A stretch of DNA of 56,016 bases from Synechococcus sp. M44_DOE_062. Lineage in GTDB: Bacteria; Cyanobacteriota; Cyanobacteriia; Thermostichales; Thermostichaceae. Made by a program: the position numbers and the translations under genes. Positions 1-56,016 of this stretch are shown here, one piece after another. The stretch spans positions 1 to 56,016 of the forward strand of contig DVDX01000072.1 in assembly GCA_015295985.1 (NCBI GenBank), read 5' to 3'. The number at the start of each line of letters is the position of its first letter. Position 1 is the stretch's first letter. Below the pieces are notes generated by a model that ran no database searches, was not told the DNA's origin, and was given only the letters and a program-made list of their open reading frames with translations.

Positions 1-120
1 CAGTGCTCCGCACCGCTAGCGCGACAGTGCTCCGCACCGCTAGCGCGACAGTGCTCCGCACCGCTAGCGCGACAGTGCTATGCCTACGGCACCCTGACGG
101 GAACCGCACCGCTAGCGCGA
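1..120. repeat. 24-bp tandem repeat at window edge
   Basis: Three perfect head-to-tail copies of a 24-bp unit occupy 1-24, 25-48 and 49-72. A fourth, broken copy follows (73-80 and 104-120), interrupted by 23 bases. The unit contains CTCCGCACCGCTAGCGCGA, which matches the dispersed repeat found elsewhere in this window (consensus ACTCCGTCCCGCTNNCGCGA). The array runs off the left edge, so its true copy number is unknown. It lies downstream of the stop codon of the minus-strand response-regulator gene. There are no unique spacers, so it is not a CRISPR. Confidence 0.9.
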
Positions 121-157
121 ACGCCTCAAAGCGGCTTGAAATAGCCATAACCCACCT

Positions 158-1279
158 CTAACCAAAGCTGATGCGGAGCAGGGAGAAATCATCTTCAAAG
201 TCCGTCCGCCCCTGAAAGGATTGGGCCTCATGGATCACCTGATCCAGGCCACCGTCAGCGCTCTTGCTCAGCAGGGCTATCAAATTGTTCAGCCCCCAGA
301 GTTCTCTCTGCGGGTTTATGACTTCGTAAACTCCATCGCTGAACAGGTAGAGATGGCTGTTCTCCGGGATCCGTACTTGATCCCTTTGAAAAGTGAGGTC
401 GGGCAAAATGCCGATGGGCAGGTTATCAGTCTTCAGCAGGATTGAATCCTGACCTTGGATGAGCAGAGCAGGTGGGTGGCCGGCACTGGCAAAAGAGAGC
501 AGACGGGATCCCGGCTGATAAACCCCGTACCAAAGGGTGAAGTACATCTCATGGTGGGATCCCATTTGAAAAGACTGGTTGAGGGCACGCAAGACCGCGT
601 CCGGCTGGCGGGGATCGGTATCGGCCAAGCCTTGAGTGCGCAACTGGTTCATCACCGACACCGACAACAGAGCGGATCCCACCCCATGCCCCGACACATC
701 CAGCAGGTAGATGGCCAGGTGTTCCTCATCCAGCCAATGATAGTTAAACGAATCTCCCCCCAATTCCTGGGAGGGCAAAAAGCGCCACTCGAGAGCCACT
801 TTGCAGTCGGGGAAATAGACCGGCTCTGGCAGGAGAGAACGGACATAGCTGGCCGCCTCTGCCAATTCTGCCCGTAACCTGGCCGTTTGCTGCTGCAGGT
901 CATAGCTGAGCTGGTGTAAGCGCAGCCCGGCCCGCACACGTGCCCGCAACTCATTGGGGTCGATGGGCTTGCTCAGAAACTCATCTGCTCCGGCATCCAG
1001 GCCCTGGATACGGTCTTCGACCTCGGTGCGAGCGGTGAGCAAGATAAAAAACGTCGTGGAAAACTTGGGATTGGCTTTGATGCGTCGGCAAACCTCTAGT
1101 CCATCCATGTCCGGCATCATCCAATCACAGATGATCAGCCCCGGCACCAGCAGGTGGGCTTGCTCCAGCCCCTCGGAACCGTTGCTGGCCATCTCCACGG
1201 TGTAGCCTTGTCGCTCCAGGGATCGCTTCAACACCAGCCGAATTGTGGGATCGTCGTCAACAATCAAAATGGCCGTCAT
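158..1279 (-). CDS. response regulator with PP2C-type (SpoIIE/RsbU) phosphatase output
   Basis: A 373-aa two-domain signalling protein. The N-terminal receiver domain (about 1-120) has the acidic pair D9/D10, phospho-acceptor D52 in CDWMMPDMDG, T82 and K104 in the KP motif. After a short helical linker (about 121-150), the C-terminal half is a SpoIIE/RsbU-type PP2C serine phosphatase with metal-binding motifs GGDSF (D176), DVSGHG (D194) and SDGVYE near the end. By family knowledge, phosphorylation of the receiver would control dephosphorylation of an anti-sigma-antagonist-like partner. No histidine kinase, anti-sigma or STAS gene lies beside it, so the partner is unknown. It is divergent from the unknown gene at 1666, separated by 386 bp. 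Its family assignment is firm; its pathway is not visible. Confidence 0.93.
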   Translation of the reverse strand: MTAILIVDDDPTIRLVLKRSLERQGYTVEMASNGSEGLEQAHLLVPGLIICDWMMPDMDGLEVCRRIKANPKFSTTFFILLTARTEVEDRIQGLDAGADEFLSKPIDPNELRARVRAGLRLHQLSYDLQQQTARLRAELAEAASYVRSLLPEPVYFPDCKVALEWRFLPSQELGGDSFNYHWLDEEHLAIYLLDVSGHGVGSALLSVSVMNQLRTQGLADTDPRQPDAVLRALNQSFQMGSHHEMYFTLWYGVYQPGSRLLSFASAGHPPALLIQGQDSILLKTDNLPIGILPDLTFQRDQVRIPENSHLYLFSDGVYEVINPQRELWGLNNLIALLSKSADGGLDQVIHEAQSFQGRTDFEDDFSLLRISFG

Positions 1280-1665
1280 GACCGCTGCACCCCAATCCCA
1301 AAGTCAAAACCCATCCAAACGCAACTCCAGCCCGATAGCCCATACCGGTAGGCAGATCTTTCATCGTAGCTTAGGGGTTGCAGCAGGAAAACCAGCTCGG
1401 CAAGCAGTTCACAACAATGGGGAAAGCCTCAGCAGCCTCATCCATCGGAGCCAAGGTTGCGTATCGATCTGGGGATCCCCAAAACCGTGGTTGCACGCTA
1501 CCCAAAAGCTAACCGTTTCCAGATACTGATGGCAGCAGATCATCGCGAGGCGGATTCTGGGCAGATTCTTCTTGAGAGACTGCCATTGGATACAGAGATA
1601 CAGATCACACTCGTCCATCCTTCGCCCGTTTAGAGTGAACTTTAAGATTCAACGGCCTTTGCCGC
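1280..1665. other. 386-bp divergent intergenic region, no gene seen
   Basis: Lies between the divergent response regulator and the 603-aa unknown gene, so it should carry promoters in both directions. A minus-strand reading frame of 69 codons (1409-1618) has no recognisable features and I do not call it. There is one GGGGATCCCC palindrome near 1482. I see no tRNA, terminator or convincing -35/-10 pair. Confidence 0.6.
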
Positions 1666-3477
1666 ATGAGCACATCTCCCCTATCCTTATCCCCTCCCTC
1701 CGTTCAGGATTCACAGGCAACTTCGCCCCCGGCACCCAGCGAAGTTCCCAGGGGAGAAATCCGGCTGGAGGACTTGGACGAAAAGCAATTGTTGGCCGCC
1801 CTATCATCGGTGGTGTTAAACCCGGCAGCTTGGAGTTGCTTCAGCGTCAGCGAAACCAGCCGCCTGCTACGCCCCCTGCAAATCTGCCCCGACTTGACGG
1901 GAACTCCCGTTCTCTCCCCAGGGGCCACTGCCGAAGTGGTCTATAAGTTCCTGCTGAGCGACGGTCGGATCGGAACCATGAAGGGGCTGATCTCCATCGA
2001 AGGCTTCCGCAGCGAGCGGCTGCGCTCTGTTTACGATCAGCTTCACATTGAAAAGGTTATCCCGGCCTTCACCGAGTCGGTTGTGGTGCAAATTATTGAT
2101 CATTTAAAATCGATTTTTGCCCGCGACTTGGATGAGCTGCTTTGGCAAGAAAGCTTTTACTTCACCCCTCAAGATCTGCGCCAGCAAGAGTTCTTGTTGC
2201 GCGGCCTGCGGCCCGAGGCGATCCCACGCAGCTTTCGGCCTCACCTGCAGAGGGTCTACACCCAGATTATGAGGGTGTGTCGCAGCTTGCCCAACATCGC
2301 CTTCCAACTGTGTCTGCGGGCCTACCTAGAGTACAACGAGGTCAAAAACAGGCATCTGCTGGCGCTTCTACTCAGCAAGTATTTTTACACGCTCTACCGC
2401 ATCGGCGGTCTGGACGGTTGGGAAAGTGGGGATCCGGTGGAGCTGGGATCCCTACGCTCTGCCAGTGGGCGAGTTCGGCTTCAGGCTCTTTCTCGCCTTC
2501 TAACCCTGAACAACGACAGCGACGCTCCCCTGGTGGGCATTGGGGGCACCGGGCCGGGGGGCAGCTATTTCAGCGGGGAACGGGAGCCTGCCGGCGTTGA
2601 GATGGTGAGCTCAGAAGAGATTGAAAAGCTGCGGCAAGATGTGGAGGTGGCTCGCGGCCAGATCACCGAGGCCCAGCAGTTGGTGGCCCAATATCAGGAG
2701 GAGAAAAAACAGGAACTGCTCACCCGCCTTCAGGATCCGGGAAAGTTTCTTCTCTTCAGCATTCATCAGTTTTTTGACACCCTCTTCGGATCCCTGCCCG
2801 GAGAGGTGAAAAGCGAGTACGGGGCAGTTTGGGTGCCGCGCACCTCCTACTTGGATGAGAAGGAGCGAGACAAGCTGACAGAGCATTTGCGCCAGATCAC
2901 CAGCGAAGCTTATTTGGTCAGCGTTCCCTTTGCCGAGGCCACCCTCATCGGCTATTGGCGGGTTTTGGCGGATTCGTTCTACAACCAATGGGTTTTGAAT
3001 CAGTACAAGCAATTGCAGAGCTATGGGGTGGATTTGGAGCAACAGGGCATCCAGATTCTGGAACGAGAACGATTTCTGGATGAGGTTCAGTTGCGCTTTG
3101 CCGCCCGCCATCGAGAAATTGTGACTCAAAATGTAGAGAAGATCACCCAAATTGTGGTGGATAGCCTCGCCAAACGGGTGGCCCTCAACACCAGCCAGCA
3201 AAGTTTTCAGGCCATGCGGGCCAAGTTGACCACTGTTTTGGATATGGACATTTCCCGCAAGGACGTGGGGGAAGTCAAGCGGCTGATCGACTACTTCACC
3301 GATGTGTTTTTGGGCAAGCGGGAGGAGCTGCGCTCCCCCTATCCGGTGGGCACGATTTTACAAGTCAAGGCGGCCATTGAGGCTCGTCCCCCCGATAGCC
3401 GCACCCGCATTGGTCTGGAAATTTTGGGGCAGCTCTACCGCGAGTACGTTCCCCTGCTGGGATCCGCACCGAGGTAG
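1666..3477 (+). CDS. conserved-looking protein of unknown function (603 aa)
   Basis: I do not recognise this 603-aa protein. The first 35 residues are rich in Ser/Pro and low in complexity. The rest is a soluble, mixed-charge, mostly helical sequence without a signal peptide or membrane segment. A likely coiled coil spans about 313-355 (EEIEKLRQDVEVARGQ onward), which could mediate dimerisation. A glycine-rich patch (GIGGTGPGGSYFSG) sits just before it. The ATG at 1666 follows a non-coding stretch, and the frame stays open with codon use like its neighbours, so it is a real gene. The aldo/keto reductase begins 85 bp downstream on the same strand, so cotranscription is possible. No catalytic motif is evident. 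Confidence 0.85.
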   Translation: MSTSPLSLSPPSVQDSQATSPPAPSEVPRGEIRLEDLDEKQLLAALSSVVLNPAAWSCFSVSETSRLLRPLQICPDLTGTPVLSPGATAEVVYKFLLSDGRIGTMKGLISIEGFRSERLRSVYDQLHIEKVIPAFTESVVVQIIDHLKSIFARDLDELLWQESFYFTPQDLRQQEFLLRGLRPEAIPRSFRPHLQRVYTQIMRVCRSLPNIAFQLCLRAYLEYNEVKNRHLLALLLSKYFYTLYRIGGLDGWESGDPVELGSLRSASGRVRLQALSRLLTLNNDSDAPLVGIGGTGPGGSYFSGEREPAGVEMVSSEEIEKLRQDVEVARGQITEAQQLVAQYQEEKKQELLTRLQDPGKFLLFSIHQFFDTLFGSLPGEVKSEYGAVWVPRTSYLDEKERDKLTEHLRQITSEAYLVSVPFAEATLIGYWRVLADSFYNQWVLNQYKQLQSYGVDLEQQGIQILERERFLDEVQLRFAARHREIVTQNVEKITQIVVDSLAKRVALNTSQQSFQAMRAKLTTVLDMDISRKDVGEVKRLIDYFTDVFLGKREELRSPYPVGTILQVKAAIEARPPDSRTRIGLEILGQLYREYVPLLGSAPR

Positions 3478-3562
3478 GAATAGGGGCAGAGCGGCGGATC
3501 CCGTGGGCCGACAGGTTTTGGGCAGAATGGGGACTGGCGTGCTGTCTAGATGGAGATTCCCC

Positions 3563-4603
3563 ATGCGCTACCGCCAGCTTGGCCACAGCCCTTTGCAAGT
3601 TTCGGAGATCTGCCTGGGCACCATGACCTTTGGGCAGCAAAATACTCTGGCCGAGGCTTTTGAACAACTCGACTACGCGGTGGAGCACGGGATCAACTTC
3701 ATCGATACCGCCGAGATGTATCCGGTGCCGGCGCGGGCGGAAACCCAGGGAGCCACCGAGCGCTACATCGGCGAGTGGCTGCAACACCAACCGCGGCATC
3801 GCCTGATCCTGGCCACCAAGATCACCGGCCCCGGTCGGCCCTGGCATTGGATTCGCAACGGATCCCTGTCCATCACCCGCGACAACCTCAAGCAGGCGGT
3901 GGCCGATAGCCTCAAACGCCTGAAAACCGACTACATCGACCTCTACCAGATCCACTGGCCGGATCGCTACGTGCCCCTGTTTGGGGGCGTTGCCTACGAT
4001 CCCAGCCAGGAGCGGCCCACCGTTCCCATTGCCGAGCAGTTGCAGGCTCTGGCGGAATTGGTGCAAGAGGGTCTCATTCGCTACATCGGCCTGAGCAACG
4101 AAACCCCTTGGGGGGTGAGCAAGTTCTGCCAGGTGGCCGAGCAACTGGGGTTGCCCAGGGTGGTCTCGATTCAGAATGCCTACAGCCTCATCAACCGCAC
4201 GTTTGAAATGGGCCTGGCGGAAGTCTGCCGCCACGAGCAGGTGGGCTTGCTGGCCTACAGCCCGCTCGGATTTGGGCTGCTGACGGGCAAATATCTGGGG
4301 GGGGTGAAGCCGCCGGGATCCCGTTTGGCCTTGTTTGAAGGCTTTGGCCAGCGGTACCGCAAGCCGAATGTGGAAGAAGCGGTGGCCGCCTATGTGCAAA
4401 TTGCCCGCCGGCACGGTCTGACACCGGCCCAGTTGGCTTTGGCCTTTGTGCGCAGCCGCTGGTTTGTCACCAGCACCATCATCGGGGCCACCAGCCTGAC
4501 CCAACTCAAAGAGAACCTCAGTTGCCTGGATGTGGAGCTGTCCCCGCAGATCCTGGCGGAGATCGAAGCGGTTCACCAGCGCTACCCCAATCCTGCCCCC
4601 TAA
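3563..4603 (+). CDS. aldo/keto reductase, Tas-like
   Basis: A 346-aa NADP(H)-dependent aldo/keto reductase. It closely resembles E. coli Tas in length and in the N-terminal pattern LGTMTFG, LDYAVEHGINFIDTAEMYPVP and ETQGATE. The catalytic tetrad of the family is present: D48, Y53, K86 and H131 (YQIHWPD). The C-terminal cofactor-binding region contains SRWFVTSTIIGATS. I chose the ATG at 3563 (MRYRQLGHSP) because the open frame extends far upstream through sequence that overlaps the previous gene and has no family similarity. The natural substrate is unknown; such enzymes reduce small aldehydes or ketones in the cytoplasm. Confidence 0.92.
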   Translation: MRYRQLGHSPLQVSEICLGTMTFGQQNTLAEAFEQLDYAVEHGINFIDTAEMYPVPARAETQGATERYIGEWLQHQPRHRLILATKITGPGRPWHWIRNGSLSITRDNLKQAVADSLKRLKTDYIDLYQIHWPDRYVPLFGGVAYDPSQERPTVPIAEQLQALAELVQEGLIRYIGLSNETPWGVSKFCQVAEQLGLPRVVSIQNAYSLINRTFEMGLAEVCRHEQVGLLAYSPLGFGLLTGKYLGGVKPPGSRLALFEGFGQRYRKPNVEEAVAAYVQIARRHGLTPAQLALAFVRSRWFVTSTIIGATSLTQLKENLSCLDVELSPQILAEIEAVHQRYPNPAP

Positions 4604-4776
4604 AAGGTTGGCGAAACCGACGGCCAAATAGAACTTTTCGGAAGGTTTCCTCGTCTGGATGTGCGGTTTGGATATCCTCTCCGACTCTTCTGTCCGGCCA
4701 GTTTCTATGGCCTCTCCCAGCCAAGAGTGGGGATCCGAGACCGTGAATCCCGTACCAAGAACCTGAGGTGTGAACG

Positions 4777-6411
4777 ATGCGTAAGCTTTCCCTTTGGCAG
4801 GGTTGGAAGACTGCGGCTTTGGTGATCAGTTGCAGCAGCTTGGCCTGGCTTGGGGATCCCGCTTGGGCCCAACTTTCCGATATCAGCACCTATTGGGGTG
4901 CCCAGTACATCGCTGGATTGAATGAACGACAGATCATCGGTGGCTTCCCAGATGGCACCTTTCGCCCCAACGAGTCCATCACCCGTGCCCAATTTGCCGT
5001 TATTGTCACCAAAGCCTTTGGCCTAGATACCAACGTTCCTGTGCGCTCCTTTGCCGATCCAATTCCCAGTTGGGCGGCTCCCTCCATCGGCGCGGCGGCA
5101 GCAGCAGGGTTTGTTTCCGGCTTTCCGGATGGCACTTTTCGACCCAATGATGTGCTCACCCGTGCGCAGGCCATCACCGTCCTGACCCGTGCAGCTACCA
5201 ACGGCAGGCTCATCGAAGATGCCGGTCAAATTGACGCGATCCTATCTGCGTTCGGTGATGCCAATTTGGTTCCCAACTTTGCCCGCGCCCCCATCGCAAC
5301 AGCGGTTCAGGAAGGGTTGTTGGTGCTCTACCCCGACCCCACCCGATTGAATGCCCAGGCCGTGGCCACGCGGGGGGAAGTGGCTGCTCTTACCTACCAA
5401 GCGCTGGCCAAGGTGGGTCGAGTGCCCAATTTGGATCCGCCGGTGGGGGCTGCCATCCCCGGCCCTGGGATCCGCACCGAGCTCCTTGCCCAGGTCACCC
5501 CTACGCCCGAACCCCTGGCCACGCCGGACATTCCCATTGAGCCTTTGGTGGAAACGCTGCCCGCCGCCCCAGAAGTGAGAACCTTCTTCGCCCGCGAAGA
5601 GCTGGGATCCGTGAACCCAGGGGATACCATTACCGTGTTTTTGCTGGGATCCCCAGGGGCGCAGGGATCGTTTTCCATCCCCGGCATTGCCTACAACCTG
5701 CCGCTGCAGGAAACCCGCCCAGGGCAATACGAGGGCAGCTACACCTTCCGCAGCCAAGACCGGGCCTCAGAAGCGCCTGTTTTTGCCCGCCTGGAGCGGA
5801 ATGGACTGGTGACCCTGGTACAGTTGCCGGACAAAACCATCACCATCGGACGGGTTACCGACACCACCTTCCCCACCATCAGCGAACTGGCCCCTCCCAA
5901 TGGATCCCTAACCGACAACTCTCGTCCCTCCATCTCAGCCCGTTTCCAGGATGACCAGGGAATCGACCTCAATAGCTTTACCTTGCTGGTGAACAACGTG
6001 GATGTCACCGCCCAAGCCCAGCTCACCCGCACCGGCTTTACCTACACCCCAGCTGAGCCTCTGCCCACCGATCGACCGACCTTGATTGCCGTCCAAATTG
6101 CCGATACCAGCGGCAACACTACCATCCAGCAGTGGTCTTTCCAGGTGCAGGCCGCCCAGCCCACTGCCACACTGACTCCAACACCAACCCCGACACCAGC
6201 AGCGACACCCACGCCGACCCTGACACCAACCCCAACACCGGTAGCGACGCCCACTCCAACTCCAACACCAACGCTGACCCCGACACCGGTAGCGACGCCT
6301 ACTCCCACACCCACGCCGGAAGCTACACCCACCCTGACTTCAACACCGACCCCCACACCCACTCCCACGCCACAGCCTGGCGGGGAGCCTTCGCCTTCTC
6401 CTAGCCCTTAG
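4777..6411 (+). CDS. SLH-domain exported protein with TP-rich C-terminal tail
   Basis: A 544-aa envelope protein. An N-terminal signal peptide (about 1-31, ending AWA-Q) is followed by three S-layer homology modules: about 33-85 ([20 protein letters not shown]), 91-145 ([19 protein letters not shown]) and a more diverged third at about 157-212. SLH modules bind pyruvylated secondary cell-wall polymer or peptidoglycan and anchor proteins to the envelope. A middle region (about 270-460) looks like beta-sandwich folds, with an Ig-like stretch ([23 protein letters not shown]). The last ~80 residues are TPTPTP-type repeats ending in a PSPSPSP tail, probably an extended wall-spanning segment. It differs from the SLH-porin family, in which one SLH unit precedes a beta-barrel; no barrel is evident here. 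Confidence 0.9.
6165..6405 (+). repeat. low-complexity ACN-CCN repeat encoding TPTP tail
   Basis: About 240 bases of alternating threonine and proline codons with varied third positions, interrupted by short VAT/AAT blocks. Synonymous variation shows that it is maintained at protein level rather than being a freshly expanded microsatellite. Length polymorphism between strains is likely. Confidence 0.85.
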
Positions 6412-6532
6412 GGAAGGGGGATCCCATCAACGGCTGTTAATGGTGCTTTAAGAGCAATTGAGTTGTTACTGAACACTACCCCTAGTGGGCACGAGCCAGT
6501 CGGGATGTTAAGCTACTGCCAGTTGTGACCGG

Positions 6533-7480
6533 ATGGGATCCATGAGCTCAACCTTGCAGCCGTTCCTGCATTTGTTGCAGAGGAGTTCCTTTTGGGGGGT
6601 GTTGGGTGGGGTGTTGATGGCCGGTGCTGTTGCCCCCGTTGCCGCTCAGCAGTTTGAATTCACCCCCCAGCCGGTGCCCCCCAGAGGGGATCCCGTCCCT
6701 ACCTTGCCCTTGCTGAGCGCTCCGCCCTCCCCCGCCTCTGCCGCCCCACCGGCCCTGCCACCGGTACCTCAGGTGCCGCAAATGCCGCTGGATCCCACGG
6801 TTCCGGTTTTGGATCCGATCCCGGTAGTGCCCGTTCCAGTGGCTCCAGGTGGACAACCCCCCCAAGGCGAGGCCTATTCCTATCAACGTCGGCCTGACCG
6901 CAGCCCAGGGGGGGATCTCTCCGGAGCTACGCGGGGTGAGCTGCCTGCCGGCACCCGTATTCTCCTTACGGTTTACCGACCCATCACCTTCCAGCCCTAC
7001 CAGGCCATCAACGGCCACCTGGAAGTCTCCGAGCCGGTGATGGATCGCTTTGGCCAGGTGGTGATCCCGGCAGGGAGTGTGGTGTGGGGTACCTTTGAGC
7101 CGGTTTACCGAGAACTGAAGTTTCCTGGTCGGGAGTCGGAGAGCGCCGATCCCCAAGAGCGGGTTGTCGGCAGCCGCTTTGTAGCCAACCGCCTCACCAT
7201 CGGCTCTTCCACCTACTTGGTGAGAGGCCAGTCTGCGCCGTTACCAGTCGGGTTGGATCGCAACGCCGATGTCGGCACAACCGTAGCCCGCGGGGCAGGC
7301 TATGGGGCAGCAGGTGGGTTGGCCCTGGGGATTCTCACGGGGGGATGGGGCTTTTTGCCGATCTTGGCCGGCAGTCTGGCCGGCGCTGCAGCAGGCAGTA
7401 CCAATATCGACCGGGTGGTGACGCTGCAGCCCAATACGCTGGTGGAGCTGGAACTGACCGACAGCCTGATCATTCAATGA
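6533..7480 (+). CDS. exported proline-rich protein, unknown function
   Basis: A 315-aa protein with a signal peptide or signal anchor (hydrophobic stretch ending VAPVAAQ, about residue 39). A proline-rich linker runs about 45-110 (PVPPRGDPVPTLPLL). The globular C-terminal part starts at GTRILLTVYRPITFQ and contains IPAGSVVWGTFEPV and FVANRLTIG. This pattern loosely recalls the beta-barrel of VirB10/TrbI-type proteins, but I would not assign it on that alone. A glycine/alanine-rich hydrophobic hairpin ([34 protein letters not shown], about 255-287 and given here only as its outline GYGAAGG...GAAAGS) lies near the end. Start could be ATG 6533 or ATG 6542; both keep the signal sequence. It follows the SLH gene by 121 bp on the same strand, so an envelope role is likely. 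Confidence 0.8.
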   Translation: MGSMSSTLQPFLHLLQRSSFWGVLGGVLMAGAVAPVAAQQFEFTPQPVPPRGDPVPTLPLLSAPPSPASAAPPALPPVPQVPQMPLDPTVPVLDPIPVVPVPVAPGGQPPQGEAYSYQRRPDRSPGGDLSGATRGELPAGTRILLTVYRPITFQPYQAINGHLEVSEPVMDRFGQVVIPAGSVVWGTFEPVYRELKFPGRESESADPQERVVGSRFVANRLTIGSSTYLVRGQSAPLPVGLDRNADVGTTVARGAGYGAAGGLALGILTGGWGFLPILAGSLAGAAAGSTNIDRVVTLQPNTLVELELTDSLIIQ

Positions 7481-7858
7481 ACTTTCAATGAACTGGCCGA
7501 CGCTGATACATTTACGCTGAACTTTCCTGTTCGCTTGCGTGGCGCAGCCACACAGAACTGCTCTAGAAAACAGCGATCACGTCCTATTGGTTGAGAAACA
7601 GGACTGCAGTATCCCGCAAAGCCCTGAGAAAAACTCTCAGAGCCCCTACTTCCTTCACTTCCCGGCGACCCAGAGGTCGACTCAAGGATCTGGAAGATCT
7701 TTCAATTACAATATCCCTTGCCTTGAGTTTGGCAAACCCCAGTGATTTCAGTAAAGTTCAGTGTTTCCAGGACTAGAGGCAGCTCTCTTGCTCCGTGGCT
7801 GGCTGAAGTGACTTGGGGCAGCTCGGTAGAGTAGAAGAGAGCCCCCTTCATTGGTTCC
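7481..7858. other. 378-bp intergenic region with two small hairpins
   Basis: No gene seen. A 5-bp stem with a 3-nt loop (GTGGC-gca-GCCAC, 7539-7551) and a 6-bp stem (CTGAGA/TCTCAG, 7624-7640) are present. Neither is followed by a T-run, so neither is a convincing intrinsic terminator. The region should contain the promoter of the DUF445 gene. Confidence 0.55.
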
Positions 7859-9079
7859 ATGGCCTTCTGGATCTACGTTGTGCCCCCGCTGGCCGGGCTG
7901 GTGATTGGCTATTTCACCAACGACATTGCCATCAAAATGCTGTTCCGGCCCTACCGCCCCTATCGGGTTTTCGGCTGGCGCATCCCCTTCACCCCTGGTT
8001 TGATCCCGCAGAACCAACCCCGTCTGGCCAAGCAGATCGCCAAGACCATTATGGGATCCCTGCTCACGCCGGAGGAGCTGCACAATCTAGCCCGCAAGCT
8101 GCTGCAAACCGAGCGCATGCAAGCTGGGATCCGCTGGCTGCTGGGGGTAGCTCTGGATCGGCTGCAAAACCCTGAGCAACAGCAGCAAACCGCCCAGGTG
8201 TTGGCGCGCATTTTGGCCGACCTGTTTAACGAGTCGTTGCCCCGCCTGGTGAAGGTGCTGGCCCGTCAAGAAACCTTTTTGGAAGGGCCGATTAACCAAC
8301 TGTTCGACCAGGTGTTGCTGGAGCTGCGTCTCAGTGCCGAGCAGGCCAAGCAGCTCTCGGAGTGGATCTTGAAGCAGGCGCTGCCCCCAAAGGTGTTGCG
8401 GCAGAACTTGGTGGACTTTCTCACCGATCGCAACATCGAATCCCTGGATGAGGAGTTTCGTGAACGGGCCACCGGCTCCTATTGGGTGGTGGCCAACCTG
8501 TTCGGCCTGAAAAATGCCCTGCTGCGCCTGCGCACCTATTGTCTGGAAGAGCCGGAAGGGGCAGAGGCCATCTTGGAAGATCTGCTCAAAGACATCAACG
8601 CCCCCCGCCGCCTGACCGAGATCCTGCAGAACCTCTCTCTGCAAAACCTGCCGGTTTCCGCCGTGCGTCAGTTGCGCCGTGCCCTCCGCGACGGGATCCA
8701 AGATTACTTGCGCAGCCAAGGGCCAGAGGTTATCAAGGGGCTGGGGGAGAGCATCGATTGGGAAAAAGTGGCCGGCCTGGTGTTGGGACGCCTGCGCAAC
8801 TCCAAGGCGTTGATCACCTCCATCGATCAGATCAGCGCCGACCTAGCTCTGGTCTTGGAGCGCTACCTAGAACGAGATCTCGAATCCCTGATGATGCAGG
8901 TGATCCCGGTGTTGAACTTGGATCAGGTCATTGCCGATAAAGTCAACGCCACCTCCCCTGCTGACCTGGAGCAAGCCATCCAGCAGATCGTGCGCCAAGA
9001 ACTCCAGGCCATCGTCAACTTAGGCGGCCTCCTCGGCTTTTTGGTGGGCTGTGTGCAGGTGCTGTTTTTGCTGGGCTGA
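7859..9079 (+). CDS. DUF445 family membrane protein
   Basis: A 406-aa protein of the DUF445 (YheB/UPF0754) family. This is recognisable from the N-terminal membrane segment and the following conserved block (PPLAGLVIGYFTNDIAIKML, then RPYRPYRVFGWRIPFTPGLIP). The long middle part is helical, charged and presumably cytoplasmic or periplasmic. A second membrane segment closes the protein (LGGLLGFLVGCVQVLFLLG). The topology is therefore one helix at each end, with a large soluble helical domain between. The function of the family is not established. The stop codon lies 35 bp before the ATG of the nucleotidase-family gene, so the two may be cotranscribed. Confidence 0.92.
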   Translation: MAFWIYVVPPLAGLVIGYFTNDIAIKMLFRPYRPYRVFGWRIPFTPGLIPQNQPRLAKQIAKTIMGSLLTPEELHNLARKLLQTERMQAGIRWLLGVALDRLQNPEQQQQTAQVLARILADLFNESLPRLVKVLARQETFLEGPINQLFDQVLLELRLSAEQAKQLSEWILKQALPPKVLRQNLVDFLTDRNIESLDEEFRERATGSYWVVANLFGLKNALLRLRTYCLEEPEGAEAILEDLLKDINAPRRLTEILQNLSLQNLPVSAVRQLRRALRDGIQDYLRSQGPEVIKGLGESIDWEKVAGLVLGRLRNSKALITSIDQISADLALVLERYLERDLESLMMQVIPVLNLDQVIADKVNATSPADLEQAIQQIVRQELQAIVNLGGLLGFLVGCVQVLFLLG

Positions 9080-9114
9080 CGAGCTTGGGTTGGAGCCCCA
9101 AGTTTGGCTACGAT

Positions 9115-10782
9115 ATGAGAATGCGATTAACAATTCTCCACACTTCGGATCTCCATGCCAACCTGCATCCCTGGAACTACTTCACCGGGATCCCTGCGGA
9201 GCACGGTCTAGCCAAGCTGGCCACCCTTATTAAGCGCGTGCGAGCTGTCAGTGAGGATCCCGTCTTGCTCATCGATAGCGGCGATACCATTCAGGGATCC
9301 CCCTTGGGCACCTACTATGCGCAGGTGGAGCGCGTCTCTCCCCACCCCTTGGCCCATGCCCTCAACGCCCTAGGCTACGACGCCTTTACCCCCGGCAACC
9401 ACGACTTTAACTTTGGGCTTCAGGTTCTCCGGGATTTTGTCGGCGATCTCCGCTGTCCGGTGCTCTGTGCCAACATCCTCCGCCAGAATGGGGATCCCCT
9501 CTTCCAGCCCTACCTGATCCGGGAACTGGCTGGGGTTCGCGTCGGCCTGTTGGGGCTGACCACCCCCCGCATCGACACCTGGGAGCGCCCGGACTACATC
9601 TTGGGCCTACGCTTTGCCCCCTTGCTGGAGACTGCCCGCCACTACCTGTCGCTGCTGCGACCTCAGGTGGATGTCTTGATCTTGATCCTGCACAGCGGCC
9701 CCAACCAATTGCCCCCTCTGCGTACCCCTGAGCACTGGCACAACCCGGATCGCTCCGGCTGGTACAGCAACAAAAGCCTGGCAGGGGAAAACGAACTGCT
9801 GGCGCTGGCCGAGCTGGACGGCATCGACGTCATCCTCTCTGGCCATACCCACCAGACCATTGCCGGTTTGGGGAGATCCCAAGCTCTGGTGGTGCAGCCC
9901 GGCTATTGGGGCAGCCACCTCTCCCAGGTATCCCTGGAGCTGGAGCGCCAGGGCAGCCGCTGGCAAATCCTTGGGAAAAGCGCACAGCTCCTCTCCGCCG
10001 CAGGGATCCCTCCCGATCCCGAACTCTTGGCCTTGACAGAGCCCTACCATCAAGCCACCTTGCGCTACATCCGTCAGCCCATCGGCCAGGCCCGTTCTGC
10101 CTATAGTGGCGGTCTGGCAGCCCGTTTGGGGGCTAACCCTCTGGCGGAGCTGCTCCACCACGCCCAATTGCAAGCAGTGCGGGAGGCGGGATTTCCGGCA
10201 GAGCTCTCCCTGGTCAACATCTGCAGCAGCGCCGGCCTGTCGGCAGGCCCCATCTCCCTGCAAGATGCCTACAGCCTCACCGTCTACGACAACACCCTCT
10301 GCGTGTTGGAGATCACCGGAGACATTCTGCGACGGGCTCTGGAACAGACCGCCGGCTATTTTCGCCAATTGGATCCCGATCACCTTCCCGCCGATCCTGC
10401 TGCCGTCGTGGCCCCCGAAGCCCGCGGCTACACCTTCGACCTCTACCACGGCATCGACTACTGCTTCGATCTCACCCGCCCCGAAGGAAAGCGCCTGGTT
10501 GCGTTGCAATTCCGCGGACAGCCGGTGGAACCGACCCAGACCTTTCGCCTGGCCATCAACCACTACCGGGCTGGCGGCGGCGGCGGCTACAGCATGTTCC
10601 AAGAAGCCCAAACCCTGTGGATCTCAGCCGCTAGCATCCGCGATTTTCTGGTCGACTACATTCGCACCCACTCCCCCCTTCAACCCATCCATAGCTCCAA
10701 CTGGCGCTTAATTCCCGACTTGGCCAAGATCTACTTTCCCGATTGCTTAGGTCGGCCACGGGAACGCCTGCTGGTTGGATAG
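9115..10782 (+). CDS. metallophosphoesterase / 5'-nucleotidase family protein
   Basis: A 555-aa enzyme of the UshA/CpdB-like family, with an N-terminal calcineurin-like metallophosphoesterase domain and a C-terminal 5'-nucleotidase domain. Dimetal ligands are visible in HTSDLHANL (D12, H14), IDSGDTIQG (D54/D57), PGNHDFNFG (N95, H96) and SGHTHQT. The C-terminal domain contains the family-typical YDNTLCVLEITGDILRRALEQ and INHYRAGGGGGY. It would hydrolyse nucleotide 5'-phosphates or 2',3'-cyclic nucleotides. Unlike UshA it has no signal peptide, so a cytoplasmic location is implied. I chose ATG 9115 (or 9121) over the upstream TTG at 9085, because the conserved domain begins at once with MRLTILHTSD. 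Confidence 0.9.
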   Translation: MRMRLTILHTSDLHANLHPWNYFTGIPAEHGLAKLATLIKRVRAVSEDPVLLIDSGDTIQGSPLGTYYAQVERVSPHPLAHALNALGYDAFTPGNHDFNFGLQVLRDFVGDLRCPVLCANILRQNGDPLFQPYLIRELAGVRVGLLGLTTPRIDTWERPDYILGLRFAPLLETARHYLSLLRPQVDVLILILHSGPNQLPPLRTPEHWHNPDRSGWYSNKSLAGENELLALAELDGIDVILSGHTHQTIAGLGRSQALVVQPGYWGSHLSQVSLELERQGSRWQILGKSAQLLSAAGIPPDPELLALTEPYHQATLRYIRQPIGQARSAYSGGLAARLGANPLAELLHHAQLQAVREAGFPAELSLVNICSSAGLSAGPISLQDAYSLTVYDNTLCVLEITGDILRRALEQTAGYFRQLDPDHLPADPAAVVAPEARGYTFDLYHGIDYCFDLTRPEGKRLVALQFRGQPVEPTQTFRLAINHYRAGGGGGYSMFQEAQTLWISAASIRDFLVDYIRTHSPLQPIHSSNWRLIPDLAKIYFPDCLGRPRERLLVG

Positions 10783-10874
10783 GAAAGACATTAGCCAACC
10801 ATTAGCCAACAAACTGGCTGAAAGAGAACCCGGTAGAATACGATCAACACAGAGCCCGGTTTGGCTGAGTGCAG

Positions 10875-10893
10875 CGGCGGTTTTAAAACTGCC
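10875..10893. promoter_or_regulatory. near-perfect inverted repeat upstream of grpE
   Basis: GGCGGTTTTAAAACTGCC is an 18-bp dyad with one mismatched pair, about 55 bp upstream of the grpE ATG. A nearby direct repeat (CATTAGCCAAC, twice around 10789-10808) adds to the structure. No CIRCE element (TTAGCACTC-N9-GAGTGCTAA) is present before grpE, dnaK or dnaJ, so this dyad is a candidate operator of another kind. This is inference from symmetry and position only. Confidence 0.3.
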
Positions 10894-10946
10894 AAACTGG
10901 GGATATCCAAGTCATTGCTCACTGCTCACACTCGCCGACATCACCC

Positions 10947-11684
10947 ATGACTGCTGAAGAGAAGCAACCGATGGTCCCAGAAGATACCTATCCTGAACTA
11001 CAGGAAGAAGAGATCGACGTAGAGGCAGAGCTGGAGAAGCTGATTTTGGAAGACAGCGAAGCAGAGGCCGGTACCTCCTCCCCAGAAGTCGGTGCCGAGC
11101 CTTCTCCAGATCCCGGTGAAGCTCTCAAGCAGCTCCAGCACGAATTGGAAGTCGTCCGCCAGCAACTCAAAGAGAAAGAAGACGCCTATGTGCGCCTTTA
11201 CGCCGATTTTGAAAACTACCGGCGGCGTACCCAGCGGGAAAAAGAAGAGTTCAGCCAAAAAGAACGGCAGAAGTTTGTGCTGGAAATCTTGCCCGTTGTG
11301 GACAGCTTCGAGCGGGCTCAGCAGCAGTTGAAGCTGGAAACCGACCGCGAGCGGGAGCTGCACAACAGCTACCAAAGCGTCTATCGCCTGCTGGTGGAAT
11401 CTCTGAAAAAGATGGGCGTCTCCCGCATGAAATCGGTGGGGCAACCCTTCGACCCCAACCTGCACGAAGCCATAGCCCGTCAGCCCAGCCCAGACTATCC
11501 CGAAGATGTGGTAGCCGTCGAATATCAGCCGGGTTACAAGTTGGGGGACTTGGTGATCCGTCATGCCATGGTAGCCGTCTCGGCAGGCAACCCAAGCGCT
11601 GAACCTTCCCCCTCTGCCCAAGCCACCAGCGAACCCGGCCCGGAGAGCACTCCTGCCTCTCCCCAAAACCCCCAACCTTCCTAG
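10947..11684 (+). CDS. grpE: GrpE nucleotide-exchange factor
   Basis: A 245-aa GrpE, the co-chaperone that releases ADP from DnaK. The N-terminus (1-60) is acidic and disordered. A long coiled coil spans about 65-110 (LKQLQHELEVVRQQLKEKED). It leads into the conserved YADFENYRRRTQREKEEFSQ helix and the C-terminal beta-domain with FDPNLHEAIARQ and VVAVEYQPGYKLGDLVIRHAMVAVS. The last ~45 residues are a Ser/Pro-rich tail, longer than in most GrpE proteins. The ATG at 10947 begins MTAEEKQPM. dnaK follows 179 bp downstream on the same strand, then dnaJ, making a complete KJE set. Confidence 0.97.
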   Translation: MTAEEKQPMVPEDTYPELQEEEIDVEAELEKLILEDSEAEAGTSSPEVGAEPSPDPGEALKQLQHELEVVRQQLKEKEDAYVRLYADFENYRRRTQREKEEFSQKERQKFVLEILPVVDSFERAQQQLKLETDRERELHNSYQSVYRLLVESLKKMGVSRMKSVGQPFDPNLHEAIARQPSPDYPEDVVAVEYQPGYKLGDLVIRHAMVAVSAGNPSAEPSPSAQATSEPGPESTPASPQNPQPS

Positions 11685-11863
11685 CCAAATTTGCTCACTT
11701 GAACCTTGACAAGCAGAACCAGAGCAGTCTCAGAAACGCTACAGTAGAGCTACGGAGCCAAAAGCACTGTCTGAAGGTTTCTGCGGGATTCTGGGCAGAA
11801 TGCTCTTAAGATCCGTGGAATTGCGTTCTTGGGTTGAGACTTGGTGCAGGGGAAGAGGGGGCT

Positions 11864-13672
11864 ATGGGTAAAGTCATCGGGATTGACCTGGGAACCACCA
11901 ACAGTTGCATGGCGGTTTTGGAAGGTGGTCAGCCCGTTGTGATCACCAACGCCGAGGGAGGGCGCACTACCCCCAGCATTGTCGGCTTTGCCAAGAACAA
12001 CACCCGCCTTGTAGGCCAACTGGCCAAGCGCCAGGCGGTTACCAATGCGGAAAACACCATCTTCAGCATCAAACGCTTCATTGGCCGCACCTTTGCCGAG
12101 ACCGAAGATGAGCGGAGACGGGTTCCCTACAAGGTCATCCCCGGTCGGGACAACATGGTGGAAGTGGCAGTGCAAGATCGCGCCTACACTCCGCAGGAGA
12201 TCTCCGCCATGATCCTGCAAAAGCTGAAGGCCGATGCGGAGGCCTATCTGGGGGAGCCGGTGACCCAAGCCGTGATCACCGTTCCCGCCTACTTTACCGA
12301 TACCCAACGGCAGGCCACCAAAGATGCGGGCACCATTGCCGGTCTGGAGGTGTTGCGCATCATCAACGAGCCGACAGCAGCCGCCCTGGCCTATGGCCTA
12401 GACAAACAAGATCAAGACCTGCGCATTCTGGTTTTCGATTTGGGTGGCGGCACCTTCGACGTCTCGGTGCTACAACTGGGCAGCGGCGTGTTCGAGGTGC
12501 AAGCGACCGCCGGCAACAACCACCTGGGGGGGGATGATTTCGACCAAAGAATTGTCGATTGGCTCACCCGTCAGTTTTTGGAGACGGAAGGGATCGACCT
12601 CTCACGGGATCGCATGGCCCTGCAGCGGATGCGGGAGGCTGCTGAGAAGGCCAAAATTGAGCTGTCCAGCACTCAGGTTACGCTCATTAACCTGCCTTTT
12701 ATCACTGCCGACGACTCGGGGCCCAAACACCTGGAAGTGGAGCTGACCCGCGGCAAGTTTGAGGAGTTGGTGCGGGATCTGGTGGAGGCCACCGTGGAGC
12801 CCACAGAGCAGGCGTTGCGGGATGCTGGTCTTTCCCCCCAAGACATTGACCGTGTGTTGCTGGTGGGTGGCTCTACCCGTATTCCCGCTGTCCAGGAGAA
12901 GATTCGGCAGATCTTCAAAAAAAACCCGGATCGCTCCGTCAACCCGGACGAGGCGGTGGCCCTCGGCGCTGCCATTCAGGCGGGGGTGATGGGAGGAGAA
13001 GTGAAAGATCTGCTCCTGCTGGATGTGATCCCTCTCTCCATTGGGGTGGAAACGCTGGGGGGAGTCTTCACCCGCATCATCGAGCGCAACACCACCGTCC
13101 CCACCAGCAAAACCCAGATTTTCTCCACTGCCACCGATGGCCAGAGTGTGGTGGAGATTCACGTCCTGCAGGGAGAGCGGGCCATGGCCAAAGACAACAA
13201 GACCTTGGGCCGCTTTCAACTGACCGGGATCCCGCCTGCTCCCCGTGGGGTGCCCCAGATCGAAGTCTCTTTTGACATCGATGCCAACGGGATCTTGAAA
13301 GTCTCAGCCCGAGAAAAGGGGACGGGGATCGAGCAGAGCGTCAAGATCACCAATAACGGTGGCCTGAGCAGCAGCGAGATCGAGCGGATGCGCCGAGAAG
13401 CGGAGGCTTATGCCGAAGAAGATCAACGCCGACGGCAGTTGGTGGAAGCCCGCAACCAGTCGGACAGCCTGCTCTACAACTACGACAAAACCCTGCAGGA
13501 GCATGGCAATCGTCTCAGCGAAGCTCGAATCCAGCGGGGGGCTCAGGTGGCGGGCACATTGAGGGCATTGCTGGCAAATGATAACGTAGACTTAGCAACT
13601 TTACGGAACGCAATGGAAGAGCTGCGGGCTGTCCTTCTGGAGATGGGTAGCGAGATCTACGGAGCTCGCTAG
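11864..13672 (+). CDS. dnaK: molecular chaperone DnaK (Hsp70)
   Basis: A 602-aa Hsp70 with phosphate-binding motif [14 protein letters not shown] at the N-terminus, [19 protein letters not shown] and [12 protein letters not shown], and [15 protein letters not shown] and [10 protein letters not shown] in the ATPase domain. The substrate-binding beta domain follows ([25 protein letters not shown]). The protein ends [19 protein letters not shown]. It is therefore roughly 30-35 residues shorter than typical bacterial DnaK and lacks the Gly/Ala-rich disordered tail and the terminal acidic motif. I chose ATG 11864 (MGKVIGID) because the longer in-frame start at 11834 adds ten residues without similarity. 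Cyanobacteria carry several dnaK paralogues; which one this is cannot be settled from sequence alone. Confidence 0.96.
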
Positions 13673-13809
13673 GGCTTCCTGGTAACTGCTCTCCCCCGGC
13701 TCCGGTGCCTTGCAGGCTTGCTGCAGTTGTGTTGCCTGACAAGTTGCAGCTCAAGCGTGTTTGGTTGTTTGATCTTCTTTTGATCTTTAGCTTTTTCTGA
13801 AGCGCTTCT

Positions 13810-14994
13810 ATGGCTCGTGACTACTATGAAATCTTGGGGGTTAGCCGCGATAGCTCCAAAGAGGAGATCAAGCGCGCCTATCGACGGTTGGCTCGTAAGT
13901 ACCACCCGGATGTCAACAAGGAGCCAGGCGCCGAGGAGCGCTTCAAGGAAATCAACCGTGCCTATGAGGTGCTCTCTGATAATGAGCTGAAAGCTCGCTA
14001 CGATCGCTTTGGAGAGGCGGGTTTGAGTGGAGCCGCCGCGGCAGCGAGTGGATTCCAAGATTTTGCGGGGATGGGTGGCTTTGCCGACATTTTCGAGAGC
14101 TTTTTCACCAACTTTGCAGGGGCGGGAGCTGGCTATGCCCGCAGTCGCCAGGGGCCGGTACGGGGTGATGATCTGCGCTTTGACCTGAAACTGGAGTTTC
14201 TGGAAGCCATCTTCGGCGGCGAAAAGCAGATTCGCATCAGCCACCTGGAAGTCTGCAACGTCTGTGGGGGCAGCGGGGCTAAGCCCGGTACAGAGGTGAA
14301 AACTTGCCCCACCTGCGGGGGCGGTGGTCAGGTGCGGCGGGCAACCCGCACGCCGTTTGGCAACTTTACTCAGGTCTCAGTTTGTCCCACCTGTGGTGGC
14401 AGTGGTCAGGTGTTGGAGGAGCCCTGCTACAACTGCAATGGCGAGGGCTTGGCCCAAACCACGAAGAAACTGCGCATTAACATCCCAGCCGGTGTGGATA
14501 GTGGCACCCGTTTGCGGGTTTCCGGAGAAGGCGATGCCGGTCGGCGCGGTGGCCCCCCTGGGGATCTCTACGTCTACCTGTTTGTGGAACCGGATCCCGA
14601 CTTCCAGCGAGATGGCCTGACCATTCTCTCGGAGGTGCGGGTGAGCTATCTGCAGGCCATTTTGGGGGCCAAGGTCTCTGTGCCCACTGTGGACTCGAAA
14701 GCCGGCCTAGAGGAAGAGGTGGAGCTGACCATCCCAGCCGGATCCCAGCCGGGTACAGTGCTGACCCTAGAGGGTAAGGGGGTACCTCGCATTGGCAACC
14801 CGATGTCTCGGGGTGACCACCAGATCACGCTGGTGGTGGAGATCCCCACCCGCATCAGCTCGGAAGAGCGGGAATTGCTCATGCGCTTGGCTGAGTTGCA
14901 CGGAGAACGCATCAATAAGCGGGATGGTTTCTTGAGTGGGTTGTTGCGGGGGCTGGCCCAGATGCCCGGCAACCGGGAGCGTGAGGAAGAATGA
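13810..14994 (+). CDS. dnaJ: co-chaperone DnaJ (Hsp40, type I)
   Basis: A 394-aa full-length DnaJ. The J domain (1-70) carries the HPD motif (H32-P33-D34 in KYHPDVNK) that stimulates DnaK ATPase. A Gly/Phe-rich linker with an alanine run follows (about 75-115). The zinc-binding domain then has all four CxxCxGxG-type repeats: [24 protein letters not shown] and CYNCNGEG. The C-terminal substrate-binding domain includes [19 protein letters not shown]. Its stop overlaps the start of the TusA-family gene (ATGA at 14991-14994), so the two are translationally coupled. It lies 137 bp after dnaK. Confidence 0.97.
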
Positions 14995-15260
14995 CTGCAG
15001 AGGCTGTTTCGTCGGAAGAGGTCAAGCTTGTCCTTGACCAGCGCGGGATCCCTTGCCCACTCAACTACGTGCGGGCAAAGCTGCGCCTGGAGCGCATGGC
15101 TCCTGGAGAACTGCTGGAGCTGTGGCTGGATGCAGGAGAACCCCTGGAGCAGGTGCCCAATAGCCTAGCCATGGCCGGGCATCGGATTGAGGGACAGGCG
15201 GCTGCCCCCGAAGGCCATCACATTCTCTGGGTGCGTCGCGGCACACCGGAGTCAGCATGA
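14991..15260 (+). CDS. TusA/SirA-family sulfur carrier-like protein
   Basis: An 89-aa protein of the TusA (SirA/YeeD) family. The signature near the N-terminus is [19 protein letters not shown], with the persulfide-forming cysteine at C22. The canonical CPxP motif reads CPLN here, so the second proline is replaced. The family carries sulfur for tRNA thiolation or cofactor synthesis. Start and stop codons overlap both neighbours by ATGA (dnaJ upstream, rsgA downstream), so the three genes form a tight translational unit. Why a sulfur carrier should be coupled to a chaperone and a ribosome-maturation GTPase is not evident from the sequence. Confidence 0.88.
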
Positions 15261-16300
15261 ACCTGGTGAAACCAGAAGGAAAAGGGGATCCGGGATCCAG
15301 TTGTACTGGCTGGGTGCGAGCAGCGCAGGCCAACTTTTATCGCGTGCGCATCGATCCGAGTTTGGCCGCCCTTTTTCCGGAGATCCCGGCTCGGTTTCCA
15401 GTTCAAAAGCCCACCCCGGCAGAGATTCTCTGTACCGGTCGGGCCAAGCTGAAAAAAACGGGTCAGCAGGTGATGGTGGGAGACTGGGTGGAGGTGCGGT
15501 TGCCGCCTGTTGCCGCCGATCTCTGGCCAGAGCGAGGGGTGATCGAGGCAATCCTGCCGCGGTGCACTCAACTGCCTCGACCCGCTATTGCCAATGTGAC
15601 CCAAGTTCTGGTGGTGGTGGCCCTAGCTGAGCCCGACCCTGAGCCCAATGCCCTCAGCCGTCTGCTGGTGCAAGCTGAGGCCAGCCAACTGCGGGTTCAG
15701 GTGGTGCTGAACAAATGCGACTGCGTGGATCCCGAGGTGGCGACAACCTGGGTAGAGCGCCTGCAGAGGTGGGGATATGAGCCTCTGGTGGTCAGTGCCC
15801 ACACCCAAGCTGGGATCCCCCAGTTGCAACAGTGTTGCCGAGATCAGATCTCGGTGGTGACAGGCCCTTCCGGGGTGGGCAAATCCAGCTTGCTCAATCG
15901 GCTGTTGCCCGACGTTCGGCTGGCTACTCAGGTCGTCTCCAAACGCTTGGGCCATGGGCGGCACACCACCCGCCATGTGGAGCTGTTTCCCTTGCCGGAA
16001 GGCGGTTGGATCGCCGATTCGCCCGGATTCAATGCCGGCGAAGGGATCCCGCCGGTTCATCCTTTGCAGTTGATACGGTGCTTCCCGGAGGTAAGGGATC
16101 GCTTGGGCACCTGTCAGTTTCGCGATTGCCTGCACCATCGAGAGCCGGGCTGTGGGCTCCGAGATCTGGATTGGGAACGACGGACTTTCTACTTGCAGCT
16201 TTTGCAGGAAGTCCAGCAGGCGCAAAAGGCAGCGGTGGGCCTTGTCCAGCCTGGCCAAGATCCCAGCCTCGCCAGAATTGCACGCAAGGCACCAGTCTAA
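15257..16300 (+). CDS. rsgA: ribosome small-subunit maturation GTPase RsgA
   Basis: A 347-aa circularly permuted GTPase. An N-terminal OB-fold (about 55-105) binds the 30S subunit. The GTPase motifs appear in permuted order: G4 NKCD at 152-155, G1 GPSGVGKS at 203-210, a switch region GRHTTRH and G3 DSPG at 254-257. A C-terminal zinc knuckle has the Cys/His cluster CQFRDCLHHREPGC. RsgA helps late 30S assembly at the decoding centre. The ATG overlaps the TusA-family stop. The first ~20 residues contain two adjacent GGGATCC palindromes and look like an unconserved extension, so initiation slightly downstream cannot be excluded. Confidence 0.95.
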   Translation: MNLVKPEGKGDPGSSCTGWVRAAQANFYRVRIDPSLAALFPEIPARFPVQKPTPAEILCTGRAKLKKTGQQVMVGDWVEVRLPPVAADLWPERGVIEAILPRCTQLPRPAIANVTQVLVVVALAEPDPEPNALSRLLVQAEASQLRVQVVLNKCDCVDPEVATTWVERLQRWGYEPLVVSAHTQAGIPQLQQCCRDQISVVTGPSGVGKSSLLNRLLPDVRLATQVVSKRLGHGRHTTRHVELFPLPEGGWIADSPGFNAGEGIPPVHPLQLIRCFPEVRDRLGTCQFRDCLHHREPGCGLRDLDWERRTFYLQLLQEVQQAQKAAVGLVQPGQDPSLARIARKAPV

Positions 16301-16468
16301 GGGGTAGATCCTGCCGGGCACGAACAGGTGAGGGACAGCGCACCTTCGATTTGAACTTCTCCGGCCAGACTTCTCCAGTGTGGTTTTTAGTGCCCCAGCT
16401 TGCCAGTCTGATGAGGAGTGTCAATGTGTAGGCATAGGGAATTGCCAATCTTAGGAAATTACAGCCTG

Positions 16469-17050
16469 TCAAGCCGACCAGATGTTGCGGATGGGCAAGG
16501 TGAAGCCCGGCAGCACGTCCTCTCCTGATAGGGTTTCCGGATCCTCGACCAATTCCGGCACTTGCCCTTGTCGGTAGATCATCACCCGCTTGGCCTTGGG
16601 ATCCAGCAGCCACCCCAGCCGACAGCCGTTATCCATGTATTCTTGCATCTTGGCCTGAGTTTGGCTCCAAGAATCGGTGGGCGAGAGGATCTCCACCACA
16701 AAATCGGGGCACAAGGGCAAAAAACCTTGACGGGTTTCCGGATCCAAAGCTTCCCACTTTTCAATCGGGATCCAGGCCAAATCGGGGGAGCGGTCGCTAC
16801 CTGAAGGCAAGGAAAATCCGGTGGAAGAATCAAAGCTTTTCCCTCTGCCCGATTGCCGATTCCAAAGGGTTAAGTCCGTGGTGATTTCGGCGTTCCAGTG
16901 GCCCGTTTCCCCACCGGTTGGAGACATGATGACCAATTCTCCTTGGGCAGTGCGCTCCAGCTTCAGCTCAGGATTGGCGGCACAAAGCCGGATAAAATCT
17001 GCTCGGCTGAGGGTTGTCAGAGGAGATAGATCTAGAGTCAGAGCAGCCAT
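16469..17050 (-). CDS. Uma2-family (DUF820) putative nuclease
   Basis: A 193-aa protein of the Uma2/DUF820 family, which is abundant in cyanobacteria and has a PD-(D/E)xK nuclease fold. Family features are ELVIMSPTGGETGHWNAEI, RSPDLAWIP (D90), CPDFVVEILSPTDSWSQTQAKMQEYMDNG (first 20 residues shown: CPDFVVEILSPTDSWSQTQA; acidic residues D116 and E120, lysine K134) and GWLLDP. The biological role of the family is unclear. I chose ATG 17050 (MAALTLDLSP) over a start ten codons upstream, which would add MVLYTDVQFA with no family support. It converges on rsgA and has no partner gene on its strand. Confidence 0.88.
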   Translation of the reverse strand: MAALTLDLSPLTTLSRADFIRLCAANPELKLERTAQGELVIMSPTGGETGHWNAEITTDLTLWNRQSGRGKSFDSSTGFSLPSGSDRSPDLAWIPIEKWEALDPETRQGFLPLCPDFVVEILSPTDSWSQTQAKMQEYMDNGCRLGWLLDPKAKRVMIYRQGQVPELVEDPETLSGEDVLPGFTLPIRNIWSA

Positions 17051-17351
17051 GGCAAATTGAACATCTGTGTACAAAACCAACTTATCAGAATGATCCCACT
17101 GCTGAAGTGCAATCAGGAAGAAGCTCGGATGCCTGAGTTAGTTTAAAAGCGCTAGCATAGCAGGGAAGACTGGCTCATCTCAACCACACGACCTTTTTCC
17201 AGAAAGAATGCTATCCACAACAACCTCTTCTCGCCAAATCGCGATTTTTCAGCAAAGAGTAGAACCCTTTTCTGGGCGCCATTTCCGACAGAGCTAACCG
17301 TTAGGCCAGCATTGGGATCAGCAGCATCACCAAGTACCATTGGAGTTAACT
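17051..17351. other. 301-bp intergenic region, no gene called
   Basis: Lies between two minus-strand genes. A 62-codon minus-strand frame (17152-17340) starting MVLGDAADPNAGLTVS is open, but I cannot tie it to a family. It could be the remnant of a decayed gene. I see no terminator hairpin with a T-run. Confidence 0.5.
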
Positions 17352-18563
17352 TTAGTTTTGATTCAACCTTTTCCAGGTCTTGAGGGTGGGTGAGAGGGGG
17401 ATGGAGAGAGTCTCACTCTGCGCGATCTCCTGCTCAAAGTTTGCCCTGGTTTGCGGATGGATCCCTGCTGTGATCGCTTGCTGCAATACTTGACGACGCA
17501 CCTCTTCAGTATGCTTGTCCAACGCTGCCACCAAAGCATAGAACCGATTGATTGCAAGCTCGTTGAAATAGCCAAGCGCCACTTCGGCAAAGGATCCCTT
17601 TGCACCTCGATAGAGGTATCGCACCAAAGTATCGGTGGCTTCTACGCCCAGTTCCCCTTCTAGGGAATACAGGATCTCTAGATTTTTCTGCACCTCTGCC
17701 GGGGAACTATCACAAGACACCCGCGTCAGATCCATCGACACCCAGCCCACCAGGGGTCGGCGAATTTTGAGCCAGCCGTTGAGCACTTCCATAACCCGCA
17801 CTTCAGCACCATTGGGCAATTGATCGATGACATTTCCTACGACTGCAGCGGGTGCCAATCGCACATTGGTTGGCGGATTGGGATCATCTATCTGCGTAAT
17901 GCAAGGCATGGGAATATCGGTGTACACCGCGTCATCCATCTCAACCTCGTTCCCGGTGGCGCGGAGTGTGTTGATTAGCTGACTGATGACACCTTCGGGC
18001 ACATCCAGCACTGACAAAAGCCAACTCTTACCAATGCTTGGCCCCGGCCCCTCACCTGCCCGCTCCACCACAATCCACTGACCACTTTGTTTTTTGAGCA
18101 GGTAATAGCCTTCGATAACCGGAAGATCGCCAACTCCACCAGAGACGTTGGCCAGAGCATAGTTTTCGACAGTGGCAATTGCCCCGATTTCCAGAGGTAT
18201 GACTGGGGCACTGGGCGCTCGGGCTGCCACTTGCCGAAGCTCCTCATTGATCAGTGGGTCAGCAAGTACAGCTCGCTCTATAGCCGCACGGTCATCAGCG
18301 CTGCTCAAGTTTGTGGTGGCTGACGATGGCGAGGCTTGTGCAGCCCAAGTTCTCGCTGTGGTAGCAGGCAAAGCCAGCAAAACTGGAAGCAAAGGCACAA
18401 AAGCTTCTACCTCAGATCTCCCGTTGTTCGGTGATTGTGCTGTTTGAGAAAAGGCATTGCTTCCCAAAAACAGAAGTGCCATTGCTATTGGCAGTGCTGC
18501 TGGAATTCTCCTTAGGATCAATACCGGTTGCCGACTTGGATCTAGACGAACTCGTATGTTCAT
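17352..18563 (-). CDS. exported SH3b-domain protein, unknown function
   Basis: A 403-aa protein with a long N-region and a hydrophobic signal (about 19-40, ending NAFSQ). A bacterial SH3-like (SH3b) module lies at about 232-284 (NVRLAPAAVVGNVIDQLPNG, then WLKIRR and GWVSMDLTRVSC). SH3b domains commonly bind cell-wall peptides. Residues 125-210 resemble a small beta-rich domain in which a cofactor or stress response could be sensed (YYLLKKQSGQWIVVE). The C-terminal ~110 residues are helical. The cysteine pair C221/C284 brackets the SH3b module and might form a disulfide in the periplasm. ATG 18563 gives a normal signal peptide. It stands alone on its strand. Related cyanobacterial proteins probably exist, but I do not recall a named one. 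Confidence 0.82.
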   Translation of the reverse strand: MNIRVRLDPSRQPVLILRRIPAALPIAMALLFLGSNAFSQTAQSPNNGRSEVEAFVPLLPVLLALPATTARTWAAQASPSSATTNLSSADDRAAIERAVLADPLINEELRQVAARAPSAPVIPLEIGAIATVENYALANVSGGVGDLPVIEGYYLLKKQSGQWIVVERAGEGPGPSIGKSWLLSVLDVPEGVISQLINTLRATGNEVEMDDAVYTDIPMPCITQIDDPNPPTNVRLAPAAVVGNVIDQLPNGAEVRVMEVLNGWLKIRRPLVGWVSMDLTRVSCDSSPAEVQKNLEILYSLEGELGVEATDTLVRYLYRGAKGSFAEVALGYFNELAINRFYALVAALDKHTEEVRRQVLQQAITAGIHPQTRANFEQEIAQSETLSIPLSPTLKTWKRLNQN

Positions 18564-18723
18564 AAAAATTGTCTAGAGGTGGTTTGTTTTTCCAATAGAG
18601 TGTAGCACCGGGGCAGAGGCAGTGGTCGTTGTAGCGCTACTATGCCTACTGGCTATGGCCTAACTTCTCTTGATGGCCATCCGGATGGGATCCCGCAGTT
18701 GCGGTTGCCCCTTGTTTGATGCT

Positions 18724-21700
18724 TCAGCCGACGTGGGGGGTGGGGTTGGTTAGGCCGATCACCTGAGTGTAAGCACCACGAGCCTGGGTTACACCAATGG
18801 TGCGCTCGGCTTTTTCGATCATAGGACGGCGCAAGCTGACCACCAAAAACTGTGCCTGGCGAGATTGCTGCCAGATCATATTGGCCAATTTTTCTACGTT
18901 GGCCCCATCCAAAAACATATCCACTTCATCAAAGGCGTAAAAGCTGGAAGGGCGGAATCGCTGTAGAGCAAAAATAAAGCTGAGGGCTGTCAACGATTTT
19001 TCTCCTCCCGACATGGCACTGAGACGGCGCACCGGCTTGCCTTTGGGGTGGGCCACCAAGGTTAGACCGCCCGCAAAGGGATCTTCTAGGTTTTCCAATT
19101 CCAGATGGCCATCCCCATCAGAAAGTTGGGCAAAGATGGTTTGAAAATGGCCATTGACGGCATGAAAGGCATCCCAAAAGGCTTGCCGACGCAGGGTGGA
19201 AAAGTTCTCGATGCGCAGCAACAACTCGGTACGCTCTTGGTGCAGGGTTTCCAGTTTGGCGCTGAGATCTTGCAGGCGAGCTTGGGTCTGTTCGTATTCG
19301 GCAATGGCCAGCATGTTCACCGGCTCCAGGGAACGCAGTTGATCTTCGGTTTTGCGTTTTTGCCGTTGCAGCTCGTCTAGGGTCAGGGTGGCGGGCAAGT
19401 TGGGCAGCGGATCCGGCAGCTCTTGGGCCACCGCTTGCAGTTGGGTTTGCAGTTGAGCCAGCAGAGCCTCTTTTTCCTGTTGTTGGGTGAGGGCGTTGTA
19501 GCGTTCCCACTCCAGGCGTTGGATCTGCTGTTGTTGGGCCCGCAGTTGAAATTCCTGCCGATCCCGCTCTTGGCGCAGGTGGGCGAGGCGGGCCTCGATT
19601 TGGCTTATCTGTTGCCGTTGCTCGGCAAGGTGTTGTTGGATGTAACCAAGGGTGGCCTGGGCTTGGAGGATCTGCTCCTGCAGATGGGCTTGGCGCTGTT
19701 CGCTCTCTTGCAGGCGCTCTTGGTGGTGCTGGATTTGGGCCTGTTTCAGGTGTTGTTGGCCGGAGTTCTCCTGCTGTTGCCGCTCCAGTTGGGCCAGTTG
19801 CTGCTGCAGCTCTGCCAAGCGACTTTCCTGCTGCTGCACCGTCTGCTGCAGTTGCTGCCAATGCTGGTTCACCGGGGATCCCTCCAGTTGGCTGAGCTTG
19901 AGGGTGAGATCGGCCAGGCGCTGTTGCAAGGGATCCCAGCGCAGTTGAATCTGGTCGAGCCGCTGCTGGGCTTGTTGGCTTTCGGCTTGCAGTTGGGCCA
20001 GGGATCCCTGCAGGTGTTGCAGGCGGGCCTGTTGCTTTTGGCAATCGGCTTGGTGACGCTCCAGATATTGCTGGGCTTGTAAGGCGTCCTGGCGGGCGAG
20101 CAGCAGGGCTTGGGCCAGTTGTTTTTCGCGGGCTTGAGCTGCTTGTAGGCGCGGAGTGAGGGCGGCCAGCAGCTCTTCCAGATCGGCCAGGCGGGAGCGC
20201 AAGGCTTCTTCTTCCGATGGCGATAGCGAGACAGAGCCCTTGGGTTCGCCGACAGAAAAATGGATCCCAGCTCGCTGTGGGCTGCTGCCGCCGGTGATGG
20301 CTCCTGAGGTTTCCAGCAATTCCCCTTCTAGGGTGACCATACGGTGCTTGCCGATGTGGGGCTGGGCCAGCTCCAGGCTCTGGAAAACCAGGGTGGAGCC
20401 AAACACAAAGCCGAACACATCCCGGTAGCGCTCTTCAAAACGCACCAAACGAATGGCGTAGTCGATCAGGCCGTCCAATTTCAGGGGGCTGGGGGGGCGG
20501 GTGGGCTGGAGCTTATTCAAGGGCAAAAAGGTGGCGCGTCCGGCTTTTTCCCGCTTCAAAAAGTTGACGGCGCTCACGGCCACGGTGTCATCTTCCACCA
20601 CCACAAAGTGCAGCCGGTTCCCTGCCGCGATCTCCAGCGCCAGTTGATACTGGGGATCCACCTGCCCCAACTGGGCCACCAACCCCAAAACCCCCGGCAG
20701 ACGGGCACTCAGGATGGCTTGGGTCGCTCGGGATCCCTGGGACTCTTGCAACACTTGGCGGCGGGTTTCCCATTTGTCCAGTTGCCGCTGCTTGGCGTGC
20801 AGCTCGACGGTGAGGCGCTCGTGGGTGGCGCGATCCAGCTCCAGGCCGGCCTGCAGTTGCGCCAGCTCTTGGGCCAGGGTCTGAACCTGAGCTTCCGACT
20901 GTCGGCAAGTGTGTTCCAGCTCGGCGGTGAGGGCCAGGTGGGATCCCAGCCACGCCTCGATCTGGGCGATCTCCGCCTGGATCTCTTGGCTTTGCCGTTC
21001 CAGTTGCCGTTGTCGCTCTTGCAGGCGAATTTGCTCCTGTTGGAGAGGCTCCTGTTCGGCGCGGAGTTCCTCAATGTGGCGGGTGAGGTAGCGCTGCTGT
21101 TTCACCCAGGCATCGGCAGATTGGGCTAGGGCGCGCAGTTGTTCGCGGCTCTGCTCTAGGCTGATTTGGGCTTTCTGAACCTGGGCCTGCAGGGATCCCT
21201 GGGCTTGGGCCAGTTGCTCCTGTTGACTGTGCAGGTGTTCCAGCTCCGCCTGCAGATGCTGCTGTTGGGTTTGGCGCTCCTGGTGTAGGCGCTGCACTTG
21301 CTCGATCTCCTGCTGCCAGCCTGCGATCTGTTGGCTGACCTGTTGCCGTTGTGTTTCGGCGGCGGCAATCTGGGCTTGCAGGTGCAGGTATTCCTCCTCT
21401 CCAAGGGCGTGGATGCGGCTTTGCAACTCGGTCAGGGCGGCTTCGGCTTGTTGCAAATGCTCGCTCAAGGTCTGCACCTGAGCGGTGGCCTGCTCCTGAG
21501 TCTCCAGAAGCTGCTGAATGGCTGTTTGGGTTTCTTCCACTTGGGCTTGCAAATGCCGCCAAAGCAACACCTGCTGCTGCTGCTCCAGCGTTTGCAACTG
21601 CAGCCGCAGTTGCTGATAGTGTTGGGCCTTTTCGCTCTCTTTGAGCAGCCGCTCTCCTTGAGCTTGCCATTCCTGTTCGATGAGCCGAAAGCGCTCAATT

Positions 21701-22308
21701 TGTTCCCGTACCGCCTCCAGCTTGCTGTTGGCCTGGGCGATCTTGCGGTCGAAGGTGGCCACCCCGGCCAATTCGTCGATGATCTGCCGCCGTTCCTTGG
21801 GGTGCATGGAAATGATGCTGGTGACATCCCCCTGCAAAACGACGTTGTAGCCGTTGGGGTAGATGTGCATCGCCTCCAGTTGTTCGTGCAGCTCGCTCAG
21901 GGTACAGGGCACATCGTTGATGTAGAAAGTGCTGGTGTAGGGGAGAGAATCCGTCCCGCTATCGCGAGTGGGATCCTCAGCCTTTCCGGGCCTGACCCGC
22001 AGCCGGCGACTGACTTTCCATTCCCTGGGCTGACCCTCTTCTCCCGGCCCCAGCTCAAAGGTGACGGAAACATGGGTTTCCACCTGCCGATTGCTGTTGA
22101 GGCTGCCGGAATGCACCAGATCCAACAGCCTTTCTGCCCGCATCCCCCGTGAGGATGACAATCCCAGCGCGAACAGGATCCCATCCAGGATGTTAGACTT
22201 ACCGGAGCCATTGGGGCCGGAAATAACCGTGAACCCCGGCAACAGGGGTATCGAGGTCGTGCTACCAAAGGACTTAAATCGGGTCAGCTCAATCCGCTTG
22301 ACGTACAT
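18724..22308 (-). CDS. smc: chromosome segregation ATPase SMC
   Basis: A 1194-aa SMC protein. The N-terminal head has Walker A GPNGSGKSN (31-39). Long Gln/Glu-rich coiled coils flank a central hinge (about 530-680, with RATFLPLNKLQPT and the glycine-rich SGAITGGSS). The C-terminal head has the ABC signature RLSAMSGGEKSLTALSFIFA and Walker B FYAFDEVDMFLDG. It forms the condensin that compacts and segregates the chromosome. Residues 113-122 (PTRDSGTDSL) are encoded by a dispersed DNA repeat at 21948-21967. They sit in a surface loop of the head between RRLRV and TSTFYINDVPC and look like an insertion. rnpA and rpmH lie upstream on the same strand. Confidence 0.97.
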   Translation of the reverse strand: MYVKRIELTRFKSFGSTTSIPLLPGFTVISGPNGSGKSNILDGILFALGLSSSRGMRAERLLDLVHSGSLNSNRQVETHVSVTFELGPGEEGQPREWKVSRRLRVRPGKAEDPTRDSGTDSLPYTSTFYINDVPCTLSELHEQLEAMHIYPNGYNVVLQGDVTSIISMHPKERRQIIDELAGVATFDRKIAQANSKLEAVREQIERFRLIEQEWQAQGERLLKESEKAQHYQQLRLQLQTLEQQQQVLLWRHLQAQVEETQTAIQQLLETQEQATAQVQTLSEHLQQAEAALTELQSRIHALGEEEYLHLQAQIAAAETQRQQVSQQIAGWQQEIEQVQRLHQERQTQQQHLQAELEHLHSQQEQLAQAQGSLQAQVQKAQISLEQSREQLRALAQSADAWVKQQRYLTRHIEELRAEQEPLQQEQIRLQERQRQLERQSQEIQAEIAQIEAWLGSHLALTAELEHTCRQSEAQVQTLAQELAQLQAGLELDRATHERLTVELHAKQRQLDKWETRRQVLQESQGSRATQAILSARLPGVLGLVAQLGQVDPQYQLALEIAAGNRLHFVVVEDDTVAVSAVNFLKREKAGRATFLPLNKLQPTRPPSPLKLDGLIDYAIRLVRFEERYRDVFGFVFGSTLVFQSLELAQPHIGKHRMVTLEGELLETSGAITGGSSPQRAGIHFSVGEPKGSVSLSPSEEEALRSRLADLEELLAALTPRLQAAQAREKQLAQALLLARQDALQAQQYLERHQADCQKQQARLQHLQGSLAQLQAESQQAQQRLDQIQLRWDPLQQRLADLTLKLSQLEGSPVNQHWQQLQQTVQQQESRLAELQQQLAQLERQQQENSGQQHLKQAQIQHHQERLQESEQRQAHLQEQILQAQATLGYIQQHLAEQRQQISQIEARLAHLRQERDRQEFQLRAQQQQIQRLEWERYNALTQQQEKEALLAQLQTQLQAVAQELPDPLPNLPATLTLDELQRQKRKTEDQLRSLEPVNMLAIAEYEQTQARLQDLSAKLETLHQERTELLLRIENFSTLRRQAFWDAFHAVNGHFQTIFAQLSDGDGHLELENLEDPFAGGLTLVAHPKGKPVRRLSAMSGGEKSLTALSFIFALQRFRPSSFYAFDEVDMFLDGANVEKLANMIWQQSRQAQFLVVSLRRPMIEKAERTIGVTQARGAYTQVIGLTNPTPHVG
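21948..21967 (+). repeat. dispersed repeat copy A, inside smc
   Basis: AATCCGTCCCGCTATCGCGA matches the family consensus ACTCCGTCCCGCTNNCGCGA with one difference outside the two variable bases. It is translated on the minus strand as part of PTRDSGTDSLP in SMC. A GGATCC follows three bases after it. Confidence 0.85.
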
Positions 22309-22390
22309 GACACCCCATATCTAGCGTGACCACCGGCAGATGATGGCAACAGGCTAGCATGGGTAGCAAAAACCTGTGCAGCTCAAGTCT

Positions 22391-22777
22391 CTAGGACGGC
22401 TTGGCATCTGAGTCTGCCTCTGTGCTGACGAGCAGATCGGCCTTTTGTAAAAGACGATGTACCTCTGCCCTCAGCTCCGGCCATCGGTAGGTCAGCAGGT
22501 TTGCCTTGGAGATGAACAGCAGCCGGTAGCCGGGTTTCAGGTTTGGGCATAGAGGGCGCAAGATTTCTCGCAACTGGCGGCGCAGCCGATTCCGCTTTAC
22601 GGCAGATTTGCTCACCTTTCTGCCGATCACCAGTCCCACCTGGCTGGGGATCCCTTCACACCCCGCCGGCATCGGCTGAAACAGCAGGGTTAAGCCTGCA
22701 CCGGAACGACGTTGGCCTCCCTGATAGAGCGCCTGAAAAGCTCGTCGATCCCGCAATCGATGAGGAGCAGGCAACAT
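22391..22777 (-). CDS. rnpA: ribonuclease P protein component
   Basis: A 128-aa RNase P protein, which assists the catalytic RNA in 5' maturation of tRNA precursors. Family features are LPAPHRLRDRRAFQALYQGG at the start, VGLVIGRKVSKSAVKRNRLRRQLRE (RNR helix RNRLRRQLRE) in the middle, and YRLLFISK. I chose ATG 22777, two codons before the conserved PAPHRL; an upstream in-frame start would overlap the spacer after rpmH. It lies 81 bp downstream of rpmH on the same strand, the classic pairing. In many bacteria yidC would follow; here smc does. Confidence 0.95.
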   Translation of the reverse strand: MLPAPHRLRDRRAFQALYQGGQRRSGAGLTLLFQPMPAGCEGIPSQVGLVIGRKVSKSAVKRNRLRRQLREILRPLCPNLKPGYRLLFISKANLLTYRWPELRAEVHRLLQKADLLVSTEADSDAKPS

Positions 22778-22858
22778 TTGGGCACCGAGGGAAGTCCACC
22801 CGTTTTGGGCTGCAACGCTCCAAAAAACCGAGACCAATCAAAGCTCTAGCCCAAGGGC

Positions 22859-22999
22859 TTAGGAAACCGCCAGGCGATAACGCCCCTTGGCCCGCCGTCG
22901 CCGCAAGACCTGCCGCCCGGTTGCAGTTCGCATTCTGGCCCGAAACCCAGAGACGCGAATGCGTCTGCGATTGGTGCCACGAAGGGTACGCTGAGTCAT
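22859..22999 (-). CDS. rpmH: ribosomal protein bL34
   Basis: A 46-aa, very basic ribosomal protein of the large subunit. It begins [20 protein letters not shown] and ends [14 protein letters not shown], the bL34 pattern. ATG 22999 is chosen because upstream in-frame codons give unrelated sequence. It heads a minus-strand unit with rnpA and is divergent from dnaA, as in many bacterial chromosomes. Confidence 0.96.
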
Positions 23000-23219
23000 G
23001 GTGAGAAGCCAACCGATGAAGCCAAGATCATTTGCCAGAGCTGACCAGACTGCCATTCAGCCTGCTGGCAACTGATCACAGGTGGTTAATCTTAGCAGAC
23101 TCAATGGAAAATTGCTAGATTGGCCACCCCGCGCCGAGCAGTTAAATTGGGGATCCTAAAGCCCCTGTCGAGGGAGCAGCCGCTGTTCCCCTTGGGCTCT
23201 TCTCCATGTGTCGCTCTGA

Positions 23220-24632
23220 GTGTGTGGTGTGGACATCTCCCTGGATCAGCTCTGGGATGAAGCTTTAGGGCACCTACAGGTGCAGCTCAGCCGTCCAACC
23301 TTCGAGGCTTGGATCAAAACGGCGCGGGCTGAATCGTTGGTGGACAACCGCCTCACCATCTGTACCCCCAGCGAATGGGCGCGGGGCTGGCTGCAAAAGC
23401 ACTATGCCTCCACCATCACCGAGGTTGTGCAGCGGGTGGCCGGGATCCCTTTGCAGGTGGAGTTTTCCGTTTCCCCCCATGCTCCGGTCGAGGAAGAACC
23501 TCCTTCAAGAACCATTTCCCCAACATCGCGCAGAGCCGGCAGCTTACCTGCCTCCACCACCCTAGGACTGGAAGTCGGCGGCAGCCTGCCGATGCGGGCG
23601 TCGGATCTCAACCCCAAGTATTCCTTCTCACGGTTTGTGGTCGGCCCCAACAACCGCATGGCCCACGCAGCGGCCTTGGCCGTAGCAGACAAGCCCGGAC
23701 GGGCTTACAACCCCCTGTTTCTCTGCGGCGGGGTAGGGCTGGGCAAAACCCACCTGATGCAGGCCATTGGCCACTACCAGCTAGAGGCAAATCCACAGGC
23801 CAAAGTCTTTTACGTGTCCACCGAACGGTTTACCAACGATTTAATCGATGCCATCCGGCGAGACAGCATGCAGTCTTTCCGGGAGCACTATCGGGATGTA
23901 GATATTTTATTGGTGGATGACATTCAATTTATCGAAGGCAAAGAGTACACCCAAGAGGAGTTTTTTCACACCTTTAATACCTTGCACGAGTCCGGCAAGC
24001 AGATTGTGCTGGCCGCCGACCGCTCTCCCCATCTGATCCCTCGTCTGCAGGAACGCCTCTGTTCTCGGTTTTCGATGGGCCTGATTGCCGAAATTCAATC
24101 GCCGGATATTGAAACCCGCATGGCCATTCTGAAGAAGAAAGCCGAGTACGAGGGAATGAACTTGCCCGCCGAGGTGATCGAGTACATTGCCACCACCTAC
24201 ACCAGCAACATCCGCGAGCTGGAAGGCGCCCTGATCCGCGCCGTCGCCTATGTTTCCATTTCCGGCTTGCCGATGAGTGTGGAGACGATTCAGCCCATCC
24301 TCAATCCCCCCAGCGAGCCGAAAGAGATCACCGCCGACATGATTACCGATGTGGTCTGTGAAGAATTTGGCATCGACCGAGAAAGTTTACTGGGATCCTC
24401 CCGCAAGCGCGACATCAGCCAAGCGCGGCAAATTGCCATGTTTTTGATGCGCCACTACGCCAACCTCAGCTTGCCCAAAATTGGCGATTACTTTGGGGGA
24501 AAAGATCACACCACCGTTCTCTATAGCTGTGAAAAAGTCAGTCAGCTCCAGCGGCAAAGTCTGCAATTTGAACGGCAACTGCAAAAATTGGTTGAGCGCT
24601 TGCGGGTGGTTGCCAACAGCCGGAGTAGCTAG
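23220..24632 (+). CDS. dnaA: chromosomal replication initiator DnaA
   Basis: A 470-aa DnaA. Domain I (about 4-80) has [20 protein letters not shown] and PTFEAWI. Domain II (about 85-130) is a variable linker. The AAA+ domain III has Walker [10 protein letters not shown] (170-178), Walker B LLVDD (230-234) and RLCSRF-type sensor sequence ([12 protein letters not shown]). Domain IV carries the DnaA-box-binding helix-turn-helix with [19 protein letters not shown]. The start is GTG, either at 23220 (MCGVDISL) or at 23229, which would give MDISLDQL like many homologues. No in-frame ATG is available. It is divergent from rpmH with a 220-bp spacer that lacks convincing DnaA boxes. Confidence 0.96.
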
Positions 24633-24739
24633 GCTTTCTGCTGTCGCTGAGCCGTCTTTGAGGTGTTGTTGCCGCCCTGTGGCTCTGCCTGTGTGTGTGG
24701 AGAATCTCTCGGAAAGCCGCTACAGTAGGGAGGCGATGA

Positions 24740-25471
24740 ATGTGGCTGCAGGTGGTGAGACAGTCTGGCAAAGGGCTTCGCCTAGGTATGCTGCTCCTCT
24801 GGGCTGGACTGGTGCCTGGGTGGCCAGTTTGGGCCAATTCCACGCAAGCCAGCATTCCAGATCCGCTGCCGGCCACCCTCTCAGCCGCTTTGGATTTGGG
24901 CTTGGATGACCGAATTTTAGAAGACAGCCCCGTGTTGCGCCGCTGGCTGCAAAACCCGCCCAATCTCCTGGAAGAAATCCGCAACACCCCCGTCTTGCCC
25001 ACGCGCTTGCAGGCCGGCTTTGAGTCCTCTTCGCACTGGCGAATCAGCCTGCAGGACTTGCGCCTGGGAGATCGCCTCACCCTCAGCGGTGACTATCGCC
25101 AATCTTCTGAACATCCCGAAGTGCGCCAGTACGGATCCGAGATGCGCTACTTTCTGGCCCCCATGGGCTCCCGTTTTAATCTGGCACCACAACTGGGGTA
25201 TCGAACTTTGGAACAAAAGAACCGCAGTCTCAGCGGAGTTAGCTACGGGGCGTTTGCCGTTTTGGCCCTGGCTCCCGGAGCTGCAGATTTGACCGGCAGC
25301 TACAGTTGGGTTGCTCCCCAGGAGCCAGAAGAAGGACAGGCCACCCTGGCAGAGATCACTGCTGCCTATGCCATTAGCCCTTCCTTTCGTCTTTCTGCTC
25401 GCTATAGCCTGCGCAACTCGACCTTGGACCGGGAGTTTAGCTTTGGCATTGGGCTGGAGTGGATCCCATAG
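24740..25471 (+). CDS. exported, beta-strand-rich protein of unknown function
   Basis: A 243-aa protein with an N-terminal signal peptide (hydrophobic core LGMLLLWAGLVPGWPVWA, cleavage after about residue 32). The C-terminal ~140 residues alternate polar and hydrophobic residues in many short strands (LQDLRLGDRLTLSGDYRQSS, FRLSARYSLRNSTLDREFSF). The protein ends in an aromatic-containing strand (FGIGLEWIP), as in small outer-membrane beta-barrels. I infer an outer-membrane or periplasmic location; I cannot name the family. A strong AGGGAGG ribosome-binding site precedes ATG 24740. It follows dnaA by 107 bp on the same strand. Confidence 0.8.
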   Translation: MWLQVVRQSGKGLRLGMLLLWAGLVPGWPVWANSTQASIPDPLPATLSAALDLGLDDRILEDSPVLRRWLQNPPNLLEEIRNTPVLPTRLQAGFESSSHWRISLQDLRLGDRLTLSGDYRQSSEHPEVRQYGSEMRYFLAPMGSRFNLAPQLGYRTLEQKNRSLSGVSYGAFAVLALAPGAADLTGSYSWVAPQEPEEGQATLAEITAAYAISPSFRLSARYSLRNSTLDREFSFGIGLEWIP

Positions 25472-25476
25472 AGTGC

Positions 25477-25520
25477 GCCCTCACCCCCAGTCCCTCTCTT
25501 GGTGGAAGAGGGGAGCTAGG
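25477..25520 (+). repeat. CCCTCACCCCCAG-type dispersed repeat (copy 1)
   Basis: CCCTCACCCCCAGTCCCTCT followed by GGTGGAAGAGGGGAGCTAGGG makes an imperfect inverted repeat (CCCTCTC pairs with GAAGAGGGG-type sequence). Comparable CTC-rich palindromes are widespread between bacterial genes. It sits just after the stop of the exported protein and before the methyltransferase stop, in a convergent spacer, where it may act as a bidirectional transcript end. Confidence 0.65.
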
Positions 25521-25596
25521 GATCGACGCGACATGGATTGGGGGGATGGCTCCGACATCGAGTCAATGGCCACTGCACAACTTAGCTCAGCCATCC

Positions 25597-26418
25597 TCAG
25601 AGGCGCACCGCCCGCACAAAGGCCACCCAACCCAAGCTGAGATAACGCTCCAACTGCAGCCCCACCTGTTGAAGGTGCTCGCGCAACTGGGTTTCTGAGA
25701 AAAAATGGAGGCCGGTGGCTTCCAGCCATTGCTGCACCATCTGCCCCCATCCCTGTACCTGCTGGCTGTGCATTGAGACAAAGGCTCCTCCCGGTCTCAA
25801 CACACGGGCAATTTCCCGCAAACAGGGATCCAAAGGCACTTCGTTCAAGGTTGCCCCACTGATCACCGCCCCAAAAGTTCCAGAGGCGAGGGGAAGCTGT
25901 TCGGCCCGGGCCCGCATCAGGCTGTAGTGCTGCCAGTGGGGCTGCGCCTGTTGAGCGGCTTCCGCCAATACCCCTGCCGCATTGTCCAGGCCGATCACCG
26001 TTCGTTGCGGATCCCTGGCCAGGAGCAAGCGGCTCCAGTACCCCCCGGCAGTGCCCAAATCCAAGATGGGATCTTCCTCTCCCACCAGCTCGGCCAGCAG
26101 TTGACCCTCCCGCTCACTGCCAAAGCTCTCTCCTGTCAGCAACGACAGAGCCCAGGGCCGCCAGAGGCGATCGTAGCCCCAGGCGAACCCAGGCAGATGG
26201 GCAATGGCTTGGGCCGGGGTGAGACGCAAGTCCGATGAGCTGCCGATAAAATCCACAGCCCCAAAAGCGGTAATGGGGTAAATCTGGCCGCAACTGGGAC
26301 AATAAACCCGATCCGCCGCGGATCCCTGCTCTCGCCCTGGTGCTTGGGTCAGCCCTTCCCGACCGCAGCTCAAGCAGCGATAGAGGTGAACCGGCAAAGC
26401 AGAGAGAGAAGAGCGCAT
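25597..26418 (-). CDS. SAM-dependent methyltransferase with N-terminal zinc ribbon
   Basis: A 273-aa class I methyltransferase. The N-terminus holds a probable zinc ribbon with paired cysteines C15/C18 (CLSCG) and C40/C43 (CPSCG). The methyltransferase domain has the SAM-binding loop ILDLGTAGGYWSRLL (about 118-132), an acidic residue after strand 2 (VIGLDNA), the carboxyl-terminal motif GAVISGATLNEVPLDPCLRE and RVLRPGGAFVSMH, typical of UbiE/MenG-like enzymes. This layout resembles chlorophyll- or quinone-pathway methyltransferases of cyanobacteria, but the substrate is not evident. I chose ATG 26418, because the longer open frame runs back into antisense sequence of ftsH. It lies 109 bp downstream of ftsH on the same strand. 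Confidence 0.88.
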   Translation of the reverse strand: MRSSLSALPVHLYRCLSCGREGLTQAPGREQGSAADRVYCPSCGQIYPITAFGAVDFIGSSSDLRLTPAQAIAHLPGFAWGYDRLWRPWALSLLTGESFGSEREGQLLAELVGEEDPILDLGTAGGYWSRLLLARDPQRTVIGLDNAAGVLAEAAQQAQPHWQHYSLMRARAEQLPLASGTFGAVISGATLNEVPLDPCLREIARVLRPGGAFVSMHSQQVQGWGQMVQQWLEATGLHFFSETQLREHLQQVGLQLERYLSLGWVAFVRAVRL

Positions 26419-26527
26419 GAGACAACCCGACGCAACAGAAAACCTGCTGAAAAAAGGGCAGTTGCCGGGATCCAGCCCCAACAACCACCCTCCCAAGTCG
26501 TCTATCCGGCAATGGAGATGGGATCCC

Positions 26528-28438
26528 TTAGACCAGCTTCGGACTCCGTCCCGCTTCCGCGAGTGGAGTGGGCAGGCCAACCTTCTCCGGGATGGGCACG
26601 TACTCCGAGACAATTGCCCGGAACTCGTCGCCGTCCAGGGTTTCCCGTTCCACCAAGGTATCGGCCAATCGATCCAGCAGAGGGCGGTGCTCCAGCAAAA
26701 TCTGCTTGGCCTTCTGGTAGCAGCTCTCCAGGATCTGCCGCACCTGGCGGTCGATCTTGGCGGCCACATCCTCCGAGTACTCGACGCGGTTTATCCAGCC
26801 GCCACCCAAGAATACCTCGTTGTTGGGGGGATCCAACATCAGTGGCCCCAACTCGGACATGCCAAAGCGGGTCACCATCTGCCGCACCAGATTCGTGTTC
26901 TGCTGTAGGTCGTTGCTGGCTCCGGTGGTCACTTCCGAGTAGCCGAAGACAATCTCTTCAGCCGCCCGACCGCCGAAGCCCACCACCACCCGATCCAGCA
27001 GCCAAGCGCGGCTATACATACCGGAGTCGATCTGCTCTTCGTTGGGCAGTTGCTGGGCAAAGCCACCCGCGCCGCCGGAGCGGGGAATGATGGTCACCTT
27101 GTTCAAGGGATCCGCATGGGGCAGCAGCGTCATTAGCAGGGCATGGCCGCACTCGTGGTAGGCGATCAGGCGCTTGCTCTTGCCGTCCAACAGCGGGGGC
27201 TTGGTCAGGCCGATGGTGATGCGGTCGATGGCGTCGTCAATGTCTTGGTTGGTGATGGCCATGCGCTGACGGCGGGCCGCCAAAATGGCCGCTTCATTGA
27301 GCAGGTTGGCCAGATCCGCGCCGGCAAAGCCGGGGGTACGGCGGGCAATCGCCTCCAGGCTGACCTCTTCCGCCAGCTTCTTGTTGCGGGCATGCACCCG
27401 CAGGATCTCATAGCGCCCCTTGAAACTGGGCCGATCCACCGTAACCTGGCGGTCGAAGCGCCCCGGACGCAAGAGAGCGGCATCCAACACATCAGGGCGG
27501 TTGGTGGCGGCAATCACGATAATGCCGGTGTTGCCCTCAAAGCCGTCCATCTCCGTGAGCAACTGGTTCAGGGTTTGCTCGCGTTCGTCGTTGCCACCGC
27601 CGATGCCGGCCCCCCGCTGGCGACCCACCGCGTCAATCTCGTCGATGAAGACGATGCAGGGTGCATTCTCCTTGGCCTTCTTGAAGAGATCCCGCACGCG
27701 AGAGGCCCCCACCCCGACAAACATTTCCACAAACTCAGAGCCGGAAAGGCTGAAAAAGGGCACTCCTGCCTCGCCGGCAATGGCCTTGGCCAGAAGGGTT
27801 TTGCCCGTCCCCGGCGGCCCCACCAACAACACGCCCTTGGGAATCTTGGCCCCCACCGCTGTGAAGCGCTCCGGCTTCTTCAGGAAGGTGACCACCTCTT
27901 GCAATTCTTCTTTGGCCTCTTCGATGCCGGCCACATCGTCGAACTTAACGCCGGTTTTGGCTTCCATCTGGAAGCGGGCCCGCGACTTGCCGAAGTTCAT
28001 CGCCTGCCCAGGGCCGCCCGCTCCGCCACCGGCACGCCGCAGAAAAAAGAACAACCCCCCCAACAACAACAGCGGGATCACCAGGTTGCCCAGAAGCGCC
28101 CAGAAGGCGCTGCCATTGCGGGTGGGCACCACGCCCACTTCGATCCCCTGTTCGGTGAGGCGATCCACCAGTTGCGGTACGGTGTTGGGCAGCAGGTTTA
28201 CTCGATAGCGGGTGGAATGCTGGGTCTGGGGATCCACAGCCGTAACTTCTGCCACCAGATTGTTGTCCGTGAGACGCACATCCGTAACCCGCCCCTCCTC
28301 GATGTAGTGCAAAAAGCGATCGTAAGTGAGGGCCGAGGCCAAGGCTGCATGGGCAGGCACCAGGCCGGATCCCTGCCAGAGACAAAAGCCCAGCATGAGG
28401 GCAATCAACCAGCGCTGGGGAGATAGAGGCTTGTTCAT
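26528..28438 (-). CDS. ftsH: ATP-dependent zinc metalloprotease FtsH
   Basis: A 636-aa thylakoid/plasma-membrane protease with two N-terminal membrane segments (about 10-30 and 112-133) flanking a lumenal domain. The AAA+ domain has Walker A GPPGTGKT (207-214), Walker B IVFIDEID (262-269) and the second region of homology ([20 protein letters not shown]). The zinc motif is HECGH (428-432). FtsH hexamers degrade damaged membrane proteins, including photosystem II D1 in cyanobacteria. I chose ATG 28438 over GTG 28453. The last residues, [11 protein letters not shown], are encoded by a dispersed repeat (26543-26562) that supplies the stop-proximal codons. Cyanobacteria have about four FtsH paralogues; I cannot assign which this is. 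Confidence 0.96.
26543..26562 (+). repeat. dispersed repeat copy B, at 3' end of ftsH
   Basis: ACTCCGTCCCGCTTCCGCGA is a perfect consensus match outside the two variable bases. On the minus strand it encodes LAEAGRSP, 11 residues before the FtsH C-terminus. The frame differs from that used in smc and the sensor kinase. Confidence 0.88.
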
Positions 28439-28580
28439 AGGGAAGCGGAACACCCGGTTATTAAAAGTCCTTTAACAAACTTAACCTGTCCATCCTGGAA
28501 GGCACAACCCTGCCCCCGCACCGAGGAGATCTCGATGGGCTTGAGATCTTGAGGGATCCCTGCCCGCCACAAGCCTGCAA

Positions 28581-29456
28581 TTAGGCCGAGCCAGGGGATC
28601 CCAGCCGATCCAGCCCATAGACGCGCCGCCACATAGAGTCGGCCAGAGAGGCCGGCAGCAGCCGCATCAGCCCCAACGCCACCTTGCCCCCTGTGAAAGC
28701 GGTGTAGCGGTCGGAAGGGTGAGGATCCGTCATCGCCCTCAAGATCGGCTCCACCACTTTTTCCACCGGCCAGGCCATTTTGTTAAACGAGCTGGCCAGC
28801 TCGGCAGTCTTGTCCAAGATCGCTTTGTAGGGGCCATTGGGGTTGACAACGGCAGCAAAGGTTTCTTCCGCCACGCGGCCAAACTCGGTGGCTACCGGCC
28901 CCGGCTCGATCAAGATGACCTTGATGCCAAAGGGGGCCACCTCCACCCGCAACGCATCGCTGAGGGCCTCCACAGCAAACTTGGTGGCGTTGTAAACGCC
29001 ACTGAAGGGCATCGACATCTGGCCAGCCACCGAGCTGAGGTTGAGGATGCGGCCACTGCCCCGTTCCCGCATTTGGGGCAAGAGGGCACGGGTGAGAGCA
29101 TGCAGGCCAAATACATTCACCTCAAACTGGCGCCGCATGGCCGCCACATCCACCTCTTCCACCGGCCCCATCTGGCCATAGCCAGCGTTGTTCACCAGGA
29201 TATCCACCCGGCCAAAATGATCCAGAGCCTTTTGGGCCAGCGCCTCCACCTGGGCCGTATCGGCCATGTCGGTGGGCACCACCAGCGCCTCCGCCCCCCG
29301 ACCTTCCACCAAGTCCTTGACGTTTCGCAGCAGCCCCTCCCGACGGGCCGCCAGCACCAAGCGAGCCCCTCGTTTGGCCGCCTCCAGAGCGACGGCTTCC
29401 CCAATTCCAGCAGAGGCGCCGGTAATCAGCACCACCTGATTTGCAAGTGAAGGCAT
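28581..29456 (-). CDS. short-chain dehydrogenase/reductase (SDR)
   Basis: A 291-aa classical SDR oxidoreductase. The nucleotide-binding motif TGASAGIG is at 12-19, followed by R38/R39 after strand 2 (LAARRE), which favours NADP(H). NNAG is at 89-92, and the catalytic residues are S141/S142 (NLSSVAG), Y155 and K159 (YNATK). The post-catalytic PG motif is EPGPVATEF. The C-terminal extension (about 235-291) suggests a retinol- or steroid-dehydrogenase-like subgroup acting on a hydrophobic substrate. The substrate is not deducible. It lies 142 bp upstream of ftsH on the same strand. Confidence 0.92.
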   Translation of the reverse strand: MPSLANQVVLITGASAGIGEAVALEAAKRGARLVLAARREGLLRNVKDLVEGRGAEALVVPTDMADTAQVEALAQKALDHFGRVDILVNNAGYGQMGPVEEVDVAAMRRQFEVNVFGLHALTRALLPQMRERGSGRILNLSSVAGQMSMPFSGVYNATKFAVEALSDALRVEVAPFGIKVILIEPGPVATEFGRVAEETFAAVVNPNGPYKAILDKTAELASSFNKMAWPVEKVVEPILRAMTDPHPSDRYTAFTGGKVALGLMRLLPASLADSMWRRVYGLDRLGSPGSA

Positions 29457-29688
29457 GGTTTCTTTATATCCAAACTCTCCACCATCCTAGAAGAACGACT
29501 GGGATCCCTGGAGAGGGGCAGCCTCGCCTTCCGAACTTCTGGATTCGGCATCCGGTATTATGGCTATGATGGGATGAACCCAAAAAACAGCCGGGATAAA
29601 GCCCGAAGGACAAGCTTCTTCTTGGGCTGATGTCTTGCGGCGCTTTGACTAAAAAAGTGTAAAGAGTTGGGCATAGGGTGCAGCGACT

Positions 29689-30276
29689 GTGAAGTACTTC
29701 TGCAGACGAATTGGCCGAGGTCGATCTCTGTCGCCAGAAGAGCGCTGGGCCGTTACCGAGGCTCGCTTGGCTCAATTGCTTAGGGTAGCGGAAGCCAACT
29801 TGCAGGCCAACTCTGAGCTGCGCCAGCAGCAGCAAGAGCAGCAAAAGCAACTGGAAGCCCAGCGCCGCCACAGCGAAGCCCTGAGAGATTCGACCGCCGA
29901 TTTGCGCACCAGCGTAATGGAGTTGCGGGAAGGGCAGGCCCTTTGGCAGAACCAAGTGGATGAGCTGCGCTCTTGTCTGCGGGAGTTGCTCAAGGAACAA
30001 AGTGAACTGGTGCAGATTGTGGCCCAGCAGCAGCACATCCTGAAGGATTGTCAGGAAGTTATCCGCGCCATGCTGGAGCAAATGCGAGATGACCACCGGG
30101 ACTTCCGCTCTGCCATCAGCATTTTGCTGGAGGAGCTGCACCAAACCGTGCGCTGCTTGGTTCTCAAGTCGGGCGGAACCCTTCCCAAGCCCGTTCGCCA
30201 TCCCGAAGTGCCGGAGACGGATCCCGGATCCCAGCCAACCGATGCTGCCTCGCCTGGGGAAGGCTCTCCATCCTAG
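29689..30276 (+). CDS. coiled-coil protein of unknown function
   Basis: A 195-aa protein with a basic N-terminus (MKYFCRRIGRGRSLSPEERW) and a near-continuous coiled coil from about 22 to 150, rich in Gln and Glu (LRQQQQEQQKQLEAQRRHSE). A short, proline-rich, disordered tail follows. It has no membrane segment or catalytic motif. The start is GTG 29689; no in-frame ATG gives a longer coil. It converges on the topoisomerase gene with only 9 bp between stop codons. Such proteins often act as scaffolds or filament partners, but nothing here shows which. Confidence 0.72.
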   Translation: MKYFCRRIGRGRSLSPEERWAVTEARLAQLLRVAEANLQANSELRQQQQEQQKQLEAQRRHSEALRDSTADLRTSVMELREGQALWQNQVDELRSCLRELLKEQSELVQIVAQQQHILKDCQEVIRAMLEQMRDDHRDFRSAISILLEELHQTVRCLVLKSGGTLPKPVRHPEVPETDPGSQPTDAASPGEGSPS

Positions 30277-30285
30277 CGGCAGTAG

Positions 30286-32811
30286 CTATCCCGCCTCGCC
30301 TTCCGGCAACCACTGCGGCCAAAACAGGCGCAACTCCCTGACCCGCTCCCCTTTGACCAACAGGGATCCGCCCCCGGATCGGCTTTGCAGTGGGATCTCG
30401 GCAAGGGAGAAGGAGTACATCCGTTCCGACTCCGTGAGCACATCCAGTTGCAGATGGGAATGCCCCTCCAGATCTGGGGGAAGACCCACCAAGCCCACCA
30501 GGCCATCCCCTCGGTCAGAGAAGTGAAAGGCCGGCACACCCACTTGACCCGGCTCCAGGGTGGGGATCTCGCTCAGAGGCAAGCGTTTCAGATAGCCTGA
30601 CCGGCTGGCCAAAACCAGGCTCCCTTGCAGGGGCAGCAGCGCCATACCAGCCATTTGCTCGGTGCGCCCCAAACGCAGGGCTGGCGATCCCATAGCTGCC
30701 CGACCCATCAGAGGGATCTGTTGGACATCCAGCCGCAGCACCCGTCCCCCTGAAGTTGCCAGAATGACGCTGTAGCCTTGGTGGCCGGGATCCCAAAGGG
30801 CTGCCCAGCCCAGCTCGTCTCCCTCTTTCAGTTTGAGGACGGTGGATCCCCGTTGGGTAAGGCCCATTAACTCTGCCAGGGCCACCCGCTTGATCCGCCC
30901 CTGCCGGCTGAGCACCACCAAACCGGCCTCGCCGGGGCTGGGATCCAATGTGAAGGTGGCAACGATTGGCTCAGGGTTGGGGAGAAGGGTGAGCAGGGGT
31001 ACCCCCCGTGAAGAGCCGGTGCTGAGGGGGATCCCTTCGATGGGCACGGTAAAAGCTTTGCCGCCGGCGGTGAGCACCAAGATTTCCTGCTCCAGAGTGA
31101 CGCATTCCAGGCCAACCAGCAGGTCTTCCCCCCATTCCCGTTGCGCGGGGTTGCTGCGGGAGCGACGGCCAGGCAGAGGTAGGCGGCGCACATAGCCTTT
31201 GCGGGTGAATTGCAGCAAGAAGTGGGTCTCTTCCGTCTCTTCGCCGCTGGGGATTTGGGCCACTTCCGCTTCCAGCTCCAAGGCGGAGAGGATCTGGGTA
31301 CGCCGGGGATCCCCGAAGGTCTTTTTCAGGTGTCGCAGCTCTTTTTTCAAATAATTCAAGAGCTTGCGGCGGTCGCTGAGGAGCCCCTGCAGTTCTTCGA
31401 TGCGGGTCTGCAACTGGGCGTGTTCCTGGTGCAGCCGTTCCCGCTCCAATCCCGTCAGGCGACGCAAAGGCATAGCCAAAATCGTCTCTGCCTGCTGGGG
31501 GGTACAGCCCAAGCGAGTTTGCAGTTGGGCTTTGGCCGTGGTGCTATCAGGCGCTTGCCGCAGCAGCTCGATCACCCCCTCCAGATCCGCCAACGCCAGC
31601 AACATCCCTGCCACCTCTTCTGCCTTGCGCTGCACCCGCTGCAGTTCGGCGCGAAACATCCGGTTGAGGGTGGCCTCGCGAAATTGCAAAAAGTGTTGCA
31701 GGATTTCCTTGAGGCTAAGCTGCCGCGGTTCCCCGTTCACCAGTGCCAGCAGGATGGCTCCAAAGTTGCTTTGCAAAGGGGTGAGCTTGTACAACTGCTG
31801 CAAAACCGCTTGCGGGTTGGCCTCCCGTTTTAGCTCCACCACCACGCGAATGCCGCTGCGATCCGACTCATCCCGCAGATCGGCGATGCCGCTGATGCGG
31901 TTCTGGTTGGCCAGCTCGGCCACTTTTTCGATCCAGGCGGCCTTGTTCACCTGATAGGGGAACTCGCTGATGATCAGGGCGGGTCGGCGGTGGCGTCCTT
32001 TGCCCGGCTGGATCTCCTCGAATCGGGCTACGCCTCGTAGGGTGATGGAGCCGCGCCCGGTGAGGTAGGCTTCGCGGATCCCTTGGCTGTCTAGGATTTG
32101 GCCGCCGGTGGGAAAATCCGGCCCTGGGATCCACCGCAGCAGTTCCTCAGGGCTGAGGTCGGGATGATCGATCAAAGCCAACAGGCCATCCACCACTTCC
32201 CCCAGGTTGTGGGGTGGAATATTGGTGGCCATGCCCACGGCAATGCCGGAAGAGCCGTTGAGCAGCAAAATGGGCAGGCGGGCTGGAAGAACGGTGGGCT
32301 CTGCCTGGGATCCGTCGAAATTGGGCATGAAATCGACGATCGCTTCCGATACCTGCTCCAGAAGCGCCGTGTGGCTCAGCTCCGCCAGCCGACACTCCGT
32401 GTAGCGCATGGCCGCCGGTGGGTCATCATCCACAGAGCCGAAGTTGCCGTGTCCCGCCACCAGGGGATAGCGGCTGGAAAAGTCTTGCACCATGCGCACC
32501 AGCGCGTCATAGACCGCCTGATCCCCGTGGGGGTGATACTTCCCCAGCACATCCCCCACCACCCGCGCGCATTTGCGGTAGGGACGATCCGGCGTCAGGC
32601 CCAGCTCGTGCATGGCGTAGAGGATGCGGCGGTGTACCGGCTTGAGGCCATCCCGCACATCCGGCAAGGCCCGCCCCACGATCACGCTCATGGCATATTC
32701 CAGGTAGGAGCGCTGCATCTCCCCCTGCAAATCGGTCACAATCACCCGACCCAGACGGGATCCCTCCTTCGATCCCAATCCCAGTCCGTCGAGAGTCAGT
32801 TGCTGAGTCAT
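30286..32811 (-). CDS. gyrA: type IIA DNA topoisomerase subunit A (GyrA/ParC family)
   Basis: An 841-aa breakage-reunion subunit. The winged-helix domain has the conserved [20 protein letters not shown] and [17 protein letters not shown]. The catalytic tyrosine is Y137 in [10 protein letters not shown], and [16 protein letters not shown] precedes it. A tower, a coiled-coil and a C-terminal beta-pinwheel follow (from about 500). I do not see a canonical GyrA box (QRRGGKG); the nearest sequence is [10 protein letters not shown]. The protein may therefore be the second, ParC-like cyanobacterial paralogue, and the symbol is provisional. I chose ATG 32811 (MTQQLTLDG); the frame extends upstream without family similarity. 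It is divergent from the phosphohexomutase gene, 156 bp away. Confidence 0.93.
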
Positions 32812-32967
32812 GGCACACAGGAGCGGAACGCTTTCCAGGTTACTGTAGCCGTTTCTTCGGCCTTGCGAGGTGGGATCCCATCTCGATAGGAGTTGAGAGC
32901 AGACCGAACCCCGCAACTCCGACCTCGTGCTATGACTTGAAGCGGCAGCACCCACCGCAACACCACC

Positions 32968-34371
32968 ATGGCCGATACCCCGATCCGTTTTGGCACCGAC
33001 GGCTGGCGAGCCGTCATCGCCGATGGCTTTACTTTCCAAAACTTAACCGTTGCCGCCCAGGCCAGCGCCCAAGTCTTGGCCCGCACCTACCCCGGCGAAG
33101 GGATCCTAGTTGGCTACGACAACCGCTTTCTCTCGGAACGCTTTGCCGCCCACACCGCCGAAGTGGTGGCTCGATTGGGGATCCCGGTCTATCTCTCCAC
33201 CACAGTGGCCCCAACGCCAGCTTTTAGCTGGGGTGCCAAAGAGCGAGGCTGTCATGGCGCTTTGGTGATCACCGCCAGCCACAACCCCCCCCACTATTCC
33301 GGCCTCAAGGTCAAGGGGGGATTTGGTGGATCCGTGCCACCGGAAGTCACCGCCGCCATCGAGCAGGACATGCGCCACCTGCAACCTCTGGGATCCGGCA
33401 AGGCCCCCATTCATCCTTGGGATCCCTGGCCCGGCTACCTGGCTCAGCTCAGCTGCTTTGTGGATCTGGAAAAGCTCAAAGGATCCCCGGCCAAGATTTG
33501 GGTGGATGTCATGTTTGGCTCAGGAGCGGGGGGCCTCACCCGCCTGTTGGGGGAAAAGGTCATTGAGTTGCAGGCCCGCCGGGATCCCTTGTTTGGGGGA
33601 TTTCCCCCTGAGCCCTTGCCGCAAAACCTGCAAGCTTCCGCTCAGATCATCGCGGCGGATCCCGCCCCCTTGAAGATGGGTTTGGTCTTTGATGGGGATG
33701 CCGACCGCATTGCTGCTCTAGATGGGCAGGGCCATTTCCTCAGCCCGCAGATTCTGATCCCCATCTTGATCGACCACCTGGCTGGGCGACGCGGCTTGCG
33801 GGGCGAGATCGTCAAAACCATCAGCGGCTCCGAACTGTTTGTCAAAGTTGCAGAGCACTACGGCCTGCCGGTTACGGAAATGCCGGTGGGCTTTAAGTAC
33901 ATTGCCGAGCGCATGGTGAGCACCCAGGTGCTGTTGGGCGGAGAAGAATCGGGCGGCATCGGCTACCTGGGCCACATTCCCGAACGGGATGCCCTACTTT
34001 CGGCCCTGTATCTCATCGAAGCCGTTGCGGAAACAGGCCAAGACCTCAGCGCCCTTTACCGGGCTTTGCAGGAACGGGAAGGGTTTACCTCTGTTTACCT
34101 GCGCCGCGATCTCCACCTCGCGGATCAAAATCAACAAACCCAGCTCTTCCAGCGGCTGCAAATGGATCCCCCGGCTGAGATTTTGGAGCAGCAGGTGATC
34201 AAACATTTCGACAAAGATGGCCACAAGTTCACCCTCGCCGACGGCAGTTGGGTGATGATTCGCGGCAGCGGCACCGAGCCTCTGCTGAGGTTGTACTCGG
34301 AAGCGAAAGACCTAGAAGCAGTGAACGCCCTCCTGGATTGGGCAGCCGGCTTGCTCGGCCAGATTGATTGA
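32968..34371 (+). CDS. phosphoglucomutase/phosphomannomutase family protein
   Basis: A 467-aa alpha-D-phosphohexomutase. Four domains are recognisable by motif: [15 protein letters not shown] at the N-terminus, the phosphoserine loop TASHNP (S104), the magnesium loop DGDADR (242-247), the sugar-binding loop GGEESGG and the phosphate-binding loop RGSGTEP near the C-terminus. It interconverts hexose 1- and 6-phosphates for glycogen, nucleotide-sugar or envelope polysaccharide synthesis. Which sugar it prefers cannot be read from these motifs. GlmM is less likely, because GlmM proteins begin with a different FGTDGIRG motif. The gene contains six GGATCC sites within 33301-33700. Confidence 0.94.
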
Positions 34372-34375
34372 GGTT

Positions 34376-34421
34376 GATGCGGATCCCTTGTGTGGTGGCC
34401 GCATCCTAACCCTGTGTTTTT
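34376..34421 (+). terminator. possible intrinsic terminator after phosphohexomutase gene
   Basis: GATGCGG (34376-34382) pairs with CCGCATC (34399-34405) across a 16-nt loop. A T-run (GTTTTT) follows 10 bases later. The long loop and the delayed T-run make this weak, but it lies right after the stop codon and before a convergent gene. Confidence 0.35.
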
Positions 34422-34449
34422 AGATTCTCCTCAAAGCCACAGCCGCGAG

Positions 34450-35883
34450 CTAGAAGAAGGTCACACTCACAGGCGGCGCTATCACTGGGGCTGCCTCATT
34501 GCTGGTGAGTGTAGTAGGAGGATTGATGTACGTACCTGCTGTGCCAGAAGTAACGTTCACTAAAATCGTACAGGTAGTGCCAACAGCTAGAGTCCCATTC
34601 GAGAAAGCAATAGACGTTCCACCCGCAACCACGTTAAGTACACCACCGCAAGTATTGTTGAAAAAGAGAGGATTAGCAATAACGAGCCCAGTAGGTAAGT
34701 TGTCTGTAAAGGCAAGGCCAGTCAGAGGAGTAGCTGTGTTGTTGGTGATGGTAAAGGTCAAAGGTACTGAACTATTAATTGGAGAAGGTCCAGGTGGAAA
34801 TGTTTTGCTGAAAACCAGAGAAGGTGTCCCCACCACAAGAGTTACAGTCCCACTTTGCGCAGGGGGAGCTTGGGCACTGGTGAGAGTTACAGGGGGATTG
34901 ACGTAAGTGCCTGGAGTCCCAGCAACAACCTGAACAGTCACTGCACAAGTTGCATTGGCAGCCAGTGTTCCACCGCTCAGGGCAATTGAGGCTCCGCCTG
35001 CAGCCGCAGTAGCTGTGCCACCACAGGTGTTGGTGATATTGGGCGGAGTGGCAACAACCAACCCTGCAGGCAGGCTGTCTGCAAAGTTGAGGCCGGTTAA
35101 TTGAACTCCTGAGTTATTAACAATCGTGAAGCTAACTGTTACAGTTACAGGGGCACCAACTGCTGAGGAAGGATTAAAGCTCTTGGCGAACGATGGAGCA
35201 GCAACCGGGTTCACTGACAGGTTAACAGGTGCGCTTTGAACAGCAGGAGCTTGGGCGCTGGTAAGAGTTACTGGTGGATTTGTATAGGTGCCCGAAGCCG
35301 AAGCAACAACCCGAACAGTCACTGCACAAGTTGCATTGGCAGCCAGTGTTCCACCGCTCAGGGCAATTGAGGCTCCGCCTGCAGCCGCAGTAGCTGTGCC
35401 ACCACAGGTGTTGGTGAGGTTGGGCGGATTGGCAACAACCAACCCTGCAGGCAGGCTGTCTGTAAAGCTGAGGCCAGTCAGTTGGATCCCTGAGTTGTTG
35501 GTGATTGTGAAGCTTAGGGTTACGGGAACACCTACTGAAGTTGTTGAAGGACTGAAGCTCTTAGTAAACGTCGGGGCAGCCAAGGGGCCTGGAGGTAAGC
35601 CAATGATGCTGGGAGAGGGGTTCGGGCTGGGCAGGGGAGGGATCGTCGGTGCCGAAACGGGGGGCGGAACAAGAGGGCTGGGCTGAGTTGGGGGGACAGA
35701 TCCGATGGGGGGAGTGGATGGCAGCCCTACCCCCGTTCCTCCAGGCTCTACATTTGGGTTTTGCACGCCGATAATCGGCCCCGGCAGCGAGCTGATTGGA
35801 TTCCCCTCTCTAGTCTGTTGACAGGCTGTTAACAAGCCCAAACACAGGCAAGCCAAAACCCCAGCTATTTTTCCCGTTCTCAT
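34450..35883 (-). CDS. lipoprotein with three tandem DUF11-like repeats
   Basis: A 477-aa lipoprotein: lipobox LTAC with C21 as lipidated residue. A proline-rich linker (about 30-100) is followed by three tandem beta-sandwich modules of about 127 residues, each with FTKSF-type start, SFTITNNSGIQLTGLSFTDS, LPAGLVVANPP, TCGG and a closing PPVTLTSAQAP. The pattern TITNN...LTG....D.LP.GL is that of DUF11/conserved-repeat adhesin-type domains. One cysteine pair per module (NTCGG and ATCAV) probably forms a disulfide outside the cell. Modules 1 and 2 share a perfectly identical 105-bp DNA block, so duplication was recent or conversion is active. It is probably surface-exposed; its binding partner is unknown. 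Confidence 0.87.
   Translation of the reverse strand: MRTGKIAGVLACLCLGLLTACQQTREGNPISSLPGPIIGVQNPNVEPGGTGVGLPSTPPIGSVPPTQPSPLVPPPVSAPTIPPLPSPNPSPSIIGLPPGPLAAPTFTKSFSPSTTSVGVPVTLSFTITNNSGIQLTGLSFTDSLPAGLVVANPPNLTNTCGGTATAAAGGASIALSGGTLAANATCAVTVRVVASASGTYTNPPVTLTSAQAPAVQSAPVNLSVNPVAAPSFAKSFNPSSAVGAPVTVTVSFTIVNNSGVQLTGLNFADSLPAGLVVATPPNITNTCGGTATAAAGGASIALSGGTLAANATCAVTVQVVAGTPGTYVNPPVTLTSAQAPPAQSGTVTLVVGTPSLVFSKTFPPGPSPINSSVPLTFTITNNTATPLTGLAFTDNLPTGLVIANPLFFNNTCGGVLNVVAGGTSIAFSNGTLAVGTTCTILVNVTSGTAGTYINPPTTLTSNEAAPVIAPPVSVTFF
34932..35036. repeat. intragenic 105-bp direct repeat, first copy
   Basis: Identical over all 105 bases to 35313-35417, at an offset of 381 bp (127 codons). It encodes the TCGGTATAAAGGASIALSGG-type core of one module in the lipoprotein. 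The flanks of the two copies are similar but not identical. Confidence 0.9.
35313..35417. repeat. intragenic 105-bp direct repeat, second copy
   Basis: Second copy of the perfect 105-bp repeat in the lipoprotein gene, 381 bp from the first. Recombination between the copies would delete exactly one module in frame. Confidence 0.9.
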
Positions 35884-35965
35884 TCCCTCATCCTCCTGCC
35901 ATTAAACTCTCTCGTGGCACCCAAGGTAGATACAGCAAACTCAAACAGCTTTACTCAGCTCTAGC

Positions 35966-36637
35966 TTAGGTGGCTTGGGCCCGCGCTTCCAGCCTCAGAG
36001 CTTGGCCAAATGCATCTCGAATGACCACAATCACCAAAACCGTTTCCCTTGCAGCAACATTGGCATTGTAAGCAGCCAGGTCAGCTGGGAAAGTAAACCC
36101 GTTGGTGAGCGTGATCCCGTTGATTCTGTCGTCGTAGCTGTTGCCTCGACCTATCAGAGTATTTCTAAACTGCTCAATTGCGGTTGGGAAGAAGATGCCG
36201 GTAATATCCGTACCGCGACTGATGTTGAAAAACTGAAGCTCTACACTCCTTATCACTCCTGGAGCAAGCAAGCCTCTCAGAGTGAGGGTTACGAAAGCGG
36301 ATCCCACTGGGGGGATGCCAGGAAGGCTTGGCGGCTGGAACAGCAAAAGATTGAACTCTCCACCTGGCCCTAGACTGGGCGGATCCGGCAGGTCTGGCTG
36401 AATTGGCGGCGGGGTGATGGGGGCAAAGTCCGGCCCTGGGCGGAAGGTGATGGGAGTGAGATTGGGCGCGATCGTAGGGGCAACGGCCACAGGAGGAGGT
36501 GTGGCACCGTTAGAAGCCAGCAAGGGCGGCACCCCGCTGGTGGTCTCGCTGCTGCAACCGGCAGCCAGCGCAAGCGAAGCGCAAGTTGCCAAAAGAGGGA
36601 GGCCGCCACCAAGGGCTGAGCCAGAACGTCGTCTCAT
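35966..36637 (-). CDS. putative lipoprotein, unknown function
   Basis: A 223-aa protein with a basic N-region, hydrophobic core and lipobox LAAGC (C28). A proline-rich linker follows (about 35-95; PPPVAVAPTIAPNLTPITF). A compact C-terminal domain (about 100-223) contains FVTLTLRGLLAPGVIRSVEL, FFNISRGTDITGIFFPTAIEQF and ARETVLVIVVIRDAFGQALR. I do not recognise the domain. ATG 36637 is preferred over an upstream GTG at 36652. It lies 82 bp upstream of the triple-module lipoprotein on the same strand and is divergent from another lipoprotein gene, so the three may form a surface-protein locus. Confidence 0.75.
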   Translation of the reverse strand: MRRRSGSALGGGLPLLATCASLALAAGCSSETTSGVPPLLASNGATPPPVAVAPTIAPNLTPITFRPGPDFAPITPPPIQPDLPDPPSLGPGGEFNLLLFQPPSLPGIPPVGSAFVTLTLRGLLAPGVIRSVELQFFNISRGTDITGIFFPTAIEQFRNTLIGRGNSYDDRINGITLTNGFTFPADLAAYNANVAARETVLVIVVIRDAFGQALRLEARAQAT

Positions 36638-36972
36638 CGAAAAAGTCTCCACTCACTCACACCACAGCAGATATCTTGGGCAGCGCCCGGCAGGGATCCA
36701 ACTGGAGCCTGCAAAGCAGTTTTTGCCTTTGGGATCCCGTTTGATAAGGGGGAATTGCCTGCTGTTAGTTCTACTGCATCCTGGGGCGTTGTCAACCTGC
36801 TGACGAGGCCAATCTAAGAAATTTTCTGGGAATGGCCCATCCTCTATCTGTGGTGTATCATAGCTTCGAGCAGGGATAGTAGGCCTACCCGTAGCGTCTG
36901 TGCTAGGTGCCGCTCGTTCTATTTCGTTTGTGCATGCATTTGCCTAGGTTAGGGTGTGTGAGGAAGTGGTTT
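36638..36972. other. 335-bp divergent spacer between lipoprotein genes
   Basis: No gene seen. Contains two GGATCC palindromes and an irregular patch GTAGGCCTACCCGTAGCGTC near 36880 that resembles sequence at 18631-18651 and 75-90 in its CTAC/GTAG content. It should carry promoters for both flanking lipoprotein genes; none is convincing. Confidence 0.5.
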
Positions 36973-38406
36973 ATGAGCTTTAAAAGTCGCTCCTTGGCGG
37001 TTTTGTGTGGAGTCTTGCTGCTAGGCGGCTGCGGTGAAGTCAATGAGTCCCCGACCTTGCCTGGCCCTGTCCAGGTGGATCCGGCTGCCTTTGTCTCGGC
37101 TCAAGAGTATCGCTTTACCCCTGGCTCGGTGCTGGAGACCACTAGCCTGCGGCTGGACTACGTCAATCCGAGGTTTGACAACGGGATCCCTGTGCGCACC
37201 AACCCCTTCCAAGGAAGCGGTGAGGCTCGAATTACCAATGTTGAAGCCCGGATCTTGCCTGTGAACGAGATTCCAGCTAGTGAGCTGACAATCGACTCCA
37301 CCCTTCGCTCCAGCACCCTGGCCATTCAAATTGGGCAAACCACACCGCTGGTGAATATCACTGCCTTTGGCCCCAACGACGGCAGGCTATCTACGCAATT
37401 TAATATCGCTGGGCTGGTTGCAATTTCGACCCTCCCCAACGACCAGCGCATTCGGGTGAATACCACCTTCAGAGCTACCAGAGAAGGCACCGTCTTGACC
37501 CTCACAGTGCGCCGCATCTTGGTTAGCCGGAATGGCAACCAAGTTGTACTGGAAGGAGATTCCTCGCTCATTGTCCCTACCACAGGGGTACTCTATGAAG
37601 ATCCTGGCCCTAACGGCAACCCACCAGCAGGAAGCTTTGTTAATCCTCCTCCACCTCAAGGGCCTGTCACCGCCATTCTTCAAACCGGCAGCTTCTCCGC
37701 CAGCTTTGTGGTGCGGCAGCGGGGCGTTGCGGGCGATGGCACTCCGGAGGATGCCTTGGCTCTCTTTGCCCGCCTGAACTTCCGGCCCAACCAGGCGGAG
37801 ATTGTCTATAGTCCTGCCCAGGTGGGTATGCAGTCGGTGCTGTTTGCCCCGGATCCGACTCGACCGAATATCTTGCCCAATCAGTTGGTGCGTATCCGAC
37901 GCCTGTTGAACGGTCGTGTGCAAGCGGAGTTTGACCCGGCCAACGTCAGCACAGTTCTCAACTTCGTGCAGGTCAGCCCGCCGCCGCGACCTTTCCCCAC
38001 ACCGATACCGCAATTGCCAGCTCCTGATCGTCCGGATGCTCCAACAGCCTTTGATTACTTTTTCTCCCTGCGCACGGAGCGCTCTACGGGTACCTTACCC
38101 GGCTCGCCTGTGGAAGGAAGCAACCTCGAGCCCGTTATCCTTCAAGGCATTGTGCCCACCACAGGAGATTTCGTCTTCCGCACACTGGCCGGAGCACAGT
38201 TATCAGGGCCGTTTAACCGGCTTGACATAGGGGGTAGCGTTCAAAGGGGGAACTTAAGCCTTGTCTTCGACCCAGCAACCTCTGCCGAGCGCATCTCCGG
38301 CCAGTGGTTCCTAGAACAGGAGTTCCCCACTAACAACCTTGCAGCTAGGGAAGGGAGCATTTTGATCATCCGTGGGTTTTTTGAGGGAACTGAGGTGCGC
38401 CTGTAA
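36973..38406 (+). CDS. putative lipoprotein, unknown function
   Basis: A 477-aa lipoprotein with a short basic N-region and lipobox LGGC (C20). The mature part is beta-rich: an N-terminal region with FRFT/FDNGIPVRTNPFQG-like strands, IQIGQTTPLVNI and NTTFRATREGTVLTLTVRRI. A proline-rich break lies at about 335-350 (PPPRPFPTPIPQLPAPDRP). A C-terminal domain contains FDYFFSLRTE, VILQGIVPTTGDFVFRTLAG and FLEQEFPTNN. I do not recognise a family. ATG 36973 is chosen because upstream in-frame codons precede the signal sequence without adding features. It converges on the oxidoreductase gene, 59 bp away. Confidence 0.77.
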   Translation: MSFKSRSLAVLCGVLLLGGCGEVNESPTLPGPVQVDPAAFVSAQEYRFTPGSVLETTSLRLDYVNPRFDNGIPVRTNPFQGSGEARITNVEARILPVNEIPASELTIDSTLRSSTLAIQIGQTTPLVNITAFGPNDGRLSTQFNIAGLVAISTLPNDQRIRVNTTFRATREGTVLTLTVRRILVSRNGNQVVLEGDSSLIVPTTGVLYEDPGPNGNPPAGSFVNPPPPQGPVTAILQTGSFSASFVVRQRGVAGDGTPEDALALFARLNFRPNQAEIVYSPAQVGMQSVLFAPDPTRPNILPNQLVRIRRLLNGRVQAEFDPANVSTVLNFVQVSPPPRPFPTPIPQLPAPDRPDAPTAFDYFFSLRTERSTGTLPGSPVEGSNLEPVILQGIVPTTGDFVFRTLAGAQLSGPFNRLDIGGSVQRGNLSLVFDPATSAERISGQWFLEQEFPTNNLAAREGSILIIRGFFEGTEVRL

Positions 38407-38465
38407 TCCAGCCAGCCCGTTTGATCCCCAGCCAGGGATCCGCTCTGGCCTAGCCTTTTCATCGG

Positions 38466-40022
38466 TCAGAGTTTGGGTAGATCGCTGAGCACCACCTGCG
38501 CGCAGTTGTGGCCAGGGATCCCGGTCACTCCGCCTCCTGGGTGTGCCCCTGAACCGCAGAGGTAAAGGCCGGGAATGGGGGATCGATAGTCGGCCAGGCC
38601 GGAGATGGGCCGCAGGTTGTAGCTTTGATCCGGCGTCATTTCCCCGTGAAAAATGCTGCCCCCCACAAGGCCGAAGCGGGCTTCTAGATCCACGGGCGAC
38701 AACATCTGCCGCGCGATCACGGCGTTTTTAATGTTGGGGGCAAATTGGGCAATCTTGTCGATCACCCGATCGGCAAATTCCTCCCGTAGGCCATCGTTCC
38801 AGTCTCGCCCTTTGGGTTGGTAGGGCACAAATTGACAGAAACAGGAGAGGATGTGCTTGCCTGGGGGAGCCATTGTCGGGTCGGTGGGGGATTGGCTGTA
38901 GATCTCGATAAACGGATCCCGGGAAGGGATCCCGTATTTGCAGTCATCCCAAGCCCGCTCCAGATAAGCCACCGAGGGGGCAATATCCACTGTGGCAGAG
39001 CTGACAACTTCTGGGGGCACTTCAGCAGGGGCCGCTGTGTAGCGAGGCAATTCTTCCAAGGCCAAATTGAGCTTGTACACCGGGCCTGAGGTGCGGTAGT
39101 GCCGCTCCAGCCGGTCGCGCAAGTCTGGGGGCAAAGGGGAGCAGAGCCGCAAAAAGGTGATCTGGGGATGAGCATTGGAGAGAACTGCCCGCGCCCGCAC
39201 GGTTTCCCCCGATTCAAGGACGACTCCAGTGGCTTGCCCACCTTCAATCAAGATCTCCGCTACTGGAGCGGAAGTGCGGATCTCCACCCCCAAGTCCAGA
39301 GCTGCTTTGGCCATGGCCTGGGTAATGGCCCCCATCCCACCACGCACATAGCCCCAGACCCCACGTGAGCCAATGGCCCGACCCACCGCATGGATTAGCC
39401 AAATGTAGGGCGTACCCGGAGTCATCGGCCCGGCTGAGGTGCCGATCAAAGATTGGGGAGCCATTGCCGCCTTGACTTGCTCCGACTCAAAGAATTCATC
39501 CAAAAGATCGGTGGTTGAGAGAAGCATGATGCGGCGGAAATCGTCTTCATACCCGGCGGCTGCAAAGCGATCCGCCAGTTGGCCCAGTGAAATCGGCGGC
39601 TGCATCAAGGTTGGCTCCACCACCTCGCTCACCCGATCCCAAAACTCCTCCCAGCGGTCGTAGGCTTCCGCATCTTTGTGGGAAAACTTGGCAATTTCCG
39701 CCTTGCTCTTGGCCCGGTTATCGGCATACAGGAAGAGGTGCCGCCCATCCGGGAAGGGCATGAAGTAGGAAGGTTGCTTGGCGTAGACCTCAAAGCCATA
39801 GTCCGGCAGGCGCAGATCGCGGATGATCTCCGGTCGCAGCAAACTACAGGAATAGGAAGCCACCGACACGCGAAAGCCTGGATGAATTTCTTCCGTAATG
39901 GCAGCCCCACCAACGGTGTGATAGCGCTCCAGCACCAGCACTTTTTGCCCCGCCTTAGCCAAATAGCAAGCGCTCACCAGCCCGTTGTGCCCGGCCCCAA
40001 TCACCACTGCGTCGTAACTCAA
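38466..40022 (-). CDS. phytoene-desaturase-like FAD-dependent oxidoreductase
   Basis: A 518-aa flavoprotein of the phytoene dehydrogenase/CrtO/PYROXD2-like group. The N-terminal dinucleotide-binding motif is VVIGAGHNGLVSACYLAKAG (G9, G11, G14), with E32 at the end of strand 2, then GG in TVGGAA. The middle part contains GTSAGPMTPGTPYIW and GGMGAITQAMAKAALDLG. The C-terminal FAD motif is PGLYLCGSGAHPGGGVTGIPG. These enzymes saturate, desaturate or ketolate polyene lipids; the exact carotenoid or other substrate is not deducible. It is the only gene of the window with a possible pigment role besides psaAB. It is not next to other carotenoid genes. Confidence 0.88.
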   Translation of the reverse strand: MSYDAVVIGAGHNGLVSACYLAKAGQKVLVLERYHTVGGAAITEEIHPGFRVSVASYSCSLLRPEIIRDLRLPDYGFEVYAKQPSYFMPFPDGRHLFLYADNRAKSKAEIAKFSHKDAEAYDRWEEFWDRVSEVVEPTLMQPPISLGQLADRFAAAGYEDDFRRIMLLSTTDLLDEFFESEQVKAAMAPQSLIGTSAGPMTPGTPYIWLIHAVGRAIGSRGVWGYVRGGMGAITQAMAKAALDLGVEIRTSAPVAEILIEGGQATGVVLESGETVRARAVLSNAHPQITFLRLCSPLPPDLRDRLERHYRTSGPVYKLNLALEELPRYTAAPAEVPPEVVSSATVDIAPSVAYLERAWDDCKYGIPSRDPFIEIYSQSPTDPTMAPPGKHILSCFCQFVPYQPKGRDWNDGLREEFADRVIDKIAQFAPNIKNAVIARQMLSPVDLEARFGLVGGSIFHGEMTPDQSYNLRPISGLADYRSPIPGLYLCGSGAHPGGGVTGIPGHNCAQVVLSDLPKL

Positions 40023-40070
40023 AAGACTTTCTCCCGCTTTGATATCCTTCCCACTCTACCAACCCACAAG

Positions 40071-40103
40071 AAAAACGGATCCCCTAGCCAAGCTAAGGGA
40101 TCC
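40071..40103 (-). terminator. intrinsic terminator built from two GGATCC palindromes
   Basis: GGATCCCCTAGC (40077-40088) and GCTAAGGGATCC (40092-40103) form a 12-bp stem with one mismatch and a 3-nt loop. On the minus strand it is followed by five T residues (40075-40071). It would end the transcript of the AT-rich two-gene unit. Both arms contain the overrepresented GGATCC. Confidence 0.75.
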
Positions 40104-40163
40104 CAAAATAATAGGGATCTCGTTTAAGTTTAGTGCAATGGATTAGATCAACGGCTTTCACCT

Positions 40164-40613
40164 TTACACTGTTTTACTGTTTTCAGATCTCAAGATCTCC
40201 CAGAAAGTACCGAACACTTTATAGGCAGGATACAGTAGAAGGAGTGCTAATATACGCCAATGGCCGTCACTCAAAATAACATTGAGTGGACAACGGCAAA
40301 ATATCACCCAGAAAGCCACTATGGAAATGAGGGGAGTTGAAGCAGATACAATTGATTTTGAGTGTCGATGGTTCCAGTGTTGTGAGAGCTTATCTAATCC
40401 CCAAGATATCAGGTCAGGAAAAAGGAGAGCAATAAACAGGCACCTCAGAAGTGAGGGATCTTGAGGAAATCCCACAATCCAAAGAACAAAGCCTACAGTA
40501 GCAATACTTAAAGCAGTAATTGCTGAGCTGTAAAACAATCTTTTTGCAGGTATTAACAAAAAGTTGACTAGCTTCTTCAGGCTTACATTGGTTCTTGATA
40601 CTGAATCTGACAT
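40164..40613 (-). CDS. small multi-pass membrane protein, unknown function
   Basis: A 149-aa integral membrane protein with about four hydrophobic segments: about 29-48 (SSAITALSIATVGFVLWIVG), 56-72 (LRCLFIALLFPDLISWG), 89-105 (STPLISIVAFWVIFCRC) and 118-135 (WRILALLLLYPAYKVFG). ATG 40613 is preceded by a strong AGGAGGAGTAAGG ribosome-binding site, so the gene is real. It starts 23 bp after the stop of the upstream small secreted protein, and a terminator follows. The DNA is visibly AT-rich and poor in GGATCC compared with neighbours, which suggests foreign origin. I recognise no family. Confidence 0.8.
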   Translation of the reverse strand: MSDSVSRTNVSLKKLVNFLLIPAKRLFYSSAITALSIATVGFVLWIVGFPQDPSLLRCLFIALLFPDLISWGLDKLSQHWNHRHSKSIVSASTPLISIVAFWVIFCRCPLNVILSDGHWRILALLLLYPAYKVFGTFWEILRSENSKTV

Positions 40614-40636
40614 TCCTTACTCCTCCTACTTATACC

Positions 40637-41065
40637 TTAAAAGGGACTTAATAGATCTACACAAAATGCAGTTGCGGCTCCCACGGCACAGCTAGCAAAA
40701 AGTCCTTCTAAGGTTAAAGGGCGTCTGTTAATGTAAGAGTCAAACGTATACCTACAGCCTCCACCAAAGGCTCCCAAACACATTGCAGTATATGGATGAT
40801 TATGAGGGAAGACTCTACCAACTCTCTGTTCTTCAAGTGTTGGATCGTTCTCAGCTTGCGGCGTTAAAGATAAATCGTTCCAAATTGGTTCAGAGAAGGA
40901 GAAATTTAAACTATTGCTAGTACTGCTAGCTGGTAAGGAGAGAAAGTTCTGCTCAGGGACAAGAGCTACAGGGTTACTTGCATCCGCACAACTGGATCCC
41001 AGTGCCATTAGAGCAGCAACGCATAGACTCCTAAATGCACTCTTACTGATGTAAGCAGTAAGCAT
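40637..41065 (-). CDS. small secreted Cys/Gly-containing protein, unknown function
   Basis: A 142-aa protein with an N-terminal signal (FRSLCVAALMALGSSCADA). C26 is a poor lipobox, so signal peptidase I cleavage after ADA (residue 29) is as likely. The mature part is Asn/Ser/Pro-rich to about 80. A C-terminal section of about 45 residues has four cysteines and a small-residue hydrophobic patch (CLGAFGGGCRYTF ... FASCAVGAATAFCVDLL). That C-terminus recalls short Gly/Cys-rich membrane-active peptides or Gly-zipper segments, but this is only resemblance. A GAAGGAAAG ribosome-binding site precedes ATG 41065. It forms a unit with the downstream membrane protein. Confidence 0.75.
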   Translation of the reverse strand: MLTAYISKSAFRSLCVAALMALGSSCADASNPVALVPEQNFLSLPASSTSNSLNFSFSEPIWNDLSLTPQAENDPTLEEQRVGRVFPHNHPYTAMCLGAFGGGCRYTFDSYINRRPLTLEGLFASCAVGAATAFCVDLLSPF

Positions 41066-41113
41066 AACAATCTTTCCTTCACAAATACTTGAGAAAGATT
41101 CTCATCTAGCGAT

Positions 41114-41143
41114 ACCTTACGGTTAGTTTGAGCAAAAAGTCAA
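41114..41143 (-). promoter_or_regulatory. candidate sigma-70-type promoter of the two-gene unit
   Basis: On the minus strand, TTGACT (41143-41138) is followed after an 18-bp spacer by TAAGGT (41119-41114). Predicted initiation would be about 40 bp upstream of ATG 41065. The -35 is close to consensus; the -10 is weaker. Confidence 0.5.
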
Positions 41144-41189
41144 CGCGACTTTGTGAAACTTAACTTTCTGGTCACCTGAGTCAACCCAA

Positions 41190-41217
41190 TAAAAATCCCC
41201 CGCCCATGGGCGAGGGA
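41190..41217 (-). terminator. intrinsic terminator of the psaA-psaB operon
   Basis: On the minus strand, TCCCTCGCC-CATG-GGCGGGGGA forms a 9-bp stem (one G-U pair) with a 4-nt loop, followed at once by TTTTTATT. It lies 40 bp after the psaB stop codon and is a textbook intrinsic terminator. Confidence 0.9.
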
Positions 41218-41256
41218 TCCGTGCCATCTATTGACAGCTACTAACCGGGCTACAAG

Positions 41257-43494
41257 TTAGCCAAACTGGGAGGCTGTCGAGGCGATAACAAAGGCCGCAT
41301 AGGTCAACACGTAACCCACCGTGAAGTGAGCCAGACCCACCAGACGACCCTGCACAATCGACATGGCCACCGGCTTATCTTTCCAGCGGATCAGCTTGGC
41401 CAAGGGAGTGCGCTCATGCGCCCACACCAAGGTCTCGATCAGCTCTTGCCAATAGCCGCGCCAGGAGATCAAGAACATGAACCCAGTTGCCCACACCAGG
41501 TGGCCGAACAGGAACATCCAGGCCCAAACCGCCAGGTTATTCATACCGTAGGGGTTGTAGCCGTTGATCAACTGAGCAGAGTTGGCCCAGAGGTAATCCC
41601 GCAGCCAGCCCATCAGGTAGGTGGAGTTCTCGTTGAACTGGGCGGTGTTGCCGCTCCAAACCCCAAGCTGCTTCCAGTGCCAGTAGAAGGTGACCCAGCC
41701 GATCGTGTTCAGCATCCAGAACATGGCCAGGTAGAAGGCATCCCAGGCAGAGATGTCGCAGGTGCCGCCCCGACCCGGGCCATCGCAGGGGAAGCTGTAG
41801 CCGAAGTCTTTTTTATCCGGCATCAGCTTGGAGCCGCGGGCATCCAACGCACCTTTCACCAGGATCAAGGTGGTGGTGTGCAAGCCCAGCGCAATGGCAT
41901 GGTGCACCAGGAAGTCACCCGGGCCGATGGGCAGAAACAGGGATCCATTGGGATCGTTGATGGCCTGCAGCCAGCCGGGCAGCCACACGTTGCCGTAGTT
42001 GGGCCAAGCGGTAGAAGCAAGGCTGTCGGGGTTGGACAACAACACATCCATGCCGTAGATCATCTTGCCGTGGGAGGCCTGGATGAACTGGGCAAACACC
42101 GGCTCGATCAGGATCTGCTTCTCCGGCGTGCCGAAGGCTTGCATGACATCGTTGTGGACGTACAGCCCCAAGGTGTGGAAGCCCAAGAACAGCGATACCC
42201 AACTGAGGTGGGAGATGATCGCTTCTTTGTGATCCAGCACCCGCGCCAGCACGTTGTTCTTGTTGGCCTCAGGATCATAGTCCCGCACCAGGAAGATGGC
42301 CCCGTGGGCAAAAGCCCCCACCATCAAGAACCCAGCAATGTACTGGTGATGGGTGTAAAGAGCCGCTTCCGTGGTGTGATCCATGGACATGAACACGTAG
42401 GGGTTAAGGGCGTACATGTGCTGCGCCACCAGCGAGGTCACCACCCCCAGACAGGCCAGGGCCAAAGCCAACTGGAAATGCAGGGAGTTGTTGACCGTGT
42501 CGTAGAGACCTTTGTGGCCTTCTCCCAGCAGGCCCCCGAAGGGAGTGCCCTTGGGTGGGTTGTGGGCACCGAGGATCTCCCGGATGCTGTGGCCAATGCC
42601 CCAGTTGGTGCGGTACATGTGGCCAGCCACAATGAAGATCACCGCAATGGCCAGGTGGTGGTGGGCCATGTCCGTCAGCCACAGGGACTGGGTGTTGGGG
42701 TTAAAGCCACCCAAGAAGGTGAGGATGGCCGTGCCTGCCCCTTCTGCCGTGCCCCAAACATGGTTGGCCGTGTCCGGGTTTTGGGCGTAGACCCCCCAGT
42801 TGAGGGTGAAGAAGGGCTTCAGGCCCGCCGGATGGGGCAGAGTGGTGAGGAAATTATCCCAACCGACATGCTGCCCGCGGGACTCGGGGATGGCGACATG
42901 CACCAAGTGACCAGTCCAAGCCAGGGAGCTAACCCCAAACAACCCAGCCAGGTGGTGGTTGAGGCGGGCTTCGGCGTTCTTGAACCAGCTCAAGCTGGGA
43001 CGGAAGCGGGGCTGTAGGTGCAGCCAGCCAGCAAACAGAAATACCGCCGCCAACAACAGCAAGCCAATCGCGCCGGTGTAGAGATCGCCGTTGGTGCGCA
43101 GGCCGATGGTGTTGAACCAATAGTACAGGCCAGAGTAGGCCGCATTGACGGGGCCGCCGCCCCCGGGTTGGGTGAAGGCTTCCACCGCTGCCTTGCCGAA
43201 CTGGGGATCCCAGATGGCGTGGGCGATGGGCGTAACACCGGTGGGGTTGGCTACCCATTGCTCATAGTTGCCTTGCCAGGCAATGTGGAAGACGTTGCCA
43301 GAGGCCCACAGGAAGATGATCGCCAGATGGCCGAAGTGGGTGGCGAACAGCTTTTGGTAAAGCCGTTCCTCCGTCATGCCATCGTGGGTTTCAAAGTCGT
43401 GAGCGGTGGCGATGCCATACCACAGACGACGAGTGGTGGGATCGCTGGCAAGGTCTTGGCTGAACTGAGGAAAACGAGTTGTTGTGGTTGCCAT
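41257..43494 (-). CDS. psaB: photosystem I core protein PsaB
   Basis: A 745-aa photosystem I P700 apoprotein A2, with eleven transmembrane helices of the PsaA/PsaB fold. The F-X iron-sulfur cluster loop [12 protein letters not shown] is present, providing two of the four cysteine ligands. Many chlorophyll-ligating histidines are visible in [20 protein letters not shown] and HHAIALGLH. It pairs with PsaA to bind P700, the electron-transfer chain and antenna chlorophyll in the thylakoid. It begins [13 protein letters not shown] at ATG 43494, preceded by an AGGAGG ribosome-binding site. It lies 21 bp after the psaA stop in the conserved psaAB operon. Codon use and GGATCC density are lower than flanking genes. 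Confidence 0.99.
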
Positions 43495-43515
43495 GGTTTT
43501 CTATTCCTCCTTGCC

Positions 43516-45783
43516 TTAGCCGAGTGCGCCAAACCGTGCCAGGAAGAACGCCCAGGTGGTGACGATCCCGCCCAGCAGGTAGTGGGCCACACCGACCGCC
43601 CGACCCTGAATGATGCTCAGAGCGCGGGGTTGAATGGCCGGAGCGACTTTTAGCTTGTTGTGGGCCCAAACGATGGACTCAATCAGCTCCTGCCAGTAGC
43701 CGCGACCGCTGAACAGGAACATCAGGCTGAAGGCCCAGACAAAGTGAGCGCCCAAGAAGAGCAGGCCATAGGCCGACAGCGCCGAGCCGTAGGAGTTGAT
43801 CACCTGCACCGACTGCGCCCACAGGAAGTCCCGCAACCAGCCGTTGATGTTGACGGCGCTGGCCGCAAAGTTGCCGCCGGTGATGTGCTCAATGGTGCCA
43901 TCGGCGTTGACCGTGCCCCAGATGTCGCTCTGCATCTTCCAACTGAAGTGGAAGATCACGATGGAGATGCAGTTGTACATCCAGAACAGCCCCAAGAACA
44001 CGTGATCCCAGCCGGAGACTTGGCAGGTGCCGCCACGGCCCGGACCATCGCAGGGGAAGCGGAAGCCCAGCTTGCCTTTGTCGGGGATCAGGCGAGAGGA
44101 GCGGGCAAACAACACCCCCTTGAGCAGGATCAGCACCGTGATGTGGATGGTCATGGCGTGGATGTGGTGCACCATGAAGTCCGCTGTGCCCAGCACCATC
44201 GGCATCATGGAGACTTTGCCGCCCACGGCCACCACGTCGCCGCCAAAGATGGGGCTAACCGAAGCACCCACGTAGGGAGCCGTACTGGCAATGGCCGAAG
44301 TGTGCAGCGACTGAATCCACTGGGCGAAGATCGGCTGCAGTTGGATCCCGGTGTCCGAGAACATGTCCTGCGGACGGCCCAGGGCCTGCATGGTGTCGTT
44401 GTGGACGTAGAAGCCGAAGGCGTGGAAGCCCAAGAACAGACACACCCAGTTCAGGTGGCTGATGATGGCATCCCGGTGGCGCAATACCCGATCCAACACG
44501 TTGTTGCGGTTCACCGCTGGGTCGTAGTCCCGCACCATATAAATGGCCCCATGGGCAGCACCCCCCACCACGAAGAAGCCGCCTATCCACATGTGGTGGG
44601 TGAACAGGGAGATCTGGGTGGCGTAGTCGATGCCCATGTAGGGGTAGGGGTTCATGGCGTACATGTGCTGCGCCACGATGATGCTCAGGGATCCCACCAT
44701 GGCCAAGTTGATGGCCAGTTGGGCATGCCAGGAGGTGGTGAGCACTTCGTACAGACCCTTGTGGCCTTCGCCGGTGAAGGGGCCTTTGTGGGCTTCCAGG
44801 ATCTCTTTAATGGAGTGGCCGATGCCCCAGTTGGTGCGGTACATGTGCCCGGCCACGATGAAGAGCACGGCAATGGCCAAGTGGTGGTGGGCTTGGTCGG
44901 TCAGCCAGAGGGCACCGTTCTGTGGATCCAGGCCACCCTTGAAGGTGAGGAACTCCGCGTACTTGCCCCAATCCAAGGTAAAGAAGGGCACCACCCCGCT
45001 GAAGATGCCCCAATCCACGCTGGGGAACATCTCCTTCATCAGGGCCGGCTTGAGGATGAACTCGTGGGGCAAGGGCACCTGATCCACCGGCACGCCCGCA
45101 TCCAACATCTTGTTGATGGGAATGGACACGTGGATTTGGTGACCGGCCCAGGCCAAAGAACCCAGCCCCAGCAGGCCCGCCAGGTGGTGGTTCAGCATCG
45201 ATTCCACATTTTGGAACCACTCCAGCTTGGGAGCCCGCTTGTGGTAGTGGAACCAGCCGGCGAACAGGCACAACCCGGCCATCACCAAGCCACCGATAGC
45301 GGTGCAGAGGAGTTGAAACTCATTGGTGATGCCGGCAGCCCGCCAGAGGTGAAACAGACCAGAAGTGATACGGATCCCTTCGAAGCCGCCGCCCACATCC
45401 CCATTCAGGATCTCTTGGCCAAAGATGGGCCAGACCACTTGGGCGCTGGGCTTGACGTTGATCGGATCCGCCAGCCAAGCAGAATAGTTGGAGAACTGAG
45501 CTCCGTGGTAGTACATGCCGCTCAGCCAGACGAAAACCACTGCCAAGTGGCCGAAGTGAGCGGAAAAGATCTTACGAGAAACGTCTTCTAGGTCGCTGGT
45601 GTGACTGTCGAAGTCATGAGCAAGAGCATGGAGGTTCCAGATCCAGGTCGTGGTCTTGGGGCCACGGGATAGGCTGCGGTCAAAATGGCCCGGCTTGGCC
45701 CATTTCTCAAATGAGGTGGGAACCGGATCCACGTCAACCGACACCTTGACCTTCGGCTCTCGCTCCTTTGGCGTAGTTGTCAT
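43516..45783 (-). CDS. psaA: photosystem I core protein PsaA
   Basis: A 755-aa photosystem I P700 apoprotein A1. The N-terminus ([20 protein letters not shown]) is stromal. The F-X loop [12 protein letters not shown] provides the other two cluster cysteines. Conserved histidine-rich helices include [20 protein letters not shown] and [20 protein letters not shown]. PsaA forms the PSI heterodimer with PsaB. I chose ATG 45783, because the frame's earlier codon is a TTG and a GAGGAG ribosome-binding site lies eight bases before this ATG. psaB follows 21 bp downstream. A TATAAT element lies about 80 bp upstream. Confidence 0.99.
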
Positions 45784-46110
45784 CAAGAACTCCTCTCTTG
45801 CGACAAGGAACGAAGCATCCCCAGCCCTTGGCAGAAAATTTCCCCAGGGCAGGACTTACAAGGCATTATAGGTCAGGGTTTGTAGGCCCTCGGTTGCTTC
45901 ACAATAATTAAACGAGGGATCCCTTGTCCCATCGAGGTCGGAGTCGATTGGCGATCGTTTTTTTGATCATAGATGTGAATATATGTAACGAATTTTCAGC
46001 CAACCCAATCCGTTCTCATGAAGGGTTGGAACTGGACAATAGACAGCAAGGGATCCCCTGGGTGGGGATATGTGGTAGAACCCTGGCAGCCGTTTTGCAG
46101 ATACCACCGT
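45784..46110. other. 327-bp divergent spacer between psaA and ureC
   Basis: Holds the psaA promoter candidate at its left end. Its right half is AT-rich (45957-46000, GATCGTTTTTTTGATC and GTGAATATATGTAAC). The latter resembles a degenerate NtcA site (GTA-N8-TAC), matching only four of six positions. No gene seen. Confidence 0.5.
45856..45871 (-). promoter_or_regulatory. psaA -10 element with overlapping HLR1-like repeat
   Basis: On the minus strand TATAAT (45870-45865) lies about 80 bp upstream of the psaA ATG; no good -35 is seen. On the plus strand the same bases contain TTACAA (45856) and TTATAG (45866) spaced by 10 bp. This resembles the two-half HLR1 site bound by the high-light regulator RpaB at photosystem genes. 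The second half is imperfect. Confidence 0.35.
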
Positions 46111-47829
<1,719 letters not shown>

Positions 47830-48056
47830 GTTGTTGTTCCATTTGCTAACTTTCAGCTCCTGAGTGTCTGGGAAGAAAACCCTCGCCCCGCTTGTATAAC
47901 GGATGAGCAAAAGGGGTGGAGCAACTGCGGCCAGCCGACCTTAGGAAGCCCATGGGCAGGGTTTGCTCCTCTCCTCGTCTATTCTGCAGAAAGGGATCCC
48001 CTTTCCCGCCTGGACATTGCTCTCTTCCTCAAAGTGTGCTGGGTCGAAACCTGCGC

Positions 48057-49163
48057 ATGGGCCACCTTGTTCTTCGCCATCTCAGCAAACGCTTCCACAA
48101 GGGAGGGATCCCTGTCCTCAGGGATTTGTCTTTGAGCGTGGAAGCAGGGGAGATCTTTGCCCTGCTGGGGCCATCCGGCTGTGGCAAGTCCACCACCCTC
48201 AATCTCATCGCCGGCCTGCTGGAACCGGATCCCTTGCCCTATCGGGGGGAAATCTGGCTGGATGGGATCCCCCTCAACCCTCTGCCGCCGGAACGGCGCG
48301 GCGTGACTTTGCTGTCCCAACACAGCCGCCTGTTTCCCCACCTAAGCGTGGGGGAGAATGTCGCTTTTGGCCTGAAAATGCGGGGCATTCCCCGGGCAGA
48401 GCGGGAGGCTGCCGCCTTGCGCATGCTGGAGCGGGTGCAATTGGCCGGATTTGCTCAGCGTCGGCCCAGCCAGCTTTCTGGCGGACAAGCGCAGCGGGTG
48501 GCCTTGGCGCGGGCTTTGGTGATTCGGCCCAAGGTGCTGCTGTTGGATGAACCTTTATCGGCCCTGGATGCCAACCTACGCCAAGAGATGCAGGCCCTTA
48601 TCCTCGAGTTGCAGGCGGAAACAGAGGTGACGACGGTGCTGGTTACCCACGATCAAGCAGAAGCCACAGCCATGGCCCAACGCATCGGCCTGATGTTTGA
48701 GGGGCAGCTACACCAGGTGGGATCCCCTGTGGAGTTTTATCAGCAGCCGCGCTCCGAGCGCATTGCCCGCTTTTTTGGCGGGGTCAATTTTTTCGATGCA
48801 CAGGCGGAGGGCCATCAGCTTCGCCTCAACGACGGGATCCGCTTGAAAAGTGCCGTGCCCCTCCAAGGTCAGGTGCGGCTAACGGTGCGCCCGGAACAGG
48901 TGCAGGTGTTTCCCCAGCCGCCCGGCTTAGCCGACAATGTTTTCTTGGCCCAGGTGATGGCGGAACGCTTTGCAGGTACCCAGCGACGGCTGACCTTACA
49001 AGCCCCTTGGGGCAGTCTGCAGGCTTGGGTGGCTCCCCATCAGGTGTTTGCACCGGGGCAGGCGGTGTGGATCCATTTGCCACCAGAGGCTCTGTGGTCT
49101 GTGGGGATTGGCGGGGATCCCTTACCCCCAGCCCTTTTCCCAAAGGAAGAGGGGAGAGTTTGA
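48057..49163 (+). CDS. ABC transporter ATP-binding protein (YnjD/PotA-like)
   Basis: A 368-aa importer ATPase. Walker A is GPSGCGKS (38-45), Q-loop Q88, signature LSGGQ (140-144), Walker B LLLDE (161-165) and switch H198. A C-terminal TOBE-like regulatory region follows (about 280-350). The binding-protein gene 48 bp downstream is YnjB-like, so this is probably the YnjD-type partner; E. coli YnjBCD has no settled substrate. I chose ATG 48057 (MGHLVLRHLS), because the open frame before it shows no ABC similarity. The final residues (DPLPPALFPKEEGRV) are encoded by a dispersed CTC-rich repeat and replace any native tail. Confidence 0.88.
   Translation: MGHLVLRHLSKRFHKGGIPVLRDLSLSVEAGEIFALLGPSGCGKSTTLNLIAGLLEPDPLPYRGEIWLDGIPLNPLPPERRGVTLLSQHSRLFPHLSVGENVAFGLKMRGIPRAEREAAALRMLERVQLAGFAQRRPSQLSGGQAQRVALARALVIRPKVLLLDEPLSALDANLRQEMQALILELQAETEVTTVLVTHDQAEATAMAQRIGLMFEGQLHQVGSPVEFYQQPRSERIARFFGGVNFFDAQAEGHQLRLNDGIRLKSAVPLQGQVRLTVRPEQVQVFPQPPGLADNVFLAQVMAERFAGTQRRLTLQAPWGSLQAWVAPHQVFAPGQAVWIHLPPEALWSVGIGGDPLPPALFPKEEGRV
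49119..49158 (+). repeat. CCCTCACCCCCAG-type dispersed repeat (copy 2), within a coding end
   Basis: CCCTTACCCCCAGCCCTTTT with CCCAAAGGAAGAGGGGAGAG is a second copy of the CTC-rich palindrome seen at 25477. Here it is translated as the last residues of the ABC ATPase, and its stop codon lies just after it. Confidence 0.7.
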
Positions 49164-49211
49164 GTTAAATCTGGTTTTAGCTGAAAGTTTGATGGGGGTG
49201 GTGGCAAGGCT

Positions 49212-50471
49212 ATGCAACCCAAAAGCGTTTTCTGGAAGCGGCGGCAGGTGTTGGCCGGCCTGGGATCCCTGGGGGCTTGGGCGTTGAGTCAAGGCTCTCC
49301 CTTTGCTCAGAATACCCCCCAGAACACGGTGGATCTGGGATCCCTGAGCTGGGCAGACATTCTGGAGCGGGCGCGGGGCAGCTCCGTCAATTGGGCCATG
49401 TGGAGCGGCAGTGAGGCCATCAATGGGTTTGTGGATGGCTGGGTGAGAAGCCAGTTGCAGGAGCGTTATGGCATTCGCTTGAACCGGATCCCGCTCACGG
49501 ATACCGTTGAAGCAGTCAACAAAGTGATTGGGGAAGTTCAAGCCGGGCTGCGCAGCGGTGGCAGCATCGATCTCATCTGGATCAACGGCAACAACTTCCG
49601 CACCCTCAAGCAAGGGAATTTGCTCTACGGCCCTTTTGCTCAGAAATTGCCCAGCTTGCCTTTCTATGATCCCGCCGATATTGAAACGGATTTTGGCCTG
49701 CCCACCGAGGGCTATTCTGCGCCCTACACCGGCAACTACTTTTTGATGGCCTATGATGCCGAACGGGTGCCCAATCCCCCCCAGAGCTACGCCGAACTGC
49801 TGGCTTGGGCCGAGGCCAATCCAGGGCGATTTACCTACGTGGCCCCGCCGGATTTTCATGGCAGCCGCTTTTTGTTGAGTGCCTTCTACGGTGTGACCGG
49901 GGGCTATGCCCAGTACAGCGGGCCGGACTTCGATGCCGATCTCTGGGCGCGACAATCCCCTGCCCTAGTGGAATACCTGAGAAAGCTGGATCCCTTCCTG
50001 TGGAGACAGGGCCAAACCTACCCACCCACCTTTGCCCGCCTGGCGGAGCTCTTTGCCAACGGCGAAGTGTGGCTCATCCCCACCTTTATCGATCAGGTGA
50101 TCTTGCGCAAGGGCAACGGCCAATTTCCCCCCAGCACTACCCCCTATGGGATCCCGGGTACCAGCTTGATCGATCCCTCGTTCACGGCCATTCCCATCAA
50201 TGCGGCCAATCCTTGGGGGGCGATGGTCTTGGCAGAGGTCTTGGCCAGCCCGGAGGGGCAACTGGAAAAATTCAAGCCAGAGGTCTGGGGGGATCTGCCG
50301 CTCATCGATGTCAGCCGGTTGTCTGCCGACTACCAAACAGCTTTTGCCCAACTGGAGGCTGCTGCCGGGATCCCCATTCAAGAGGCCATTGCCGGGGCAG
50401 TGCCCATCGTGAACTCCGAATACACGGTGCAACTGGAGGCCCTCTGGCAGCAACAAGTCTTGCCGGGATAG
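49212..50471 (+). CDS. ABC transporter substrate-binding protein, YnjB-like
   Basis: A 419-aa periplasmic binding protein. The N-terminus (KRRQVLAGLGSLGAWALS) has a twin arginine and could be a Tat or Sec signal, cleaved near residue 32. The mature part begins with a family block SVNWAMWSGSEAINGFVDGW like that of E. coli YnjB, then GSIDLIWINGNNF and APYTGNYFLMAYDAERVPNP. The closing helices include EYTVQLEALWQQ. The ligand is unknown. It follows the ATPase gene by 48 bp. A permease of the matching type (YnjC, two fused halves) is absent from the window. It converges on the sensor kinase with only 3 bp between stop codons. Confidence 0.86.
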   Translation: MQPKSVFWKRRQVLAGLGSLGAWALSQGSPFAQNTPQNTVDLGSLSWADILERARGSSVNWAMWSGSEAINGFVDGWVRSQLQERYGIRLNRIPLTDTVEAVNKVIGEVQAGLRSGGSIDLIWINGNNFRTLKQGNLLYGPFAQKLPSLPFYDPADIETDFGLPTEGYSAPYTGNYFLMAYDAERVPNPPQSYAELLAWAEANPGRFTYVAPPDFHGSRFLLSAFYGVTGGYAQYSGPDFDADLWARQSPALVEYLRKLDPFLWRQGQTYPPTFARLAELFANGEVWLIPTFIDQVILRKGNGQFPPSTTPYGIPGTSLIDPSFTAIPINAANPWGAMVLAEVLASPEGQLEKFKPEVWGDLPLIDVSRLSADYQTAFAQLEAAAGIPIQEAIAGAVPIVNSEYTVQLEALWQQQVLPG

Positions 50472-50474
50472 GCG

Positions 50475-53400
50475 TCACCCAGCCTCTCTCTCTTGGGAAT
50501 CCGACGTTGCAGGCAATGGTGGAGCAGAATCCTCACCTTGGGGCAACCAAACTTGGAAGTGGGTCCATCCGTCCGAGCTGCTGACAGAGATATTCCCCCC
50601 CATGTGCTCTACCAGTTGCTTTACCAAAGCCAGCCCCAGGCCGGTGCCGCCGTGCTTCCAGCGATCTGATTGCGGGATCCGGTAGAACTTCTCGAAGATG
50701 CGGGGCAGCTCTGCCGTTGGGATCTCGCTGCTGTTGCTGCAGACGAAGAGGATCCCCTGCCCTTCTGAGGCAACCCGCAAGTGGATGGATCCCTCTGGAT
50801 CCGTGTACTTGATGGCGTTGTGCAGCAGCTCGCGCAAGATGCGGCCCAAGCCGTCTGGGTCAGCCCAGAGCAAGGGGATCCCTGCCTCCAGGTACAGTTG
50901 CAGGTGTTGATGTTTAGCCTGGGCCAGAGGTTGAACCCCGGCCAGCAAATCTTGCAAATACCGAGGCAGAAAAATCTCCTCCGGCTGCAGCAGATACCTC
51001 CCGGCTTCCAGCCGTCGCATATCCAGCAGGTCGTTGATCAACTCGATTTGCCGGTTGCATTCTTTCAGGGCAATGCTGAAATAGTGCTGCTGTTTCTGGG
51101 GGTTATCGCGGGTCATTTGCAGCATTTGCAAGGCCATGCGCACATTGGTCATGGGGGTGCGCAGCTCGTGGGAGACGGTGCTGAGGAAATCATCCTTGAG
51201 CAAATTCAGCCGCTCCAATTCCTTCACCTGCGCTTGGGCTGCTTGGTACAGACGGGCTTGGCGGATGGCCAGGGCACATAGGTTGGCCACCTGATAGGCC
51301 AGTTGAATCTCGTCTTCGGAAAACTCTTGCTCCGGAAGCCGCTCCAACAGCAAAGCTCCCAGCCGCTTCTCTTTGTCCCAAAGGGTGCAGACCAGCAGCC
51401 GCACCCAGCGTCCTTCTTTTTCTAGGCGACAACAGCAGTGGATTTCCCATTTCTGCTGTGAGGAAGAATGGGACTGCAGCAGGCGCAGGAACTCCGGGTC
51501 GCTGGCATAGTCTCGGCCATGCAAGGGATCCATTCCGCCACCCTGAGCCGCCTTAGAAGAGAGAAGGGGGGAGTAGCAATAGCCCGGGATCCAGGTTGAC
51601 CCGTCTTCTGTTGGCGCTACTTGGACGGAGTCCTTAAGCAGCAGGATTTGGCAGCAGGTTAGGCTCAGCGCTTCGGCAAGGGTTTTGACCACTTCTTCCA
51701 GGATTTCCCCCTCGTTTAGGCTGACCACCATCCGGCTGCTGATGGCGCGCAGCATCCCCTCAAAATGCAAGGCTCGTTGCAGCTTGGCCGTGCGCAGCTC
51801 CACCTGGGCTTCCAGCTCCCGGTTGAGGGCCTGTAACTGCTGTTCTGCCCGTTTCTGCTCGGTGATCTCCCGTCCCACGGATAGGATCTCCACCAAGCGG
51901 CCTTGGCTGTCGAAAATGCCCTGATCCACCCAGCTAATCCAGCGGGATTGGCCGTCTTCTCCGGGGTACTCCCGCTCGCTGCTGTAAAAGGGACTTTCAG
52001 GAGTGAGGGCGGCAAAAGCCTGCAACACTGCCTCCCGCTCTTCTGCCGGCAAACGCTCCCGCCAGCAGGTGCCCAGCTTCTCCTGCTCCTGACAGCCAAA
52101 AAAGCGTAAGTAGGCAGGATTGACGAAGGTGATGCAGGTATCGGGCCGAAAGCGGCAAATGAGCTCCGTCTGCTGCTCCACCACGGCGCGGTATTCTTGC
52201 TGCTGCTGCCACAGACGATCCAGCAGGGCCTGCTGAGTTGTTGCCGCCTGCTGCCAGGCTTTGGTTAGCGTCTGCACCTCCTGGATGGGGCCGGGATCCA
52301 AAGGGGGCCAGGGCTGGAAGCCGCTTTGGATAAATTGCTCTGCCACCTGGGTGAGGCGGCGCAGGGGACGGGAGAGGGCTTCGCCGAGAAGGATCCCTGT
52401 CCCCAGCAGGCTCAGCAACAGCCCACCCCCCAGCAGCGCAGCCTGTCGGGCGCTGTGATGGACTTCGGCCAGAAGGGTTGCTTCTGGGATCCCATGCACA
52501 AAATAAAAGCCCAGCCTCCCTTCACTCTGGATGGACTCCACCTCCACCCAGTAGGGGATCCCTCCAACCACGAGGCGCAGCGGATCTTGGGAAGAGGCCG
52601 TCCCCCAGGAGCCCACCTGCTCTTGCACGGCCACCAGCAGCGGATGGGGAGCAGGCCCCGCCGTACTGGCCACCACCTGTCCTGACTCGTCCAGCAGAAA
52701 GCTCACCCCCCCGGGAGAACGGCCTTCTAGCTGTTCCAGAAAGGCTTGAAGTTGCCCGATGGACAAGGCAGCCACCAAGCTGCCGTAAACCCGCCCCTCC
52801 GAGTCGGTCAGGGATAGGGACGTCACGATCAGCCGCTCCAGAGCCTGGGCAGGAGACAAGGACTCCGTCCCGCTGGCGCGAACGGCAAAAAATCGGGTTG
52901 CCACCCAAGTATCGCGGATCCCTTCCGACTGCAGGAGCTGGGGAAACCAGAACAACCGTCTCAGATCCACAAAGCCCAACTGGCGAGTGAGCCCTGTGGG
53001 ATCCCCTGTCTCTGGATCCCGTTGGCAGCCCTGGGCGGATCCCGGCAAGAGGCCAGGTGTGTGGTAAGTCCAGATCGACCCATCGGCGTGACGGCGGGCG
53101 GTCACAAACCCCCCTTGAGCCGAGACAAAGCCGACATAGCTCAGCTCGGGAAATGGCTGCAACTGGCGGGCAAAGTGAGCTTCCAGCACCTCTAGACCGG
53201 CTGGGCTGGGGGTTGTCAAATCGGGCAGCAGTCCCCCCCTCACTGCACCCCGATTGAGGGCATTGATCTGAAGGGGAATTTGCAAATACCTGGCAAGGTG
53301 CTCTTCGGTGCGGTCGGTAACTTCCTGCCTCAGTTGCTCTGCCAACCGCAGCGCCAGGTGTCGCCCGGCCCGCCAGGAGAGATAGGCTACCCCGCCCATT

Positions 53401-53507
53401 CCCCCCACCACTGCCAGCAGCAGGGGCAGCAGCAACGCCACCCGCAAAGGGATGGAGCGGAAAGGCCACCGGGATCGCACTTCAGAAGAACCAGAGGAAG
53501 ACGGCAT
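50475..53507 (-). CDS. membrane sensor histidine kinase (Cache-HAMP-PAS-GAF-HisKA)
   Basis: A 1010-aa hybrid-type sensor without a receiver. Two membrane segments (about 23-45 and 355-377) flank a large periplasmic sensor (about 46-350, Cache-like). HAMP (378-430), PAS (about 440-550), coiled coil, GAF (about 600-755) and HisKA with H780 (FLSTVSHELRTPMTN) follow. The ATPase domain has N-box N897 (ELLHNAIKYTD). The G1 box reads SNSSEIPTAELPRIFEKFY instead of D-x-G-x-G, while G2 (GGTGLGLALVKQLVEHMGG) is normal. Residues 208-216 (AVRASGTES) are encoded by a dispersed repeat. It starts 18 bp after the ABC permease stop, so the two are probably cotranscribed. Its response regulator is not adjacent. 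Confidence 0.92.
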   Translation of the reverse strand: MPSSSGSSEVRSRWPFRSIPLRVALLLPLLLAVVGGMGGVAYLSWRAGRHLALRLAEQLRQEVTDRTEEHLARYLQIPLQINALNRGAVRGGLLPDLTTPSPAGLEVLEAHFARQLQPFPELSYVGFVSAQGGFVTARRHADGSIWTYHTPGLLPGSAQGCQRDPETGDPTGLTRQLGFVDLRRLFWFPQLLQSEGIRDTWVATRFFAVRASGTESLSPAQALERLIVTSLSLTDSEGRVYGSLVAALSIGQLQAFLEQLEGRSPGGVSFLLDESGQVVASTAGPAPHPLLVAVQEQVGSWGTASSQDPLRLVVGGIPYWVEVESIQSEGRLGFYFVHGIPEATLLAEVHHSARQAALLGGGLLLSLLGTGILLGEALSRPLRRLTQVAEQFIQSGFQPWPPLDPGPIQEVQTLTKAWQQAATTQQALLDRLWQQQQEYRAVVEQQTELICRFRPDTCITFVNPAYLRFFGCQEQEKLGTCWRERLPAEEREAVLQAFAALTPESPFYSSEREYPGEDGQSRWISWVDQGIFDSQGRLVEILSVGREITEQKRAEQQLQALNRELEAQVELRTAKLQRALHFEGMLRAISSRMVVSLNEGEILEEVVKTLAEALSLTCCQILLLKDSVQVAPTEDGSTWIPGYCYSPLLSSKAAQGGGMDPLHGRDYASDPEFLRLLQSHSSSQQKWEIHCCCRLEKEGRWVRLLVCTLWDKEKRLGALLLERLPEQEFSEDEIQLAYQVANLCALAIRQARLYQAAQAQVKELERLNLLKDDFLSTVSHELRTPMTNVRMALQMLQMTRDNPQKQQHYFSIALKECNRQIELINDLLDMRRLEAGRYLLQPEEIFLPRYLQDLLAGVQPLAQAKHQHLQLYLEAGIPLLWADPDGLGRILRELLHNAIKYTDPEGSIHLRVASEGQGILFVCSNSSEIPTAELPRIFEKFYRIPQSDRWKHGGTGLGLALVKQLVEHMGGNISVSSSDGWTHFQVWLPQGEDSAPPLPATSDSQEREAG
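52862..52881 (+). repeat. dispersed repeat copy C, inside sensor kinase gene
   Basis: ACTCCGTCCCGCTGGCGCGA is a perfect consensus match outside the two variable bases. It is translated on the minus strand as RASGTES in the periplasmic sensor region of the kinase. Its flanks (AGG before, ACGGC after) match copy D, extending near-identity to 27-28 bases. Confidence 0.88.
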
Positions 53508-53525
53508 GGGATCCCTCGCAGAACC

Positions 53526-54167
53526 CTAGGCTTGGGGAGGTTCCAAAGCCCGCTGCAAAGCTCCGAGGCCAACTTCTGCCGCAATGGCCAGAAGCGCCAC
53601 CGGAATCGCCCCTACCAGCAGGATGGCGTTGTCGTAGAGGGCAAACCCTAGGGTAATAAAAGTGCCCAGCCCTCCCGCGCCGATAAACGCTGCTAGGGTA
53701 GCACTGGCAATCACCTCAATGGTAGCCGTTTTAACACCGGCCAAGATCACCGGCAAGGCCAAAGGGATCTCCACGTGCCGCAACACCTGGGCACCAGTCA
53801 TGCCCATGCTTAGGGCAGCTTCCCGCAGAGCTGGCTCAAGGCTGCGGAAAGCCACATCCGTGCTGATCAGAATGGGGGGTAAAGCCAGAAGGGTTAGAGC
53901 AACGACTGCCGAACGAAAGCTGAGGCCGAAATAAGGAATGGCCAAAAACAAAATGGCCAAGCTGGGGATCACCCGCAGGCTGCTAAACGCATTGATCACT
54001 ACCAGAGAAAGCATCTGGGAGCGGGAGCTGAAAAAGCCCAGTGGCAAGCCCAACAGAAGCCCTATTCCCAAAGGCACCGCCACCAGTTGCAGGTGTTGGA
54101 CAAAAGCTTGAAACAGCGTGTCGCTGTGGCTCTGGGCGTAGTTGAGGGAGCGGGCCAAAAGGCTCAT
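53526..54167 (-). CDS. ABC transporter permease, osmoprotectant (ProW/OpuB) type
   Basis: A 213-aa inner-membrane permease of the binding-protein-dependent family, with about six hydrophobic segments. The conserved EAA-type loop is EAALSMGMTGAQVLRHVEIP, followed by LALPVILAGVKTATIEVIAS. The sequence GAGGLGTFITLG near the end is typical of quaternary-amine/osmoprotectant permeases. No cognate ATPase or binding protein lies beside it. The YnjD/YnjB pair on the other strand belongs to a different type. I chose ATG 54167 (MSLLARSLNY) over an in-frame TTG at 54197. It is followed after 18 bp by the sensor kinase gene, hinting that the kinase senses the same solute. Confidence 0.88.
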   Translation of the reverse strand: MSLLARSLNYAQSHSDTLFQAFVQHLQLVAVPLGIGLLLGLPLGFFSSRSQMLSLVVINAFSSLRVIPSLAILFLAIPYFGLSFRSAVVALTLLALPPILISTDVAFRSLEPALREAALSMGMTGAQVLRHVEIPLALPVILAGVKTATIEVIASATLAAFIGAGGLGTFITLGFALYDNAILLVGAIPVALLAIAAEVGLGALQRALEPPQA

Positions 54168-54227
54168 CAAAGGTGCGCAGATGACCGAGGGATCCAAGAC
54201 CAGCCCCAGTGTACCGCCTTCAGCCGT

Positions 54228-54247
54228 TCGCGTCAGCGGGACGGAGT
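54228..54247 (-). repeat. dispersed repeat copy D, intergenic
   Basis: On the minus strand, ACTCCGTCCCGCTGACGCGA is a perfect consensus match outside the two variable bases. It lies 60 bp upstream of the permease ATG, in the spacer before the next minus-strand gene, and is not in a gene I call. It shows the element also occurs outside coding sequence. Confidence 0.88.
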
Positions 54248-54326
54248 CCTTTCTTGACAGTGCAGAGCGTCATAAAACCCCAGAAAAAATTGTTTCTTTA
54301 GAACCCCAGGATGCAAGGAGACGCAG

Positions 54327-55118
54327 TCACTGCCCATCTGAGTTGCCGTCTGTATCCTGCCCGTCTCCCTCGATCTCGTCTGGATCCCTACTTGGGGCTT
54401 GGTTGGCTCCTCGCTCCTGCAAACGGCGGACTTGGGAGCGCACTTGTAAAGCAACCTGTAAAGCAGCCTCCAGGATTCGCCCCTGCTCGTTGGCCTGTTC
54501 GCTCACCTGTAGAGCCGTCAAAGCTGCCAAGTTGTCGCCGAAAAACTCGCTCTGCTGCTCGATCAGGTCTTCGTTTTGCCGCAAGATCCGTTCGGTTTTC
54601 AAGGCGCGGATGAGATCGGCCCGGGTCAGTTTTAGGGCTTCGCTCACCTGAGCCCTCTGGGCGAGCTTCACCTCGGGGTTGCCCGCTTCCACCAACTGGT
54701 CGTTGACGTGGATGGCCTGGATGATTCGGTTGTAGCGATCCACCTCCCCCAGCAAATTCAACAGCAGCGGCATGCGGCGGCTGCGGAAAATCCAATAGGC
54801 TTGGCCCAGGGCGGCAATGGCCGCCAGGATCCCCCATTCCACCGGCCAAGTGGCCCACGTGGCGCGCAGGCCAGGGATCCAGATCCGCCCCACCAGCGTA
54901 AGCAGGGATCCCTCTGACCAAAAGGTCAAGAAACGCAAGAACAAATCCAGCGTCAGCAACAGGCGCAGGAGATCCCAGAAGGCGGAGAACTGGCGCAGGC
55001 GATCTTCAAAGCGGCGAACGGGCCGAGGCCGATACAACCAAGCCACTGGCACTTGAGAGAGGTTTTGCACTTGAGCTGGGGAGATGAGCAGCTCTTGTAA
55101 GTCCCGTTGCATCGCCAT
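54327..55118 (-). CDS. membrane protein of unknown function with coiled-coil tail
   Basis: A 263-aa protein with two hydrophobic segments, about 45-65 (FWDLLRLLLTLDLFLRFLTF) and 93-112 (WGILAAIAALGQAYWIFRSR), followed by a long helical, charged region (about 115-240; DRYNRIIQAIHVNDQLVEAG). A basic patch (YRPRPVRRFEDRLR) precedes the first segment. The C-terminus is acidic and disordered (DPDEIEGDGQDTDGNSDGQ). No family is recognised. ATG 55118 (MAMQRDLQEL) is preferred, with ATG 55112 as alternative. It stands upstream of the permease gene on the same strand, 159 bp away, with repeat copy D between them. Confidence 0.78.
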   Translation of the reverse strand: MAMQRDLQELLISPAQVQNLSQVPVAWLYRPRPVRRFEDRLRQFSAFWDLLRLLLTLDLFLRFLTFWSEGSLLTLVGRIWIPGLRATWATWPVEWGILAAIAALGQAYWIFRSRRMPLLLNLLGEVDRYNRIIQAIHVNDQLVEAGNPEVKLAQRAQVSEALKLTRADLIRALKTERILRQNEDLIEQQSEFFGDNLAALTALQVSEQANEQGRILEAALQVALQVRSQVRRLQERGANQAPSRDPDEIEGDGQDTDGNSDGQ

Positions 55119-55249
55119 GAGCCCTGCTAAATGCTGGCAGGTTTCCCCATTGTACTTGCAGCCTTGAGGAGCTTGAGTTTGTCAGGGATCCCTTCTCAGA
55201 GAGAAACTTGACCAAGAAGTCTCGGTAAGACACAGAGGAGAAGAGTAGG

Positions 55250-55735
55250 GTGACCAGCCAATTGCGCCAACTGAAGGCCCACCTCGCTGAACCGGAAAGC
55301 TTTGCCCCCTACGGGCAGGTCATTTGCCCCACTCCCGATCACAAACCTTTCGACAGTCAAGATGCTCAGTTGTCCTTGAATCAAGGGCAGCCCCGCTTTT
55401 ACCTCATGCGCTTGCCTCGGCGGGGTCTCAAGTTTACTCAGATCACCCACCACATCCGCTGCACCCAGTGCCTGGGATCCCTGAATGGCAAGGAGTGGTT
55501 TATTGGTGTTGCACCCCCTGACGATGAGCTGCATGTCGATCAGATTCAAGCCTTTCGGGTGCCTGGGGATCGCTTTATCAAACTGGAGATGGGCACTTGG
55601 CATGCCGGCCCCTATTTTGACCACGAAGAGTTCATCGATTTCTACAACTTGGAGCTGGCCGACACCAACATCACCGATCACGAAACCATAAACCTACTCC
55701 AAACCTACAACCTGGAGTTCCAGATCATCCCCTGA
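55250..55735 (+). CDS. ureidoglycolate lyase family protein
   Basis: A 161-aa cupin-like protein of the ureidoglycolate lyase (AllA) family. Recognisable blocks are PESFAPYGQVI at the N-terminus, RFYLMRLPRRGLKFTQITHH, HIRCTQCLGSLNGKEW and FRVPGDRFIKLEMGTWHAGP. The family releases urea and glyoxylate from ureidoglycolate in purine/allantoin degradation. Other genes of that pathway are not in the window, and cyanobacterial members have not, to my knowledge, been tested, so the assigned reaction is a family-level inference. The start is GTG 55250, with an AGAGGAG ribosome-binding site upstream; no in-frame ATG precedes the conserved block. ureC lies about 8 kb away on the same strand. Confidence 0.87.
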   Translation: MTSQLRQLKAHLAEPESFAPYGQVICPTPDHKPFDSQDAQLSLNQGQPRFYLMRLPRRGLKFTQITHHIRCTQCLGSLNGKEWFIGVAPPDDELHVDQIQAFRVPGDRFIKLEMGTWHAGPYFDHEEFIDFYNLELADTNITDHETINLLQTYNLEFQIIP

Positions 55736-56016
55736 CGCGCCTCTGGGGATCCCTTATCAACTTTCTCCTCCATCGGGCAAAAGGCAGCATTGACTACAGC
55801 AATCTTTCGCTTAAGCGCAAGAAGAGTTGTGGGGATCCGCGCTGACGCTATGGGTGGAGAGAGAAAGGGGTCTTGGATTCTAGCCCTAGTGGATGTGGCT
55901 GAGTTGGGTGAGCATTCCTTAACTTGGGCTTGAGTTATGCCCTTGTCGTTATGGATCTTGGCGCTGTGACTCTCTTGGCCAGGTGATAGAACAGGGTCAA
56001 ACCCAGAGCATTTGGG
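55736..56016. other. 281-bp region to right window edge, no gene seen
   Basis: Contains two GGATCC palindromes and an 18-bp dyad CTTTCGCTTAAGCGCAAG (55804-55821, perfect 10-bp core CGCTTAAGCG with one mismatched pair outside it). A TTGACT lies at 55785-ish upstream of the dyad. The dyad may be an operator for a gene beginning beyond the window; nothing further can be supported. Confidence 0.45.

Follow-up and report, generated by a model that had tools for sequence, protein, structure and literature searches.

The stretch of DNA analysed here (the window; 56,016 nucleotides of contig DVDX01000072.1 of Synechococcus sp. M44_DOE_062, a cyanobacterium of the hot-spring type) carries psaA and psaB, both encoded on the minus strand. 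Two short genes that we call P1 and P2 follow psaB immediately, in the same orientation (Table 1). Both open reading frames had been predicted from the sequence, and reading it again confirmed them, together with the 23-bp gap that separates them (40614-40636) and their good ribosome-binding sites, which are of the AAGGA and AGGAGG types. The unit is as AT-rich as had been claimed: its GC content is 0.420 (42%), while the window mean is 0.585 (sd 0.035, 902-bp stretches), and it overlaps the lowest-GC 902-bp stretch (0.412 at 40021; the next separate minimum is 0.502), being the most AT-rich 0.9 kb of the window. The GC3 values of the two genes are 0.33 and 0.37, versus 0.80 for psaB. The presence of only one GGATCC in about 0.9 kb, which had been described as unlike the neighbours, is unremarkable, since 1519 of 5512 sliding stretches (28%) hold this hexamer 0 or 1 times; therefore, low GGATCC was rejected as a mark of foreign DNA. 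There are 172 copies of GGATCC in the 56-kb window (3.1 per kb), forming terminator stems, so near-identical terminators may be scattered in the genome and could act as recombination points. Positions 36907-40022 hold a gene for an FAD-dependent oxidoreductase and, in the opposite orientation, a lipoprotein-like gene.

Regulatory elements can be proposed on both sides of the unit. The terminator-like hairpin behind psaB is not reported by the consensus terminator scan, whose minimum loop was 3. The promoter of the original prediction is readable in the sequence; it is weak and does not appear in the output of the consensus promoter scan. At the equivalent position, the congener G005 has TTGAAC-18-TAGCCT. 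Just downstream of the candidate -10 lies an inverted repeat that is possibly an operator or a leader stem. This pattern has six sites genome-wide and the reversed control pattern has zero, which is no clear excess, and the idea of a regulon was dropped. As for the terminator of the unit, proposed at 40071-40103, the scan did recover a hairpin within that interval, at 40077-40103, although 1.2 such hairpins are expected in shuffles.

Table 1. Features of the psaB 3' flank in the window, in order of transcription.
Feature	Position	Strand	Remarks
psaB (photosystem I core)	41257..43494	-	Upstream neighbour, shared anchor of the locus
psaB terminator-like hairpin (CGCCCATGGGCG core), then T-rich stretch	41195..41220	-	Read from the sequence; separates the unit from psaB
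Weak candidate promoter, TTGACT-18-TAAGGT	41114..41143	-	Read directly from the sequence
Inverted repeat TGAGA-N5-TCTCA (TGAGAATCTTTCTCA)	41090..41104	.	Kept in G005 as TGAGATTATTTCTCA
P1 gene	40637..41065	-	Predicted exported Cys-containing protein, 142 aa; homolog in G005
P1 signal-peptide region, residues 1-27	40985..41065	-	Sequence reading
P1 C-terminal region, residues 90-139, Cys 96, 104, 126, 135	40649..40798	-	AlphaFold2 hairpin H90-112/H119-139
P2 gene	40164..40613	-	Four-helix membrane protein, 149 aa; homolog in G005
P2 residues 88-119, its best conserved part: TM3 plus outer loop, SIVAFWxxFCRCPxxVILSxxHW	40257..40352	-	G005 comparison
Unit terminator: 12-bp stem GGATCCCTTAGCTTGGCTAGGGGATCC, then T run	40077..40103	-	Terminator scan
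Junction: unit terminator and following 20 bp	40051..40104	-	Matches the stretch that immediately follows psaB in G004, a congener without the unit

Both genes recur in G005, where they keep their order and again follow psaB immediately, with protein identities of 37% (P1) and 54% (P2). The likely start of the G005 P1 homolog is the second ATG (L022:1036), located after AAGGAG, the mechanical ORF start (L022 1015-1035) being probably too early. The comparison of both copies establishes, at the sequence level, that P1 and P2 are genuine genes, inherited together and kept by purifying selection. A reading as chance ORFs, or as genes in decay and devoid of function, which the short length, the AT-richness and the lack of a family might suggest, is very hard to reconcile with these data. 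Both frames are kept in the congener, dN/dS is 0.30 for P2 (dN 0.34) and about 0.5 for P1 (dN 0.70, dS 1.39, which is near saturation), and substitutions by codon position are concentrated at position 3 in P2 (45/39/68) and weakly so in P1 (58/53/67). P2 is thus certainly coding and P1 very probably so, the reading as chance ORFs being largely refuted for P2 and, with dS near saturation, less strongly for P1.

Both proteins change quickly at an ordinary synonymous divergence. Between this genome (G000) and G005, dN reaches only 0.047 in the FAD gene nearby and 0.005 in psaB, the proteins of the pair evolving about 7-15 times faster than that of a neighbour. However, the dS of P2 (1.14 by NG86, 0.83 by YN00) is close to that of the FAD gene (0.92 and 0.91, respectively), and identity at 4-fold sites is 0.59 for P2, 0.59 for the FAD gene and 0.62 for psaB.

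No described family accounts for either protein. Nothing above noise was found for P1 or P2 in Pfam, NCBIfam, PHROGs, PADLOC or Rfam; no relative exists among PDB sequences, nor among the viral contigs, genome contigs, plasmids and phages searched. The P1 search gave one sub-threshold Pfam match, to a fungal Mediator model, and its fold search returned generic helical matches only (best E 2.4). Toxin trafficking modules (LXG, WXG, RHS, CdiA, PVC) were not found in P1 or its homolog with Pfam, NCBIfam and PADLOC, and the libraries searched hold no sequence or fold relative of P1 among known toxins, nor of P2 among immunity sequences. A profile search of 390 genomes of the class detected no carrier besides G000 and G005, and neither gene was convincingly found alone. 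Weak genome matches outside the genus (E 0.001-1), many of them with stop codons, were judged to be chance given the number of genomes. P1-P2 is, on these searches, an undescribed, genus-restricted two-gene family; that it is undescribed agrees with the original prediction. The latter had also named independent occurrence of the genes and a match to a housekeeping family as arguments against it; neither came true in the genomes and family libraries searched, both genes being present in the two carriers, the only ones known, and both absent from all other genomes searched.

Within the genus, the pair is present in two of six genomes, the other four congeners lacking both genes. The nucleotide tree of the psaB region separates G001, G000 and G004 from G002, G003 and G005, with one carrier in each clade; within the first clade, the branch that joins G000 to G004 is poorly supported. 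The C-terminal part of psaB is 97-100% identical among congeners. The content of the slot behind it differs in every congener examined, save the two carriers: a ferric-reductase-like gene in G003, a glycosyltransferase in G002, a lipoprotein gene in G001, and Uma2 plus a transposon in G004 (names assigned by eye from translations). In the G004 slot (L080 3795-6221), the Uma2-like gene is accompanied by genes for an IS607-type serine resolvase and a TnpB-like protein. The block of the FAD and lipoprotein-like genes also comes after psaB in G004, but G001 and G002 yielded no FAD gene.

On either side of the G005 unit lies one copy of a 52-bp imperfect direct repeat, made up of the psaB terminator and the bases next to it; G003, which lacks the unit, carries just one counterpart of this repeat. 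G004 also lacks the unit, and its psaB is immediately followed by DNA that matches the part of the window beyond P2 (54 columns, 81%, E 5e-7). The flanks in G003 and G004 both give the impression that the unit was lost, or is absent, and that the break fell at a terminator. Since P2 has diverged at synonymous sites as much as an ordinary gene has between these two species (G000 and G005), the pair probably goes back far in the genus and has been repeatedly lost, descent from the genus ancestor with several losses being the simplest history; for the same reason, a recent foreign origin is disfavoured despite the AT-richness. In a less simple history, the two carriers would each have gained the pair at this position from a related donor.

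The P1 protein begins with a signal-peptide-like N-terminus, followed by a conserved neck, a variable linker predicted to be disordered, and a predicted C-terminal two-helix hairpin. The putative export signal and the four cysteines in the C-terminal 50 residues had both been anticipated; two more cysteines, C15 and C26, are located in the signal region. The hydrophobic core spans residues 9-27, and C26 is conserved in both carriers. The best conserved part is the neck, GSSCAD-A/V-SNPVA (residues 23-34), whose region fits the broad lipobox pattern PS51257 but fails the strict [LVI][ASTVI][GAS]C. The export neck is kept between the two copies and the putative effector part diverges.

The AlphaFold2 model of P1 has a pLDDT of about 73-83 (10-residue block means) in residues 91-140, the remainder being poor. 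Each helix of the hairpin carries two cysteines, and the position sums are 231 for C96/C135 and 230 for C104/C126. The modelled turn is centred at about 115.5, the centre that these pairs need. The spacing changes from CX7C/CX8C in P1 to CX10C/CX11C in the G005 homolog, where the sums are 212 and 211. This register is suggestive, and only that, of two cross-hairpin disulfides, C96-C135 and C104-C126, with a chance of about 0.18 per protein under a simple model. The predicted hydrophobic hairpin also shows small-xxx-small spacing, and a glycine-zipper motif, (G/A/S)xxxGxxxG or GxxxGxxx(G/S/T), occurs once per homolog (A94-G98-G102 in P1; GAAGGCVVG in the G005 protein), as it does in 10-26% of shuffles of the same 53 amino acids.

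The P2 protein has four hydrophobic segments, in agreement with what had been predicted. Its charges, read by hand according to the positive-inside rule, suggest an N-in topology with both ends inside, so that FCRCPxxVILSxxHW, between helices 3 and 4, would face outside. The sole conserved cysteine pair of P2 is the CxC at C106/C108. The structure model of P2 was too poor for use (pLDDT 50.6) and was kept out of the fold search.

The best explanation of these features, which we hold tentatively and short of even confidence, is that P1 could be an exported effector that acts on membranes, with P2 as the membrane-bound partner that confers immunity or assists maturation; the pair would be genus-specific, ancestral at the psaB 3' flank and lost in most lineages. 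P1 would be exported by Sec into the periplasm or the thylakoid lumen, where it might be lipid-anchored at C26. Its terminal helical hairpin, stapled by the two putative disulfides, would insert into or disturb the membranes of competing close relatives. P2, located in the producer's own membrane, would bind the hairpin from the outer side and so give protection, or would aid maturation. The whole would amount to a bacteriocin-like antagonism with a cognate membrane immunity protein.

Different observations point to such an antagonism. Its basis is the patchy distribution of linked genes, the fast divergence of the effector part, the predicted exported hydrophobic hairpin and the polytopic membrane partner. 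The pair structure is kept in two species with neither gene alone, and the junctions of the empty sites lie at terminators. Fast dN occurs at an ordinary synonymous divergence, the export neck is kept while the effector part diverges, and both homologs have the antiparallel cysteine register along with the small-xxx-small spacing of the predicted hairpin. However, there are only two homologs, the libraries hold no toxin or immunity relative, the glycine-zipper matches are within chance (P 0.10-0.26), and no route of release across the outer membrane was identified for P1. Moreover, P2 is better conserved than P1 and its outer loop is the most conserved part, while immunity contact sites usually diversify. 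The original prediction of a secreted effector with a membrane immunity, processing or anchoring partner stands in part: patchiness, fast evolution, hairpin and membrane partner would fit an effector with an immunity protein, and the strong conservation of the P2 outer loop (CRCPxxVILSxxHW) would also fit a maturation role.

The conservation of that loop is also the starting point of the main rival, in which P2 would be a maturation or anchoring factor whose outer FCRCP does thiol-disulfide exchange or holds the P1 neck (GSSCADxSNPVA), and P1 a disulfide-stapled structural or stress protein of the envelope or lumen rather than a toxin. The best conserved elements of the pair are precisely the neck after the signal peptide of P1 and the TM3-outer loop region of P2 with its CxC, and the four cysteines of P1 lie in a pairable register. 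Nevertheless, P2 has no match to DsbB, VKOR or other oxidoreductase families in Pfam or NCBIfam, and fast evolution with repeated loss argues against a core envelope role, so that we regard this explanation as rather unlikely. In another reading, P1-P2 would be a dispensable, lineage-specific pair with a conditional role unrelated to conflict, for example in dealing with metals or redox state in the periplasm or lumen (a working of the MerP/MerT type). The patchy distribution suits such a niche function, as does the association of a cysteine-containing, putatively exported protein with a membrane protein having an outer CxC; the absence of CxxC/HMA or Mer-type family matches for either protein in Pfam and NCBIfam, and the shift of the P1 cysteine positions between homologs, unlike a metal site, make it distinctly unlikely.

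The unit might also be recently acquired cargo of a mobile element or phage, for instance a superinfection-exclusion pair. Both copies of the unit are low in GC, and the psaB slot is variable among congeners and includes the transposon of G004. However, no relative was found among phages, viral contigs, plasmids or PHROGs, the locus is the same in both clades, and the equal 4-fold identities of P2 and the FAD gene in the same species pair point to vertical descent. Recent cargo is consequently improbable.

If P1 were indeed an effector and P2 its antidote, they would constitute an exported peptide pair of thermophilic cyanobacteria that has no known relatives and that could help to explain competition among closely related mat strains. 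A more specific proposal, which we consider doubtful, is that P1 represents an undescribed family of cyanobacterial toxins, each a stand-alone hairpin exported by Sec, stapled by disulfides and encoded with a four-helix membrane partner; such pairs would serve in conflicts between near relatives of hot-spring mats and would be repeatedly lost by recombination between duplicated terminators. A merely lineage-specific envelope pair would be a routine orphan. The presence or absence of the pair beside psaB is an easy genetic marker for population tracking.

Several known systems resemble P1-P2 in some of their parts. MerP/MerT-type systems are periplasmic and membrane cysteine pairs, and resemble P1-P2, whose putatively exported small cysteine protein likewise lies beside a membrane protein with a cysteine pair; unlike them, P1-P2 lacks the HMA fold, CxxC and any family match. 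Disulfide-stapled helical hairpins of the alpha-hairpinin or CHCH kind have CX3C or CX9C spacing. As predicted for P1, they consist of two antiparallel helices with two cysteines each in matching register, but the spacings of P1 and its homolog are different, there is no profile match, and the disulfides of P1 are putative.

Two further parallels concern a possible way of working and not membership. Glycine-zipper toxin domains exported by Sec are able to depolarise a membrane from its outer side, and polytopic membrane proteins neutralise them, as in EsxX/ExiCD and TspA/TsaI of Staphylococcus; the Sec-targeted EsxX toxin domain is toxic from outside, and the membrane proteins ExiCD protect (PMC12744356). 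These systems use LXG/T7SS secretion, whereas P1 carries a signal of the Sec type together with four cysteines and a short linker; no sequence relationship is detectable, the glycine zipper of P1 is not above chance and its toxicity is putative. In common with them, P1 has a hydrophobic, helical C-terminus rich in small residues, which by prediction would reach the membrane from the outer side, and its gene lies beside one for a polytopic membrane protein. The CDI ionophores are five-helix domains that end huge CdiA proteins, unlike the stand-alone P1, and the immunity proteins that go with them form two-helix hairpins of 72-100 aa, while P2 has four helices in 149 aa (PMC11630599). Nonetheless, CDI ionophores are countered by hydrophobic helical immunity proteins in fast-diverging cognate pairs (PMC11630599), and both CdiA-CT/CdiI and P1-P2 would combine a hydrophobic helical effector with a small hydrophobic membrane partner in divergent cognate pairs.
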